Assembly: GCF_014489495.1 (NCBI RefSeq)
Contig: NZ_CP060780.1
Span: 124,001-188,000, forward strand
Length of the DNA: 64,000 nt
Direction: 5' to 3'
Source of the DNA: Sphingomonas daechungensis
Lineage (GTDB): Bacteria > Pseudomonadota > Alphaproteobacteria > Sphingomonadales > Sphingomonadaceae
In this document: one piece after another, positions 1 to 64,000 of the stretch
Numbering within the stretch: position 1 is the first letter of the stretch
Layout: every line of letters starts with the position of its first letter
Program-made: the position numbers and the translations under genes
Notes under the pieces: model-generated
The model's database searches: none
Told to the model about the DNA's origin: nothing
What the model saw: the letters and a program-made list of their open reading frames with translations, nothing else

Positions 1-1100
1 GAAACGCGTCCCCGTTGTCGGGGATGACGCATGCCTTCCATTTCGACGCCAGCCTGTATGCCGCATACCTGCGCAGCTACGCCGAGCGCCTCGGTGTCCG
101 CCGGATCGAGGGCAAAATTGTCGAGACGCGCCTGCGTGGCGAGGACGGGTTCGTCGAAGCCGTCACCCTCGACAATGGCCGGACCATCGAGGGCGATCTT
201 TTCATCGACTGTTCCGGCTTTCGCGGACTCCTGATCGAACAGGATCTCGAGACCGGATACGAAGATTGGACCCACTGGCTGCCCTGTGATCGGGCGCTGG
301 CAGTGCCGAGCACCTATGACGGACAGCCCGATCCGTTCACGCGATCCACCGCACACGGCAGCGGCTGGCAATGGCGCATCCCGCTGCAGCACCGGATGGG
401 CAACGGCCTGGTCTATTCCAGCGCGCATATCTCCGATGACGATGCGGCCCAGCTCCTTCTCGACAACCTGGAAGGCGAACAACTAGCCGACCCGCGTGCA
501 CTTTCGTTCACCACCGGTCGGCGGCTTCTCGCGTGGAACAAGAACGTCGTGGCGCTGGGGCTGGCCAGCGGCTTCGTCGAGCCGCTTGAATCGACCAGCA
601 TCCACCTGATCCAGGCCGGGATCGCCCGGCTGCTCGCATTATTCCCGGACAAGCGCTTCAGCCCGATCGAGCGCGATGAATATAACCAGCAGATTCAAAA
701 CCTGTTCGAAGACGTCCGCGACTTCGTCATTCTCCATTACTGGGCGAACCGCCGCACGGACTCGGACTTCTGGAAATCGTGCGCAGCCATGGAATTGCCG
801 GACAGCCTTCAGCGGAAGATCGATCTGTGGCGCTCCAAGGCCCGCATATTCCGGGAGAATGCAGAGTTGTTCGCACGCACGAGCTGGGTCGCGGTGATGT
901 TGGGGCAAGGCATCCTGCCAGAGAGCTACGATCCGATCGCGGACGCGCTGGACGAGCAGAAGGTTGCGGCCGCGCTGGAGCAGATGCGGCTGGCCAATCT
1001 CCAGGCCGCCGAAAGGCTTCCGAGCCACGGCGAATTTCTCGCGGAAATCCTGGGCCATCGACGTCGCTCCGAACCCGAGCTCCCGGAGTTCATCTTTTGA
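1..1100 (+). CDS. tryptophan halogenase-like flavoprotein, 3' part (5' end outside window)
   Basis: The reading frame is open from the window edge, so the N-terminal FAD-binding part is missing. What is left matches the flavin-dependent tryptophan halogenase family (PF04820): [15 protein letters not shown] near its start, [11 protein letters not shown], the W-x-W-x-I-P signature ([11 protein letters not shown]) and [18 protein letters not shown] at 15 and an ATG at 24 lie in frame but are internal to the family and are not real starts. Homologues of this subgroup often sit in TonB-receptor glycan loci of sphingomonads and Caulobacter, and their substrate is not established. The stop overlaps the TTG start of the next halogenase, so the two are probably translationally coupled. 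Confidence 0.85.
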
Positions 1101-2629
1101 GGCCCGACCGCATCCGCAAGGTGGTCGTCGTCGGCGGTGGCACAGCAGGCTGGATGTCCGCCGCGGCCCTGTCGAAGATCATGGGAGACATTCCCGACTT
1201 CAAAGTCGAGCTGGTGGAATCCGAGGAGATCGGAACCGTTGGCGTTGGCGAAGCAACGATCCCGCAAATTACGTTGTTCAACCAGCTACTGGAAATCGAC
1301 GAAGGCGAATTCTGCCGCGAAACCAACGCGACGTACAAGCTCGGAATCGAATTCGTCGACTGGACTCATATCGGGCACCGCTACGTCCATCCGTTTGGCT
1401 ATTACGGGCTCGACATGAAGGGGTGGAATTCCACCATCACTGGCTCAAGGGCCGGATGCTGGGCGATGACACTCCGCTTGGCGATTACTCGCTCGGCGGC
1501 ATTGCCGGAGTCATGGGGAAGTTCTCACATCCCCGTTCCGACCAGCCGAACTCCCTCTGTCCAAGATTGCTTACGCCTTCCAGTTCGATGCGAGCCTCTA
1601 TGCGCGGTACTTGCGCAAAATGGCGGAAGCGGCCGGTGTCACCCGTACCGAGGGGCGGATCGTCGAAGTCGTTCAAAACGCCGAGACTGGCTTCGTTGAA
1701 GCTGTCGTCCTTGAAAGCGGGAAGCGTGTCGAGGGCGAGCTTTTCATCGATTGTTCCGGCTTCCGCGGACTCCTGATCGAGCAGACCCTAAAGAGCGGCT
1801 TCGAGGATTGGTCGGCGTGGCTCCCCTGCGATCGCGCGCTTGCCGCGCCTTGCGAACTCGGAGGCGATCATCAGCCTTTGACGCGCTCGACCGCGCGGTC
1901 GGCGGGTTGGCAATGGCGGATCCCGCTCCAGCATCGCATCGGCAACGGTTACGTCTACTCGAGCGCGCATATTTCAGACGACGAAGCCGCCTCGGTCCTG
2001 CTCGCCAACCTCGACGGCGAGGCACTTGCCGACCCGCGCCCGCTCCGCTTCACGGCCGGACATCGCAGAAAGCCATGGGTTAAGAACGTCGTCGCGTTCG
2101 GCCTCGCCGGGGGATTCCTCGAACCACTAGAATCTACCAGCATCCACCTCGTCCAATCCGGCATTGCCCGGTTGATGTCGCTCTTCCCTCGCGCGGATTC
2201 GATGAAGAGGAAATTGACCGCTTCAACGATCAGACGATCAAGGAATATATCGACATCCGCGACTTCCTCGTCCTGCATTACAAAGCAACGACGCGCGACG
2301 ATTCAGACTTCTGGAATTACTGTCGCACGCTCGAGCCGCCGGAAGGCCTCGCGTACAAGCTGGACATGTTCCGGGCCAACGGACGGATCTACCGCGAGCA
2401 CAACGAGTTGTTCACTGAGACCAGCTGGCTAGCCGTGATGGTCGGCCAGGGCATCGAAGCGGAAAGCTATCACCCGGCGGCCGATATCCTGCCGGATGAC
2501 GAGACGCTGAAGCGCCTGGTCCATATCCGGGAAGTCATTGCCAACACGGCACGGATGATGCCCATGCAGGACGACTTCCTCAGGCAGATCGGCGGGCTCA
2601 GCAATGTGACCGCGCGGCGCGCCTCCTGA
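1097..2629 (+). CDS. tryptophan halogenase-like flavoprotein (second copy, three frame breaks)
   Basis: Full-length paralogue of the preceding gene, about 510 residues when repaired. The N-terminus has the dinucleotide-binding [11 protein letters not shown] and GVGEATIP. Later come [32 protein letters not shown] and [14 protein letters not shown]. The likely start is TTG at 1097, overlapping the previous TGA. The frame breaks at about 1423 (G run), 1555 (C run) and 2199 (T run); restoring one base at each gives a continuous protein. The stop overlaps the ATG of the cupin gene. Motifs suggest a reduced-flavin oxygenase/halogenase, but whether it halogenates anything in a carbohydrate context is unknown. 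Confidence 0.8.
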
Positions 2630-3648
2630 TGGATGTCCCGGAACCGAAGCCAATCCGCGAATATGACGAGGTAGACGCCTCCGTGTTGGAGGGAGAAATC
2701 CGCCCATCGCGACAACCCGCGGTTCTACGCGGAATCGCCGCCGACTGGCCCGCGGTGGCTGCGGCGAAAAAGTCCGACGAATCTCTGGTCGATTACGTCA
2801 AGCGATTCTCATCCGAGGCGCGTGTCGCCGCAATTCGCGGGCCGTCCGAGATCGCAGGTCATTTCTTCTATACGGATGATCTCAAGGACCTGAATTTCCA
2901 GCGAGGGCAAACGGCGCTGGATCCGTTTCTCGATCGACTACTGCGCGACCGCCAGGCCGACGCGCCGATGGCCATGGCGGTCCAGTCCGAAATCATCCCG
3001 AAGGTCTTGCCCGGCTTCGCCGATGAGAACGGGACCGAATTGGTCAATTCGAGCGTCGCACCGCGAATGTGGATCGGAAATCGAATTCACGTCGCGCCGC
3101 ACTACGACCTTTTCGAAAACTTGGGTGTGGTCGTCGCCGGACGACGCAAGTTCACACTCTTTCCGCCCGATCAGATCGCCAATTTGTACGCGGGACCTTT
3201 CGAGCTGACGCCGGCGGGCACTCCGATCAGCATCGTCAATCTGAATGAACCCGACTTCGAGCGGTTTCCGCGCTTCGCCGACGCGCTCTCCAGCGCTCAA
3301 ACAGCTGAGCTGAGGCCGGGAGACGCCATCTACATTCCGTACCAATGGTGGCACGGCGTTGAATCGCTGGAGCCCTTCAATTTCTTCGTGAACTATTGGT
3401 GGAACGATACTCGACCCGGCCTAGGCCAGCCTTACGATGCACTGATGTATGCGTTCTTCGCCCTGAAACATCTGCCGCCTGATCAGCGCGATGTCTGGCG
3501 AACCCTGTTCGACCACTACGTGTTCGAAGCGAACGGCGACCCCGCCGAGCATCTGCCCGCCCATGCTCGCGGCGTGCTTGGCGATCTCACGCCGCAGCTT
3601 CTCGAGCGGATGCGAATGACCCTGAAACAGATTGCGGAAGGCCTCTGA
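2629..3648 (+). CDS. cupin-like (JmjC/cupin_8) domain protein
   Basis: Intact, 339 residues, start ATG overlapping the halogenase stop (TGATG). The fold is the JmjC-like cupin_8 family. An H-x-D metal pair is visible in APHYDLFENLG, followed by the strand GRRKFTLFPPDQ and a third ligand histidine in YQWWHGVESL near residue 240, consistent with an Fe(II)-dependent oxygenase. Cupin-like proteins of this kind habitually accompany halogenase-like genes in TonB-receptor glycan loci of sphingomonads and Caulobacter. Their reaction is not known. It is probably co-translated with the halogenases and with the GH43 gene that overlaps its stop. Confidence 0.8.
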   Translation: MDVPEPKPIREYDEVDASVLEGEIRPSRQPAVLRGIAADWPAVAAAKKSDESLVDYVKRFSSEARVAAIRGPSEIAGHFFYTDDLKDLNFQRGQTALDPFLDRLLRDRQADAPMAMAVQSEIIPKVLPGFADENGTELVNSSVAPRMWIGNRIHVAPHYDLFENLGVVVAGRRKFTLFPPDQIANLYAGPFELTPAGTPISIVNLNEPDFERFPRFADALSSAQTAELRPGDAIYIPYQWWHGVESLEPFNFFVNYWWNDTRPGLGQPYDALMYAFFALKHLPPDQRDVWRTLFDHYVFEANGDPAEHLPAHARGVLGDLTPQLLERMRMTLKQIAEGL

Positions 3649-5305
3649 TGCTAACGAACCTGCTGCTTGCCGCAGCCTCGGTCGCATCGTTCAACTGGTT
3701 CGAATATCGCGGTGACGACAATCTGCCGAAGCCGACGCCGACGGAATATTCAAACCCGATCCTGCAAGGCTTCTATCCGGATCCGAGCATCACTCGTGTC
3801 GGCGACGACTATTATCTCGTCAACTCGACCTTCAGCTGGTTTCCCGGCATCCCTGTCTTCCACAGCCGCGACCTGGTGAACTGGACGCAGATCGGAAACG
3901 CAATCGATCGCCCGGAGCAGCTGGAATTCAAGACGCTCGGCCTTTCGCGCGGCGTATTCGCACCCGCCATTAGCTGGCACGACGGGATCTTCTACATCGT
4001 CAACACCTGCGTCGATTGCGGCGGCAATTTCGTCATCACGGCGAAGAACCCTGCGGGCCATGGTCCCAGCCGACCTGGCTTCCGGAGATCGAAGGCGGGA
4101 TCGATCCATCCCTCTTTTTCGATGAGGACGGCAGCGCCTGGCTGGTCAACAACCAGCCCCCACCCGGCAAGCCCCTGTACGATGGACATCGCGCCATCTG
4201 GGTTCAGCGGTTCGACACCAAGACACTGAAGCTCACGGGACCGCGGACCTTGCTCGTCAATGGCGGAGTGCGGCCCGAGGAAAAGCCGATCTGGATTGAA
4301 GGGCCACACATCTTCCGCAAGGACGGCTGGTACTATTTGATCGCAGCTGAAGGCGGAACCGCCGAAGGCCACTCGCAAGTCGTACTTCGCAGCCGGAGCG
4401 TTACGGGCCCGTACGAGCCGTTCCCCGGCAACCCGATCCTGACCCAGCGCGATCTGCCGCGCGATCGCCCGAACCCGATCACGTCCGCCGGCCACGCCGA
4501 CTTCGTCCAGACCAGCCGCGGCGAATGGTGGGCGACCTTCCTCGCTACGCGCCCGTACGCCGGCGATTTCTACAACACTGGCCGCGAGACCTTCTTGATG
4601 CCTGTGCACTGGAAGGACGGCTGGCCCACAATCACAAAGCCAGGCGAGGCCATTCCCTGGGTGGCGGCACGGCCCAACCTGCCGGGCGGAGACAAGCCGC
4701 CAGTCCCATTGAACGGAGCGTTCGTCTTCCGCGAGGATTTCGCCGGAGAGGAGCTGCCGCTGCACTGGATGATGATGCGTAATCCGCGCGAGAATTGGTG
4801 GAAGATTGGACGCGGCGCCCTGGAGCTTCGCGCGCGCCCGGTCGCGCTTGGTGACAACGGCAACCCCTCATTCCTCGCCCGCCGGCAGCAGCACCTCAAC
4901 GCCACCGCGACGACCGAAATCCGGTTCGATCCGTCGAAGGGCGTTGAAGCCGGGGTCGTCGCGCTTCAGAGCGATGATTTCTGGTACTTCCTCGCGGTGG
5001 GCGAGGATAAGGGACAGCCCGTTATCCGCCTGAAGCGCCGCGCTGGTTCGAGCGATCCTGCGACGGGTGCAATCATCCAACAGGCTGCACTGAGCAGAAA
5101 GGGCCGCGTACAACTGCGAATCGATGCGCACGGCGGCAAATATGACTTCAGCTGGAGCAACGACGGCAATCGCTGGAACCTGCTTGCGAAGGACGTCGAC
5201 GGGACAGTCCTGAGCACGAAGCGCGCCGGCGGGTTCGTCGGCACCATGTTCGGCGTGCACGCATATCAATCACCGGATGTCAGCGGTTCAGAGAAAGGTC
5301 GATAG
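3648..5305 (+). CDS. GH43 family glycosidase (beta-xylosidase / arabinofuranosidase type)
   Basis: About 552 residues when repaired; a short hydrophobic N-terminus (LLLAAASVASF) may be a signal peptide. The five-bladed propeller shows the three acidic residues of the family: Asp in GFYPDPSI (base), Asp in GGIDPSLF (pKa modulator) and Glu in WIEGPHIFR (acid). A C-terminal beta-sandwich (from about residue 350) resembles the GH43 C2 domain of beta-xylosidases. One frame break lies at a C run near 4059 (restores NPAGPWSQPTW). The ATG overlaps the cupin stop. With the xylose-oxidising genes nearby, release of xylose or arabinose from xylo-oligosaccharides is the likely job. Confidence 0.88.
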
Positions 5306-6214
5306 ATGAGGCAGTGTACCGCGTTCGCAATCGCAGTTCTGATGTCGACCGGCTGCGCATCCGCCGCGGAACAACCACTGCAAATCGCCATCACTGTCGA
5401 TGACCTGCCAGTCCACGGCCCGTTCCCGAAAACTGTCACGCCTGAGAATGTCGCTCACGAAGTCATCGCCGCGCTCAAGGCCGAGAAAGTCGAGGCCTAC
5501 GGCTTCGTCAATGGATATTGGACCGCGCGTGATCCTTCGACCGCCAAGGTTCTCCAGGCTTGGAAGGATGCCGCGCTTCCCCTTGCCAATCATGGCTGGG
5601 CGCACCGACATCTCAGCGAGATCAGCGCCGCGGAATTCGAGCAGGAACTGCTGAAGAACGATCCCGTGCTGAAGCCGATTTCGACGGGCGATTGGCGGTG
5701 GTTTCGCTATCCGTACCTAGATGAAGGCGGGTCACCGGAAAAGCGCGCAGCGTCGCGGGAAGTGCTTGCTCGTCACGGGTACAAGATCGCCGCCGTCACC
5801 ATGGACTTCAGCGATTGGGCGTGGACGGCGCCCTATGCGCGATGCATGGATTCCGGCAATGTCGCTGGCGTCGCCAAGCTGGAAGAAACGTTCCTGGAGT
5901 CAGCCCGGGAAAACATCGGCTATTTTCGCCAGCTCTCGAAGACCGTCTACGGGCGCGACATTCCATATGTCCTCCTGCTCCACACCAGCGCGTTCGAAGG
6001 CAAGATGCTGCCCCGACTGCTGAAGCTGTACCGGGATGAAGGGTTCACCTTCGTAAGCCTGGCACAGGCGGAAGCGGACCCGGCCTATGCGGACCAGACC
6101 AGTCCAGCTCTTCCGGCTGAACCTCAGGGACTGGAGAGAAAGGCTTCGGCGAAAGGGCCGCTGCCGTCGAGGACCGACTACCAGCCGATCCTCGAAAGCA
6201 TGTGCAAGGCCTAG
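5306..6214 (+). CDS. secreted polysaccharide deacetylase (NodB fold, CE4)
   Basis: Intact, 302 residues, ATG immediately after the GH43 stop, so last gene of this operon. The N-terminus is a signal peptide ending near CASAAEQP; a lipoprotein reading of the Cys is possible but the lipobox is poor. The NodB homology domain shows the metal-binding Asp in AITVDDLP and the H-x3-H pair in NHGWAHRHLSEI. It probably removes acetyl groups from a carbohydrate; in this setting hemicellulose acetyl groups are a reasonable inference, cell-wall or chitin substrates the alternative. Its TAG stop lies in a CTAG shared with the stop of the convergent GH3 gene. Confidence 0.82.
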   Translation: MRQCTAFAIAVLMSTGCASAAEQPLQIAITVDDLPVHGPFPKTVTPENVAHEVIAALKAEKVEAYGFVNGYWTARDPSTAKVLQAWKDAALPLANHGWAHRHLSEISAAEFEQELLKNDPVLKPISTGDWRWFRYPYLDEGGSPEKRAASREVLARHGYKIAAVTMDFSDWAWTAPYARCMDSGNVAGVAKLEETFLESARENIGYFRQLSKTVYGRDIPYVLLLHTSAFEGKMLPRLLKLYRDEGFTFVSLAQAEADPAYADQTSPALPAEPQGLERKASAKGPLPSRTDYQPILESMCKA

Positions 6215-8635
6215 CGAGCAGCAACCGTCAGCGTTGCGGTCTTCAACTCGGCAGAGTTCGGGCCCGCCGAGATTGTGAACGTACCGGGTTCGACCACGCG
6301 CTTCATATCCATGTTCCAAAGCGCAAGGTCGTTCGGCTTCAGCTCGAAGGTAACGGACTGCTTTTCGCCCGGCTGCAGTGAAACGCGCTTGAACCGCTTG
6401 AGCTCAATCAGAGGTCGAGTGACCGTCGCCTGATCATCATGGATGTAAAGCTGCACGACCTCATCGCCCTGCCGGCTTCCAGTGTTCGTTACATCGACGC
6501 TGACCTGCGCTGTCTCCCCGTTGCGAATCGTCGGCCGGGCAATGCGCGGCGCGGAGATATCGAACGTCGTATAGCTGAGCCCGTATCCGAACGGATAAAG
6601 TGGCGACGTTGTATCGAACAGGTAGCCGCGGCGCGAAGACGGCTTGCGGTTGTAGTAAACCGGAAGCTGCCCGACCGAACGAGCGATCGTCACCGGGAGC
6701 TTGCCGCCCGGATTGACCTTGCCGAACACGACGTCCGCAACCGCATTCCCGGTCTCCTGTCCTAGGTACCAGCCCTCGATCAGCGCCGGCGCATTTGCGG
6801 CAAGATAGTTCACCGCCAACGGACGGCCGTTGAGAAGCAGGACGACAGTCGGCTTCTTGAGCGCCAACACTGCGCGAGCCAAGTCTTCCTGCTGCCCGAC
6901 GAGGTCGAGGGATGAGCGGTCGCCAAGATGGTTGTCCGCCCAAGCTTCGCGGCTGAGCTGTTCGTTGTCACCGAGCACCATGACCACGACATCTGCCTTC
7001 CGCGCCGTCTCAACCGCCTCGGCAATCAGCTTCCGATTCACTTCGGGTCGATGAGTTTGACCTCGTCGCAGGACCAGCAGCGGCTCTCCGTCAGCCGGAC
7101 CCCTTCCGCATAGTCAACGGCGAACTTGCCCTGCCCTGCGGCTTGCATCCCTTCGAGCACGCTGACGACGTGGCGAGGCACATCGCTATACCCGCCGATC
7201 GGCGTATCGCGCGCATGAGTTCCAAGCACTGCCATCCTGCGAATCTTGGTTGGATCGAGGGGCAGCAAGTTGTTGGTGTTCTTCAGCAGGATCATCGACC
7301 GCTGGGCCGCTTCACGGGCCAGTGCAATCGCATCCGGCGACGCGGTCTTCGCATCGGCTGTCGCGGCATCGGCGTAGGGGTTTTCGAACAGGCCCATTTC
7401 GAACTTCATTCGAAGAACCCGGCGAACGGCGTCATCGACTCGCGCTTGCGATACACGGCCCTCGCGGACGAGTTCGGGAAGATACGTGAAGCCTTGCGGA
7501 TCGGGTGTTTCCGAATCGACGCCCGCCTTGATTGCCCGCTCTGCGGCCTCCTTGACGTTTGCGAACATCCGGTGCCGGGTGACGAGTTCATTGATCGCGA
7601 AATAGTCGCTGACCACGGCTCCCTTGAACCCCCACTCGTTCTTGAGAACGCCAGTCAACAGCCAAGTGTTGGCGTGCGAGGGACGCCGTCGATTTCGTTG
7701 TAGGACGGCATGACGGAGCGAACCGGCAGTTCTGTAACCGCGCGTTCGAATGGCGGAAAGAAGACTTCGCGAAGCTCGCGCTCACCCAGATGAGCCGGAC
7801 CGATGTTCGTCCCGCTTTCCGGCTGACCGTGCCCTGTCATGTGCTTCAGCGTGACCATGATCTTGTCTGCAGGCAGCGGCAGCTTCGATCCCTGGAATCC
7901 ACGGATGGCGGCCAGGCCCATCTCGCTGACGAGGTAAGGATCTTCGCCGTATGTTTCTTCGATTCGGCCCCAGCGCGGATCGCGAGCCACGTCAACAACC
8001 GGCGCCAGCGCAAGCGTCGCTCCGCGCGCGCGCATTTCACGCGCCGCAACCGAGAAAACCCGCTCTAGAAGTGCGGGATCCCAGGTGCTCGAAAGTGCGA
8101 TTGCCTGCGGAAAGCTGGTCGCATCGCGTGCTACGTAACCGTGCAGAGCCTCCTCGTGCATCAGGATCGGAATGCCGAGGCGTGTGCGCTCGACGGCCCA
8201 ATGCTGCGCAGCATTGATATAATCGGCGGTCTCGCGTGCATTCCGGTTCACCGATCCGGCCGATGCGCCCGCGGCACCCGCATTGGTTTGCGTCACTCCA
8301 CGACGATCGGATGGGCGCGCAATCTGGCCGATCCCGTTGGGAAAGTTCTGCGACGCCTCTTCCGGGGAGAATGTGCCGTCGTCGGTCTGGATCTTGCCCT
8401 TTTGCTCCCAAAGGGTGACCAGCTGCGCAGTCTTCTCCTCGAGCGTCATTCGCTTGAGTAAATCTTCAACCCGAGCTTCGACAGGTTTCGACGCGTCCTT
8501 ATAGATCGCAACCGAATTGCTGTTCTTGGAAACGGGCGTCTGTGCGATGCTCGAAGCACCCGTCAGGCCGATTAGCGCGGCACCAGCCACCACCGCGGAA
8601 ATACGCAAAAGATTACTGCCGCGCCTGACCATCAC
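6211..8635 (-). CDS. GH3 beta-glucosidase / beta-xylosidase, secreted
   Basis: About 808 residues when repaired. The N-terminal signal peptide runs to GASSIAQTP. Domain order is the TIM barrel with EEALHGY and RWGRIEETYGEDPYL, the nucleophile Asp in KGAVVSDYFAI (about residue 340), the alpha/beta sandwich with LLKNTNNLLPL, and a C-terminal fibronectin III-like domain (VSVDVTNTGSRQGDEVVQLY). Frame breaks occur at G runs on the plus strand near 7681 and 7046; one added base at each joins the parts. It diverges from the LacI gene across a LacI-type operator, so sugar-inducible expression is expected. It probably trims beta-linked xylose or glucose from oligosaccharides. Confidence 0.88.
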
Positions 8636-8660
8636 TCTCTCCCCAGATGTCAGCCAAATA

Positions 8661-8674
8661 TGATAGCGCTACCA
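8661..8674. promoter_or_regulatory. LacI-family operator, GH3/lacI divergent region
   Basis: TGATAGCGCTACCA, a near-perfect palindrome centred on the CG of TAGCGCTA, in the short gap between the GH3 start (8635) and the regulator gene. It matches three other sites at 9848, 20151 and 22718. Position fits repression of the GH3 gene and autoregulation. Confidence 0.75.
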
Positions 8675-8729
8675 TACGGACGAGCGTCGCCGTTGCAATG
8701 GGGCGATTGCGCACCTAAGCCGTTTGCCA

Positions 8730-9810
8730 ATGGCTTCTGTGAACAAGCCCAGCAGGCGAAGCCGGGGACCGTCACGATCGAGGATGTTGCGCGGGCGGCC
8801 GGCGTCTCCGCGATGACGGTGTCACGCGTCATCAACAAGGAGAAGAACGTCCGCGACAAAACTCGCGCCCGCGTTCTGAAGGCCGTCAGCGAGCTCCGCT
8901 ATTCGCCGAACATGGCCGCTCGGAGCCTCGCTGCTGGCGAGGCGACTCACGTCGGTCTGCTCTATTCAAACCCGAGCGCCGCGTATCTTAGCCAATTCCT
9001 TGTCGGCGCGCTCGACGAAGCGCGCAAGACCGGCACCCACCTGGTCATCGAAGCCTGCGAAGACGAGGACGAGTCAGCGCACACCCAGGCCGCAACACAC
9101 ATCGCAGCGGCTGACGTTGAAGGCGTCATCCTCCCGCCGCCGCTGTCGGAGTCCGTGCCCATTCTGACCGAGCTCGCGAAGTCGGAAACGCCGGTGGTCA
9201 CTGTCGCAATGGGCAAGCTTTACGCCAACGCGCTTAACGTTCGCATCGACGACTTCGGCGCGGCTGCCGAGATCACGAATTACCTCATCAATCTCGGCCA
9301 TCGCCGCATTGCCTTGATCAAGGGCATCCCCAGCACATTGCCGGCACCGAGCGTGAGCGCGGCTTTCGCGCGGCTGTCCAGGCCGCGGGACTCGACCCCG
9401 CCGATGTGCAGGTCGAGCAGGGATATTTTACGTTCCGCTCCGGGTTGGAAGCGGCAGAGAAACTGCTCGACAGCCCCAATCGGCCCACCGCCATTTTCGC
9501 AAGCAACGATGACATGGCAGCGGCCGTTGTCAGCGTCGCTCACCGGCGCGGGCTCGACGTTCCCGGCGATCTCAGCGTGGTCGGATTTGACGACACTTCG
9601 CCCGCGACGACAGTCTGGCCCGAGCTGACCACCATCCGTCAGCCGGTTGCCGCAATGGCCGCCGCAGCGATGGATCTCTTGCTCGCGGATTTGCGGAGCC
9701 GGCGTCACGGCTTGCCGCCGGTTCCAGCTGAGCGCGTGCTCGAGCACGAACTGATTGTCCGCGAATCTTCCGGCCCGCCGCCTGAGCTTGGAGGTCGGGG
9801 AAACAGTTAG
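8730..9810 (+). CDS. LacI/GalR-family transcriptional regulator
   Basis: About 360 residues when repaired. The helix-turn-helix reads TIEDVARAAGVSAMTVSRVI, followed by a periplasmic-binding-like sensor domain ending FASNDDMAAAVV and GFDDTSPATTVWPELTTI. Two single-base breaks are inferred: a G run at 8764-8767, which makes ATG 8730 (MASVNKPSRRSR) the natural start, and a G run at 9322-9324. An upstream ATG at 8660 overlaps the operator and is less likely. It is the obvious candidate to bind the four TAGCGCTA palindromes of this region, with xylose or a hemicellulose oligosaccharide as inducer (inference). Its place beside the GH3 gene and the symporter supports a local regulator. Confidence 0.85.
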
Positions 9811-9813
9811 ATG

Positions 9814-9840
9814 GTGCCCCTTGCAATTCGTCAGGGGCAC
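9814..9840. other. intergenic hairpin after lacI
   Basis: GTGCCCC and GGGGCAC pair around a 13-base loop just after the lacI stop. No U-tract follows, so it may be a weak terminator or an mRNA stabiliser. Low certainty. Confidence 0.35.
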
Positions 9841-9847
9841 GCGACAA

Positions 9848-9859
9848 GTTAGCGCTAAC
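9848..9859. promoter_or_regulatory. LacI-family operator upstream of sugar transporter
   Basis: GTTAGCGCTAAC is a perfect 12-base palindrome with the same TAGCGCTA core as the other three sites. It lies 45 bases before the preferred start of the symporter gene. Confidence 0.75.
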
Positions 9860-9903
9860 AATCAGTGGCGGGTCAACCGATTCGCGCCATGCGGGGAGAG
9901 AGT

Positions 9904-11340
9904 ATGGTTGAGGCAAGTCCACAGCGTGCCAACATGGGGTACATTGGCGCAATCGTCGCGGTCGCGACGATTGGCGGTTTCCTGTTCGGATATGACAGCG
10001 GTGCCGTGAACGGTACCCAGCCCGGCCTGACCGCAGCATTCAACCTTGTTCCGGGCAGCTTCTCGCCCAGCAACGGGCTCGGCTTCACGGTGGCGTCGCT
10101 CCTTATCGGCTGCTTCATCGGCGCGTTTTTCGCCGGTCGGCTCGCTGACATCTTCGGTCGCCGCAACGTCATGCGCCTGACCGCCCTGCTCTTCCTGATC
10201 GGGGCCATTGTGCAGGGCCTCTCCCACGACCACCTGTTATTCGTGCTCGCGCGGATTCTGGGCGGCATGGCCGTGGGCGCCGCGAGCGTTCTTTCGCCCG
10301 CTTATATCTCGGAAGTCGCCCCTGCGAGCATTCGCGGGCGTATGACGACCGTCCAGCAAATCATGATCATCACCGGTCTGACGGCCGCGTTCCTGGTCAA
10401 TTATTTCCTGGCCGCCACCGCCGGTGTTTCAACCGCCAGTTTCTGGTTGGGCCTGGAAGCGTGGCGCTGGATGTATCTGATGCAGGCCATTCCGGCCGCG
10501 ATCTTCCTTGTCGCTTTGTACTTCATTCCGGAAAGTCCGCGCTATCTCGTCTCGAAGGGACGAGACGAAAGCGCAACGACAGTTCTCACCAAACTGTTCG
10601 GAAGCGATATCGCCAGTACCAAGCTGGAAGAAATCCGGGCGACCTTCAGCAGCGATCACCGTCCGCGGCTCAGCGACGTTCTTGCGCCCGAGGGCTCGCA
10701 CGGATTCATGGGTGTTCGACCAATCGTCTGGGTCGGGATCATGCTCGCTGTGTTTCAGCAGCTCGTCGGCATCAACGTCATCTTTTATTACGGGGCGACG
10801 CTCTGGCAGCTCGCCGGCTTCACCGAGAATGATGCGCTTCTGATCAACATCGTCTCGGGCGCCGTTTCGATCGCCGCCTGCTTCATCACCATCGCGGTGA
10901 TCGACAAGATCGGGCGCAAGCCGCTGCTGCTGATCGGCTCTGCCGGCATGGCCGTGACGCTGTTCGTCATGGTCTACGCCTTTAGTCACGGGTCGCTCGA
11001 TCCCGAAGGCAATTTGGTGCTGTCGAAGGACCTCGGCATGATCGCAGTGGTCGCTGCGAACCTGTACGTGATCTTCTTCAACGTTTCCTGGGGCCCGGTG
11101 ATGTGGGTCATGCTCGGGGAGATGTTCCCGAACCAGATTCGCGGGTCCGCCCTTGCGGTTGCGGGCTTTTGCCAATGGTTCGCGAACTTCCTCATCTCGT
11201 TCAGCTTCCCGGCCATGGCCGCCTGGAGCCTGACCGGCAGTTACGTTTTCTATGGCGTCTGCGCGGTCATCAGCTTCTTCCTCGTGCAAAAGTTCGTGCA
11301 TGAGACGAAGGGCAAAGAGCTCGAGGAAATGCAGGGCTAA
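9904..11340 (+). CDS. MFS sugar/H+ symporter (sugar porter family, XylE-like)
   Basis: Intact, about 478 residues with twelve predicted membrane spans. Sugar-porter signatures include GGFLFGYDSGAVNG in helix 1, GRLADIFGRRNVM, VVPESPRYL-type PESPRYLVSKGR at mid-protein, QQLVGINVIFYYG, and the final WGPVMWVMLGEMFPNQIRG. ATG 9904 is chosen because GGGGAGAG sits five bases upstream; a GTG at 9865 would give 13 extra residues. An operator of the LacI type precedes it and xylD follows 53 bases later, so xylose uptake is the best guess. Glucose or another monosaccharide remains possible, since family members are hard to tell apart by sequence. Confidence 0.88.
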   Translation: MVEASPQRANMGYIGAIVAVATIGGFLFGYDSGAVNGTQPGLTAAFNLVPGSFSPSNGLGFTVASLLIGCFIGAFFAGRLADIFGRRNVMRLTALLFLIGAIVQGLSHDHLLFVLARILGGMAVGAASVLSPAYISEVAPASIRGRMTTVQQIMIITGLTAAFLVNYFLAATAGVSTASFWLGLEAWRWMYLMQAIPAAIFLVALYFIPESPRYLVSKGRDESATTVLTKLFGSDIASTKLEEIRATFSSDHRPRLSDVLAPEGSHGFMGVRPIVWVGIMLAVFQQLVGINVIFYYGATLWQLAGFTENDALLINIVSGAVSIAACFITIAVIDKIGRKPLLLIGSAGMAVTLFVMVYAFSHGSLDPEGNLVLSKDLGMIAVVAANLYVIFFNVSWGPVMWVMLGEMFPNQIRGSALAVAGFCQWFANFLISFSFPAMAAWSLTGSYVFYGVCAVISFFLVQKFVHETKGKELEEMQG

Positions 11341-11349
11341 CAGCGTCTC

Positions 11350-11374
11350 GGGCGCGGTTCTTCAGACCGCGCCC
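11350..11374. other. GC-rich hairpin between symporter and xylD
   Basis: GGGCGCGGT pairs with ACCGCGCCC around a 7-base loop in the 53-base gap. No U-tract is present. It could moderate read-through between the two genes. Confidence 0.4.
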
Positions 11375-11393
11375 TGCGCTTCCGGAGTTTGGG

Positions 11394-13171
11394 ATGACGC
11401 GAACGCCTGTCCGTCCGTTCCGATCGCGCGAGTGGTTCGACGCGCCGGGACGGAGCGACATGACTGCGCTCTATCTGGAGCGCTACATGAACTACGGCCT
11501 TACGCCGGACGAGCTCAGGAGCGGGAAGCCGGTCATCGGCATCTCGCAATCGGGGTCGGACCTGGTGCCATGCAACCGCATCCACCTGCAACTGGTGGAA
11601 CGCGTGAAGGCCGGCATTCGCGATGCTGGCGGAATTCCAATGGAATTTCCCATGCACCCGATCTTCGAAAACTGCCGGCGGCCGACCGCCGCGCTGGACC
11701 GCAATCTCGCTTACCTCGGGCTTGTCGAGACGCTGAACGGCTACCCAATCGATGCCGTGGTGCTCACGACCGGATGCGACAAGACGACGCCGGCGAGCAT
11801 CATGGCGGCCTGCACGGTCGACATTCCGGCAATCACCTTGTCCGGCGGCCCGATGCTCGATGGCTGGCATGAGGGCGAGCTGGTGGGATCCGGCACGGTT
11901 ATCTGGCGCTCGCGGCGGTTGCTCGCCGCAGGCAAGATCGACGAGGCGGAGTTCCTTCGCCGCGCGGCCGACTCCGCGCCTTCGCCGGGGCATTGCAACA
12001 CGATGGGCACGGCCTCGACGATGAATGCCGTGTCGGAAGCGCTGGGCCTGTCCCTCCCCGGCAATGCAGCGATCCCGGCGCCGTATCGGGAACGCGGCCA
12101 GATCGCCTACGAGACCGGCCGTCGCATCGTCGAAATGGCGTATGAGGATCTGCGCCCATCGAAGATTCTGACGCGGCAATCATTCCTCAATGCGATCCGG
12201 CTCGTCAGCGCGCTTGGCGGGTCAACGAACGCCCAGCCGCACATTGTCGCAATGGCGCGTCATGCGGGTGTGGAACTCTGGCCGACCGACTGGATGGAGT
12301 TCGGCTACGACATCCCCTTGCTCGCGAACGTGCAGCCTGCCGGTCAATACCTCAGCGAGCGTTTCCATCGCGCTGGCGGAGTTCCTGCGGTGATGTGGGA
12401 GCTGCTGCAGGCCGGCAAGCTCGATGCGGACGCCCTTACTGTTACCGGACGCTCGCAAGCCGACAACCTCAATGGTCGCGAGGCCACGGACCGCGACGTG
12501 ATCCGTCCTTATGCCCAGCCCTCAAGGAGCACGCCGGCTTCCTGGTGCTGCACGGGAACTTGTTCGACTTCGCGATCATGAAGACGAGCGTGATCTCGGA
12601 GGAATTCCGGAATCGATACCTCAGTCGCCCGGGACATGAGAACGTGTTCGAGGCGCGCGCAGTCGTCTTCGATGGCTCCGACGATTATCACCATCGGATC
12701 AACGATCCTTCGCTGGGCATCGACGAGAACTGTATCCTCGTCATTCGTGGCTCGGGCCCGATCGGCTGGCCGGGATCGGCCGAAGTCGTGAACATGCAGC
12801 CGCCTGATGCGCTGCTTCAGCGTGGTATCACCAGCCTGCCGACGCTGGGTGACGGGCGGCAGTCCGGCACGTCGGACAGTCCCTCGATCCTCAATGCCTC
12901 GCCCGAGAGCGCTGCAGGCGGCGGGCTGTCATGGCTGCGGACGGGCGACACGATCCGGATCGACCTCAAGAACGGGCGCTGCGACGCGCTCGTCGACGAC
13001 GTCGAGATTGCGCGGCGCAAGACGGATTCGCCCCCGCCAATCCCGGAGAGCAATACGCCCTGGGAAGAGTTGTATCGCGAAAAGACCGGCCAGATGGGCG
13101 AAGGTGCGGTACTCGAGTTCGCGGTCAAGTACCGGGGCACATCGAACCGCACTCCGCGTCACAATCACTGA
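11394..13171 (+). CDS. xylD: D-xylonate dehydratase (IlvD/Edd family)
   Basis: About 592 residues when repaired, the length of Caulobacter XylD. It belongs to the dihydroxyacid/6-phosphogluconate dehydratase family; cysteines in LTTGCDKTTPASIM and SPGHCNTMGTAST are expected iron-sulfur ligands. The C-terminal half (HGNLFDFAIMKTSVIS) continues after one frame break in a C run at 12519-12521. XylD converts D-xylonate into 2-keto-3-deoxy-D-xylonate, the third step of the Weimberg pathway. Presence of xylX, xylA and xylB 4-8 kb away argues for xylonate or arabonate over other sugar acids. A standalone read of the family alone would not fix the substrate. Confidence 0.85.
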
Positions 13172-13180
13172 GGGGGAACA

Positions 13181-14853
13181 ATGGCAACCGAAGCAGAGGC
13201 CGCCACCAATGACGATGCTTCGGTCACCAGCCAAAATTCGAAACTGGTCATTGCAGCCTCGTCGCTAGGCACGATCTTCGAGTGGTACGACTTCTACCTG
13301 TACGGCCTCCTTGCGACGATTCTCACCGCGCAATTCTTCTCCGGCGTCAACGAGACGACCGGCTTCATCCTCGCCCTCGCGGCATTCGCTGCCGGCTTCT
13401 TCGTAAGGCCGTTTGGAGCGCTCGTTTTCGGGCGGATCGGCGATCTCGTCGGGCGCAAGAACACGTTCCTCGTCACCATGGGGATCATGGGTTCTCCACG
13501 TTCGCCGTCGGACTGCTGCCGAGCTATGCTACCGCGGGGATCCTGGCCCCACCCTGCTCGTCCTGCTGCGCCTGCTCCAGGGACTTGCTCTCGGCGGACA
13601 ATATGGCGGCGCGGCCATCTATGTCGCCGAGCATGCGCCGGAGGGGAAGCGCGGATTCTTCACGAGCTGGATCCAGACGACCGCTACGCTGGGACTCTTC
13701 GCGACGCTGCTGATCGTGATCGGCACGCGTTCGCTGATTGGTGAAGAGGCGTTCGCGTCGTGGGGATGGCGGATCCCATTCCTGCTTTCGATCCTGCTGC
13801 TTGGCGTATCGCTGTGGATCCGGCTGCAGCTCAACGAGAGTCCGGTCTACCAGCGCATGAAGGCTGAAGGCGCGACGTCGAAGGCGCCGCTGACCGAAGC
13901 CTTCGGGCGCTGGTCCAATCTCCGCCTGGTCTTGATCGCACTGTTCGGCGCCGTCGCCGGTCAGGCTGTGGTCTGGTACACCGGCCAGTTCTACGCGCTG
14001 TTCTTTCTGGAGAAGACGCTGAAGCTCGACGGCGCGAGCACCAACATCATGATCGCGGCTGCGCTTGCGCTCGGAACGCCGTTCTTCGTGTTCTTCGGCT
14101 GGCTGTCCGACCGCATCGGGCGCAAGCCGATCATCCTCACCGGCTGCCTGTTGGCGGCGCTGACCTATTTCCCGCTGTTCCATGCGCTGGCCGGCGCGGT
14201 AAATCCGGCGCTGGCGGCAGCGCAGTCCCGTTCGCCGGTCACCATCGTTGCCGATCCCGCGGATTGCTCGGTCCAGTTCGACCCGGTGGGCAAGAACAAG
14301 TTCGACCGGCGCTCGTGCGATATCGTGAAGGCCTTCGTGGCCAAGGCCGGGTGAGCTACGAAAATCAATCCGCTTTGCCGGGGTCTCCAGCGCAGCTCGT
14401 AATCGGCGAAAAGATTCTGTTCGCGCCGGATGCGCCAACCTTGGGGGCGACGATAAGGCAGGTGCAATCAAGGCATTTCAGGCCTCCGCAGGCGAGGCCC
14501 TGAAAGCGGCGGGCTACCCGAGCAAGGCCGACCCCGCGCAGGTGAACCACGGCCTTGCAATCCTGCTTCTGTTCGTCCTCGTGCTCTACGTCACGATGGT
14601 CTACGGACCCATTGCCGCGTTGCTGGTCGAGCTGTTCCCTGCGCGAATCCGCTACACATCGATGTCCCTGCCTTACCACATCGGCAACGGCTGGTTTGGA
14701 GGCTTCCTTCCGACCATTGCATTCGCGATCGTGGCCGCCGGCGGAAACATCTATTCAGGGCTGTGGTACCCGGTCGGGGTGGCGCTACTCACGGTGGTCG
14801 TCGGGCTGTTGCTTCTGCCCGAGACGCGGGCCGCGCCGTTGCCGATTAGTTGA
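13181..14853 (+). CDS. MHS-family MFS transporter (metabolite:H+ symporter)
   Basis: About 558 residues when repaired. The start IFEWYDFYLYG, the GRIGDLVGRK loop, LLRLLQGLALGGQYGG and the end LFPARIRYTSMSLPYHIGNG are typical of metabolite:H+ symporters related to ShiA and ProP. A soluble stretch of roughly 100 residues with two cysteines lies between late helices, as in other sphingomonad homologues. Four single-base losses are needed to close the frame, at about 13493 (T), 13550 (C), 14351 (G) and 14447 (G). It starts ten bases after xylD, so an organic or sugar acid such as xylonate is a plausible substrate. It overlaps the convergent esterase gene by 8 bases. Confidence 0.8.
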
Positions 14854-16767
14854 CCGGAACCTCGAACGGTCCCGGCGGGAGCTGCGCCTCATCGTACAGA
14901 TTGGTGACCGGCGTATCGGCCCACGCGTAGCGAACCCGCGTCACCGGCTTGCCATCATCGACAAGGCGTACATTGGCTCCTGAAGCAACTGCATCGGCAT
15001 AACGACAACTCTTTTGGGTCGTCCCGCAGAGTTCAAACGCCAGTGCGCGCGTGCCACTCCACGTCTGCAACGCACCGGTGACACCCTTGAACTCGACCTC
15101 GATGCCATTGGCCGTTCGTCGCGCACCGACGACTTCGGGTCCGACCGGCGTCGATGATCCATAAGCGCGCGCTTCGGCCGCGCGAGCGAGCCTGCTACCG
15201 AGTTCGATCTTGTTCGCGGGGTGAATGTCGAGGCGCTCGCCGAGATCCATGGCGATGACAAGTGCCGCATTCGCATCGCGACCGACGCCTAGTCTTTGCT
15301 GGTCGCGCAGGTCCGCCCACCCACTGACAACCGGCTTCGACGCCGAGGGCCCGAAGTTGGCGAGGCTGACAATCAGGAACGGAAGCTCCGGCTGCCGGAA
15401 TTGCGCGCGCCAACCTCGCATCATGGCTCCCAGTGGGTCGGCATAACTGCCCGGCCGGCCGACGTCCGCCTCGCCTTGATACCAGGCCACTCCGGTCAGG
15501 CCGTAATCGCGAAGAGGCGCGATCATGCCGTTGTAGATCGCCGTCAGTCCCTGGGCCGAATCCCAGGGCGCTTGAGGAGCGCCACTCGGGCCTGAGCAAC
15601 AACCGAGTATTGCCAGCCCTCGCCCAGCGGCTTGACCGTGCCGTCCGCTAGAGTGAGCTTCACCTGGTCGGCAGGCCCACTCAGGCCGCCCGCTCCAGAG
15701 CCATCGGAGACGTTGACGAGAACTTCGTTATTGCCAGCGCGAAGGACTCCGGCAGGGATCCGGTAGTTGCGCGGAGCCTCCCAGGTATAGCTGCCGCCGA
15801 CAGCGACCCCGTTCACGAATGTCTCGTCGAGCTCATCAATCACGGACAAGGAAATCGTGGCTTCTTTCGCGGCCTCGGCGGGCGTGAGGGTGAAGCGCTT
15901 TCGCATCCACACCATGCCGTTGAAGTCGGCAAACTTTCGATCGCCCCACTGTTCCCAATACGTAATCCGCGGGACCGCCGCCCAGTTCAGTCTGTCGCTG
16001 GCATTCCACGGCTCCTGCCCCGGCTTGTTGCCGGTCTTGGTTCGCCACCACGCAGCCCAATTCTCTCCGAAAGCCTTGTTTGCGGCAGTCGGATCTCTGC
16101 GGAAGAGCTTCAGCTGGTCATAGTCATCACCCCCGGTCGCTGCAGCGCCGGTTTCATCCAGCCATGAACGGATCGGGGTTCCACCCCAACTCGCATTGAT
16201 TGCGCCGATGGGCACCTTTTGCGACCGCCGGAGATCGCGAACCATGTAGTAACAGGCGGCGGAGAAATCGCCGACCGTTTGCGGTGTGATTGCTTGCCAC
16301 TTGATCGGCGCCTCGATCGTCGCTTTCACCGCCGAACCGGAAACATGCGGGATGGTGACGACCCGCAGTTCGGGATCGTTCGCCGACTGAGTCTGGTTCC
16401 AGCTGTCGAGGCCACGGCTGACCGGCAGCTCCATGTTCGATTGACCGGAACAGAGCCAGACGTCACCGACAAGGATATCGCCTGCCGTCACACGCCCGGA
16501 AGCGCTCGAAGCGCTCAACTCAAAGGGACCGCCTGCCTTCATGGGCGGAAGTTCGACGCGCCAATTGCCCTTGGCATCGGCGGTTGCCGAACGAGCGACA
16601 GCGGCGATCGAAACACTGAGCCTTTCTCCGGGCGCCGCCATTCCCCAGACGGCGATCGGGCGGTTCCTTTGAAGCACGGCGTGGTCTGAGAAGAGGCTGT
16701 TGAATTGCGGCGCGGCGTTGGCAACCGAACAGGTGCTCGCCAGGAGCACGAACGCTAGTCGACGCAT
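14846..16767 (-). CDS. secreted SGNH acetylesterase (sialate O-acetylesterase-like)
   Basis: About 640 residues when repaired, with signal peptide ending CSVANAAPQ. SGNH-hydrolase blocks are visible: the nucleophile Ser in WLCSGQSNMELP, INASWGGTPIRSW, GVAWYQGEADVG and the catalytic-His block DIHPANKIELG. A jelly-roll insert of about 150 residues lies between the blocks (WMRKRFTLTPAEA to LVNVSDGSG). The frame breaks at a G run (plus strand) at 15566-15568. Homologues named sialate O-acetylesterase occur in xylan utilisation loci of Xanthomonas and Caulobacter, so removal of acetyl groups from xylan or its oligosaccharides is more likely here than action on sialic acid. It follows xylB, 20 bases downstream on the same strand. 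Confidence 0.82.
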
Positions 16768-16787
16768 ATTCCTCCCCTGACGCGGTC

Positions 16788-17546
16788 TCACCGCCAGCCG
16801 GCATCCACCCAATAATTATGACCAGTGGTGAACCTGGCATCGTCGGAAGCCAGGAACAGGACCATTGCCGCAATATCCTCCGGAACCATCCTGCCCTTCA
16901 GGCTCTGCGCGGCGACGATCTCCGCCTCACCTTCCGGCGTGTACCATTTGAGCTGACGCGGCGTCCGGACGTTTCCGGGAACAACACAATTGACGCGGAT
17001 ATTATGCGTGCCGAGGTCGCGGGCCAGCGCTCGGGTCAGACCTTCGATCGCGGCCTTGCATGTCTGGTACAAAACCAGGTCTGGAAGACCGAGGTGCCAA
17101 CTGATCGAACCGAGGTTGACGATCACGCCACCGCCCTTGGCCCGCATGCCTGGAACCACGGCCTGCGAACAGAAGAACAAGTGCTTCAGGTTCACGTTGA
17201 CTCGATTGTCCCAATATTCCTCGGTCACATCATCGATCGAATGCCGGTCGTCGTTCGCAGCATTGTTGACCAGGACGTCAAACGGGCCACCCTCCTTCTC
17301 GAGTCTCGCGATCGCCTGCTTCGTATCAGCGATATTTGTGAGGTCGTTGACGACGAACCTTGCGCCACATGCATCGGCAACGGCGCGCGACTCGCTCTCG
17401 CATACGTCGAAGAAGACAACGTCGGAGTCTTGCTTCGCAAAGCCCTCGACAATCGCCGCACCGATGCCCGAGCCCCCGCCCGTAACCAATACCCGCCTGC
17501 CGCGGAGGCTTGAGTATGCCGCGCGGCCCGTTTGTTGCTCAGCCAA
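16788..17546 (-). CDS. xylB: D-xylose 1-dehydrogenase (SDR family)
   Basis: 252 residues, intact. It is a short-chain dehydrogenase: VTGGGSGIGAAIVEGF for NAD binding, NNAANDDRH, the Ser in GSISWHLGLPDLVLYQTCK and the Y-x3-K pair. The C-terminal block VVPGNVRTPRQLKWYTPEGE and the final HNYWVDAGWR follow Caulobacter XylB closely. It oxidises D-xylose to D-xylonolactone, first step of the Weimberg pathway. TTG at 17546 is chosen as start because it overlaps the end of xylA (stop at 17539-17541). Gene order X-A-B equals that of the Caulobacter xyl operon. Confidence 0.9.
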   Translation of the reverse strand: MAEQQTGRAAYSSLRGRRVLVTGGGSGIGAAIVEGFAKQDSDVVFFDVCESESRAVADACGARFVVNDLTNIADTKQAIARLEKEGGPFDVLVNNAANDDRHSIDDVTEEYWDNRVNVNLKHLFFCSQAVVPGMRAKGGGVIVNLGSISWHLGLPDLVLYQTCKAAIEGLTRALARDLGTHNIRVNCVVPGNVRTPRQLKWYTPEGEAEIVAAQSLKGRMVPEDIAAMVLFLASDDARFTTGHNYWVDAGWR

Positions 17547-18986
17547 TGAATTCAGCCCCCACGTATACGGTCTTAGTTTGCGTGTAGAATTCGACCGCGG
17601 CGAAGCCCTGCTCGCGGGCGCCGTAACTCGACTTGCGAGTACCCCGAACGGAACGTGATAATCGACACCGGCCGTTGGCAAGTTGACCATCACCATTCCC
17701 GCTTTCACTTTCCAACGGAAATCGCGGGCATGCTTCAGCGAATTGGTGACGATGCCGGCTGAAAGCCCGAACTGGCCGCGATTGGCGATTTCCAGCGCCT
17801 CGTCGTAATCCTTGACCCGCACGGTGCTTGCGACCGGTCCGAAAACTTCTTCGCAATTGATCCGCTGATCGGGAGCCGTGTCGGAAATGACGGTCGGCGC
17901 CATGTAGTAACCCCGCTTGTCGAGCTTCAACGCCTCGCCGCCGGTCAGCACCTTGCCGCCTTCGCCCTTCGCGATCTCGACGTAGTTGAGGTTTTGTTCC
18001 AGCTGGCCTTGGCTGACCGCCGGCCCGATCTGTGAAGTCGGATCGAGCGCATCGCCGACCCTGAGAGAGCGAGCGCGTTCCGCAAGAGCCTCCACGAAAC
18101 GATCGTGGATGCCCTCCGTGACAATGATGCGAGACGAAGCGGTGCAACGCTGCCCGGTGCCGAAGAAGGCGCCATCGATCGCACAGGTCACCGCCCGTTC
18201 GATGTCCGCGTCATCAAGAACGACGAGCGGGTTCTTGCCGCCCATTTCGAGCTGAACGCGCGCCTGCCGCTTGATGGCACCTTGTCCGACCAAGGCGCCA
18301 ACGCCCTGCGAACCCGTGAAGGAAATGCCGTCGATCTCCGGATGGTCAACAATCGCGCTCCCGATCCCACCCTCGCCGATGACGAGGTTGAACACGCCCG
18401 GAGGCGCGCCAGCCTCGTGGATGATGGCTGCGAGCGCATGCGCAATCGCAGGCGTCGGAGTTGCGGGCTTCATCACGACCGTATTGCCGAACGCCAGTGC
18501 GGGCGCGGCCTTCCACGCTGGGATAGCGATTGGGAAATTCCACGGCGTGATCATGCCGAACACACCCACCGCTTCGCGATGAGTCGTGACATCGATGCCC
18601 GGGCGCGTCGACTCGAGCGCCTGGCCGTGACGCCGCAGGGCCTCGCCGGCGAAATACTTGAGGATGCGCGCGGCACGCATGACTTCCCCGGTGCCCTCGG
18701 GAAGCGTCTTGCCTTCTTCCCGCGACAGCAGTTCGCCGAGTTCCTTCGCGCGCTGCATCACGAGAGTGCCGGCGCGGTCGAGAACGTCCGAGCGGACTTC
18801 GGGCGAAGCTTCGGACCATGCCGGAAACGCCTCGCGAGCGGCCTTCGCGGCACGGTCGACATCGGCCGGCGTCGCCTTCGGATAGCGAGCGACGACATCA
18901 TCGAGATTGGACGGGTTGATGCTCTCGCCGACGGCATCGCCGGCCTCGGCTTCGCCGCCGATGAAATGCGTCAGCGTGTCAGTCAT
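17539..18986 (-). CDS. xylA: 2-oxoglutarate semialdehyde dehydrogenase
   Basis: About 482 residues when repaired, an aldehyde dehydrogenase superfamily enzyme. Seen are ITPWNFPIAIPAWK, SFTGSQGVGALV, the Glu of LEMGGKNPLVV and the catalytic Cys in FFGTGQRCTASSR. It should oxidise 2-oxoglutarate semialdehyde to 2-oxoglutarate, last step of the Weimberg pathway. A missing base in a four-base run at 17642-17645 throws the C-terminus out of frame and fuses it to xylB as read; with the base restored it ends YTQTKTVYVGAEFIG. ATG overlaps the xylX stop by 4 bases. The name xylA here follows Caulobacter usage and is not xylose isomerase. Confidence 0.88.
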
Positions 18987-20122
18987 TGAACTTCACTTTC
19001 CAGTAGCCCGCGCGAAGCGAGGTTTCGCATCAAGTCGCGCATTCCAAATTCCCAGGGTGGCGCGTCCTTCGAAGTCGTCACCCGATTGACCAGCGCGCCG
19101 ATTGTCGGCGTCGAAATCCGGACGACATCGCCGATCTTGTGCGTGAATCCGCGGCCCGGTTCATCACGGTCGTCCGTGGGCGCAAACAATGTGCCCAGGA
19201 ACAGGGCGAAGCCGTCGGGATAGTGGTGCTCGCTCATCGCCTGGCGAACCAATTCCTCCGGCGGCCTGCTGATCTCGCTCATCAGGCTACGCCCTTCGAG
19301 CGTGAAACCATCATCGCCTTCGATCGCCAGATCGATCACCGCAGTGCGGACATCCTCGATGGTGAAATGCTCGTCGAATAAGCGAATGAATGGTCCGATC
19401 GCGCAGGACGCATTGTTGTCCTTGGCTTTGCTGAGGAGCAACGCACTACGCCCCTCAAAGTCGCGCAGGTTGACGTCATTGCCCAAGGTCGCGCCGCGGA
19501 TCTTTCCGTGACTGCTTACAGCGAGCACGACTTCCGGCTCGGGATTGTTCCAGCTCGAGTCCGATCGCACGCCAATCTCGGCGCCCCAACCTACGCTCGC
19601 GAGCGGAGCAGTCTTGGTGAAAATCTCCGCATCGGGACCGATTGCGACTTCGAGATACTGTGACCAGAGTCCGTTCTCGATCAATGTCGCTTTCAATCGG
19701 TCCGCGGCCTCGCTTCCCGGAACCAGCGAGCGAATTGCCCCGCCGATCGCCGCCTCGACTTTTTCCCGGATCGTCGCAGCTTCTCGATAATCGCCACGGG
19801 CGCGTTCCTCGATGACCCGCTCGATTGCGGAGATTGCGAACGTGACGCCCGCTGCCTTGATGACCTGCAAATCGAAAGGCGAAAGGAAGCGCTTCCATTC
19901 CAGCGAAAACAACGCGTCCAAATCGAACAGATGCTCGCCCTGGATCGACGCAATATCCCGCTCGAGAAGATCCGAAACTGTCGGCGCCTGGCGGGACACG
20001 TCCTCGACCCTGCCGTGTCGGATCAGAACCGGCGTCGGTCCCTCATCGAGCAGCAGCCGTCCCGCAAGAGTCGCGCGGGTGCAATCGCTTGGCAGCATCT
20101 CTGGCGAGAAGGCGGAAGTCAC
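18983..20122 (-). CDS. xylX: 2-keto-3-deoxy-D-xylonate dehydratase (FAH fold)
   Basis: Intact, 379 residues, starting at GTG 20122. The C-terminal fumarylacetoacetate hydrolase-like domain has the metal ligands in WNNPEPEVVLAV and LGNDVNLRD. The length, the EWKRFLSPFDLQVIKAAGV segment and the linkage to xylA and xylB identify it as the XylX type, which dehydrates 2-keto-3-deoxy-D-xylonate (or the arabinonate epimer) to 2-oxoglutarate semialdehyde. It is first in the xylX-xylA-xylB operon. A LacI-type operator lies 30 bases upstream. No xylC (xylonolactonase) was seen in the operon or elsewhere in this window. Confidence 0.88.
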   Translation of the reverse strand: MTSAFSPEMLPSDCTRATLAGRLLLDEGPTPVLIRHGRVEDVSRQAPTVSDLLERDIASIQGEHLFDLDALFSLEWKRFLSPFDLQVIKAAGVTFAISAIERVIEERARGDYREAATIREKVEAAIGGAIRSLVPGSEAADRLKATLIENGLWSQYLEVAIGPDAEIFTKTAPLASVGWGAEIGVRSDSSWNNPEPEVVLAVSSHGKIRGATLGNDVNLRDFEGRSALLLSKAKDNNASCAIGPFIRLFDEHFTIEDVRTAVIDLAIEGDDGFTLEGRSLMSEISRPPEELVRQAMSEHHYPDGFALFLGTLFAPTDDRDEPGRGFTHKIGDVVRISTPTIGALVNRVTTSKDAPPWEFGMRDLMRNLASRGLLESEVQ

Positions 20123-20150
20123 CTGAGATCGATCCCTGACACGGCGGCCC

Positions 20151-20164
20151 TGTTAGCGCTACCA
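20151..20164. promoter_or_regulatory. LacI-family operator upstream of xylX
   Basis: TGTTAGCGCTACCA, core TAGCGCTA with two mismatched outer positions between half-sites. It sits in the 81-base gap between the GH3 stop and the xylX start, placed to control xylX-xylA-xylB. Confidence 0.72.
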
Positions 20165-20203
20165 ATCATGCTCGCGCAAGGGCTTCTCCAAGTTGCCATC
20201 GTT

Positions 20204-22662
20204 CTAGAAGGCGCAGCGGTCTTGAGGAACGTTTGCGCTGGCGATGCGAACGTCCGACACGGCAATCGTCAGTTGTCCGGATGTGCTCATCACCAGAGGC
20301 GTGCTCACCTTCGCCATGTCCGCGCCCGCCTTGGCGAAGCAGCGAAGCGGAATGGTGAGCGTCTGCCACGAGTCTTTCGCAGAGGACCGCAGAGTATCGG
20401 TAACCGGCACGGAGACGCCCTCCATCCCGACCGTGACGACGGAGGATGGCGCCGAGCGCACGCTATACTCCACCTGCAGGCTGAGTTCTGCATTGGTCTC
20501 CCGCGCAATGTCCAGTGGCTGGTTCGTGGTCAGGCGCACCGACTGCATCGCTCCACCGTTGAAGGTGAACAGACGCGTATCCTCCTGACCGCGGCGATCG
20601 ATCGCGCGAGCGTTCACGCCGGGCGACGTGGCGAACGACCAGCCGGTCGGCAATGCGCCTCGAGCGAAATAGACGCCGTCGGCGCCCGCAGCACCCGCAG
20701 CCGGCTTTTCCTCGGAAAGCTTGGGAACGCTGACCTTGTCAGCGAAGGTCAAACCATAGCCGAAGGCGAACAGAGGATCGTAGTTCGCGTCCCCACGGTT
20801 GAGCGGGGTCTGGTCTGCTCGCCGCGGCCAGCTGAAGGAAAGCTTGCCGCGGAAGTCGTACCGCACGTTTCCTGCGCTATCCCGGAACAGCACGTCGCTG
20901 ATGCCGCCCCTTCGCTCCCCGGCAGGAATGCCGCAACGAACGCGTCGGATGAATTGAGTTCCGGGTTCACCCACATCGGACGTCCCGAAAGGAAGACCGA
21001 AACCGTCGGAATACCGGCCGCCTTCAGCTTGCGGAGCGTTTCAAGAGCACTCTTGTCGCTTGGGCTGAATTCGAGCGAGGGGCGGTCGCCGACCATTTCG
21101 GCGTAGGGATTCTCGCCGAACACCACGATCGCCACATCGGGCTTGCGCGAATAGCTTCCGTCGGTGCTGAGAGTGGCCGTCCCGCCGGCGGCTTTCACGG
21201 CATCCTCGATCCCGCTGAAAATGGACTGAGCATGCGGGAAGTCGGCCTTGGTCAGGTCCGTTCCTTGCCACGTGATCGTCCATCCACCGGACTGCTTGCC
21301 GATGTTGTCCGCGCCGTCACCCGCAACCAGGACGTTGGTCTTTGGAGACAGCGGAAGGAGCTGGCCCTCGTTCTTGAGCAGGACCAGGGATTCGCGCACC
21401 GCCTGCCGCGCAACGGCGCGATGTTCGGCCGAGCCGAGCAGGTCGAACCGGCCTGCATACGGGCGGGTCGAGGAGCGCCCTTGTCGAATAGATGGGCACG
21501 CAACTTCACGCGCAGGATTCGACGAACCGCGTCATCGAGCCGAGTCATGGGGATCTCGCCCGATTTCACCTGTGCGAGCGTGCTGTCGTAAAGACCCTTC
21601 CAGCTGTCGGGCGCCATGAACATGTCCAGGCCCGCATTGACCGCCGCCGGACAGCTCGTCGTCGTGCAGGTCGGAACCTGCCCATGACCGTTCCAGTCGC
21701 CGACGACGAAACCGTCGAAGTGCATGTCGCCCTTCAGCCTGTTCGTCAGGAGCTCACGATTGCCGTGCATCTTCTGTCCGCGCACACTCGAATATGACGC
21801 CATGACCGTCTGCACGCCGGCTTCGACTGCGGGTGGATATCCGGCGCCGTGAATGTCCCTGATCTGCTGATCGGTGGAAGGATTGTCCCCCTGGTCCTTG
21901 CCATTCGCCGTGCCGCCGTCGCCGACGAAATGCTTGGCCGTCGCAATGACCTTGCCGGGCCCAAGGAACTCCGGTGTTCCGGCGACCCCCTGAAGACCTT
22001 CCACCATTTTGCCTGCATAGGAGCGGACGATTTCGGGATCCTCCGAGAACCCTTCGTAGGTCCGCCCCACCGGTCGTCGCGAACGACAGCGAGCGTCGGG
22101 GAGAAATCCCAATCGATGCCGGTGATTGCCATTTCCTTGGCGGTGACCTCACCGATCTTCTTGATCAGTTCCGGGTTGCGCATTGCACCCAGGCCGATGT
22201 TTTGCGGGAAAATCGTCGCGCCGACGATGTTGGCATGGCCGTGGACCGCGTCGACGCCCCACATCACCGGGATCTTTTCACCCGCCCACGCGGCGGAATT
22301 GCCTGCGTTCCAGAAGGAATCGGACAGTTTCAGCCACTCGGCGGCCGGCGCTTTCTCGTTCCCACCTGGCGCGCTGTTTCCGCCGGCGAGGATCGAGCCG
22401 AACTTGTACTTGCGCATGTCTGCCGGCGTCACGCTGGAGATGTCGGGCTGGACGATCTGCGCGACTTTCTCCTCGACCGTCATTTTTGCGAGAATCTTGT
22501 CGATTCGCGCTTCCTGCGCGGGATTGAGAGCCACGCGGCTATGGACGTTGGGCCAAGCGTTCGGATTTGCCGATGCGTTGGGCTGCGCCGCCCCGCAGTA
22601 CTCGCAAGAAGCCCGACAATCGCGAGCGCACGCCAGCCCGCTCCCACGCGCAAATACCCCAT
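20204..22662 (-). CDS. GH3 exo-1,3/1,4-beta-glucanase (ExoP/CelD type), secreted
   Basis: About 820 residues when repaired. The chosen start is ATG 22662 with GGGGAGAG six bases upstream, giving signal peptide [16 protein letters not shown]. The catalytic barrel has [19 protein letters not shown] and the nucleophile Asp in [11 protein letters not shown]; the second domain has [13 protein letters not shown] and [11 protein letters not shown]; a C-terminal galactose-binding-like domain of some 150 residues follows GYGLTFAD. Four frame breaks are needed, near 22594, 22068, 21473 and 20911, each the loss of one base. Family members release glucose from beta-glucan or xyloglucan oligosaccharides. 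It diverges from GH35 across the perfect operator at 22718. Confidence 0.86.
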
Positions 22663-22717
22663 CAATGTCTCTCCCCGCTTGCCTTGGTCCGGATGCCGGT
22701 GCATCCCGTTCCACGGC

Positions 22718-22735
22718 AATGATAGCGCTATCATT
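22718..22735. promoter_or_regulatory. LacI-family operator, GH3/GH35 divergent region (perfect palindrome)
   Basis: AATGATAGCGCTATCATT is a perfect 18-base palindrome and the best of the four sites. It lies between the divergent starts of the GH3 gene (22662) and the GH35 gene (22799). Confidence 0.8.
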
Positions 22736-22798
22736 AGCAACCGTTGTTGCGGTTCGAAAGCAATGATTGCGCGGGCGCGGGGGCGGGACTTGAAGGCA

Positions 22799-24400
22799 AT
22801 GCTGCGTCAGTTCGCTGTGATGCTATTGCTGTGCTTCAGCACGCCTTCGTTTGCAGGGTCGCCGCTTCCCAAGATCGAGACGAGGGACGGCCGGCACGCC
22901 TTGTTTGTGGACGGCGCGCCGTTTCTCATCCTCGGCGCGCAGGTGAACAATTCGAGCAACTACGTGGCGGCCCTCCCGCAAGTCTGGCCAACGGTCCGGA
23001 CGCTTCGGGCGAATGCCGTGGAAATGCCGGTCGCGTGGGAACAGATCGAACCGCAGGAAGGCCGGTTCGACTTCACGTTCGTCGACGAACTTCTGAAGCA
23101 AGCACGCGACAATGACGTCCGGCTGGTGTTGCTCTGGTTCGGCACCTGGAAGAACACCAATCCGCAATACACGCCCGAATGGGTGAAGTCCGACACGCGG
23201 CGCTTCCCAAGGGAGATCGCGCCGAACGGAAAGAGCTACTTCGTCATGTCGGCGCACGGGCGCGCGACACTCGAGGCCGACAAGAAGGCATTCGCAGCCC
23301 TGATGTCACATCTGCGCGGGGCCGATCCGCAGCACACCGTCATCATGGTGCAGGTGCAGAACGAGACAGGCAGCTACGACATCCCGCGCGATTTCTCCCC
23401 GACCGCGCAGCGCCTGTTCGCGCAACCGATCCCGGCGGAGCTGGCCCGCATGCTGCGCAGGAGCGGCACCTGGTCACAAGCCTTTGGCGCCACAGCGGAT
23501 CAGGCCTTCAACGCCTGGCATGTTGCGCGTTACGTCGATGAGGTCGCCGCCGCGGGCAAAGCAGAGCTGAACCTGCCGATGTATGCGAATGCGTCGCTGT
23601 CCGATCCGTTCACGCTCGAAGGCGTGCTTCGGACCGCGAGCGGCGGGCCGAACTGGAACGTCATCGACATCTGGAAAGTCGCGGCGCCGAACATCGATAT
23701 CCTGGCACCCGACATCTACTCCTCCGACTACGCCAAATATGCCGGCTGGATCGGTCACTATCGGCGACCGGACAATCCGTTGTTCATTCCAGAAACAGGG
23801 AATGACGTGCCGTTTGCCCGCTTTTTCTGGCTCGCGCTCGGCAATGGGGCGATCGGCTGGTCCCCGTTCGGTATGGACACGACCGGCTATTCGAATTTTC
23901 CGCTTGGCGCGAAACAGCTCGACGCGGAGACGCTCGACGCCTTCGCTTCCAAGTTTGCCTTGCTCGCGCCGATCTCCCGCGATTGGGCCAAGCTGGCGTT
24001 CGCTCACCCGACGGCCGGATTCGCCAAGCCGCAGGACGCGTCGGATCAGACTGCGGTTCTCGGCAAATGGAAGATCACCGCAATGTACGGCCGTTGGCAA
24101 TTCGGCCAGCCCGAATGGAACGGCATGACCATGTCGCCGAAAAAGGAACTGCCGGTCGGCGGCGCAGCGATCATTCAGCTGGGCGATGACGAATTCCTGA
24201 TTGCTGGGACCGACCTCCGGCTTGGCTTCTCGCTCGACAAGCCAGGCGGTGACCAGTCACAGTTCCTGAGCGTCGAAGAAGGAACCTACGACAAGGGCCG
24301 TTGGGTCATGGCCCGGCGCTGGAACGGCGATCAGGTCGACTACGGACTGAATCTTGCGAAGCCGACACTGTTGAAGGTTCGGCTTGGAACCTATCGCTGA
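22799..24400 (+). CDS. GH35 beta-galactosidase with DUF5597-like C-terminus, secreted
   Basis: Intact, about 533 residues from ATG 22799 (signal peptide [13 protein letters not shown]); ATG 22763 would add twelve residues. The GH35-like barrel shows the acid/base Glu in [11 protein letters not shown] and the probable nucleophile Glu in [12 protein letters not shown]. The C-terminal 150 residues ([12 protein letters not shown] onwards) resemble the DUF5597 domain of Cellvibrio-type enzymes. Cellvibrio Bgl35A of this architecture is a xyloglucan-oligosaccharide beta-galactosidase, and the GH31 gene next to it supports the same role. The two genes are 11 bases apart and form an operon behind the perfect LacI operator. 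Confidence 0.83.
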
Positions 24401-24411
24401 AGAGGATGCGA

Positions 24412-27305
24412 ATGCGACGTTCTGTCACCCAAATCACTGCAGGCTTCCTCATCTGCAGCAGCACCGCCGCTTTGGCGCAGACCTGGAAGCAGACCGCTGA
24501 CGGCGTGATCGTCTCGCCCGCGAACGGTTCGGAAAAGGTGGTTCGTCTGCAAGTTTACGGCGACGGGATCATCCGCGTCACTTCGGCACCGACGGCGAAC
24601 ATTCCCGCTGCGGGCAGCCTCATGGTTGTAGCGCGTCCGCTTTCGAACGGCTTCACCGTCTCGGACGCACAAGGCCATGTTACGCTGACAACGCCGAAGG
24701 CTTCAGCGGACGTCGACCTCGCCACCGGAAACGTAAGCTTCCGAGATGCTTCCGGAAAAGCCGTACTAGTCGAAAGCGGACCACCGGCATTTGCCGACAC
24801 GTCCGCGGAGGGACAGCCCTTCCTGTCCGTGACGCAGCAGTTCAATCGCGGAACGGACGAGGGTTTCTACGGCCTCGGCCAGCATCAGAACCGCCAGATG
24901 AACTACAACGGCGAGGACGTTGAGCTCGCCCAGCACAACATGGACGTGGCGATCCCGTTCGTCGTCTCCACCCGAAACTACGGTCTCCTGTGGGACAACA
25001 ATTCCATCACGCGGTTTGGCAATCCGAAGCCCTATGCCTTTGTCGGACAAGAACTGAAGGTCACCGGTGAGGGCGGCCAGCCGGGCTTCACCGCACATTA
25101 TTTCCTCGGCGACCGCGAGGTCGTGACCCGGCAGGAACCGGCGATCGATTACCAGTACATCGAAGATCAGTCGAAGTGGCCAGCCGAAGCAAAAGCGCAG
25201 ACCACGGCCGCGACGTCTGGGCAAAACACCGCGGGCAATGCCGTCGGCAAGCAGCGCGTCGTCTGGACGGGCACGATCCATCCGACTGCCTCAGGGACGC
25301 ACAAGTTTCGCCTGTACTCGTCGAGCTACGTGAAAGTCTTCGTCGACGGGAAAGAAGTTCTGCAGCGCTGGCGACAGAACTGGAACCCTGGTACCATAAT
25401 TACGACCTGCCGCTTGTCGCGGACAAGCCGGCCGATGTCCGCGTCGAGTGGGAACCGAATGCAGGCTACATCGCGCTCCTTCACAGCGACCCGTTGCCGG
25501 ATGCCGACCGCCATTCGCTGACGCTTTCGTCGGAAGTCGGAAAAGCGCTCGACTATTACTTCATTGCCGGCGACAGCATGGACGGCGTCATCTCCGGCTA
25601 CCGGACGCTGACCGGCAAGGCCCCGATCCTACCCAAATGGGCGTACGGTTTCTGGCAGAGCCGCCAGCGTTACAATACGCAGGACGAACTGCTCGGTGTC
25701 GTCCGCGAGTATCGCAAGCGCGGCCTTCCGCTCGACAACATCGTCCAGGATTGGTTCTACTGGCCCGAGGACAGCTGGGGATGCCACTGCTTCGATCCGA
25801 AGCGCTTCCCGAACCCGCAAGCGATGGTCGACGACGTGCACCGCGCGAACGCGAACATCATGATTTCTGTGTGGGCCAAGTTCTATCCGACGACCGATCA
25901 CTACAAGGAATTGGATGCGGTCGATGGCATCTACCGCCGGATGGTCACACCGCCGGCAGATGCAACCCCGGACTTCATCAAGGCCAATTTCCGCGACTGG
26001 GTCGGCCCGGGCTACGCGAGCGCCTTTTACGACCCCTATAATCGCAAGGCGAAAGACATCTATTCGCGGCAGATGATCGATAGCCTCGGCGTGAAGAACT
26101 TTGACGCCTGGTGGCTCGATTCGGACGAGCCCGATTTCCATTCGAACCTGTCGATCGAGGAACGACAGCGGCGGATGGGTCCTACGGCAGTCGGCCCGGG
26201 AGCCGCTTTCTTCAACTCCTTCCCTCGCGTTCACGTTGACGGCGTCTATTCGAACCTCGTTCGCTTCAAGCCTGACGTGAGGCCGTTCATCCTGACGCGC
26301 TCCGCCTTCGGAGGGATCCAGCGCGACAGCGCCGCAGTCTGGTCCGGCGACGTCGCCTCGCGGTGGGACGATTTACGTGACCAGGTCTCGGCGGGCGTAA
26401 ACTTCTCCATGTCCGGCGTTCCGAACTGGACCCACGACATTGGCGGCTTCGCGAACGAAGAGCGCTACACCAAGCAGGACCCTGCCCATCTGGCCGAGTG
26501 GCTCGAGCTCAACACCCGCTGGTTCCAGTTCGGCGCCTTCTCGCCGCTCTTCCGCAGTCACGGGGAACCGCCGTTCCGCGAAATCTACGAGCTCGCGCCA
26601 ACGGGCACCCCGACGTACCGGTCAATGGAATGGTACGACCGGCTCCGTTACCGGTTGATGCCGTACATCTACACGCTCGCCGCCGACACGCACTTCAATG
26701 ACGGCTCGATCATGCGTGGGCTTGTGATGGACTTCGGCGATGACCGGAAAGCGTGGGACGTCGACGACGAATATCTCTTCGGTCCAGCCTTCCTCGTTGC
26801 GCCCGTCACCGAGTTCAAAGTCAGGGAGCGCAAGGTCTATCTTCCTGCGAATACGAAGTGGTTCGACCTTTACTCGGGCCGTAGTTTCGAGGGCGGCCAG
26901 TCGGTCACGGCGTCAGCACCCTACGAGCGGATGCCAATTTTTGTCCGCGCTGGGTCGATCGTCCCTGTCGGACCGGCCATTCAGCACACGAAGGAAGGCC
27001 AGAACGGCGCCATATCTTTGCAGATCTATGCGGGAGCCGACGGCAGTTTCTCTCTCTACGAGGACGATGGGGTCAGCCACCAGTATCTTAACGGCGCTTT
27101 TTCTCGGATTCCGATCCGCTACGACGACGCCAGTGGAACGCTGACGATCGGCACTCGCGAAGGCGGCTACCCGGGGATGAGTGCCAATCGGACGATCCGC
27201 GTTCGGTTGATACAACCGGGTCGCGCCCGCGCGCTCGATCTCGACCAGGCCGACAAGACAGTCGCTTACGACGGCAGCAGCAAGATCGTCCGCCTACGCG
27301 ACTAA
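24412..27305 (+). CDS. GH31 alpha-xylosidase with PA14-like insert, secreted
   Basis: About 964 residues when repaired. ATG 24412 has AGAGG six bases upstream; the signal peptide ends SSTAALAQTW. After the N-terminal beta domain a PA14-like module (TIHPTASGTHKFRLYSSSYV, about residues 285-370) is inserted. The catalytic barrel has WAYGFWQSRQRY, the nucleophile Asp in FDAWWLDSDEPDF and the acid/base Asp in WSGDVASRWDD. This layout is that of Cellvibrio Xyl31A, an alpha-xylosidase acting on xyloglucan oligosaccharides. One break in a C run at 25386-25388 (restores NWNPWYHNYDLP). The 3' end overlaps the convergent GH5 gene by 12 bases. Confidence 0.87.
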
Positions 27306-28616
27306 CGCAGAGGCATGACTGCGGACGAGCGCCTGGGTCGAGGCATCGCTGTCGAAGACGCTGTACCAGCCCTGCGGCTCGTGCGGCGGATCGCCCAGAT
27401 AGGCCGTGTCGCCGCGGACAAAGAGATGGTCGGCATGTTGCGCGCGCCCCTCCCCGCCCCACGCCCAGAAGTTTGATCCGGCGATCGGACCGCCCTTCTT
27501 CATGCTTTCCGCTACGGCGCCGTAGATCAGACCGTAGAACCGGTCCTTGAACGTCGTCGCGGCCGCGGGATCGAAGCTTCCGCCGTCGCGAGGAAAACCG
27601 AATTCCTCGATGATCAGCGGTTTGCCCAGCCGTTTGGCAATGGCTGTTTGCGCGGCGATATACTCCAGCGTTTTCGCCTCTACCGTCGGCCAGGTTCCCG
27701 CGAGATCCTTCGGATCCGCCCAGCTCCAATTCTGCGGCCAGATGTGAGCCGTCACATAGTCCACTTCTGGAAATTCATGCGCGTGAACCACGCAGTCGTC
27801 CCGGCCGATGCACCCCTGGGTGCCTTCGCTTCCTGTCGAGACAAGATGGTTCGGGTCGATCGACTTTATCAGGCGAGCGGTCGCGCCGATCCACGCCAGA
27901 TAGGCCGACATTTGCTTGAGAGCGACTGCATCGCTTCCACCAGGCCGTGGCTCATTCGCGAGCTGCCAGCTCATAATCGCCGGATCCTTGGCATAAGCCT
28001 TGCCCGTCACCGTGTTTGTCCGGCCAACCACGGCACGGACGTAGTCGTGGTAGAGATTGACCGCCGGTACGCTGGAATAGAATTGCGAGACCATGTCCGG
28101 AAATTCCGGCCACGGATGCGCCGCATCGTTCATGTTGATGTAGCGCCCACCGTTCGTCCAATAGAGGTAGGTCATCATCCCGCCCGACCACTCCCAGAAG
28201 TTTGTCAGGTAGATGACGGCCCGCATCCCTCGGCGTCCCAATTCGGCGAGCGCGAAATCCAACCCGCCGAGAAGTGTTTCGTCGTAATGATTCGACTGCG
28301 TTCGGAACGCCGGTGTGATCGAATTCTTCAGCGGCGAAAGTTCCGACGAACCGAGAATTCGCACGTTGCTGATCCCTAGCGCCTTCAGGCGATCAAGCTC
28401 GCGCTTCAGCCGGGCTCGATCGCCGAATGGCGCATCCGCGCCGAGATAAGCGGCGTACCACATGTTCGTTCCGGCAAACCGGTACGCGTCCGGTCCCACC
28501 CGAAGAATGGTCCCTTCCCTTCGGACGAACGGCGGCGCCGCGCCAAGGCTACGAGGTGCCGCCGCGCCGATGAGGAGCGAAAGGCCGGTGCTGAGGACTT
28601 CACGACGTTCCAACAT
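27294..28616 (-). CDS. GH5 endo-beta-mannanase-like enzyme, Tat-exported
   Basis: Intact, 440 residues. The N-terminus has a twin-arginine motif (ERREVLSTG) and a hydrophobic stretch ending RSLGAAPP, so Tat export is likely. The TIM barrel shows FAGTNMWYAAYLG, the acid/base Glu in SWQLANEPRP and the nucleophile Glu in LIIEEFGFPRD. The overall pattern resembles GH5 subfamily 7 (mannan endo-1,4-beta-mannosidase). It stands alone, convergent with GH31, and no TAGCGCTA operator was seen before it. A glucanase specificity cannot be excluded. Confidence 0.82.
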   Translation of the reverse strand: MLERREVLSTGLSLLIGAAAPRSLGAAPPFVRREGTILRVGPDAYRFAGTNMWYAAYLGADAPFGDRARLKRELDRLKALGISNVRILGSSELSPLKNSITPAFRTQSNHYDETLLGGLDFALAELGRRGMRAVIYLTNFWEWSGGMMTYLYWTNGGRYINMNDAAHPWPEFPDMVSQFYSSVPAVNLYHDYVRAVVGRTNTVTGKAYAKDPAIMSWQLANEPRPGGSDAVALKQMSAYLAWIGATARLIKSIDPNHLVSTGSEGTQGCIGRDDCVVHAHEFPEVDYVTAHIWPQNWSWADPKDLAGTWPTVEAKTLEYIAAQTAIAKRLGKPLIIEEFGFPRDGGSFDPAAATTFKDRFYGLIYGAVAESMKKGGPIAGSNFWAWGGEGRAQHADHLFVRGDTAYLGDPPHEPQGWYSVFDSDASTQALVRSHASALVA

Positions 28617-28659
28617 CCGCGCAGCCTACGATGGACGAGGCTGCGCACCAAGACGCTTG

Positions 28660-29116
28660 CTAAGGAAGCTTGAGCAGACGATCGAGCGACACCTTCCCGC
28701 CCCGAGAGCGATCAGCGGAAGCAGCAGGCCGGCCCAGCTCAAATGCGTCGGCCACGCATCGGGATAGACGAAGATCTCGATGACCAAGGTCATGACAAGC
28801 AGCGCGGTGGCGCTGAAACGGGTGAACAAGCCAAGGGTCAGAAGAATCGGGAACAAATGCTCCGAATATGTTGCCGCATAAGCCGCGATCTCGGCTTGAT
28901 CAGTGGCAACGCATAGTCGGTGCGAAATAGTTCGAAAGCGGTGTCATTGACCGTCAGCAATCCGTCGACCTTGGTGCGTCCCGACATGAAAAAGACCGAA
29001 GCGATTCCGAGCCGCTGAACGAGCAGTAGCAACGACATCGGCAGCAACGTTTCGGCGGTGCCGGCAAAGAGATCGTAAGGCTTGCGCCACAACGGCGCGG
29101 CAGCTTGAGTGGCCAT
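28660..29116 (-). CDS. DoxX-family membrane protein of the bufferin operon
   Basis: About 152 residues when repaired. Four membrane segments are recognisable, with the DoxX pattern [21 protein letters not shown] and [21 protein letters not shown]. Two single-base breaks, near 28893 and 28695, must be restored; it then ends [11 protein letters not shown] 29116 comes one base after the bufC stop. DoxX proteins are the usual fourth member of bufABC operons, where a redox role or help in maturation has been proposed but not settled. Confidence 0.75.
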
Positions 29117-29117
29117 G

Positions 29118-29829
29118 TCAGTTCCTTTCGGATGGGGCGGCGAATGCGCCCAAGTTGAGGAGGGATGCGAAGACTGCCTCGGCGCTCTCGCCGGGATGGA
29201 GGCGTGTCGATGCCGCAAGGCTTTCGGCCACGCTCTCGCCAAGCCGAACTCCGGACAGGATGCGGTGAGCGGAAGCTCCAATGCGGGGGTATGCATCAGG
29301 AACGCGGAGGGCCGCGCGAACAAGGCGCCTTCGGGCTTCCAGTCAGGCTCGATCACGGAAGGAACAGGCCGCTGGTGGGCCAGCCAGATGCTCATTGCCG
29401 GCGTTTGCAACCACCGGAATCGAACCGCTGGATGAAGCTTGACTCGAAGTGCGCCGGTATCGCCGCCCAGTTCGGTCAGCGCCTCCGCGTCGGCCGCCAT
29501 CAGGCATTCGACGTGCAGTCGCTCAACACGAGCTACGTCAGGGAGGTACGGCAGGTCTCCGATCCATGGCTGCTGGCCAAGCCATTGTGCGAAGTCGGCC
29601 CCGTACAGCGCCAGAACGGGCGTCTGGGCGGCTTGGCTTGCGAGAATTCGACAGCGATTCCTTCGAACATCTCCTCGCCAACGATTTGCTCGACGACGGG
29701 GAAATTCGACCGCAGGGCCTCGACCGCACCGTGGATGACGGTGTTGCGATAGACCGAGAGCGCTCCCGTCGCCGGATTGTCGATCGCGCCAACGAACTGG
29801 CGCTGGAAGCTGATGAGGTCAGGCAGCAA
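29118..29829 (-). CDS. bufC: DUF2063 partner protein of MNIO enzyme (BufC)
   Basis: About 237 residues when repaired. The N-terminal domain begins LPDLISFQRQFVGAI and includes YRNTVIHGAVEALRSNFPVV, the HvfC/BufC signature (DUF2063, labelled putative DNA-binding). BufC proteins partner the iron-dependent MNIO enzyme and recognise the precursor peptide. Two frame breaks near 29620 and 29240. The start is probably TTG 29829, overlapping the bufB stop. Downstream comes doxX. Confidence 0.78.
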
Positions 29830-30646
29830 GGCGAAGCCCTCCGTCGAGAATGGCCTGCGCGCGGTCGCGCTCGTGGATGAGTTCGGCGAAAGCCGGGACA
29901 TTGCCGTCGCGCTCGATTAGCGTCGGGCGCGGGCCGGTCCGGGCGATCAGTCCTTCGTAGAGCGCCCAGACGTCCTCGCTGATGGGCTGATCGTGGCTGT
30001 CGATCAGCAAAGCGCCTTCAGCGTCGAGGCTGTGGCCCGCGAGATGGATCTCTCCGATTAGCTTTGCCGGTATGTCGAGCAGCCAGGCGGCGGGGTCGAA
30101 GCCGATGTTATTTGCGCCGACCGCAACATTGTTGATGTCGACCAGAAGTTTGCAGCCGCTCCGGCGGGCGAGCTCGCGAAGGAAGCTGGTCTCGCTCCAG
30201 CGGTGCTGGTTGAGCGGCAAATAATGGGTCGGATTCTCGATCAGGATCTCGCGCCCGAGAGCATCCTGCACGCGGCCGATATTGGCGCTGAGGCAGGCGA
30301 GCGTCTCATTGGTCCTCGGCAGCGGCAGCAGGTCCGGGAAGCTGCGACCATCGAAGCGCGACCAGGCCAGATGCTCTGAGACCAATGCCGGCTCGAACCG
30401 ATCCACGAGCGACTTGAGGGCATCGAGGTGATTGGGGTCGGGTGCCGACGGACTTCCGAGCGACATGCCGACTCCATGCAAGGAGATGCGGCGATCGCGT
30501 CGGAGCTGCTCCAGCATGGCCAGGCGGGGCCCGCCCTCGACCATGTAGTTTTCGGCATGGACTTCAAACCAAAGTCCCACCGCCGGCGAGGCCAGCGCTT
30601 CGCTGAAGTGCTGTGGCTTGAAGCCAAGGCCGGCGGTGGGAATCAT
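29819..30646 (-). CDS. bufB: MNIO-family iron enzyme (DUF692), bufferin maturase BufB
   Basis: Intact, 275 residues from ATG 30646. DUF692 TIM-barrel motifs are clear: GLGFKPQHFSEAL, WFEVHAENYM, SLHGVGMSLGS, VSEHLAWSRF, ILIENPTHYL, LLVDINNVAVGANN and GEIHLAGHS, with His, Asp, Glu and Asn residues expected to bind two or three irons. Such enzymes oxidise cysteines of bufferin precursors to thiooxazole-type, copper-binding groups. Starts four bases after the bufA stop; a longer upstream reading is only overlap with bufA. Confidence 0.86.
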   Translation of the reverse strand: MIPTAGLGFKPQHFSEALASPAVGLWFEVHAENYMVEGGPRLAMLEQLRRDRRISLHGVGMSLGSPSAPDPNHLDALKSLVDRFEPALVSEHLAWSRFDGRSFPDLLPLPRTNETLACLSANIGRVQDALGREILIENPTHYLPLNQHRWSETSFLRELARRSGCKLLVDINNVAVGANNIGFDPAAWLLDIPAKLIGEIHLAGHSLDAEGALLIDSHDQPISEDVWALYEGLIARTGPRPTLIERDGNVPAFAELIHERDRAQAILDGGLRLAA

Positions 30647-30650
30647 GGCG

Positions 30651-30929
30651 TTACCGGGCGGTCGGGGTGAGTGAGCCGTTGCCCTTGGGCGTCTTGATCG
30701 ACGCGCAAGTGCCCTTGGCGACATACTTCCAGGCGTTACCGGCATAGTTCTTCTTGGACGTTCCGGCGCAGCTCGTGCCCGCACCGGCGGCGCAGTCATT
30801 CTTGCCCGCGAGCGAAATGCCGTAGCACTTGTCCTTGGTCGGCTGCGGCTTCACCGGGCCGGCCGTCGACGCCGTCGCTGCGAACGCGCTGAGAGCCGTT
30901 GCGGTGACGATCGTTGCAAAGGTCTTCAT
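30651..30929 (-). CDS. bufA: bufferin-type precursor peptide (DUF2282)
   Basis: Intact, 92 residues. A signal peptide ends near [11 protein letters not shown]. The mature part holds four cysteines in the DUF2282 order: [27 protein letters not shown] and KGTCASIK. Peptides of this type are ribosomally made, modified by BufB-BufC and bind copper in the periplasm. A strong ribosome site (AGGAAGAGG) precedes the ATG. Expression is probably driven by the ECF sigma factor encoded divergently. Confidence 0.83.
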
Positions 30930-30941
30930 GTCCTCTTCCTT

Positions 30942-31016
30942 TCAGTTCGGTTTCCCGGGCATCATGATCGCGTTCGAGACGCCGGAGATGAAATGCCACT
31001 TCGGCATGATCTCCAT
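30942..31016 (-). CDS. possible 24-residue leader peptide upstream of bufA
   Basis: A short frame, starting MEIMPKWHFISG and ending MMPGKPN, fills most of the bufA leader and stops just before the bufA ribosome site. It has four methionines and one histidine in 24 residues, residue types that bind copper. A metal-responsive translated leader is conceivable, but chance is also possible; no strong ribosome site of its own was seen. Confidence 0.3.
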   Translation of the reverse strand: MEIMPKWHFISGVSNAIMMPGKPN

Positions 31017-31059
31017 GCATTCAGCCCATGACAGCGCCCGCCGCCGTCATGCTTGCCCA

Positions 31060-31085
31060 TCCGTTCGAGGCGACGAATGGGTTAC
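31060..31085 (-). promoter_or_regulatory. candidate SigF-type promoter for bufA operon
   Basis: On the minus strand GTAACC (31085-31080), a 16-base spacer and CGGA (31063-31060). This is one mismatch from GTAACC-N16-CGAA, the element I recall for Caulobacter SigF. It would give a leader of about 120 bases before bufA. Confidence 0.55.
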
Positions 31086-31128
31086 GTCCCGAAACGAAAA
31101 TCGCTTTCGCCCGTAAGCGGATGCTGCT

Positions 31129-31154
31129 GTAACCAGCGCAGCGGAGCGTCCGAA
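31129..31154 (+). promoter_or_regulatory. candidate SigF-type promoter for sigF-nrsF
   Basis: GTAACC (31129-31134), exactly 16 bases, then CGAA (31151-31154). A perfect form of the element on the minus strand 45 bases away. Its -10 box touches the ATG at 31154, so either the gene starts further in (ATG 31205) or another promoter is used. Confidence 0.55.
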
Positions 31155-31720
31155 TGAAGCAGCATGACAAGGCGGATCTGCTCGAAGCCAAGCTGCACGC
31201 GCTGATGGTTGCCGGCTTGAGCGGACATTCCAGCGCGTACCAAGCTTTGCTGACCCTGAGTGCGGAGCGGCTTCGCTCCTATTTCGGCCGTCGGCTCGCC
31301 GGGCGAGAATTTGATGTGGAGGACCTGGTGCAGGAAACGCTGATCGCGGTGCACCGAAAGCGCGCGACCTACGATCCGTCTTTGCCGTTCACGGCCTGGC
31401 TGCACGGAATCGCACGCTATCGCCTGATCGACTTCCTTCGGCGCGACAAGCGTGGCGTTGAGGTACCGGTGGAGGATGGTTTCGACACCGCCGACACCGA
31501 CGCGTTCGAAGCCAGTCTCGCCCAGATCGACCTCGACGCCTTGTTGGCCGATCTCTCTCCGAACCAGGTTGCGGCGATCCGGCTAACGCGGATCGACGGC
31601 TATTCGGTTCGCGAAACTGCCGAGATGACCGGCCAGAGCGAGCCGGCCGTGAAGGTCAACGTCCATCGTGGGCTCGGCAAGCTTGCCGCCAGAATCAAGG
31701 GCACCGGCGATGCGAACTGA
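31154..31720 (+). CDS. sigF: ECF RNA polymerase sigma factor (SigF-like)
   Basis: Intact, 188 residues. Region 2 includes FDVEDLVQETLIAVHRKR and PFTAWLHGIARYRLIDFLRR; region 4 includes LSPNQVAAIRLTRIDGYSVR and the helix TGQSEPAVKVNVHRGL. It pairs with the anti-sigma gene nrsF, which overlaps its 3' end by 11 bases, and diverges from the bufferin operon. In Caulobacter the SigF-NrsF pair answers chromate, cadmium and other metals and drives bufferin genes. Same role is inferred here. The start is uncertain because a promoter-like element runs into the first ATG. Confidence 0.82.
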   Translation: MKQHDKADLLEAKLHALMVAGLSGHSSAYQALLTLSAERLRSYFGRRLAGREFDVEDLVQETLIAVHRKRATYDPSLPFTAWLHGIARYRLIDFLRRDKRGVEVPVEDGFDTADTDAFEASLAQIDLDALLADLSPNQVAAIRLTRIDGYSVRETAEMTGQSEPAVKVNVHRGLGKLAARIKGTGDAN

Positions 31721-32345
31721 AGACCTCATTGCCGATCTGGCCGCCAGCCCCACTGCAACTGCGAGCCCGTCGCGTGGCTTCGCCGTGGCCTTGGCAGCGG
31801 GTTGGATTATTGCGCTGCTGGGCCTCGTACTATTCCTCGGGTCGCCCCTCTCCGCGGTTCCGAACACCGGAATGCTGCCTTTCGCGGTGAAGACCGGATT
31901 TGCCGTCGCTTTTACTGCCGCCGCAATCTCGGCTTCACTCGCTGCCGGCAGACCCGGGCAAAAGCTGGCGCTTAGAGCGACGCTCATTGCGATCCCGTTT
32001 GCTGTCTTGCTCGCACTGGCAATTCTTGAGCTGACGTCGACGGCCCGGTCCGATTGGCCTCAGCTATTTTTTCGGACGACCTATGCGACATGCATCACCG
32101 CGATTGCGCTGGCGAGCCTCCCTGTCCTTGCCGCCGCGCTCTGGGCCTATCGCGAGATGGCACCCACCCGCCCTGCACTTGCAGGCCTTTTGGTTGGTCT
32201 CAGCGCAGGCGCTGCCGCAGCCGTCGCTTACGCGCTGTACTGTCCGGAGACGACGGCCGCCTTCCTCCTGGCAGCGTATACTCCCGCTGCTCTTGTGCCG
32301 GCGCTTGCGGGCTGGCTTGTCGGACCGAAACTGCTGCGCTGGTAG
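31710..32345 (+). CDS. nrsF: NrsF-type membrane anti-sigma factor (DUF1109)
   Basis: Intact, 211 residues, six predicted membrane spans and a short cytoplasmic N-terminus (MRTEDLIADLAAS) of the DUF1109 family. Two cysteines, Cys128 (TTYATCITA) and Cys178 (YALYCPET), are 50 residues apart; as I recall, Caulobacter NrsF senses metals through two conserved cysteines with that same spacing. It should hold SigF inactive at the membrane until oxidising metals act on the cysteines. Confidence 0.8.
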   Translation: MRTEDLIADLAASPTATASPSRGFAVALAAGWIIALLGLVLFLGSPLSAVPNTGMLPFAVKTGFAVAFTAAAISASLAAGRPGQKLALRATLIAIPFAVLLALAILELTSTARSDWPQLFFRTTYATCITAIALASLPVLAAALWAYREMAPTRPALAGLLVGLSAGAAAAVAYALYCPETTAAFLLAAYTPAALVPALAGWLVGPKLLRW

Positions 32346-32437
32346 TGCGGATGCATTGAGGTCATGCCGAACCGGTATGGCCGCTCTTGTTTCGGATGTG
32401 TAAGTAGTTCCAACCTCGATGGCGAGGGGACGCGCTC

Positions 32438-33376
32438 ATGGAAATGCAGCAGGTTCGCTATTTCGTTGCCCTTGCCGGCACGCTGAACTTCACGCGTGCG
32501 GCCGAGCAGTGCAACGTCAGCCAACCCGCCCTGACCCGCGCGATCCAGCAGCTGGAGCATGAATTGGGCGGTCCGCTGTTCCATCGCGAACGCGGCAACA
32601 CGCATCTGTCCGAGCTTGGCCGAATGATGCTCCCCTATCTGCAGACGGTCGAAGAAAGCTGCCGCGCCGCGCGCGACCAGGCCAAGGCGGTCAAGAAGCT
32701 TGAGCAGGCGACCCTGACGATCGGCACGATGTGCACAATCGGCCCGCAGCTCGTGTCCGACCTCCTCGTGCGCTTCCAGGCGCAGCATCCGGGTGTCGAG
32801 GTCCGGATCATCGATACCGGCGCTCCGCAAATGATCGAGCTTTTGGAAAAGGGCGATCTGGAAGTCGCGATCGTCGGTGTTCCGGGCGAATTGCCCGACA
32901 CTCTTCACCAGCTGCCGATTTTCGAAGAACGGTTCGTCATCGTTCTGCCGCCCAATCACCGGCTGGTCGCTCATGATTTCATCCGGGCGGCCGAACTCGA
33001 CAAGGAGCCCTACGTTAGCCGGACAAATTGCGAGGTGTTCGAACCCGTCCGCAAGGAGCTGTTTGCCCGCAACATCTACCTTCGACAGGTTTTCAGCTCG
33101 CCGCGGGATGACTGGGTCCAAGGCATGATCAAGGCCGGGCTTGGTCTCGGCTTTTTCCCGGAATTCAGCGTTACCGATCCCGATCTGGCCGTGCGGCCAC
33201 TCGTGGAGCCGAGCTTCACCCGGACGATCTATCTCACGACCGTTCGCGGCCGGCCGCATTCGCCTTCTGTCGGTGCGTTTGTACAGGAAGCGCGTCGCTA
33301 TCCCTGGCCCGCGTCACGAATGGCTGGTGCAGGCGACACAATCACCCTCCGCCAGCAGGTCATGACAGTCAGCTAG
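32438..33376 (+). CDS. LysR-family transcriptional regulator
   Basis: Intact, 312 residues. The winged helix (MQQVRYFVALAGTLNFTRAA, VSQPALTRAIQQLEHELGG) is followed by a substrate-binding-like effector domain (IGTMCTIGPQLVSDLLVRF, GLGLGFFPEFSV). The neighbours on the other strand, an MFS exporter and a carboxymuconolactone decarboxylase-like protein, are possible targets. The last 63 bases overlap the convergent gene. Confidence 0.85.
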   Translation: MEMQQVRYFVALAGTLNFTRAAEQCNVSQPALTRAIQQLEHELGGPLFHRERGNTHLSELGRMMLPYLQTVEESCRAARDQAKAVKKLEQATLTIGTMCTIGPQLVSDLLVRFQAQHPGVEVRIIDTGAPQMIELLEKGDLEVAIVGVPGELPDTLHQLPIFEERFVIVLPPNHRLVAHDFIRAAELDKEPYVSRTNCEVFEPVRKELFARNIYLRQVFSSPRDDWVQGMIKAGLGLGFFPEFSVTDPDLAVRPLVEPSFTRTIYLTTVRGRPHSPSVGAFVQEARRYPWPASRMAGAGDTITLRQQVMTVS

Positions 33377-33718
33377 TGCGTTCAACGACGCTGGCAGACC
33401 GCTGTAGATCGCGATCTGCATCAGGATCTCGACGATTTCCGACTTGCTGAGACCGAGCTTCTGGGCAGCCTCCACGTGCGTGCGGAGTTGCGGACTGGCA
33501 TGGCCGAGGCTCGCCAAGGAGGCGATCGCGACGATCTCTCGATCGCGATAGCTGAGCGCCTCGCGGGAGTAGAGATCACCAAACGCGAACTCGACCACCA
33601 TTCTTGCAAAGTCGGGGGCGACCTCGGCGATGCGGCTTGTCTTGAGAAATCTCTCCAACGATCCGGACGACAGGTGCTGAACGACATCTACGCCACGACG
33701 ATAGCGCTCACTCATCAT
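33314..33718 (-). CDS. carboxymuconolactone decarboxylase-family protein
   Basis: Intact, 134 residues. The all-helical AhpD/CMD fold is suggested by FGDLYSREALSYRDREIVAI and RTHVEAAQKLGLSKSEIVEI. The C-x-x-C pair of AhpD peroxidases is absent from the usual position (only DCHDLL and DCVACTSH near the end). The reaction is unknown. It starts in a 4-base overlap with the upstream MFS gene, so they form an operon. Confidence 0.75.
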   Translation of the reverse strand: MMSERYRRGVDVVQHLSSGSLERFLKTSRIAEVAPDFARMVVEFAFGDLYSREALSYRDREIVAIASLASLGHASPQLRTHVEAAQKLGLSKSEIVEILMQIAIYSGLPASLNALADCHDLLAEGDCVACTSHS

Positions 33719-34908
33719 GCAATCTCCGGTGGGGCGAGTTTGACTCCAAGCAGTGCGGCCAGGCCAAGTGCGGCGAAGACGCCGGCGACCGCCGCAAACC
33801 AGCCGATCCGATCGAACAGCTGGCCGACGACCGCCGCTCCGGCGAGGCCGCCGCAGTAATAGGATGACAGGTAAAGACCGCTCGCCGCAGCCTTGTCGCC
33901 GCGAGCGATCCGACCGACGTGCCCTGTTGCTACCGCTTGAGCGAAGAACGTCCCGACACCGACCAAGGTCAATCCCGCGACCACTGCGTAGAGATTGGGC
34001 AGGAGCAGAAATCCCAAACCGAACAGCGCCACAAGGAGGCTCCCGGCAGCAGCAGGCCCCGGACCCCGCTTGCGAACAAACGATCCCGCCATCGGCGTAG
34101 TTATCATCGAAGGGAGGAACACGAGAAAGACCAGTCCGAGCGCGGTCATCGACAGCGAAAGCGGCGGCTTCATCAGAACGAAGCCGACGTAGGTGAAGAC
34201 GCCGATGAAGCCGAACAGGATCAGGAAGCCGATCGCGAACGTCCGCCGCAATGCCGGATCCGACAGATGCTCGAGCCAGGCATTCCAGAACCGGCCTTTG
34301 CGATCCATTGGCTCCGGCGTGTTGCGGTGAAGCGCGACGCTCACGAGTGCGGCGCCGGCGAGGTTCAGCAAGGCGAAGAACAGGAAGCTGTGCTCGGCGC
34401 CAACCAGGCTCGCGACGAAGGCGGCGGTCAGGCGGCCGATGAGATTGCTGGCGACGACGCCGGTTACATACGCGGCGAGTGCATGCGCGGTCCGAACTTC
34501 GCAGCGCTCCGCCAAGTGCGTGAGCGTCAGGGTGAAGGCCGCGGCCATGAAGAGGCCCTGCACTACGCGAAGGATTGCGAAAACGGTCAGGTTCGGCGCG
34601 AATGCCAGTGCCGCGGTCGGTACGGATAGAAAGAGCAGGCTCAGCGCGACCGCGCGCTTGCGCTCGATGTTCGCGCTGAAGACCCCAACGAGTAGCCCGG
34701 AGATCGCCATTCCCAGGGTACTGGCGTTAGCGGCCAGACCGATTTGCGCGGGCTTTACGCCATAGGAGGCAGCCAGGCTCGGCAGGATTGCCTGCGTGGC
34801 GAAGAGATCGACCAGAGTCAGAAAGCCGATCACTGCGATCAGCAGCGACCGATTAGCCGAAAGTCCTGGCATCGCTGGTGCCACCGCAGAGCGCGCGAGG
34901 TCTGTCAT
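33715..34908 (-). CDS. MFS efflux-type transporter
   Basis: Intact, 397 residues from ATG 34908, with twelve predicted helices. Motifs such as IGFLTLVDLFATQAILPSL, SANIERKRAV and LRVVQGLFMAAAFTLT resemble the YnfM/AraJ group of drug or metabolite exporters. Substrate unknown. It is co-transcribed with the CMD-family gene. Confidence 0.8.
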   Translation of the reverse strand: MTDLARSAVAPAMPGLSANRSLLIAVIGFLTLVDLFATQAILPSLAASYGVKPAQIGLAANASTLGMAISGLLVGVFSANIERKRAVALSLLFLSVPTAALAFAPNLTVFAILRVVQGLFMAAAFTLTLTHLAERCEVRTAHALAAYVTGVVASNLIGRLTAAFVASLVGAEHSFLFFALLNLAGAALVSVALHRNTPEPMDRKGRFWNAWLEHLSDPALRRTFAIGFLILFGFIGVFTYVGFVLMKPPLSLSMTALGLVFLVFLPSMITTPMAGSFVRKRGPGPAAAGSLLVALFGLGFLLLPNLYAVVAGLTLVGVGTFFAQAVATGHVGRIARGDKAAASGLYLSSYYCGGLAGAAVVGQLFDRIGWFAAVAGVFAALGLAALLGVKLAPPEIA

Positions 34909-34928
34909 GATCAGATCCTGAAAGAAAT

Positions 34929-34961
34929 GGCGTCCCGCCCGAGGGGCAAGGGCGGGACGCC
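34929..34961 (-). terminator. GC-rich hairpin between cupin gene and MFS gene
   Basis: GGCGTCCCGCC pairs perfectly with GGCGGGACGCC around an 11-base loop, 37 bases after the cupin stop. No clear U-tract, so terminator strength is uncertain. Confidence 0.5.
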
Positions 34962-34997
34962 TGTGGGCCGGCGGGGAGCTAGGGCCGGCGGGGTTCG

Positions 34998-35440
34998 TTA
35001 GCCGTGGAACACGTCCGACGAGAGGAGAACCGCCGGCTCCTTGCCGTGGTTTTCCCAATAATGGCTGAGACCGTCGGCCTCGCGGCTGATCTCGCCGGCC
35101 TTGTGCTCGATCGGAGCGCCGCAAGCACTGCTGTGTTCGGTGATCGATCCGCTGACCACATAGATCAGTGCCGGGCGATCCTTGTGGCTGTGCAGCGGCA
35201 CGATGCCGCCGGGCTGGACGACCAGCCGACGGGTGCGCAGCTGGCGGCCGTCCACGTTGATTTCCGGTCCAAGCTGAATGGCCGCGAGCACGTCGTCGGT
35301 GACGCCCTTCGGCATCCTCGGGGCGTTCGCGAGATCGCTGGTGCCGGGGTCGTGCACTGGCCGGCGACTGCGGGGGTCGCGAAGCTGGCGGCGGCAACGG
35401 CAATGGTGGCCGTCGCGAGCATGGTCTTGAGATTGAACAT
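34998..35440 (-). CDS. secreted cupin-domain protein
   Basis: About 147 residues when repaired. Signal peptide ends FATPAVAGQCTTPG. The cupin core has VVQPGGIVPLHSHKDRPALI and YVVSGSITEHSS, with histidines for metal binding, and ends LSHYWENHGKEPAV. One break in a G run at 35346-35349. Small periplasmic cupins of this type are of unknown function. It precedes the MFS and CMD genes on the same strand. Confidence 0.72.
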
Positions 35441-35472
35441 TGCCGTCTCCTTGAATTCGATAATTTGTCTCA

Positions 35473-35550
35473 TCGTGAAGGCCGGTCTGCAGGATGGGAG
35501 AGAGTGTCTTCGGTCCCGTGCGCCATCGGCTGAGTTGCCGGCCTTCACGA
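35473..35550. repeat. 13-base inverted repeat upstream of cupin gene
   Basis: TCGTGAAGGCCGG (35473-35485) and its exact reverse complement (35538-35550), 52 bases apart, in the 240-base gap between the divergent cupin and bdhA genes. It may be a paired regulator site or an mRNA structure. Otherwise the gap shows nothing I recognise. Confidence 0.5.
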
Positions 35551-35683
35551 CGCTTCATCAAATTACGGAGCCGGCCTCTTTCGCGGAAATCGCAATGCCG
35601 CATCGACTTCATGCACGAAGCGCATTTCCAACAATTGCGCGTGTAACCGATCCTAAGCGCTCAATGGATTGGAGTGCTTGGAC

Positions 35684-36508
35684 ATGGACATGCAGGTTCA
35701 CGGTATGACGGAGGTCGAACGTCCGCTGGCCGGCAAGGTCGCCGTCGTCACCGGCTCGACCAGCGGCATTGGCCTCGGGATCGCGCGCGCTTTCGCGGAA
35801 TCTGGCGCCAACGTCGTGATCAACGGCCTCGCAGAACAGCGCGAGATCGACTTCGTGTGCGAAGAGCTGGACGGCATTTGTCCGGCCAGCCGCATCGCAT
35901 ACAATGGCGCAAACCTGATGAAGGCCGACGAAGCGACCGGCCTCGTCGAGGAAACGATCGTAGAGTTCGGCGGCATCGACGTCCTGGTGAACAATGCCGG
36001 GATCCAGCACGTCAGCCCGATCGAAAGCTTTCCGGCCGAGAAGTACGAGGCGATCATCGCGCTTAATCTCTCGGCGAGCTGGTACACCTCGCGCGCCGCC
36101 TTCGCCGCGATGAAGGCGAAAGGCTACGGCCGCATCATCAACGTGGCGTCCGCCCACGGTCTGGTCGCTTCGCCGTTCAAGAGCGCCTACGTCGCCGCCA
36201 AACACGGTATCGTCGGCCTGACCAAGACGCTCGCGCTCGAGGGCGCGGAGCATGGCATTACCGTCAATGCGATTTGCCCGGGCTATGTCTGGACGCCGCT
36301 GGTCGAGAACCAGATCGACGACACCGCGATGGCTCGCGGCATTACTCGCGAGCAGGTGATCCGCGACGTCCTGTTGGCTGCCCAGCCGAACAAGCGCTTT
36401 GCGGATGTCGAGGAGCTTGGCGCATTGGCGGTGTTCCTGTGTGGGCCGGGTGGTCGTTCGATTACCGGGACTGCGCTCCCGGTCGACGGCGGCTGGACGG
36501 CGCACTGA
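35684..36508 (+). CDS. bdhA: 3-hydroxybutyrate dehydrogenase (SDR family)
   Basis: Intact, 274 residues from ATG 35684 (GGAG nine bases upstream); ATG 35705 (MTEVERPL) is an alternative. NAD motif VTGSTSGIGLGIARAF, NNAGIQHVSP, Ser in NVASAHGLVASPFKSAYVAAK with Tyr and Lys, and ICPGYVWTPLVENQI, a pattern of D-3-hydroxybutyrate dehydrogenases. It oxidises 3-hydroxybutyrate to acetoacetate, the step after polyhydroxybutyrate breakdown. An NDH-2-like gene and a patatin gene follow directly. Confidence 0.85.
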   Translation: MDMQVHGMTEVERPLAGKVAVVTGSTSGIGLGIARAFAESGANVVINGLAEQREIDFVCEELDGICPASRIAYNGANLMKADEATGLVEETIVEFGGIDVLVNNAGIQHVSPIESFPAEKYEAIIALNLSASWYTSRAAFAAMKAKGYGRIINVASAHGLVASPFKSAYVAAKHGIVGLTKTLALEGAEHGITVNAICPGYVWTPLVENQIDDTAMARGITREQVIRDVLLAAQPNKRFADVEELGALAVFLCGPGGRSITGTALPVDGGWTAH

Positions 36509-36515
36509 GCCCATC

Positions 36516-37810
36516 ATGAAGAAGGTTGCTCGCCCGCGGGTGGTGATTGTCGGCGCCGGCTTCGGCGGCCTTGCGGCTGCCAAGCGGCTGTCCGGCAAAG
36601 CCGTCGACGTTACGGTGGTCGACTGCCGGAACCATCACCTGTTCCAGCCCCTGCTTTATCAAGTGGCGACCGCCGCCTTGTCGCCCGCTGACATCGCCGC
36701 GCCGGTGCGCTCGATCCTCTCGAAGGCGCCGAACGTGCGTGTCGTTCTCGACGAGGCCATCGGCGTAGATCCGCTGCAACGGCTGATCGAGCTTGGGTCC
36801 GGAGCGAGCCTCGAATATGACTGGCTGATCCTGGCGACCGGAGCGCGTCACAGCTATTTCGGCCGCAACGACTGGGCTGCGAACGCGCCTGGCCTCAAGA
36901 GCATTGAGGACGCGACTGCGATCCGGCGCAAGATCCTGCTCGCCCTGGAGCGGGCGGAATCCGAGACCGATCCGGACAAACGCCGCGCCCTATTGACGTT
37001 CGTCGTCATTGGCGCCGGTCCGACGGGTGTCGAGATGGCGGGAGCGATCGCCGAGCTGGCCCGTCGCTCCGTGTCGAAGGACTTCCGGAGCATCACGCCG
37101 CACTGCTCGCGGGTGATCCTAATCGAAGCCGGCGAGCGCGTACTCCCAGCTTTCCCATCTTCCCTGTCGGACGCCGCCAGGCGGTCCCTGGAAGATCTCG
37201 GCGTCGAGGTTCGACTCCGTTCACCAGTTCTCGATGTCGGCTCCGGCTACGTCCAGCTTGGCAATGAACTCATCCTCGGCCGGACAATCGTCTGGGCCGC
37301 AGGCGTAGAGGCTTCACCGGCCGCCGAATGGCTCGATGCCGAGCATGACACCTCCGGTCGGGTGTTCGTCGAACCAGATCTCCGCGTGAGCGGCCAGGAG
37401 CGGATCTTCGCAATTGGGACACCGCCAATGCTGCTGGGCAGGACCGCCGTGCGCTCCCGGCCATCGCTCCCGTCGCCAAGCAGCAGGGCCAGTATGTCGC
37501 CGACATCATCCTGGGGCACCCCGCCCTCGCCTTCAAATATCGAGACTTCGGAAACCTGGCCACGATCGGCCGAAGCAAAGCTGTGATCGACTGGGGCCAG
37601 GTACGGATGAGCGGCTTCATCGCGTGGCTCATCTGGTCGGTTGCGCACATCTGGTTCCTCGTCGGCTTCCGGAGCCGCATCGCCGTCGGGATCAGCTGGC
37701 TGTGGAGCTACGCAACCTATCAGCGGAGCGCCCGACTGATCACCGGAGATCATCCACTCCCTCCATCGCAACCCAGGTGCCCGCAGGCACTCGAAAGGAA
37801 ATGCGCATGA
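36516..37810 (+). CDS. type II NADH dehydrogenase-like flavoprotein
   Basis: About 431 residues when repaired. Two Rossmann motifs (VVIVGAGFGGLAAAKRL, FVVIGAGPTGVEMAGAI), HLFQPLLYQVATAALSP and the FAD-site IFAIGDTA mark an Ndh-type NADH:quinone oxidoreductase. A C-terminal hydrophobic segment (GFIAWLIWSVAHIWFLVGF) anchors it to the inner membrane. One break in a G run at 37416-37418. It starts eight bases after bdhA and overlaps the patatin gene start, so NADH from hydroxybutyrate oxidation may feed it. Confidence 0.83.
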
Positions 37811-38943
37811 CTCTCGCAACTGAAGTGGCTGAACTCGGCCAGACCGTCCTCGTCCTGCAGGGCGGAGGGGCGCTCGGAGCCTATCAGGTCGGCGTCTACG
37901 AAGCGCTCGACGAGGCGGGCATCGCCCCACAGTGGGTGATCGGCACCTCGATTGGAGCGATCAACGCTTCCCTGATCGCCGGCAGCAAGCCCGGCGAACG
38001 CGTCGAGAAGCTCTGCGAATTCTGGTCGCGAGTTCAGAACGACCAGCTCATTCCGCAAGGGTTACCGAGCTGGATGGCAAGCGCCGCGCGCAACTTCCGC
38101 GCGATCAGCGCCGGCGTTCCGTCTTTCTTCAGCCCGAACCCGATGGCCTTCCTGAGCCCGCACAACCGGCTGGGCGCCGACAAGGCCGGCTATTACTCTG
38201 TCGATCCGCTCAGGAGGACGCTCGAGGAGCTGATCGACTTCGATCAGCTCAATAAGGGCGGGACCCGCATCACCGTCGGCGCGTCAAGCGTGAAGACCGC
38301 GGAGATGCGTTATTTCGACTCCCGCGACATGCCGCTGCAGGTTGAGCATGTGCTCGCTTCTGGCGCGTTGCCGCCAGGCTTCCCGCCGGTCCGGATCGAC
38401 GGTGAGCTTTATTGGGATGGCGGCATCCTCTCGAACACACCGGTCGAGGTCGTGTTCGACGACAATCCGCGAAAGGATAGCCTGGTCTTCGCGGTGCATA
38501 TCTGGAACCCGCATGGCCCCGAGCCGGAGACGATCTGGGAGGTGATGAACCGCCAGAAGGACGTCCAATATTCGTCTCGCGCCGCGGCGCACATCAAGCG
38601 CCAGCGGCAGCTGCACAAGATGCGGCACATCATTGCTGAGATGAGCAAGATGCTTCCTGAAGATAAGCGCCGCGACAACCGCGTTTCGGAGTTCGCATCC
38701 TACGGCTGCCTGACGCGCATGCATGTCGTTCGCCTTCTAGCGCCGGCGCTCGATTACGAGGACCACAGCAAGGATATCGACTTCAGCGCCAACGGCATCC
38801 GACAACGCCGGGAAGCGGGTTACCGGGACACGATGGAAACGCTCGGCAAGGCCCCGTGGCGCGAGCCGGTCGACGACATCGAGGGCTTCATCCTCCACGA
38901 GGCCAGCGGCGGGCGAATGATCCACACGGCTGCTGCCAGGTGA
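37807..38943 (+). CDS. patatin-like phospholipase/esterase (DUF3734 C-terminus)
   Basis: Intact, 378 residues. Patatin motifs: oxyanion loop LQGGGALGAYQVG, nucleophile Ser in VIGTSIGAINAS, and Asp in YWDGGILSNTPVE. The C-terminal third fits the DUF3734 extension. ATG 37807 is chosen for its ribosome site (AAAGGA, seven bases upstream). Patatins of this type are often linked with 3-hydroxybutyrate dehydrogenase genes, so a role in polyhydroxyalkanoate or lipid turnover is a reasonable inference, unproved by sequence. Confidence 0.83.
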   Translation: MTLATEVAELGQTVLVLQGGGALGAYQVGVYEALDEAGIAPQWVIGTSIGAINASLIAGSKPGERVEKLCEFWSRVQNDQLIPQGLPSWMASAARNFRAISAGVPSFFSPNPMAFLSPHNRLGADKAGYYSVDPLRRTLEELIDFDQLNKGGTRITVGASSVKTAEMRYFDSRDMPLQVEHVLASGALPPGFPPVRIDGELYWDGGILSNTPVEVVFDDNPRKDSLVFAVHIWNPHGPEPETIWEVMNRQKDVQYSSRAAAHIKRQRQLHKMRHIIAEMSKMLPEDKRRDNRVSEFASYGCLTRMHVVRLLAPALDYEDHSKDIDFSANGIRQRREAGYRDTMETLGKAPWREPVDDIEGFILHEASGGRMIHTAAAR

Positions 38944-39047
38944 TGCGCCCGGCGCATGCGTCGAGCGCATGGAAACAATGAGCAATCGCGATTTTTCTTG
39001 AGGGCTCCAAACCGCGAAAATCCGGAGCAGAGGCAAGGAGAGATCCA

Positions 39048-39563
39048 ATGTTCAGAAGTTCGAAGCTCCACAAGAAATTCCTGGCGGTCCTGTTGCTCGC
39101 CGGTCCGGCAACCGTCGTGACACCGGTCATCGCCACGGTAGCGAAAGCTGCAACTCCGGTCGCCAGCGCTCACGCTGACGGTGTGATCAAGCAGAAGAGC
39201 GATTATGGGTTCGATGAGACGGTGACCCGCATCAGGGCGGACATCGCCAAGAAGGGTATCCGCTTTTTCGATGAGATCGACCACACCGCGCTCGGAGCGT
39301 CGGCCGACCTGCCGATCAACCGTTCAAAACTGCTGCTGTTCGGCAATCCGCCGCTCGGTGTGCAGTTCCTGCAGGCGAACCCGGTTGCCGGCCTCGATTG
39401 GCCCGTCCGAATGCTCGTAACGCAGGACGACGACGGGACGGTCTGGGTCAGCTGGAGCGACTTCAACTTCGTCGCCAATCGCTATCAGCTCGCCGACCGC
39501 GACAAGCAGATTGCCATGGCAGGCGAAGTCGCGGCCTCCATCGCTTCTTCGACGAGGAAGTGA
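39048..39563 (+). CDS. DUF302 domain protein with signal peptide
   Basis: Intact, 171 residues. A signal peptide ends near ATVAKAATPVAS. The DUF302 domain is clear: YGFDETVTRIRADIAKKGIR, FDEIDHTALG, KLLLFGNPPLGVQFLQANP and VWVSWSDFNFVANRY. DUF302 proteins are small periplasmic proteins of unknown role. The downstream small gene starts two bases after its stop. Confidence 0.8.
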   Translation: MFRSSKLHKKFLAVLLLAGPATVVTPVIATVAKAATPVASAHADGVIKQKSDYGFDETVTRIRADIAKKGIRFFDEIDHTALGASADLPINRSKLLLFGNPPLGVQFLQANPVAGLDWPVRMLVTQDDDGTVWVSWSDFNFVANRYQLADRDKQIAMAGEVAASIASSTRK

Positions 39564-39565
39564 CC

Positions 39566-39730
39566 ATGCAGCGCTTTACATCGCCGAACGAGCGGATTGT
39601 CGGTCCGCTTCCTCGCAAGGACATCCTCGCGGTTTGCTTCTTCCTCAATCGCCAGCCGCAGGCACGCCGCGCGGCGGAAGAGCCGGAAGCACACCTCGAC
39701 CGCCTCGCTGCGGCCGCCCGGATGCAGTGA
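39566..39730 (+). CDS. small basic hypothetical protein
   Basis: 54 residues, starting MQRFTSPNERIVGPLPRKD, with GAGGAAG before the ATG and only two bases from the DUF302 stop. Rich in Arg and Ala. I do not recognise it; translational coupling to the DUF302 gene is the main support. Confidence 0.4.
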   Translation: MQRFTSPNERIVGPLPRKDILAVCFFLNRQPQARRAAEEPEAHLDRLAAAARMQ

Positions 39731-39841
39731 ACCCACAAGCACATTTCAGCCTATTGAAAAGGGCCTTCCCGCCTTGAGCGGGGGCTCCTTTGGGCTTACC
39801 GGATCGCGTGGCTTATCCTCGCGGCCGCAACGGTCTTTGCA

Positions 39842-41245
39842 TTGGCTACAACGCTGCCAGCAGGTTCAATGCAGCCGCTGGTGCTCGGCATCAGACTGGT
39901 AAAATCGGCAGTCCTGATCGCTGTCGCGATCGTCCTGATCTGGCGCCGTCAGCGCGATCCGGTCGCGGCCATCCTCGCACTCGCCCTCCTGTGCTGGACT
40001 ATCACCAGCAGCATCGACTTCACGTCAGCTGAAGTCTGGCCGATGCTTCTCGAACGCCTGCGCTTCCTGCTGTTCGCTTGGGCACTTCTACTCTTCCCGT
40101 CCGGAAGATGGCGACCGCGCTGGACGCGGGCAGTCGCCGTGGCGAGCGCAAGCGTCTTCCTCATCGGAACCGCCGAAGTCCTGGGGCTGCTTGGAACATC
40201 AATCTTCCTGCCACTCGCAATCGGTTGCGTCCTCGGTGCGATCGCGTCTCTGATTCAAAGGTATCGGACCACCAGCAGCGATACCCTCCAATTACAGCTG
40301 AAGTGGGTCGCATTCGGCCTAGTGACCGGCATCGGCCTGATCCTAGGCGCCCGCGCTGGAGCCGCCCTTAATGGGCCGCGCCTTGCCTTCGAAGCCATGT
40401 TCCAGCTCGGGATCGTCTTCGTCGCGCTGGGATTCCTTGTCCCGCTCCTGCGTTACCGTCTCTACGACGCAGAGACGGTCATCAGCCGGTCGGCGGGCTA
40501 CGCCGTTCTGACCGTTATGCTGGTTGCGGTCTTCGCCGGAAGCGAGTCACTGATCGAAAACCTCGGGCAGCAGTATCTCGGGTCCGGGATTGGCCAGGTT
40601 TCCGGCGCTATGGCGGCAGCGGTCGCTGCGGTCCTGCTGGCTCCGCTCAACGAACGCATCAGCAAGTGGGCCGAGCGGCGGTTTCAACGCGACCTTGTCG
40701 AGCTCAGAGAGCAATTGCCAGATCTGCTGGCCGAAGCACCCTTGTCATGGACGCCCCGTCAGGTTGGCGAGGCCGTCCTTCCCCGGGTCCGAAACGCGCT
40801 TCACGCGATGAGTGCGGCCCTGGTGCTTAGCGACCAGCCGATCGCCGGAGACGGCATAACGTTGAAGGAGGTCGCTGGCAGCGCCGCGGAATTCAGCCTC
40901 GATTTGCCGCTCCGCTGCCCGTTTGGAGGACGACAGGGCTCGTTGCTGATCGGACCTCGTCCGGATGGGACAGCTTACGGAAAGGACGACGTCGCTGCCC
41001 TCGAAGCCATAGCTCCGGCCCTACGCCACGCTCTCCTCGCTTCGAGGCAGCGAGAGAGAGACCGCCGCAACGAGACCGCGAGGAACCGCCGCCTGCGCGC
41101 CCGGCTCGCCAACTTCGCGCAACGACTGGAAAAACTTGAGGACTTGAGCCCGGAACGGGAACCTAGGCGAGCTGCACCTTCCGCTCGAGGAGTGCCAGAG
41201 CATCGCCAACCGTCACGCAGGCTTCGCTCTCATCGTCCTCGATAA
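39842..41245 (+). CDS. polytopic membrane protein with cytoplasmic GAF-like region
   Basis: About 467 residues. Seven or more membrane segments (LVKSAVLIAVAIVLIW, LRFLLFAWALLLFPSG, LTVMLVAVFAG) are followed by KWAERRFQRDLVELREQLPD and a sensor-like domain (SAALVLSDQ to LPLRCPFGGRQGSLLIGP) and a charged helix near the end. It recalls the sensor half of membrane histidine kinases but no kinase domain is present. The start is uncertain: hydrophobic sequence continues upstream of the TTG at 39842 in frame without a good start codon, and the 3' end runs 83 bases into the convergent acyl carrier gene, so unseen base errors at either end are likely. Confidence 0.55.
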   Translation: MATTLPAGSMQPLVLGIRLVKSAVLIAVAIVLIWRRQRDPVAAILALALLCWTITSSIDFTSAEVWPMLLERLRFLLFAWALLLFPSGRWRPRWTRAVAVASASVFLIGTAEVLGLLGTSIFLPLAIGCVLGAIASLIQRYRTTSSDTLQLQLKWVAFGLVTGIGLILGARAGAALNGPRLAFEAMFQLGIVFVALGFLVPLLRYRLYDAETVISRSAGYAVLTVMLVAVFAGSESLIENLGQQYLGSGIGQVSGAMAAAVAAVLLAPLNERISKWAERRFQRDLVELREQLPDLLAEAPLSWTPRQVGEAVLPRVRNALHAMSAALVLSDQPIAGDGITLKEVAGSAAEFSLDLPLRCPFGGRQGSLLIGPRPDGTAYGKDDVAALEAIAPALRHALLASRQRERDRRNETARNRRLRARLANFAQRLEKLEDLSPEREPRRAAPSARGVPEHRQPSRRLRSHRPR

Positions 41246-41396
41246 GGATATTCAGCTCATTCTCGAACCGCATCGCGAGTTCAACCATGTCGAGGGAGTC
41301 CGCGCCGAGCGCCGAGAACGGCGCCTCGTTGCGGACCGACTTCAAGTCGATCGCGAGATGCTCGGCAATCAGTGCCTTCGCCACATCGGTCCGCAT
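41163..41396 (-). CDS. acyl carrier protein
   Basis: Intact, 77 residues. The phosphopantetheine Ser lies in FSALGADSLDMVELAMRFE; overall acidic helices fit the AcpP family (DVAKALIAEHLAID). No fatty acid or polyketide genes are adjacent, so this is probably an additional, specialised carrier and not the main AcpP. Partner unknown. Confidence 0.8.
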   Translation of the reverse strand: MRTDVAKALIAEHLAIDLKSVRNEAPFSALGADSLDMVELAMRFENELNILIEDDESEACVTVGDALALLERKVQLA

Positions 41397-41557
41397 CTTG
41401 TCTCCAACGACTTAACGCTGCGCCGAGGATTGCCCGAACACACCCATGTTGCAACTGCGAACGACAATGGTGCGGCGCGAAATATTCACGGCGCCCGCGA
41501 ACTTGTCACGAAAACATTTGCTGGTTGTTCAACGGGCTGGGCTCGCTAGGGGGCGGC

Positions 41558-41850
41558 ATGATACCAGCAGACCAATGTCGCACGATGGAAGACGTCCGGG
41601 CCAGCGTCGATGAGATCGACGAGCAAGTCGTAGGCCTCCTAGGCTCTCGTTTCCGCCTCATGGAAGCCGCCGCCCGGATCAAGCGCAACCGGGGGACGTC
41701 CGCGATGAGGAACGCAAGGCGGCCGTCATCGCCCACGTCCGCCGACGCGCCGAGGAGGTCGGAGCGCCTCCCGAGCTCGTTGCGCAACTCTACGATCTCC
41801 TGATCGAAGGCTCGATCGCATACGAATTTGAAAAATTCGACGCTCGCTGA
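41558..41850 (+). CDS. stand-alone chorismate mutase (AroQ class)
   Basis: About 97 residues when repaired. A single helical AroQ domain: MEDVRASVDEIDEQVVGLLG and RFRLMEAAARIKRNRGDVRD, then RAEEVGAPPELVAQLYDLLI. It isomerises chorismate to prephenate; isochorismate-pyruvate lyases share the fold. One break in a G run at 41691-41695. The ATG has AGGGGGCGG just upstream. It is a second mutase besides the domain fused to DAHP synthase at 58686-60523. Confidence 0.78.
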
Positions 41851-41854
41851 ACTA

Positions 41855-42097
41855 CTAAACGGGCGGGATCGTGCTTTCGGTGGTGAGAACGCCCGGAAGC
41901 TGCCGAACGTTCGCGAGCAGGTGCTGGAGGTCCGACTTCGAGCCGCCCCCAAGACTGAGGTAAACGGAAGCCAGCCTTGAACGCGCGCAGGGAACGACCC
42001 TGATTGAGCGCAGGTAGAAGCCGCTATCCTCGACCGCGCTCAGAACCGGCGCAACGGGGTGGATCGATTGATCGATCTCGACGGACATATGGCACAT
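41855..42097 (-). CDS. small ACT-domain protein, IlvM-like
   Basis: 80 residues from ATG 42097, preceded by a strong ribosome site (AAAGGAGG). The layout (a short N-terminal strand, VEDSGFYLRSIRVVP, LASVYLSLGGGSKSDLQHLL, LPGVLTTES) fits an ACT domain of the size of acetolactate synthase small subunit IlvM. No acetolactate synthase large subunit lies beside it. It is a single-gene unit behind an ilv-type leader peptide and terminator, which supports a tie to branched-chain amino acids. Identification rests on shape and context more than on clear sequence identity. Confidence 0.55.
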   Translation of the reverse strand: MCHMSVEIDQSIHPVAPVLSAVEDSGFYLRSIRVVPCARSRLASVYLSLGGGSKSDLQHLLANVRQLPGVLTTESTIPPV

Positions 42098-42128
42098 TGG
42101 CCTTTTCCTCCTTTGAATTGCAGACAAT

Positions 42129-42159
42129 AAAAAACCCCGCTCCGGGTCCCGGAGCGGGG
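42129..42159 (-). terminator. attenuator terminator upstream of the ACT gene
   Basis: A perfect 12-base stem (CCCCGCTCCGGG / CCCGGAGCGGGG) with a one-base centre, followed on the minus strand by six U residues. It lies between the leader peptide stop and the ACT gene ribosome site, the position of an attenuator. Confidence 0.85.
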
Positions 42160-42189
42160 TCTTGGATCTCTTGATGTTGCTTCGTTCAG

Positions 42190-42303
42190 CTAGTCAGAGG
42201 TCACTCCCGCTCCGGAATGGAGACGTACGATTACGAGTGCCGCTGCTGCGAAGGACGCAGAGACGCGAGCTTTGTGGGTCAGCAATGTGCCAACAGTGAT
42301 CAC
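42190..42303 (-). CDS. ilv-type leader peptide
   Basis: 37 residues, starting MITVGTLLTHKARVS, with the run AAAALVIV (residues 19-26) of alanine and branched-chain residues. It starts at GTG 42303 with AAAGGAG ten bases upstream and stops 31 bases before the terminator stem. Composition and position are those of ilv operon leader peptides, where stalling at Leu/Val/Ile codons prevents termination. Confidence 0.72.
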   Translation of the reverse strand: MITVGTLLTHKARVSASFAAAALVIVRLHSGAGVTSD

Positions 42304-42371
42304 GCGAATCCTACTCCTTTGAGACGCAAGGTGTCGCCAATCAGGCCGCTTGTCGAGTGCGTGCTACGCAA

Positions 42372-43253
42372 TCACGCCGCCGCATCGACCGCGATCTGCT
42401 CGAAAAGCCAATTGTGGAAGATCCGGATCGGCTTGCGATCAAGACCCTGGCGATTGCACGCAAACCAGTAGGCGTAGGGGCTGACGGCCGACCGTCCGAA
42501 GAATTGCACCAACCGGCTGTCGTTCGATGCCTTGAGATGGCTGTCGAGCATGAAAGCGATCCCCAAGCCGCCGGCAGCGGCGTCAAGGATCAGCTGACCG
42601 GCGTCGAAATAGCTGATTTCCGCCGGCTCCAGCTCAGGCATACCGATCGATGTTCGCCAGGCGTCAAATCCCTTGGGCAAGTCGCGGTGAAGCAGGATCT
42701 GAACGTTGCGGAGGTCGGCGGGCGTCCGCACGACGTCGAGCAGGTCGCGCGAGCCGATCGCCACGATGCTGCCGCGTTCAAGCATCCGCGAGTACAGCTT
42801 CTCGTCGACCTTGTCGGTGATCGCGATCGCGGCATCCAAACCTTCGCCCAGGCGAGCAATGCGATCGGCCCCCGTATCGACGTCGATTGACAGCTCGGGG
42901 TGACGGTGTCGCAACTCTGGCAAGAGCGGCATCAGCCGCTGCGAGGCGAAAAGCGAGGGAACCGCGATCCGAATCCGCATGCGCTCGGTCTCGCCTACCC
43001 TCGCAACGGCGGAAGACAGTGCTTCAATGTGCGGTTCGATGTCGGCCAGGAACGCCTTGCCACGCGCATTGAGGTGAACCGAGTTGCTCTGACGCTCGAA
43101 CAGCGACGTGCCGATGAATTGTTCAAGCGACTGGATACGCCGGGTCAGCGCCGGGGACGAAAGTGCAAGCGAGTCCGCGGCCGCCTTGATCGAGCCCAAC
43201 CGCGCCGCGTGGACGAAGGCCTGGATCGATCCCAACGGTGGAAGCCTTCGCAA
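42372..43253 (-). CDS. LysR-family transcriptional regulator (GcvA-like)
   Basis: Intact, 293 residues. Helix-turn-helix GSIKAAADSLALSSPALTRRIQSLEQFIG and an effector-binding domain with VPSLFASQRLMPLLPELRHRHP and GGLGIAFMLDSHLK. The style is that of GcvA-type regulators. Target unknown; the leader peptide and ACT gene lie immediately downstream on the same strand. Confidence 0.85.
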   Translation of the reverse strand: MRRLPPLGSIQAFVHAARLGSIKAAADSLALSSPALTRRIQSLEQFIGTSLFERQSNSVHLNARGKAFLADIEPHIEALSSAVARVGETERMRIRIAVPSLFASQRLMPLLPELRHRHPELSIDVDTGADRIARLGEGLDAAIAITDKVDEKLYSRMLERGSIVAIGSRDLLDVVRTPADLRNVQILLHRDLPKGFDAWRTSIGMPELEPAEISYFDAGQLILDAAAGGLGIAFMLDSHLKASNDSRLVQFFGRSAVSPYAYWFACNRQGLDRKPIRIFHNWLFEQIAVDAAA

Positions 43254-43311
43254 TGCGCCACTCCAGCCTTGTGCAGCGCAGCATTATGCTGCTTGTTCTG
43301 ATCTGGGCAAG

Positions 43312-43348
43312 AAAAAAGGGCCTTCCGGGGAGAGAGAGTGGAAGGCCC
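43312..43348 (-). terminator. rho-independent terminator after ppc
   Basis: GGGCCTTCC and GGAAGGCCC form a 9-base stem with a 13-base loop, followed on the minus strand by six U residues. It lies about 110 bases after the ppc stop. Confidence 0.85.
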
Positions 43349-43456
43349 TGGTAACGTAGGAGAGGACCGCGTTACCGGCCCGCTCTTTGTGGGTTAGGAA
43401 GACCATTGCTGCAATTGCGAAGAGTGCATTCGCATATGCACAATTCGCAACCGCGA

Positions 43457-46174
43457 TCAGCCGGAGTTTCGTAGCGCGGTCGCGATGGCGTTGATGGTCA
43501 GGTGAATACCATCCTGAACCTTCTGGTCGGTCTCGCCCGACCGAAAGCGGCGCATGAGCTCGATCTGCAGATGGTTGAGCGGCTCGATATAGGGCAGACG
43601 CAATCGGATCGAGTTCCGGAGCTGCGGGCTTCGCTCAAGAAGGCTCGTTTCGCCAGTGATCTCAAGCAGCGCATCATGGGTACGATGCCACTCGTCGCGG
43701 ATCCGGCCGAACAAATGTGCTCTTGCCTGTTCGTCCTCAACCAGCTCGGCGTAACGGGCACTGATTGCGATGTCGGACTTGGCCAGGACCATCGCGATAT
43801 TGTCGAGCGAGGTCCGGAAGAACGGCCAGGCTGCGAACATTTCACGTAACGCACCCAGATCCTGCGCGGCTGACGCCGCCGAGCCGACGCCATACCATCC
43901 GGGCAGCATCACGCGGGCCTGGGCCCAGCTGAATACCCAGGGAATCGCCCGAAGGTCTTCGATCCGGTCGGACTTGGTGCGACTGGCGGGGCGCGATCCG
44001 ATATTCAGCGTCGCGATCTCCGAAAGCGGAGTCATCTGTCGGAAGAACGTTGGAAAGCCGGGTTCGTCGTAGACTAGGCTCCGATATTCCGAGAACGAGA
44101 CGGCGGAGAGACCATCCATCACTTGAGCGAAGCGGCGCCGATCTGCTTCGGAGAGCTGGTCCTGTTCCAGTGAGGCGAGTACGGTCGCCGCCGTCATCGC
44201 CTCGAGGTTTGCAGCGGCGATATCCGGCGTCGCATATTTTGCGGCGATGACTTCGCCCTGCTCGGTGATGCGAATGCGGCCCTGGACTGTGGCCTTCGAC
44301 TGAGCGCGAATCGCTCCGAAGCTCGATCCGCCGCCTCGGCCGACTGCACCGCCGCGACCGTGGAAAAGCTGCATATGCACGCCCGCGTCCGCGAAAACCG
44401 CCGCAAGCGCCTCGCTTCCCTTGTAGAGGCTCCAGACCGATGTGAGATAACCGCCGTCCTTGTTGGAGTCCGAGTAGCCGATCATCACTTCGGCGTGCCC
44501 GCGCTCTGAGACCGCCGTCATGATTTCCGGCAACTCGAGCCACCTGCGGACGACTTCCGGAGCCCGTTCAAGGTCGGCGATCGTCTCAAACAGCGGAACC
44601 GCCAAGATGTCCGCGTGCGGAGCACTGCTCGCGCTCCACAGGCCCGCCTCCTTGAGCAGGACGTGAACCTCAAGCAGATCCGATAGCTGCTCCGTCTTGG
44701 AGATCACATGGTACTCGATGGCGGCCGGCCCAAACAGCGCATGTGCCTCGGCAGCGCCGCGCATGATCGCAAGTTCAGACTGCGTCTGGTCGGAATAGCT
44801 CAAAAACGGGCTCGACAGCAGGCGCTCCGATCCGAGTTCCTTGCGCAAGAGATCGACCCGCTCCTCTTCCGACAAGGCCAGGTAATCGGGCTCAACGCCC
44901 GCCGTGGCGAGCAGCTCGGCGACCACCTTTTCGTGGACGTTGGAATTCTGGCGAAGGTCCAGTGTCGCCAGGTGGAAGCCGAAAGTCTCAACCGTTCGAA
45001 TGAGCCTTCGTAGCGGCGCATGAGCGGACAACAGTCCGTTGCCTTCGCTGGCAAGCGCATCGACGACGGCCTTCAGCTCGCCGGAGAACTCGGCCGGTGC
45101 TTCGTACGGCTCGGCTTCGAGCCGCGAAGGTCTCGGGGGTCCTTGCCCCTGTTTGCATGATAGGTCGCAGCGAGCCGCGCGTAGATGCCGCTGATGGCTC
45201 TACGATAGGGCTCATCCGCTCGCGCGGGCGATGCGTCGTGAGAGCGATCGGCGAGCACTCGCAGCTCGGGAGTCACGTCCGCCAATTCCGCGGAAATCGA
45301 CAGCTCCGCGCCGAGCGCGTGGACCTGATCGAGATAGTGAAGCAGGATTGTCTCGCACGAGCGGCCCAGCGCTAGGCGCAGAGTTTCGACGGTGACGTTG
45401 GGATTGCCGTCGCGATCGCCGCCAATCCAGGTGCCGAGCCGGAGGAAGCTCGGGGCCTCTGACCAAGCACCCCTCCCAGCGTCCGTACAGCCGCGGCAAC
45501 ACCGGCAGAAAGATGTCTCGCATGTAGGAGACCGCGGTCTCGACCTCGTCGGCGACGAACAGTCGCTCGCGCCGCAGCGGCCGGGTCAGCCAAAGGAAGG
45601 CGACCTGGCGGGCAAGTGCCTCTTCGACACGCTCTCCGTCGAGGGTCTCCGAACGCCCCTCGTCACGCAATCGCATGAGTTCGGCGATGCGATTCTTGTG
45701 GTCGATCATGCTCTTGCGACGCACTTCCGTGGGGTGCGCCGTCAGCACGGGCATGATCAGGCCGTTTGCGAGAAGTTCGGCGATCTGCTCCTGACCGGTG
45801 CCCTGCACCTTCAGGATCTCCAGAGCTTCCGCCAGCGTCGCATCCGGCTCGGCAGCTTCCGCCTGCCGGTCTTCGGCGAGGTTCGCGAGCATCGAAAAGA
45901 GCATGAAACCGCGGACGAAATCGAGCGCCTCATCCTGGCTGAGGGCCGCAAGGCCAGGGTCAACTGCGTCGTCGTCGGCGATAACTCCGCGATACCGGTC
46001 CACGGACGTTGAGCGGATATATTCAATCCGGCGGAATAAAGTGTCACCACCGAAGCGGCGAATGACGTCGCCGAGGATGCGGCCAAGAAAGCGGATGTCG
46101 GGATTCTGTTCGACCGACCGGGCGCCCTTCGCGACGGAAGCGACTTTCGAGTCCTGTTCAGCGACCGTTGTCAT
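43457..46174 (-). CDS. ppc: phosphoenolpyruvate carboxylase
   Basis: About 906 residues when repaired. Family signatures are present: [14 protein letters not shown] with the catalytic His, [32 protein letters not shown] and the glycine loop [17 protein letters not shown] near the C-terminal half. It carboxylates PEP to oxaloacetate, refilling the citric acid cycle. Three bases are missing, two close together near 45464-45473 and one near 45118, so the overall length stays a multiple of three. A terminator follows at 43312-43348. Confidence 0.92.
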
Positions 46175-46268
46175 CGTCTGGCTCAGCTACGCCCTAATCT
46201 TCCCTGATGGCAACGAACGGGCCGGCACTTGCGTGCCGACCCGCCACAACTGCTGAGCACGCCTCGGA

Positions 46269-47615
46269 TCAGTAATTGTACGCCCGTTCCCCATGCTCGT
46301 TGACGTCGAGGCCCTCACGCTCGGCGTCAGGTGCCACGCGCAATCCGGTCACAGCCTTGGCGACGTAGATTGCGATGGCCGTTCCGATTGCGGCCCAAGC
46401 GATGGTGGTCGCGACGGTCAGGAACTGGGTGACCATCTGTCCGCCAATCGCATAATCCGCGCCGCCCGGGCCTCCGAGCGCAGGCGAATAGACGATGCCG
46501 GTGCCGAGCGCTCCGATCATGCCGCCGATCCCATGGATACCGAAAGCATCCAGGGAGTCGTCGTAGCCGAGTTTCGGCTTCAACTTCGCGACGGCGAGGT
46601 AGCAGACGACTGATGCGACCGCGCCAAGCACGATGGCGCCGAACGGCCCGCTATTGCCCGCCGCCGGAGTGACGGCAACGAGCCCGGCGATAACGCCCGA
46701 GCAGAAGCCGAGCGCCGACGGACGGTGACCGGCAAGCCTCTCGACAAGCATCCACGCCAAAGCCGCCGAGGCGGTTGCAACGAACGTGTTGATCATCGCC
46801 AGCCCCGCCGATCCATTCGCTTCCAGCGCAGAGCCCGCGTTGAACCCGAACCAGCCAACCCACAGCAGGCCAGTGCCGACACTGGTGAGCGTCATCGAAT
46901 GCGGGAGCATGGGCTCGTTCGGATAGCCGACTCGCTTGCCGAGGATCACCGCGGCAACGAGCGCGGAGACGCCCGCGTTAATGTGAACGACCGTGCCACC
47001 CGCGAAATCCAGCGCGCCCATCTCAAAGAACAAGCCGCCAGCCGCCCAGACCATATGCGCAATTGGGAAGTACACGATCGTCAGCCAGATCAGCGCAAAG
47101 ACACAGGTGGCCGCGAACTTCATCCGTTCAACGACGCTGCCCAGGACCAGCGCGACGGTGATCGCCGCAAAGGTCATCTGGAAGCAGATGAAGACATATT
47201 CCGGAATGGCGACGCTGTCGGTGAAGGTCGCCGACGTGGACTCGCTCGTGACACTCGCCAGGAAGAGCTTTCCGAACCCGGAAATGAAGGCGTTGCCTCC
47301 GTCGCCGAATGCCATTGTGTAACCCCAGCACACCCAGACGAGGATCGCGATCGCCGCGACGGCACCAATCTGCGTCATCGTCGAAAGCATGTTCTTGGCG
47401 CGGGTCAGGCCGCCGTAGAACAATGCGAGACCCGGCAGGATCATCATCAGGACCAGCACCGTCGAAGTCATCATCCAGGCGGTATCGCCCTTGTCGACGG
47501 TCGGAGCCGCCGGAGCGGCGGCGGCAGCGGCGTCCTGCGCCCAGGCGGGCATGGCCGCGAGCATGCTTAGCGCCATCGCCGAGGCGGCGACGGCTGACTT
47601 TTGAACAAGCTTCAT
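46269..47615 (-). CDS. amtB: ammonium transporter
   Basis: Intact, 448 residues from ATG 47615. A cleavable signal peptide (AMPAWAQDA) precedes eleven membrane spans. Amt signatures: PGLALFYGGLTRAKNMLS, HINAGVSALVAA with a pore His, LLWVGWFGFNAGSAL and FGIHGIGGMIGALGTG with the second pore His. It lies 14 bases after glnK, whose product binds and blocks AmtB when nitrogen is plentiful. Confidence 0.95.
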   Translation of the reverse strand: MKLVQKSAVAASAMALSMLAAMPAWAQDAAAAAAPAAPTVDKGDTAWMMTSTVLVLMMILPGLALFYGGLTRAKNMLSTMTQIGAVAAIAILVWVCWGYTMAFGDGGNAFISGFGKLFLASVTSESTSATFTDSVAIPEYVFICFQMTFAAITVALVLGSVVERMKFAATCVFALIWLTIVYFPIAHMVWAAGGLFFEMGALDFAGGTVVHINAGVSALVAAVILGKRVGYPNEPMLPHSMTLTSVGTGLLWVGWFGFNAGSALEANGSAGLAMINTFVATASAALAWMLVERLAGHRPSALGFCSGVIAGLVAVTPAAGNSGPFGAIVLGAVASVVCYLAVAKLKPKLGYDDSLDAFGIHGIGGMIGALGTGIVYSPALGGPGGADYAIGGQMVTQFLTVATTIAWAAIGTAIAIYVAKAVTGLRVAPDAEREGLDVNEHGERAYNY

Positions 47616-47629
47616 GGAATTCACCCCTC

Positions 47630-47968
<339 letters not shown>

Positions 47969-47982
47969 TCAGCGCTCCCCCC

Positions 47983-48728
47983 TCAGAATGCCACGCCGAG
48001 AGTTGCCACCACGCCAGCCTTGCTGATGTTGCGGCCGCTCGGGCTGTACAGAGACTTGTTGGTGTCGACGTAGGAGATGCCCGCCGACAGGTTCTTGTGC
48101 GTTACGGTCGCCCCAGGCTCCAGTCGGAATAGCCGTCGCCGATGGTCAGATAGCTCGGACCGAAGCTGTGACCGAAGTGCGCGGTCAGGCTGACCGGAGT
48201 CTTCGGAATGGCGTACCCCAGGTCGCCGGCGAGATAGAGGTTGTCTTCCTTGCCGTTACCGACGGTCAGTGCCTTCTGCTTCGGAGCATAGGCGATGGTG
48301 CCTGTAAGCGTCGCAGCGCCCATCGCCTGGCTGATCTTCAGGTAAGGCTCGGCGAAGTCGGTGTTGGCGCCGCCCGAACCTGGATAATAGTAATAAAGGA
48401 GACCGCCATCGATCGTGGTCGATCCGAACGTCTTCTTGTAGCCGAAGATCAGGTCGAGCTCTGCATCAGCGCCCGCCGCGACGTAATCGTCAATCGATGA
48501 GCCCCACACGGATCCGTAAACGCCGGAGCTGTGCCCGACCGTGAAAGTCCCCTGGATGGCGAACCTCTTGTCGGTCTGCGAAATGCCGCGAAAGCGGTAA
48601 TCGGAAACGACGGTTGCGCCGCCGTTGACAGTGAATCCGCCGCCCAGGTCCTCAGCCGCCGCAGGGGCAGCCATGGAAATAGAGAGCAACGCAGCAACGT
48701 AACACGATACTCGAACGAAACCTGACAT
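47983..48728 (-). CDS. TorF-family putative outer-membrane porin
   Basis: About 248 residues when repaired. The signal peptide ends AAPAAAEDLGG; the rest alternates as beta strands with the family start GGATVVSDYRFRGISQTDK and the C-terminal aromatic VATLGVAF. One break in a run at 48111-48114. It heads a porin-glnK-amtB operon, an arrangement common in sphingomonads, so a role in passage of ammonium or other nitrogen compounds is inferred. The 170 bases upstream show no clear sigma-54 promoter. Confidence 0.8.
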
Positions 48729-48899
48729 GAGGATCCTCCCAGAAGTGGTGGCCTCTCTCCCAGCTTCGGCAGCGTTTCCCCGCGCCGCGTCTGCTGCAAC
48801 AAAATGGACACATTCTTGCTGCAGTGCACAACGCGAAATGTTAACGCTCACATAAGTGTGAGCACGCGCACAGATTCAGGCGTTCGGAATCTGAAAGAA

Positions 48900-50060
48900 T
48901 TAGGATCCCAAACGGGTGAATCCGCGGTTCAAATCCGCGATCAGATCGTCTGGGTCTTCGAGACCTACGGACAGGCGCAATAGGTCGGCAGAGATGCCCG
49001 CTTTCTCCTGAGCCTCAACCGGCATCCCACGATGAGTCATGGTCGAAGGAGTACAGATCAAAGTCGAAAATCCGCCGAGCGAAGATGCAAGCGTGATCAA
49101 GTCGAGGGCGCCGACGAATCGGTCGGCAACCGGCTTACCTCCACGAAGTTCGAAGCTGAGCATGAATCCGGGCCCGAACTGTTGCGCTGCAACAAGCTCT
49201 GCGCCGTCCGATGAATCGAGCCCAGGATAGTACACCGCCTTCACCTCCGGTCGTTCAGCGAGCCATTCCGCGATTCGGGTCGCGGTCGCTTCCTGCCGAT
49301 CGATTCGCAGCGGCAACGTCCGAAGCCCGCGCACGATCTGGGACGAGTCAAACGCGGAGCCGTTCAATCCCCCGGCGTTCGACCACCACTCCAGCTCTTC
49401 AACCATTGCCGGATCACTCGCGAGAAGTGCGCCGCCGAACAGGTCGGCATGACCATTAAGAACCTTGGTCGTCGAATGACAGACAAGGTCGCAGCCAAGA
49501 TCGAGCGGCCGCTGGCGAAGTGGCGAAAGCAACGTGTTATCGGCAATCGTAAGCGCGCCGCGCGACCTCGCTGCTGCAGCCCGCCTTCGGATGTCGGTGA
49601 TCCGCATTAGCGGATTGCTTGGCGTCTCGATCCACAGCAGCGCGAATTCATCCTCGATCGCTCTATCGAACGCCGCGTCGTTTGTTTGATCGACAAACGT
49701 GCACCGGATCTTGCACTGACGCTCCAAAGCTTCGAGCAGCCGATAGGTGCCGCCGTAGCAGTCGTGAGGCGCAATTACGCGGGCGCCAGCGGGTAAGCGC
49801 AGGAACGCGAGTAGTGCCGCCGCTTGCCCACTGTTCGTGACTACGCCACCCGCGGCGCCCTCGAGCTCGGACAAGGTTCGGATGAGCATCGCTCGGTTGG
49901 GATTGACCGTGCGCGAATAATCGAAGGCCGGCTTTTCGGCGGGGCTGGCCCATTCGAACGTGTCCGTTGGCCAGATCGCCGGTCCGACGCTGCGGTAGGC
50001 GGGGTCCAGATCCGGGTGCGCCGCCGCGACAATCGTGCACGGCTTCTTCGGCTTGCTCAT
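48900..50060 (-). CDS. metB: cystathionine gamma-synthase / O-succinylhomoserine sulfhydrylase family
   Basis: Intact, 386 residues, PLP enzyme of the Cys/Met metabolism family: TNSGQAAALLAFLRLP, WIETPSNPLMRITDI, and the PLP lysine in CHSTTKVLNGHADLFGG. It should join an O-acylhomoserine with cysteine or sulfide in methionine synthesis. Starts within the metX stop (4-base overlap), hence under the same SAM riboswitch. Which sulfur donor is used cannot be read from sequence. Confidence 0.85.
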   Translation of the reverse strand: MSKPKKPCTIVAAAHPDLDPAYRSVGPAIWPTDTFEWASPAEKPAFDYSRTVNPNRAMLIRTLSELEGAAGGVVTNSGQAAALLAFLRLPAGARVIAPHDCYGGTYRLLEALERQCKIRCTFVDQTNDAAFDRAIEDEFALLWIETPSNPLMRITDIRRRAAAARSRGALTIADNTLLSPLRQRPLDLGCDLVCHSTTKVLNGHADLFGGALLASDPAMVEELEWWSNAGGLNGSAFDSSQIVRGLRTLPLRIDRQEATATRIAEWLAERPEVKAVYYPGLDSSDGAELVAAQQFGPGFMLSFELRGGKPVADRFVGALDLITLASSLGGFSTLICTPSTMTHRGMPVEAQEKAGISADLLRLSVGLEDPDDLIADLNRGFTRLGS

Positions 50061-51074
50061 TCCTCGCCGGCCACAAAAGGCGCGATCAGCGATCCGACGC
50101 GCTCTGCTTCCTTCAGGAACATGTCATGGCCGTACAGGGAGTCGAGCAAATGGAGCTGAGCGAGGTCACCGAGCCGCTCTGCCAGCGTCCGGAGCTGTTC
50201 GGCAAAGACAAGCTGATCGCTTTCTGCGCCGATGATCAGACACGGCACCTGGATCTTCGTCGGGTCGACATCGTGCCGGTCGATCGAGGCCGAAAGGCTC
50301 AGGAAGCGACCCGGGCACATAACTGAGCAGAAAGCCTGTCCCGCGAGCGTAAATAGGCCCCGGCTCAGATCCGGAGAGGACGCCGTCATCGGCGATTCCT
50401 CCCTCAAACCTTTCCTGGAATTCCGCCGGTGTGCGGTAGGTCAGCATCGCCAGTCCGCGCGCGATGGACAGTGCCTCTTCGCCGCAGCCAGCGGCTTGGC
50501 CCAGGGCAACGACTCTCCGCTGAAGTTCGCGTGCTGCGGTACTGGTGGGATGCGGCCTTTCCGCAGCAGACACGATTACCAGGCGCGAAACGCGGTCCGG
50601 CTCCGCCTCGGCCAAAGCCAGGCCAACCATCGCGCCATATGAGGCACCAAGTATTGCTGCTGGACGATCGATCCCGATCGAGTCCAGGGCCGCGGCGAGA
50701 ACCCTCGCCTGCTCAGCCGTAGTCGGGGCGGACGTTCCGCTATCGTCGGCCGCGAAATCGACGCCGACGATGTAGAAGCCGCGAGGGTCAATCGATTGCC
50801 CCTGGCCGATAAGGTTCGACCACCAGCCTGCAGAACCCTCCGGCGTCAGCGAAGGAAAGCCGTTAGCCGAAATACCGCCGAGGACGACAATGGGGGGATT
50901 GGAGGGATTGCCGAGCGCCGAGGCGCGAACGGTGTCGCCAAACCGCCGGAGATCGGGCGGCACAGGAACATCGAACACCGTCAGAAGCGGGCGCGACGTC
51001 GATGGACCTCGGCCTTCAGAGGTCACCTCTTGCGCATTCGATGTGTCGAGACACGGCAGTACAGACAGCTCCAT
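50057..51074 (-). CDS. metX: homoserine O-acyltransferase (MetX family)
   Basis: About 338 residues when repaired, an alpha/beta hydrolase fold protein shorter than classic MetX. Seen are VLGGISANGF, the nucleophile Ser in ILGASYGAMVGLALAE, YVPGGRFLSLSASIDRHD and the catalytic His in LYGHDMFLKEAE. It acylates homoserine (succinyl or acetyl group) as first step of methionine synthesis. One break in a run at 50310-50312. A SAM riboswitch lies just upstream. Confidence 0.83.
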
Positions 51075-51136
51075 AACCCTTCCTTCGGGAGCCGGGTGAC
51101 ACTGCCTATTGAGCCCGCTTCGTTGCCCTTTCGGCC

Positions 51137-51225
51137 GCATCGCCCCGCTCGGGACTGCCACCTTGCCCGGGAGGGCAGGTTGGCGTGGGTCGTTGGCCTT
51201 TTGGCCGCCAGCCCACTCTTGATGC
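51137..51225 (-). ncRNA. SAM riboswitch aptamer (S-box/SAM-I type) upstream of metX
   Basis: On the minus strand a P1 helix pairs GCATC (51225-51221) with GATGC (51141-51137). Inside are ATCAAGAG, a P2 helix closed by GTGGG/CCCAC, GCCAACC, a P3 hairpin TGCCC/GGGCA, AGGTGGCAGTCCC and a P4 hairpin CCCGAGCGGG. This order matches SAM-I-family aptamers. It ends 63 bases before the metX start, so control of translation or of early termination in methionine abundance is expected. Confidence 0.78.
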
Positions 51226-51289
51226 TTCCCGCGGCCCAGAAGAGCCACGTTGGATCCCAAACTATGCTGCAGCGCAGCTTAACGTCAAG

Positions 51290-52027
51290 TTATAAGTTGG
51301 CTTCGCCAGGCGTTCCGCCCTCGAGGCCGAGGCTCCGCCGGGCCGGACTTGAATGACCGCGCATGAGCGATTCGGCAACATCCGGCTGACCACCATCAAT
51401 GGCGTCTACGATCGCGTGATGCTGGTAATGTCCTGAGAGAAGGATGGGATAAATCTCGTCTAGCGGAATGCGATTGAAGGCCACGACGTTGGGTGCGACG
51501 AACGGTATCGAATAGACCCGATGAATGAGGTCGCCGAGCAAAGGGTCCTGAGCGCCGCTGACAATCAAGTCGTGAAAGCGCATGTTCATGTCCGCGTAGG
51601 CATTCTCGTCATTCTTGACGACATGACCCTTGGCGAAAATCGCGTCGCCTTGCGCGAGCGTGTCCCGCAACTCCTCGACAATCGTCCCGCGATCTTCGCG
51701 AGAGGCTAGCTCGCGAGCGGCGTAGCCTTCCAGGACACAGCGGATTTCAGTAGCCCTGTAACTGTCCTCAACCGTGAAGTTCCGAACCGCATATCCCCGC
51801 TTTCCGGCAGGTTCGAGCAGTCCCTCGCTTGCAAGCGCCGGAAGCGCATTCCGAACCGGCGTTCTCGAAACACCGAGGCGCTCGGCAATCGCAGCCTCCG
51901 CTACGCGCTTGCCGGGCGGAAGGATTCCTTCGACAATCAATTCCCGAATTCGTTGGGCTACTCGACTGTCCACACGCCGCTCTTGATTGGATCCATGAGA
52001 TAGCTCCCCTCTCTCGCCGTCACTCAT
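51290..52027 (-). CDS. GntR-family regulator (FadR/FCD subfamily)
   Basis: Intact, 245 residues from ATG 52027. The winged helix VAQRIRELIVEGILPPGKRV and AERLGVSRTPVRNALPALAS is followed by an FCD all-helical sensor domain with likely metal-binding residues in MNMRFHDLIVSGA and SGHYQHHAIVDAI. It lies 43 bases after tyrA on the same strand and may be co-transcribed with the aromatic operon. Ligand unknown. Confidence 0.83.
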   Translation of the reverse strand: MSDGERGELSHGSNQERRVDSRVAQRIRELIVEGILPPGKRVAEAAIAERLGVSRTPVRNALPALASEGLLEPAGKRGYAVRNFTVEDSYRATEIRCVLEGYAARELASREDRGTIVEELRDTLAQGDAIFAKGHVVKNDENAYADMNMRFHDLIVSGAQDPLLGDLIHRVYSIPFVAPNVVAFNRIPLDEIYPILLSGHYQHHAIVDAIDGGQPDVAESLMRGHSSPARRSLGLEGGTPGEANL

Positions 52028-52070
52028 AGCCGGAGGGGAGAAGTCCAGTCTATGGCCCGAAGCTCCAAGC

Positions 52071-52990
52071 TCACTGTTTCTGTCGCCCGAAATCGGGAGC
52101 TGCAACGTCCTGGCCTTCGTAGATGATTGCCCTGCGGATCGCGCCGGTTCGGCTGAACCAATCGAACAGCGCCGGGCCATCAGCTTCGCGAATGGCATTC
52201 TCGAGGCTGCCCAGATCGGCGAGAAACCGACCCAGAACGTCGAGAACGGCCTCTTGGTTAGCGAGGAACACATCGCGCCACATCACCGGATTGGATGCGG
52301 CGATCCGAGTGAAATCGCGGAACCCGCCGGCCGAATATTTGATGACTTCCCCTTCGGTCACGGCCTCCAGGTGCGACGCAGTCCCGACGATCGTGAAGGC
52401 AATGAGGTGCGGCAAATGGCTGGTAATCGCCAGGACCAGATCGTGACGCGCCGCGTCCATGATTTCGACGCGCGCGCCAAGCGCGTCCCAGAAGCTAACG
52501 AGCCTGGCAATGTCGGCTGGATCGGTGGAGTCCTCAGGAGTCAGAATACACCAGCGATTGCGGAAGAGGCCCGCAAAGCCCGCTTCCGGACCGCTGTTCT
52601 CGGTCCCTGCAATCGGATGAGCCGGGATGACGACAGCGTCAGGGAGAGCCGCCCGGATTTCCCTCGCGATCAACCCTTTGCCGACCCGACATCGGTGACG
52701 ATCGTGCCGGGACGGAGGTGGGGAGCGATGGAGATCGCCGCCTCGGCCATGGCTCCGACGGGAACGCAAAGAATTACGAGGTCCGCGCCGGAAACAGCCG
52801 CCTCAGAGCCTTCAGCAAGAAGGTCGACCAACTGCAATGAAGCGGCCCGGTCGCAAACGTCCGCGCTCACGTCGAACCCATTCAGTCTCACACCCGGCAT
52901 CGCCTCGCGAACTGAACGCGCGATGGAGGACCCGATCAAGCCAAGGCCGATCACGGTAACACTCTGAAATGGCGGCGAAATGGAGGTCAC
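52071..52990 (-). CDS. tyrA: prephenate/arogenate dehydrogenase
   Basis: About 306 residues when repaired. NAD(P) motif VTVIGLGLIGSSIARSV, DVGSAKG and the catalytic His in VIPAHPIAGTENSGPEAGF identify the TyrA family. It oxidises prephenate (or arogenate) on the way to tyrosine. GTG 52990 overlaps the repaired stop of phhA. One break in a run at 52674-52676. Last aro gene of the operon. Confidence 0.87.
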
Positions 52991-53855
52991 GCCCGAACAC
53001 CTCGTCCGGTCTGGCGACCTTGGGATCGATATCCGACTGGCTCTCAAGTTCGGCGCAGACAGCCTCGAAATCATTCTCACGGACAATATCAAGGACATCT
53101 TCGAACCGGTCGATCACGAAATAGGTCTTCTGGAATTCGTCCGGGCGATACCGCGTCCGCAACACCCGCTTCAGGTCGAACTTGAGACGGTGAGGCCGCG
53201 GACTATCCAGGCTGTAGTGGGTTTCACCGAAGCTCGACACGATGCCCGCGCCGTAAATCTTCGTCCGTCCATCCTCGCGGGCCAGCCCGCATTCGATCGT
53301 GTACCAATAGAGACGCGCAACGCGCTCGATCTCGCCTAGCTCGACCGCCTTGAGTCCCAGCTTGCCGAGCTCGACCATGAAATCCGCGACAGCCGGCTGA
53401 GCCAGCAGCGGCACATGGCCGAACACATCGTGGAACACGTCCGGTTCGCCGAGATAATCCATCTGCTTGGCAGTTCGCATGAAGTTGCCGGCCGGAAAGC
53501 GGCGGCTGGCGAGATGCTCGAAGAAGACGTCGTCCGGAATCACGCTTGGGACCGCGACGATCGTCCACCCTGTCCGCGCACCCAGCTTCTCGTTCAGCTC
53601 TTCGAAGTTCGGAACACCCGGATGCGACAGGTTGAGGATGTCGAGGCCGTCTTCCAGCGCCCGGACCACCTTGTCGTGCAGCAAGGTCTTCTGGCGCGCA
53701 AAAAGGGTGTTCCAGACCCAGTGGTCCTCGTCCGTCAGCTCTTCCCAGTGCTGGGGCACGGTCCAGTCGCTGGCGGCACCTTCGGGCGGCTCGGCGCCCG
53801 CCGGAGCGCGGTGTTGATGCCGGCTCGGCTCCAGCAAGGTACGCGGATGGCTCAT
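52987..53855 (-). CDS. phhA: phenylalanine 4-hydroxylase
   Basis: About 289 residues when repaired. The iron site is complete: two His in DVFHDVFGHVPLL and Glu in YWYTIECGLARE; YGAGIVSSFGETHY is the family block near the C-terminus. It makes tyrosine from phenylalanine with tetrahydropterin and oxygen. As sequenced, it runs past its natural end; one base restored in a run at 52992-52994 gives a TGA overlapping the tyrA GTG. ATG overlaps the aroE stop. Finding this usually catabolic enzyme inside a biosynthetic operon is notable. Confidence 0.88.
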
Positions 53856-54704
53856 TGGTTTCCCTTGGGAATGAGAAGGTTGCGAAGCTCTTTGCCCGGT
53901 GCGGGCGGACGAGCTCCAAAGAACAGTTCGAATGCCCGGGCGGCCTGGCCTACGAGCATGGTCAGGCCATCCACTGGCAAGCCTCCGCCGGCGCGACCCG
54001 CTACAAGGAATGCGGTTTCGATCGGCGTGGTAACGAGATCGAATATCGTCGCCGCGGCGGCATGTCGCCCGACCGCGTCGACCAACATGTCCGGCATCGG
54101 TTCGGCGCCGACCATTCCGAGCGGGCTCGCATTGATAATCGCCGCCGCGCCTTCGAACGCCTGTTCGGCGTCCACGATCTGCACGAACTTCATGGTCGTT
54201 GAAGGAGCAAGGCTCCGCAGTGCTTCGGAACGCCCAGGATCGCGCGCAACCACTGAAATCCTTGCTGCGCCGCGGTCGGCGAGATAGGCGACAACGGCTC
54301 GCGCCCTCCCCCGCACCGATCAATGCGGCCGACTTTCCAGCGAGATCGAGAGTATCTAGCGCGGCCTCGATCCCGTCGAGATCCGTGTTGTGGCCGACAA
54401 GCTTCTCCAAGCCGCCCGCTCGCCTCCTTTCGATGCAGTTCACGGCGCCGACTTGGGCTGCCGAAGCTGAGATCTCATCGAGGGCAGGGATCACGTCGAC
54501 CTTGTGCGGGATCGTCACGTTGCAGCCCAGCCAGTCGGGGTTGTTGCGACGGTCTGCGAGGAACGGCTCGAGCTCGGTCGGCTGGACCTGCGTTGCTCGA
54601 TAATCCGCGTCGATCCCAAGTTGCTGAAGCCAGAACTTGTGAATGATCGGCGACTTCGATTGAGCGATCGGATCGCCGATGACTTCCGCAAAAGGGGCCC
54701 TCAT
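53852..54704 (-). CDS. aroE: shikimate dehydrogenase
   Basis: About 284 residues when repaired. The substrate site VIGDPIAQSKSPIIHKFWL, NVTIPHKVDVIP with the catalytic Lys, and NADP motif LIGAGGGRARAVVAYLADRG are visible, then NASPLGM. It reduces 3-dehydroshikimate to shikimate. One break in a five-base run at 54308-54312. ATG 54704 overlaps the aroB stop; its own stop overlaps the phhA start. Confidence 0.88.
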
Positions 54705-55794
54705 GGCGCTTCGTCCAGGAAAGCGGCAACGTCCCCATATCGACGGTCCCATCGACGAACGCCTTGCCGATACCGCGAGTCAGGATGAAGGTCGTTCGCC
54801 CAGCGGCATGCTTCTTGTCGCGCTCCATATTCGCGGCGAGTTCTTCTCCACGTCCCTGCATTTCGACCTCGGCCAGCGTCGTCGGCAGACCAGCGGATCG
54901 GAAATGCTCGCGAACTCTGCGTGCATCGTCCGGACCGCAGAGTCCGCGTTCGGCCGAGAATGCAAATGCCAGCACGCACCCGAGAGCCACCGCCTCGCCG
55001 TGAAGCAGCCGGTCCGAAAAGCCCGTAGCCGCCTCAAGCGCATGCCCGAAGGTGTGCCCGAGGTTCAGGAGCGCACGGCGCCCCTTCGTCTCGACCTCGT
55101 CTTCTTCAACGACCCGCGCCTTGCCAGCGATTGCCACCGCGATGGCATGGGTTCGCGCTTCCGCTTCGCCGTCGAGCACGGCCGGCCCATTTCTTTCGAG
55201 CCACTCGAAGAATTCGGGATCCTCGATCAGGGCATATTTGACGACCTCGGCGTAGCCGGCCCGCACCTGTCGCGGGTCAAGACTGTCGAGCAGCGACGGA
55301 TCGACGATCACCAGCGCCGGTTGGTGGAAAGCCCCAACGAGGTTCTTGCCCGCCGGGACATTGATTGCGGTCTTTCCGCCCACGCTGCTGTCGACTTGCG
55401 CCAGCAATGTGGTCGGCACTTGAACGAAATTGCATCCGCGATTGACGATCGCAGCCGCGAAGCCAGCGAGGTCGCCGACCACTCCGCCGCCGAATGCGAC
55501 TACATGATCGGTGCGCTCGACACCGTTCTCGATCAGCTGGTCGATTACGGAAGACAGCCCCGCCCAGCTCTTGCTCGCCTCGCCTGCCGGGATGACGATC
55601 GGAACGGCCCTGGTCGACCCGAGCCCCGCCTGGAACCGGTCACCCAGCAAGTCCCAGACAATTTCGTCACTAATCACGAGCAGGCGGCCGTCGCGAGCCA
55701 TCGGCTCAAGATGCCCGGACAGGCGATCGACCAGGCCCCGTTCGATCAGGATTTCGTAGCTGCGGCCGCCCAGCGCGACCCGAATCGTCTTCAT
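54701..55794 (-). CDS. aroB: 3-dehydroquinate synthase
   Basis: About 364 residues when repaired. Key blocks: VAFGGGVVGDLAGFAA, QVPTTLLAQVDSSVGGKTAIN, AGYAEVVKYALIEDPEFF with metal ligand Glu, and LNLGHTFGHALE with two His ligands. It makes 3-dehydroquinate from DAHP. One break in a run at 54733-54736; repaired, it ends DVAAFLDEAP and its stop overlaps the aroE ATG. It starts four bases after the aroC stop, a junction without overlap. Confidence 0.9.
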
Positions 55795-55798
55795 GAGG

Positions 55799-56853
55799 TC
55801 AACCGCACTGCGCCCGATGCAGCAGCATCTGGTCCGCAAGAACGAGCGCCATCATCGCTTCGACCACCTGAACTGCACGAATACCGACACAGGGGTCGTG
55901 GCGACCCTTGGTCACGATCTCCGTTTCCTGACCATCGCTGTCGATGGTTGGAACGGGCGTCAGAATCGACGACGTGGGCTTGAAAGCCACCCGAACGACA
56001 ACGGGCTGCCCGCTAGAAATCCCACCAAGAATGCCGCCAGCGTGGTTCGAAAGGAAGGTCGGGCCCGCACGCATGGCATCGGCATTATCCTCACCGCGCA
56101 AGCGCGCCGCAGCGAATCCATCGCCGATCTCGACACCCTTGGCTGCATTGATCGACATCATCGCGGCCGCGAGCTCTGCGTCGAGCTTGCCGTAGATCGG
56201 CGCACCCCAGCCGGCAGGCACGCCGTCCGCTACGCATTCCACAATCGCACCGAGCGATGAGCCGGCCTTGCGAGCTTCATCGATCTTCCGCTCCCACCGC
56301 ACGGCTGCGGCCGGATCAGGGCAATTCAACGGGTTCGAATCGATCGATTCGGCGTCGAACGCTTCCCGGTCGATCGCGTCCCCGCCAAGCTCGACAAGGT
56401 ACCCGCGGATGCTCACGTCCGGTACGATCAGCCGCGCTACTGCGCCTGCCGCAACTCGCACAGCCGTCTCGCGAGCGGAACTTCGTCCCCCACCCCGCCA
56501 GTCCCGGAACCCGTACTTCGCATCATACGTGTAATCGGCGTGGCCGGGGCGATAGGCCTTCGACACATCCGAATAGTCCTTCGAACGCGGATCCTCATTC
56601 TCGATCAGCAGGCTGATCGGAGTGCCTGTCGTGCGTCCTTCGAACGTTCCGGACAGAATGCGGACCTGGTCGCTTTCACGGCGCTGGGTCGTGAAGCGGC
56701 TCGCACCCGGGCGCCTTTTGTCCAGCCACGGCTGGATGTCCGCTTCGGACACCTCGATCCCTGGAGGGCAGCCGTCGATGACCGCACCGATCGCCGGCCC
56801 GTGACTTTCGCCCCAGGTCGTCACGCGCAACACCCGCCCGAAGGTGTTGAGGC

Positions 56854-56857
<4 letters not shown>
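55799..56857 (-). CDS. aroC: chorismate synthase
   Basis: Intact, 352 residues. Signatures: [59 protein letters not shown] and [20 protein letters not shown]. It forms chorismate from EPSP using reduced FMN. ATG overlaps the pheA stop. One of the few genes in this operon read without a frame break. Confidence 0.95.
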
Positions 56858-58685
<1,828 letters not shown>

Positions 58686-58689
<4 letters not shown>

Positions 58690-60523
58690 GCAGCGTTGGC
58701 GCGCTTAGCCTGATCCGCCACCATCGCTGCAACGGCGTGGGCGACGTCTAGCGCCTGGGCTTCGTTGAGGCGCGGATCGCAATGCGTGAGGTACCTGCGG
58801 CCTAGATCCTCGCGGGCTAGGTTGATGCTGCCGCCGAGGCACTCTGTCACGTCCGACCCCGTCATCTCCAGGTGGATGCCGCCTCCGTGGACGCCCTCGG
58901 CCTCGGCGATCTCGAAGAAAGTCCGGACTTCCTTCACGATATCGCCGACCATGCGGGTCTTGAGACCCTCCACGGTCCGCGTGTTGCCGTGCATCGGATC
59001 AATGCTCCAGATCACCTTACGGCCTTCGCGGCAAGTTATGCGCATCAGCTCCGGGAGGTGCTCCGCGACCTTGTCGGCACCGAAGCGGCCGATCAGGACG
59101 AGCTTCCCGGGCAGATTGTCGGGATCGATACGGTCCATCAGGCGGAGGAAATCGTCGGCGTTGATGCTTGGACCACACTTCAGTCCGACAGGATTGCCGA
59201 CGCCGCGAGCGAACTCGACATGAGCGCCATCCAGTTGTCGGGTCCGGTCGCCGATCCACAACATGTGACCGGACGTCGCCCACCATTGCTCGCTCGCTTC
59301 GTCGAAACGGGTAAGCGCCTGTTCGTAGTTGAGAAGCAAGGCTTCATGGCTCGTGAACATCGAGATCGGACGCGGAGGCTCCTTCAATCCGACTTCGCGA
59401 TGGACTCGCGGCAGGTCCGCGTAGGACGCGGATGCGTAGGCCTGCAGCAATTCGATGGTCACCTGCGCCTGACGATGAGCATCGAGGAGCCGCTTCGGAT
59501 CGGGAACACGAGCCAGAGAAGTGAAAGCCGGGCCGTTTACGGCGTCGCCCCTGTAGCTCGGAAGCGTGACCTCGCCGATCGTCTCGACGGGTGACGAACG
59601 TGGCTTCGCAAATTGTCCGGCAATCCGTGCGAGGTGGACAACATCGCTCCCGGCTGCCCGGACGATCGCACCCATGCGCAACAGTAGGTTGTAGGTTACC
59701 CGGACTTTGTCGGCATCGAACTCCGCGAAGCTTTCCGCGCAGTCGCCGCCCTGCATGATGATCGCCTCACCATTCGCGACCCTTGCGAGCGCTGCCCGCA
59801 GGTGAATGATGTCCGCGACCTCGACGAGAGGTTCCGAACCGGCAAGCCGGCGCTCGACACGCGAAAGCGCCTCGGGATCGGGATAGTCAATCAGCTGCTC
59901 GGCCGGACGCGATCGCCAGGCCCCGGGCGTCCAATCGGATTTCGGTTGATGAGCTTTGGCCTCCGCCGGCGATTTTGCCTGAATCGCGACATTCTCGGCG
60001 GATACGCGACCCACCGCAAAAGCGACATTTCGGCCATCTTCCGACTGGAGTACGTCAAAGACCCTGAGCTCGCCCTCGGTCTCCGGGATGGATTCCGTGA
60101 CGATGGCGATCGCTTCGCCTGCGAGCGCCGCACGAATGGCGTGTGCCTCGCTCGCCGCCCAGCGAACCGATGCCGCCGAGCCGAAATGGGCGCGAACGCG
60201 CGCCTCCAGCAGTTCCGGATTGTCGGACGGGCCAGGACGAGGTCGGTCATGGCCTGCGCCTGAAGACTGTGGGCCATAATCTCGCGCCAGACCTGCTCGA
60301 TCAGCATCGGCGCAGCGCGATCGGACCGATCCTTCAGCCGATCGAGGATCTGCACCTGACGCTTCGGCCGAATCTTCAGGTGGCGATCGCCTTCGGCATC
60401 CTTGCGCGCCGCAATATCGGCGGACGCCGCTAGCCGTTGCTCGATCAGGTCGAGGATCTGGTCGTCGATCCGGTCCAGATTTCCTCGCAGCGCAGCGAGG
60501 TCCTGCAGTTGTTCCTGGGTCAC
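58686..60523 (-). CDS. chorismate mutase fused to class II DAHP synthase
   Basis: About 612 residues when repaired. Residues 1-90 form an AroQ chorismate mutase ([31 protein letters not shown]). A further 80 residues ([40 protein letters not shown]) resemble the prephenate-dehydratase half of P-proteins. A linker rich in Ala, Lys, Gln and Pro leads to a class II DAHP synthase: [71 protein letters not shown] and [18 protein letters not shown]. One break at about 60226 lies in the first part; after it no stop occurs before the synthase. GTG 60523 is the start used; the synthase alone could start at GTG 60014. Confidence 0.75.
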
Positions 60524-60559
60524 GTTGGTCTCGTTCTTGTGCCGCTTATCGGTGCGGCG

Positions 60560-60620
60560 GTTTACGGGTCAGTGCGTCTGCAAAATCTCCGGCCGCCCGT
60601 AGGCGTACCGGCCCGTAAAC
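60560..60620 (-). promoter_or_regulatory. inverted repeat in aro leader RNA
   Basis: GTTTACGGG (60620-60612 on the minus strand) pairs exactly with CCCGTAAAC (60568-60560), enclosing the 3' half of the leader peptide frame. A second small hairpin, GCCGC/GCGGC, follows at 60558-60541. No U-tract is seen, so control may be at the level of translation of the first gene. Confidence 0.5.
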
Positions 60621-60691
60621 GAGACAAAAAAGCGCCAACCACGAAGCGACGTCGCGAAGTCCGAACCGTTGCTGTTCGCCGTGATGGTCAT
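60569..60691 (-). CDS. aromatic-residue leader peptide of the aro operon
   Basis: 40 residues, starting [12 protein letters not shown], with [16 protein letters not shown] (residues 18-33) holding one Trp, three Phe and two Tyr. It lies 45 bases before the chorismate mutase-DAHP synthase gene. AAGGGG precedes the ATG, though with almost no spacer. Such enrichment for the end products of the operon is the hallmark of an attenuation leader. Confidence 0.65.
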
Positions 60692-60784
60692 CCCCTTAAG
60701 GCTGGCGAAAGGCGACGGACATGTCAATATGGGATCCCTTTCAACGCATTGTCGAAGGTCCGGAACCTGATAAGAGCCGCCGCC

Positions 60785-61929
60785 ATGCCCGAACTCGAAG
60801 AGGCTTTCGTGCGGCCCTCCGCACTGATCGAGGCCGCGCGCCGGATCACCGTCAAGGTGGGCTCGTCGCTGCTTGTGGAGCCCGGCGGCAATGGGATCCG
60901 GAGTGAATGGCTCTCGCGATTGGGGAGCGACGTCGCAAAATTGCGGAGCGCAGGCAAACAAGTCGCCCTGGTCTCCTCCGGGGCCGTAGCCCTTGGTCGG
61001 CAACACTTGTCTCTCAAGCGTTCGCCGAAGCTCGCCCTCAAGCAGGCAGCCGCAGCGGCAGGCCAGCCGCTGCTGATGCAGGCCTGGGACAAAGCACTCG
61101 CGCAATTTGGGATCCCGACGGCGCAGCTGTTGCTGACTCTCGATGACACGGAATCGCGCCGGCGTTGGCTCAATGCCAGGGCGACCATGGAAGTGCTGCT
61201 CGGGAACGGAGCCATTCCGGTCGTGAACGAGAACGACACTGTGGCGACCGAGGAACTTCGCTACGGCGACAACGACCGGCTGTCGGCAAGAGTCGCGCAG
61301 ATGATCCAGGCGGACCTGCTCATCCTCCTCTCGGACGTCGATGGCGTCTACACCGGCGACCCGTCGCGAGACCCGTCGGCAGAACATATGCCACACATCT
61401 CCGTCATCACCGGCGAGGTCGAGGCCTGGGCGGGAGGGCTTCCGGCGCCGGGCTAGGCTCGGGCGGCATGCGGACGAAGATCGCCGCAGCGCGGATCGCC
61501 CAGAGTTTCGGCTGCGCGACCGTCATCGCTTCGGGACGCGGAGGGCATCCGCTCCGCGCGCTTGGCGATGGCGGTCGCGCAACCGTCATCGATGCGAAAG
61601 GGTCGCCCGCGCGCGCCTACAAGCAATGGATCGCAGGCACTCTTGTCCCGGCAGGAAGTGTCAGCGTCGATGCGGGGGCAATGGCCGCGCTATCGGCCGG
61701 CAGAAGCCTTCTCCCGGCCGGGGTGAAGGCAGTCGAGGGCACGTTCGAACGCGGCGTTTGCCTGCGCGTCCTTGGATCGGAGGGCCAGGAAGTTGCCCGG
61801 GGCATCACCGCCTATACGTCGTCAGAAACTCAGGCGATCCTGGGTCGTCCGAGCAGCGAGTTCGAAGCTCATCTCGGCTACTCCGGTCCTGACGAGCTCA
61901 TCCATCGCAATGACCTGGTGCTGATGTGA
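60785..61929 (+). CDS. proB: glutamate 5-kinase
   Basis: About 381 residues when repaired. The kinase domain has [51 protein letters not shown] and [15 protein letters not shown]; a C-terminal PUA domain spans roughly residues 280-370 ([17 protein letters not shown] to [12 protein letters not shown]). It phosphorylates glutamate in proline synthesis. One break in a G run at 61450-61452. Its TGA overlaps the GTG of proA. Confidence 0.9.
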
Positions 61930-63154
61930 GCATCCATGAACAGATCGCAGCGATGGGTCGCAATGCCCGAGACGCCGCCGACGTCCTTCGCGGTGCGCCT
62001 GCCGAACAGCGCAGCGGGGCCATTCGCACAATCGCGGGACGCATTCGCGACCACTCCGAGAGCATCTTGGCGGCAAACGCGGCAGACGTCGCCGATGCCA
62101 CGGCCCTCGTGGACAGGTTGCTGCTCACCCCGAACGCGTCGAAGCGATGGCGCAAGCGGTCGAGGCCATCGCCCATCTGCCGGATCCGGTTGGCGCAGTC
62201 ATCGAGCAATGGACGCGCCCCAACGGCTTGGAGATTTCGCGCATTCGCACGCCGATCGGGTAATCGGCATGATCTACGAGAGCAGGCCAAACGTGACCGC
62301 CGATGCGGCAGCGATTTGTCTGCGGTCCGGGAATGCCGTCATCCTGCGGTCGGGATCGGAGGCCCTGCGAAGCTCGCTGGCGATCGGGGAAGCGATTGCC
62401 GAGGCTCTTTCCGAAGCTGGCTTGCCGACCGGATCCGTCCAGGTCGTACCGACCCCGACCGTTCCGCCGTTGGGTTCATGCTCGAAGGGCTGAACGGTTC
62501 GATCGATCTCCTCATCCCTCGTGGCGGCAGGGCGCTTGTCGAGCGTGTACAGAACGAAGCTCGTGTGCCTGTGCTTGGGCACCTGGAAGGCGTTTGCCAC
62601 ACCTATGTTCACGTCTCGGCAGATCCGAAAATGGCCGCGGAAATCGTCCGCAACGCCAAGCTGCGGCGGGTCAGTGTTTGCGGCGCCACCGAGACCTTGC
62701 TGATCGACAGCGATGTCGCTCCCGACTGCTTCCGAGCATCGCAGAGGCGCTGGGAGGGTGTGAGCTTCGCGGAGATGAAACCGCGCGAGCAATCGTGCCG
62801 ATGGCCGCGGCCAGCGACGCGGACTGGCATGCCGAATATCTTGAACCCGTCCTCGCGGTGAAGACGGTTTCAGGTGTCGACGAAGCAGTCGATCACATCC
62901 GCCGCTACGGGACCGGTCATACCGAAGCGATCATCGCCGAGGATGCCGAGGCCGCCGAGCATTTCCTCGATCGCGTCGACAGCGCCATCGTCCTTTGGAA
63001 CGCATCGACCCAGTTCGCTGACGGCGGTGAATTCGGGTTCGGTGCGGAAATCGGCATTGCGACGGGGAAGCTTCACGCTCGCGGTCCGGTCGGGCCCGAG
63101 CAGCTGACGACTTTCAAGTATCAGGTCCGCGGAACGGGCCAGATACGCCCCTGA
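61926..63154 (+). CDS. proA: gamma-glutamyl phosphate reductase
   Basis: About 410 residues when repaired, starting at GTG 61926 (GTGA overlap with proB). Visible blocks: [57 protein letters not shown], the catalytic Cys in [12 protein letters not shown], and [18 protein letters not shown]. It reduces glutamyl phosphate to the semialdehyde. Four breaks, at about 62131 (C), 62260 (G), 62456 (C) and 62733 (C), make it the most damaged gene with the MHS and GH3 genes. Confidence 0.88.
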
Positions 63155-63303
63155 TCGGGATCCCGCCGCGGTGCCTTCTCTGGATCCACAGTTAGGAGTT
63201 AGGTCACAAATTGTATCCCATTTGTCACTGGACGTTGGAATTCCCCGCGATATCCTCCTTGCGGGTTGACGGCGGCGCATCATCCGTGCATTTTTGGGAT
63301 CCA

Positions 63304-63429
63304 ATGCAGAACAGCGTGACCTCAACTGCCGCACTTGCGCTCGACAGCGCAGCGGTTTTGCACGCCCAACGCACGATGATGATGATTACGACGATTATGA
63401 CCACGCGCATGCGGGGCGTGACCGGCTGA
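63304..63429 (+). CDS. thr-type leader peptide
   Basis: 41 residues, starting MQNSVTSTAALAL, with the run TMMMITTIMTTRM (residues 24-36) of Thr, Met and Ile. It lies between proA and an aspartokinase gene and is followed by a terminator at 63457. These are products of the aspartate pathway, so stalling at those codons would relieve termination. No strong ribosome site is seen before ATG 63304. Confidence 0.75.
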   Translation: MQNSVTSTAALALDSAAVLHAQRTMMMITTIMTTRMRGVTG

Positions 63430-63456
63430 TAACCATCTAAACAAGGTTTCATCCGA

Positions 63457-63489
63457 CCCGCTCCCCGAACCAGGCGAGCGGGTTTTTTT
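63457..63489 (+). terminator. attenuator terminator upstream of the aspartokinase gene
   Basis: CCCGCTC pairs with GAGCGGG around a 12-base loop and is followed by seven T residues. It lies 28 bases after the leader peptide stop and 36 bases before the downstream ATG. Confidence 0.85.
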
Positions 63490-63524
63490 ATGCCGAATTC
63501 TGACCGATCGAAAGCGAGCAAGAG

Positions 63525-64000
63525 ATGTCCAGGCCAGACGATAAGCCGGAGGTGCAAGCGAAGCGCTTGTGCGTTCTGAAATTTGGAAGCTCTGTCCTCG
63601 AACGTGAGGAGGACTATCCGAAGGTCGTCGCCGAGATCTATCGCCACGTTCGTGACGGGGAAAAGGTCGTCGCGGTGGTGTCGGCCCTCGCCGGCGAAAC
63701 GGATGCGCTCCTGGCCCAGGCGCACCGCGTCGGCGGAAATGCCGCTCCGGACGGGCTGGTTGCCCGGCTTGCGCGGTCGGTGAACTTCAATCCGCGGCAC
63801 TTCTGTCTCTAGCGCTCAGCAAGGCAGGACTGCGGGCCTGCACACTCGACCCGCACGAGATGGCGTTGGTTGCCGAGGGGTCCCCGCTCGACTCCAATCT
63901 CGCCGGCCTGGATTCGGAATCCGTTTGGGCCCGGATCAATGAAAATGACGCGGTCGTCGTCCCCGGTTTCATCGCCGATCACGCCGAGCATGGGGTCGTG
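63525..64000 (+). CDS. aspartokinase-family protein, 5' part (continues beyond window)
   Basis: The first 160 or so codons of an amino-acid kinase domain: LCVLKFGSSVLEREEDYPKV (the K-F-G-x-S motif), KVVAVVSALAGETDALL, VGELQSAALLSLALSKAGLR and VVVPGFIADHAEHG. ATG 63525 follows AGCAAGAG. One break in a G run at 63775-63776. The Thr/Met/Ile leader upstream suggests a threonine-pathway aspartokinase, perhaps fused to homoserine dehydrogenase; the fusion cannot be seen in this window. Confidence 0.78.

Follow-up and report, generated by a model that had tools for sequence, protein, structure and literature searches.

The window, as we call the whole 64,000-nucleotide stretch of DNA analysed here, carries on its minus strand a 40-amino-acid leader frame that runs from an ATG at 60691 to a stop codon at 60571–60569, with 45 nucleotides between this stop and the GTG start of the chorismate mutase gene (60523). 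A preliminary description had placed this frame before an aromatic operon, and Pfam bears the operon out, giving CM_2, DAHP_synth_2, EPSP_synthase and PDT, in this order, for the four genes downstream (Table 1). The aromatic stretch of the leader (one Trp, three Phe and two Tyr) is present as described, and homologues of the frame precede chorismate mutase genes in other genera. The second Tyr and much of the GRYAYGR stretch sit in a conserved hairpin (60589–60611), whose covariation accounts for the conservation of that stretch. Upstream, the window and the related locus L002 share TTGACA-N17-CAGCCT-N7-ATG (60691–60727), a spacing from which the transcript would thus start at the leader ATG and the leader frame would itself be leaderless; a Shine-Dalgarno-like pattern lies ahead of 33 of the 43 leader frames collected below.

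Several features of the surrounding sequence deserve mention in their own right. By reading, a frameshift at 59891–60014 separates chorismate mutase from DAHP synthase in the window, and further frameshifts at 61456–63154 break a divergent proB-like gene and the proA-like gene that follows it (names assigned by eye). Chorismate mutase and DAHP synthase form a single open reading frame in L003 (Pfam) and L002 (by reading). Given these frameshifts and a genome completeness of 86.6%, the interruptions may be indel errors in the assembly. The window also contains a SAM-I-IV riboswitch (51109–51230, minus strand), and another genome of the genus has a SAM riboswitch (RF00162; L010, 993–1114) close to its chorismate mutase locus.

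Table 1. Features of the leader and the downstream operon (window coordinates; probabilities are for predicted pairs, p values are against shuffled sequence)
Feature	Position	Strand	Remarks
Possible promoter, TTGACA-N17-CAGCCT	60699..60727	(-)	By eye; same spacing in L002; consensus scan chose a different site
Leader peptide ORF, 40 aa, ATG start	60569..60691	(-)	Homologous ORF in 42 further loci
Putative regulatory codons: Trp 60637-60635, Phe Phe 60631-60626, conserved Phe UUU 60619-60617	60617..60637	(-)	Aromatic codons here in relatives too
P2b 5′ arm, GTCTCG, between Phe pair and conserved Phe	60620..60625	(-)	p 0.080; 0.85 free, 0.00 ribosome-bound
P2a 5′ arm, GTTTACGGG	60612..60620	(-)	7 inner pairs: 0.91 free, 0.17 with ribosome on Phe codons
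P1 hairpin, CCGGTACGCC / GGGCGGCCGG	60589..60611	(-)	Overlaps end of leader frame; window copy without one base of 3′ arm
P2a 3′ arm, CCCGTAAAC	60560..60568	(-)	Same basis as P2a 5′ arm
P3 hairpin, GCCGC...GCGGC, between P2 3′ arms	60541..60558	(-)	Probability 1.00 in both states
P2b 3′ arm, CGAGAC, ribosome-binding region, 5-10 nt before GTG	60528..60533	(-)	Equivalent helix covaries in other genera; window outside that alignment
GTG start codon, chorismate mutase gene	60521..60523	(-)	
Chorismate mutase - class II DAHP synthase	58686..60523	(-)	Two frames in window
EPSP synthase (aroA)	57502..58689	(-)	PF00275
Prephenate dehydratase (pheA)	56854..57336	(-)	PF00800; first part in another frame

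A fragment of the chorismate mutase was matched in 14 of 61 genomes (its own and 60 of the same genus), and reading upstream of these 14 loci disclosed an aromatic leader in 12, among them that of the window; L005 and L008, both of the window's genus, had no leader in the 340 nucleotides read. When 71 genomes of the genus were searched with a covariance model of the leader (R1), 12 had a hit with E ≤ 2e-8, in every case ahead of a chorismate mutase gene, and the hits at 13 places with E ≥ 4.8e-4 were rejected as unrelated sequence that by eye looks like chance. Stricter filters apply once a search takes in more than 40 genomes, which makes absence in such searches soft. Across 397 genomes of the family, R1 returned nine hits, of which seven precede chorismate mutase genes (in the genera g54, g60 and g7), one is the window and one is due to chance. 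A second model (R2), run over 246 genomes of the order, gave five hits, two of them true (the window and g60); the remaining three (E 1.4e-5 to 6.2e-5) fall outside the family, in another one, and were set aside as chance, two lying inside a coding sequence that we take to be metG. Searched with a protein profile of the long chorismate mutase, 199 family genomes yielded 10 with a match, the 26 genomes of g54 yielded 18 and the 10 of g7 yielded nine, and the leader stands ahead of the gene in all 18 g54 and all nine g7 matches, as it does at two loci in g60 and two in g52. Because all 27 loci of g54 and g7 possess it, the leader goes with the long form of the enzyme, which, to judge from these genomes, it accompanies in a minority of the family. 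The set analysed below comprises 43 leaders from five genera of one family, namely the window and 42 further loci (11 more from g1, 18 from g54, nine from g7, two from g60 and two from g52). A variant leader, GLFSTGRA-stop, in L112 (genus g20) was missed by the collecting pattern and is outside all counts.

Over at most 12 codons per leader, up to and including a conserved UUU, the 43 leaders contain 114 Phe, 62 Tyr and 7 Trp among 506 codons, compared with 49, 22 and 77 among 6450 codons of the chorismate mutase genes. Aromatic codons number 183 in the leader frame and 28 and 87 in the other two. Phe occurs in all 43 leaders, one codon (UUU) being guaranteed by the pattern used for collecting the loci, and at least two Phe occur in 41; Tyr is found in 27. 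Trp is found in 7, at four different codon positions, and the Trp at codon –6 (60637–60635 in the window) is confined to the window and L002. Among 29 non-redundant leaders, an aromatic codon stands at –6, –5, –4 and –3 in 11, 14, 21 and 16, with Phe and Tyr interchanging; at the fourth codon before the conserved Phe, which specifies one or the other in 21 of the 29, TTT, TTC, TAT and TAC all occur. The aromatic codons might have varied freely among relatives, an outcome that the preliminary description had named as speaking against its proposal; this was looked for and not seen. Its suggestion that the leader senses all three aromatic amino acids together did not survive, since Trp lacks conservation and the Phe and Tyr counts stand against a handful of scattered Trp codons. 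On the evidence of the codons, the leader is conserved and its reading would be of Phe and Tyr, not of all three. Phe codons in one species stand where another has Tyr codons, as might be expected of a joint reading, and chorismate mutase is the branch-point enzyme common to exactly these two amino acids. UUU appears 67 times in the leaders (43 of these being the conserved codon, whose invariance is in part a product of the collecting pattern) versus once in the 6450 chorismate mutase codons, and as a rare codon it may sharpen sensing.

The end of the leader frame falls in P1, a hairpin of 10 base pairs that covaries: 99.6% of cells are paired across 29 sequences, two-sided changes occur at three pairs, and none of 500 shuffles reached its covariation score. 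The leader stop codon lies inside the P1 loop in 29 of 43 members, at an offset of +18 or +21 counted from the UUU; in the other 14 it comes later, and the window is one of these, its frame reading on through P1. Because its outer pairs are predicted to form in both states of the window (probability 1.00 in the free RNA and 0.98 with a ribosome on the Phe pair), P1 would not be the switching part when a ribosome occupies the Phe pair. A second switch, in which the 3′ arm of P1 would pair with a motif after P2, was no better supported than in shuffles (mean z –0.19 over 43 loci).

The 9-base inverted repeat reported in the preliminary description is exact and proves to be one helix, P2a, within a more extensive fold. 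For the window RNA without a ribosome, P2a, P2b, the outer part of P1 and P3 are predicted to coexist in one junction that includes the start region. A gapless helix between leader and spacer of the grade of P2a arose in about 1% of 300 shuffles of the window (p 0.010), and a looser duplex measure of the same pairing gave p 0.17. When gapless helices were scored against 300 shuffles at all 43 loci, the codon region reached p 0.05 with the start region at 11, with the spacer at 14 and with either at 23; the window did so with the spacer and stood at p 0.080 with the start region. Two alignments, each anchored on the downstream motif, addressed the two pairings separately, and in both of them the share of paired cells, like the covariation score, is beyond shuffles. 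For the spacer motif, the alignment holds the 12 loci with a recognised motif, that is, 11 of the 18 of g54 and L006 (L087, L091, L092, L094, L096, L097 and L101 being left out); here 85% of cells pair, versus 20–38% at slid positions, and the covariation score was reached by 0 of 500 shuffles, two of the five measures not being beyond shuffles (two-sided pairs, 61/500; pair types, 81/500). The alignment for the ribosome-binding region comprises 13 loci with six distinct sequences, in which 83% of cells pair, versus 21–50% when slid; two of 500 shuffles reached the covariation score, and two measures were not beyond shuffles (179/500 for two-sided changes, 262/500 for pair types). Across L049, L051 and g7, TTTCGG is followed by C, A or T, which face G, T or A. 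As judged by these alignments, the pairing of codon region and start region is a covarying one in three other genera (g7, g60 and g52); in the window it is predicted, and is not significant alone. For the alternative helices that the preliminary description had asked to be sought in relatives, these pairings of the codon region are the candidates.

Covering the codons, as a ribosome would, opens P2 in the models and makes the start region cheaper to open, by a predicted 4.4 kcal/mol in the window, 12.3 in L049, 6.3 in L051 and 5.5 in L104. The claim of start-region opening in the window rests on its relatives, because the native effect was equalled by 17% of 40 shuffled codon segments. The effect is beyond shuffles at 0.05 in 8 of 37 representatives (L049, L051, L103, L104, L107, L113, L086 and L110), the window not among them; in L110, a g7 member without part of the pairing, it amounts to only 0.3 kcal/mol. 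P2a and P2b of L049 and L051 behave like those of the window; some helices are weak, with a probability of 0.20 for P2 of L090 and 0.00 for the second helix of L104.

The conserved leader, its aromatic codons, the covarying P1 and the covariation that marks pairing between the codon region and RNA further down are observed, and from them we infer a ribosome-controlled leader that would read the supply of Phe and Tyr and act by translational attenuation, a reading to which we assign a probability of roughly 0.6. With Phe-tRNA and Tyr-tRNA plentiful, the ribosome would complete the leader and depart, and the freed codon region would fold onto the downstream RNA (P1, P2a, P2b and P3). In the window lineage, g7, g60 and g52, P2b would then cover the ribosome-binding region of the chorismate mutase gene and turn it off. 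With Phe or Tyr short, a ribosome stalled on the aromatic codons would mask the 5′ arms of P2a and P2b, leaving the start site free. Translation of the leader, stalling, the direction of the switch and control at translation initiation are all presumed in this scheme, and translational attenuation is the most likely mode for g7, g60 and g52 and, with less certainty, for the window.

Classical transcription attenuation would instead make P1 an intrinsic terminator in the window lineage, its formation set by the position of the ribosome. P1 is G+C-rich and is followed by TTTT (60589–60599 in the window) in the window, L002, L003 and L004 only, the last three being the nearest relatives of the window by chorismate mutase; as the T run is restricted to these four, P1 may double as a terminator in this lineage. 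However, a run of at least four T within 12 nucleotides 3′ of P1 is absent from the other 39 of the 43 members, for which a terminator role is unlikely; a terminator scan of 60400–60900 found none; the loop of P1 so often houses the leader stop codon; and its outer pairs form with or without the ribosome. We regard termination at P1 as improbable. Conservation of the peptide end across genera could also be read as a nascent peptide, SF.GRYA, that arrests the ribosome by its own sequence, independently of Phe and Tyr supply. Yet the conserved residues coincide with P1 and P2, the P1 arm CCGGTACGCC changes to CCGGCATTCC with pairing kept while the peptide changes from RYA to RHS, and the run alternates between Phe and Tyr, which suits the reading of codons; arrest by the peptide is very unlikely. 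A single window can, by accident, have a random frame with an aromatic run beside an inverted repeat that has nothing to do with it, but such chance can hardly account for homologous leaders at 42 further loci, nor for a control in which none of 30 standalone chorismate mutase loci (the 30 best-scoring of the search) had an aromatic window beyond shuffles, versus 24 of the 43 leaders.

A further alternative concerns the output rather than the sensor: start-site pairing may operate in some lineages, and a downstream hairpin switch or Rho-dependent termination elsewhere, namely in g54 and in some members of the window's genus. The partner of the g54 codons is a motif (consensus CGAGCTGAAACGCC) some 40 nucleotides ahead of the start, with a hairpin close behind, and at 16 of 17 loci covering the codons had no effect on the start site beyond that seen in shuffles. 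An anti-start-site helix is found just after the leader stop in L010 (p 0.056), L012 (p 0.076) and L014 (p 0.010), although among all 43 loci such a helix in the spacer falls below 0.05 in L014 only. We put the odds of such lineage-dependent output at about even, and it is compatible with translational attenuation as the explanation for the window. By eye, GTCTCAC directly after P1 in L087, L091, L092 and L094 could form a helix with the GTGAGAC or GTGAGGC found at the start site, possibly another output device of g54. More tentatively, and somewhat short of an even chance, the leaders may constitute an alphaproteobacterial family built on a common sensing module, a run of Phe/Tyr codons that ends in a hairpin whose loop contains the stop codon; this module would read joint Phe/Tyr supply and be coupled to genus-specific output devices, one of which uses the codon run as an anti-start-site sequence for chorismate mutase. 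The exchange of Phe and Tyr between species makes the idea of a joint sensor directly testable.

The locus has the marks of a ribosome-mediated attenuator, namely a short leader frame before a biosynthetic operon and a conserved run of codons for its end products (Phe and Tyr). Rfam gave no match over the leader at gathering score (window and 12 loci), and the single match at a loose threshold was discarded as chance (E 3.9). The statement in the preliminary description that no sphingomonad example had been described agrees with the open-licence literature, where no aromatic or sphingomonad leader of this kind was found by title or abstract. The leader is thus a conserved control element, undescribed as far as searched, for the Phe/Tyr branch point in one bacterial family.

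Among known systems, Phe-rich leaders of gamma-proteobacterial pheA and pheST, the former before the chorismate mutase/prephenate dehydratase gene, were reportedly described by Vitreschak and colleagues in 2004. They end in an intrinsic terminator; the likeness is a Phe-rich leader before a chorismate mutase gene, whereas 39 of the 43 members here have no T run after P1. Two further motifs are comparable (PMC8632094). The uORFC-13-1 motif of Acholeplasma shares a short Phe-codon frame before an aromatic pathway entry gene, and differs in its adjacent terminator, its host and its gene (aroF). The uORFC-8-2 motif of Rhodobacterales is likewise an alphaproteobacterial candidate for ribosome-mediated attenuation, distinguished by a Cys-codon upstream frame before cysS and by a terminator stem. 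A close parallel in layout is the LEU element before leuA in Actinobacteria, a leader frame with a codon run for the pathway product, whose regulatory codons were proposed as pairing partners of the start site (Seliverstov et al. 2005, PMC1262725). Membership of the LEU family was dismissed, the gene here being chorismate mutase and not leuA; the actinobacterial element has Leu codons and a pseudoknot, whereas the present leaders have Phe and Tyr codons and a covarying hairpin at the leader end (PMC1262725). Translational attenuation as proposed for the LEU element is the most likely mode here, suggesting that pairing between regulatory codons and a start site, proposed for leuA in Actinobacteria, may serve aromatic amino acids too.
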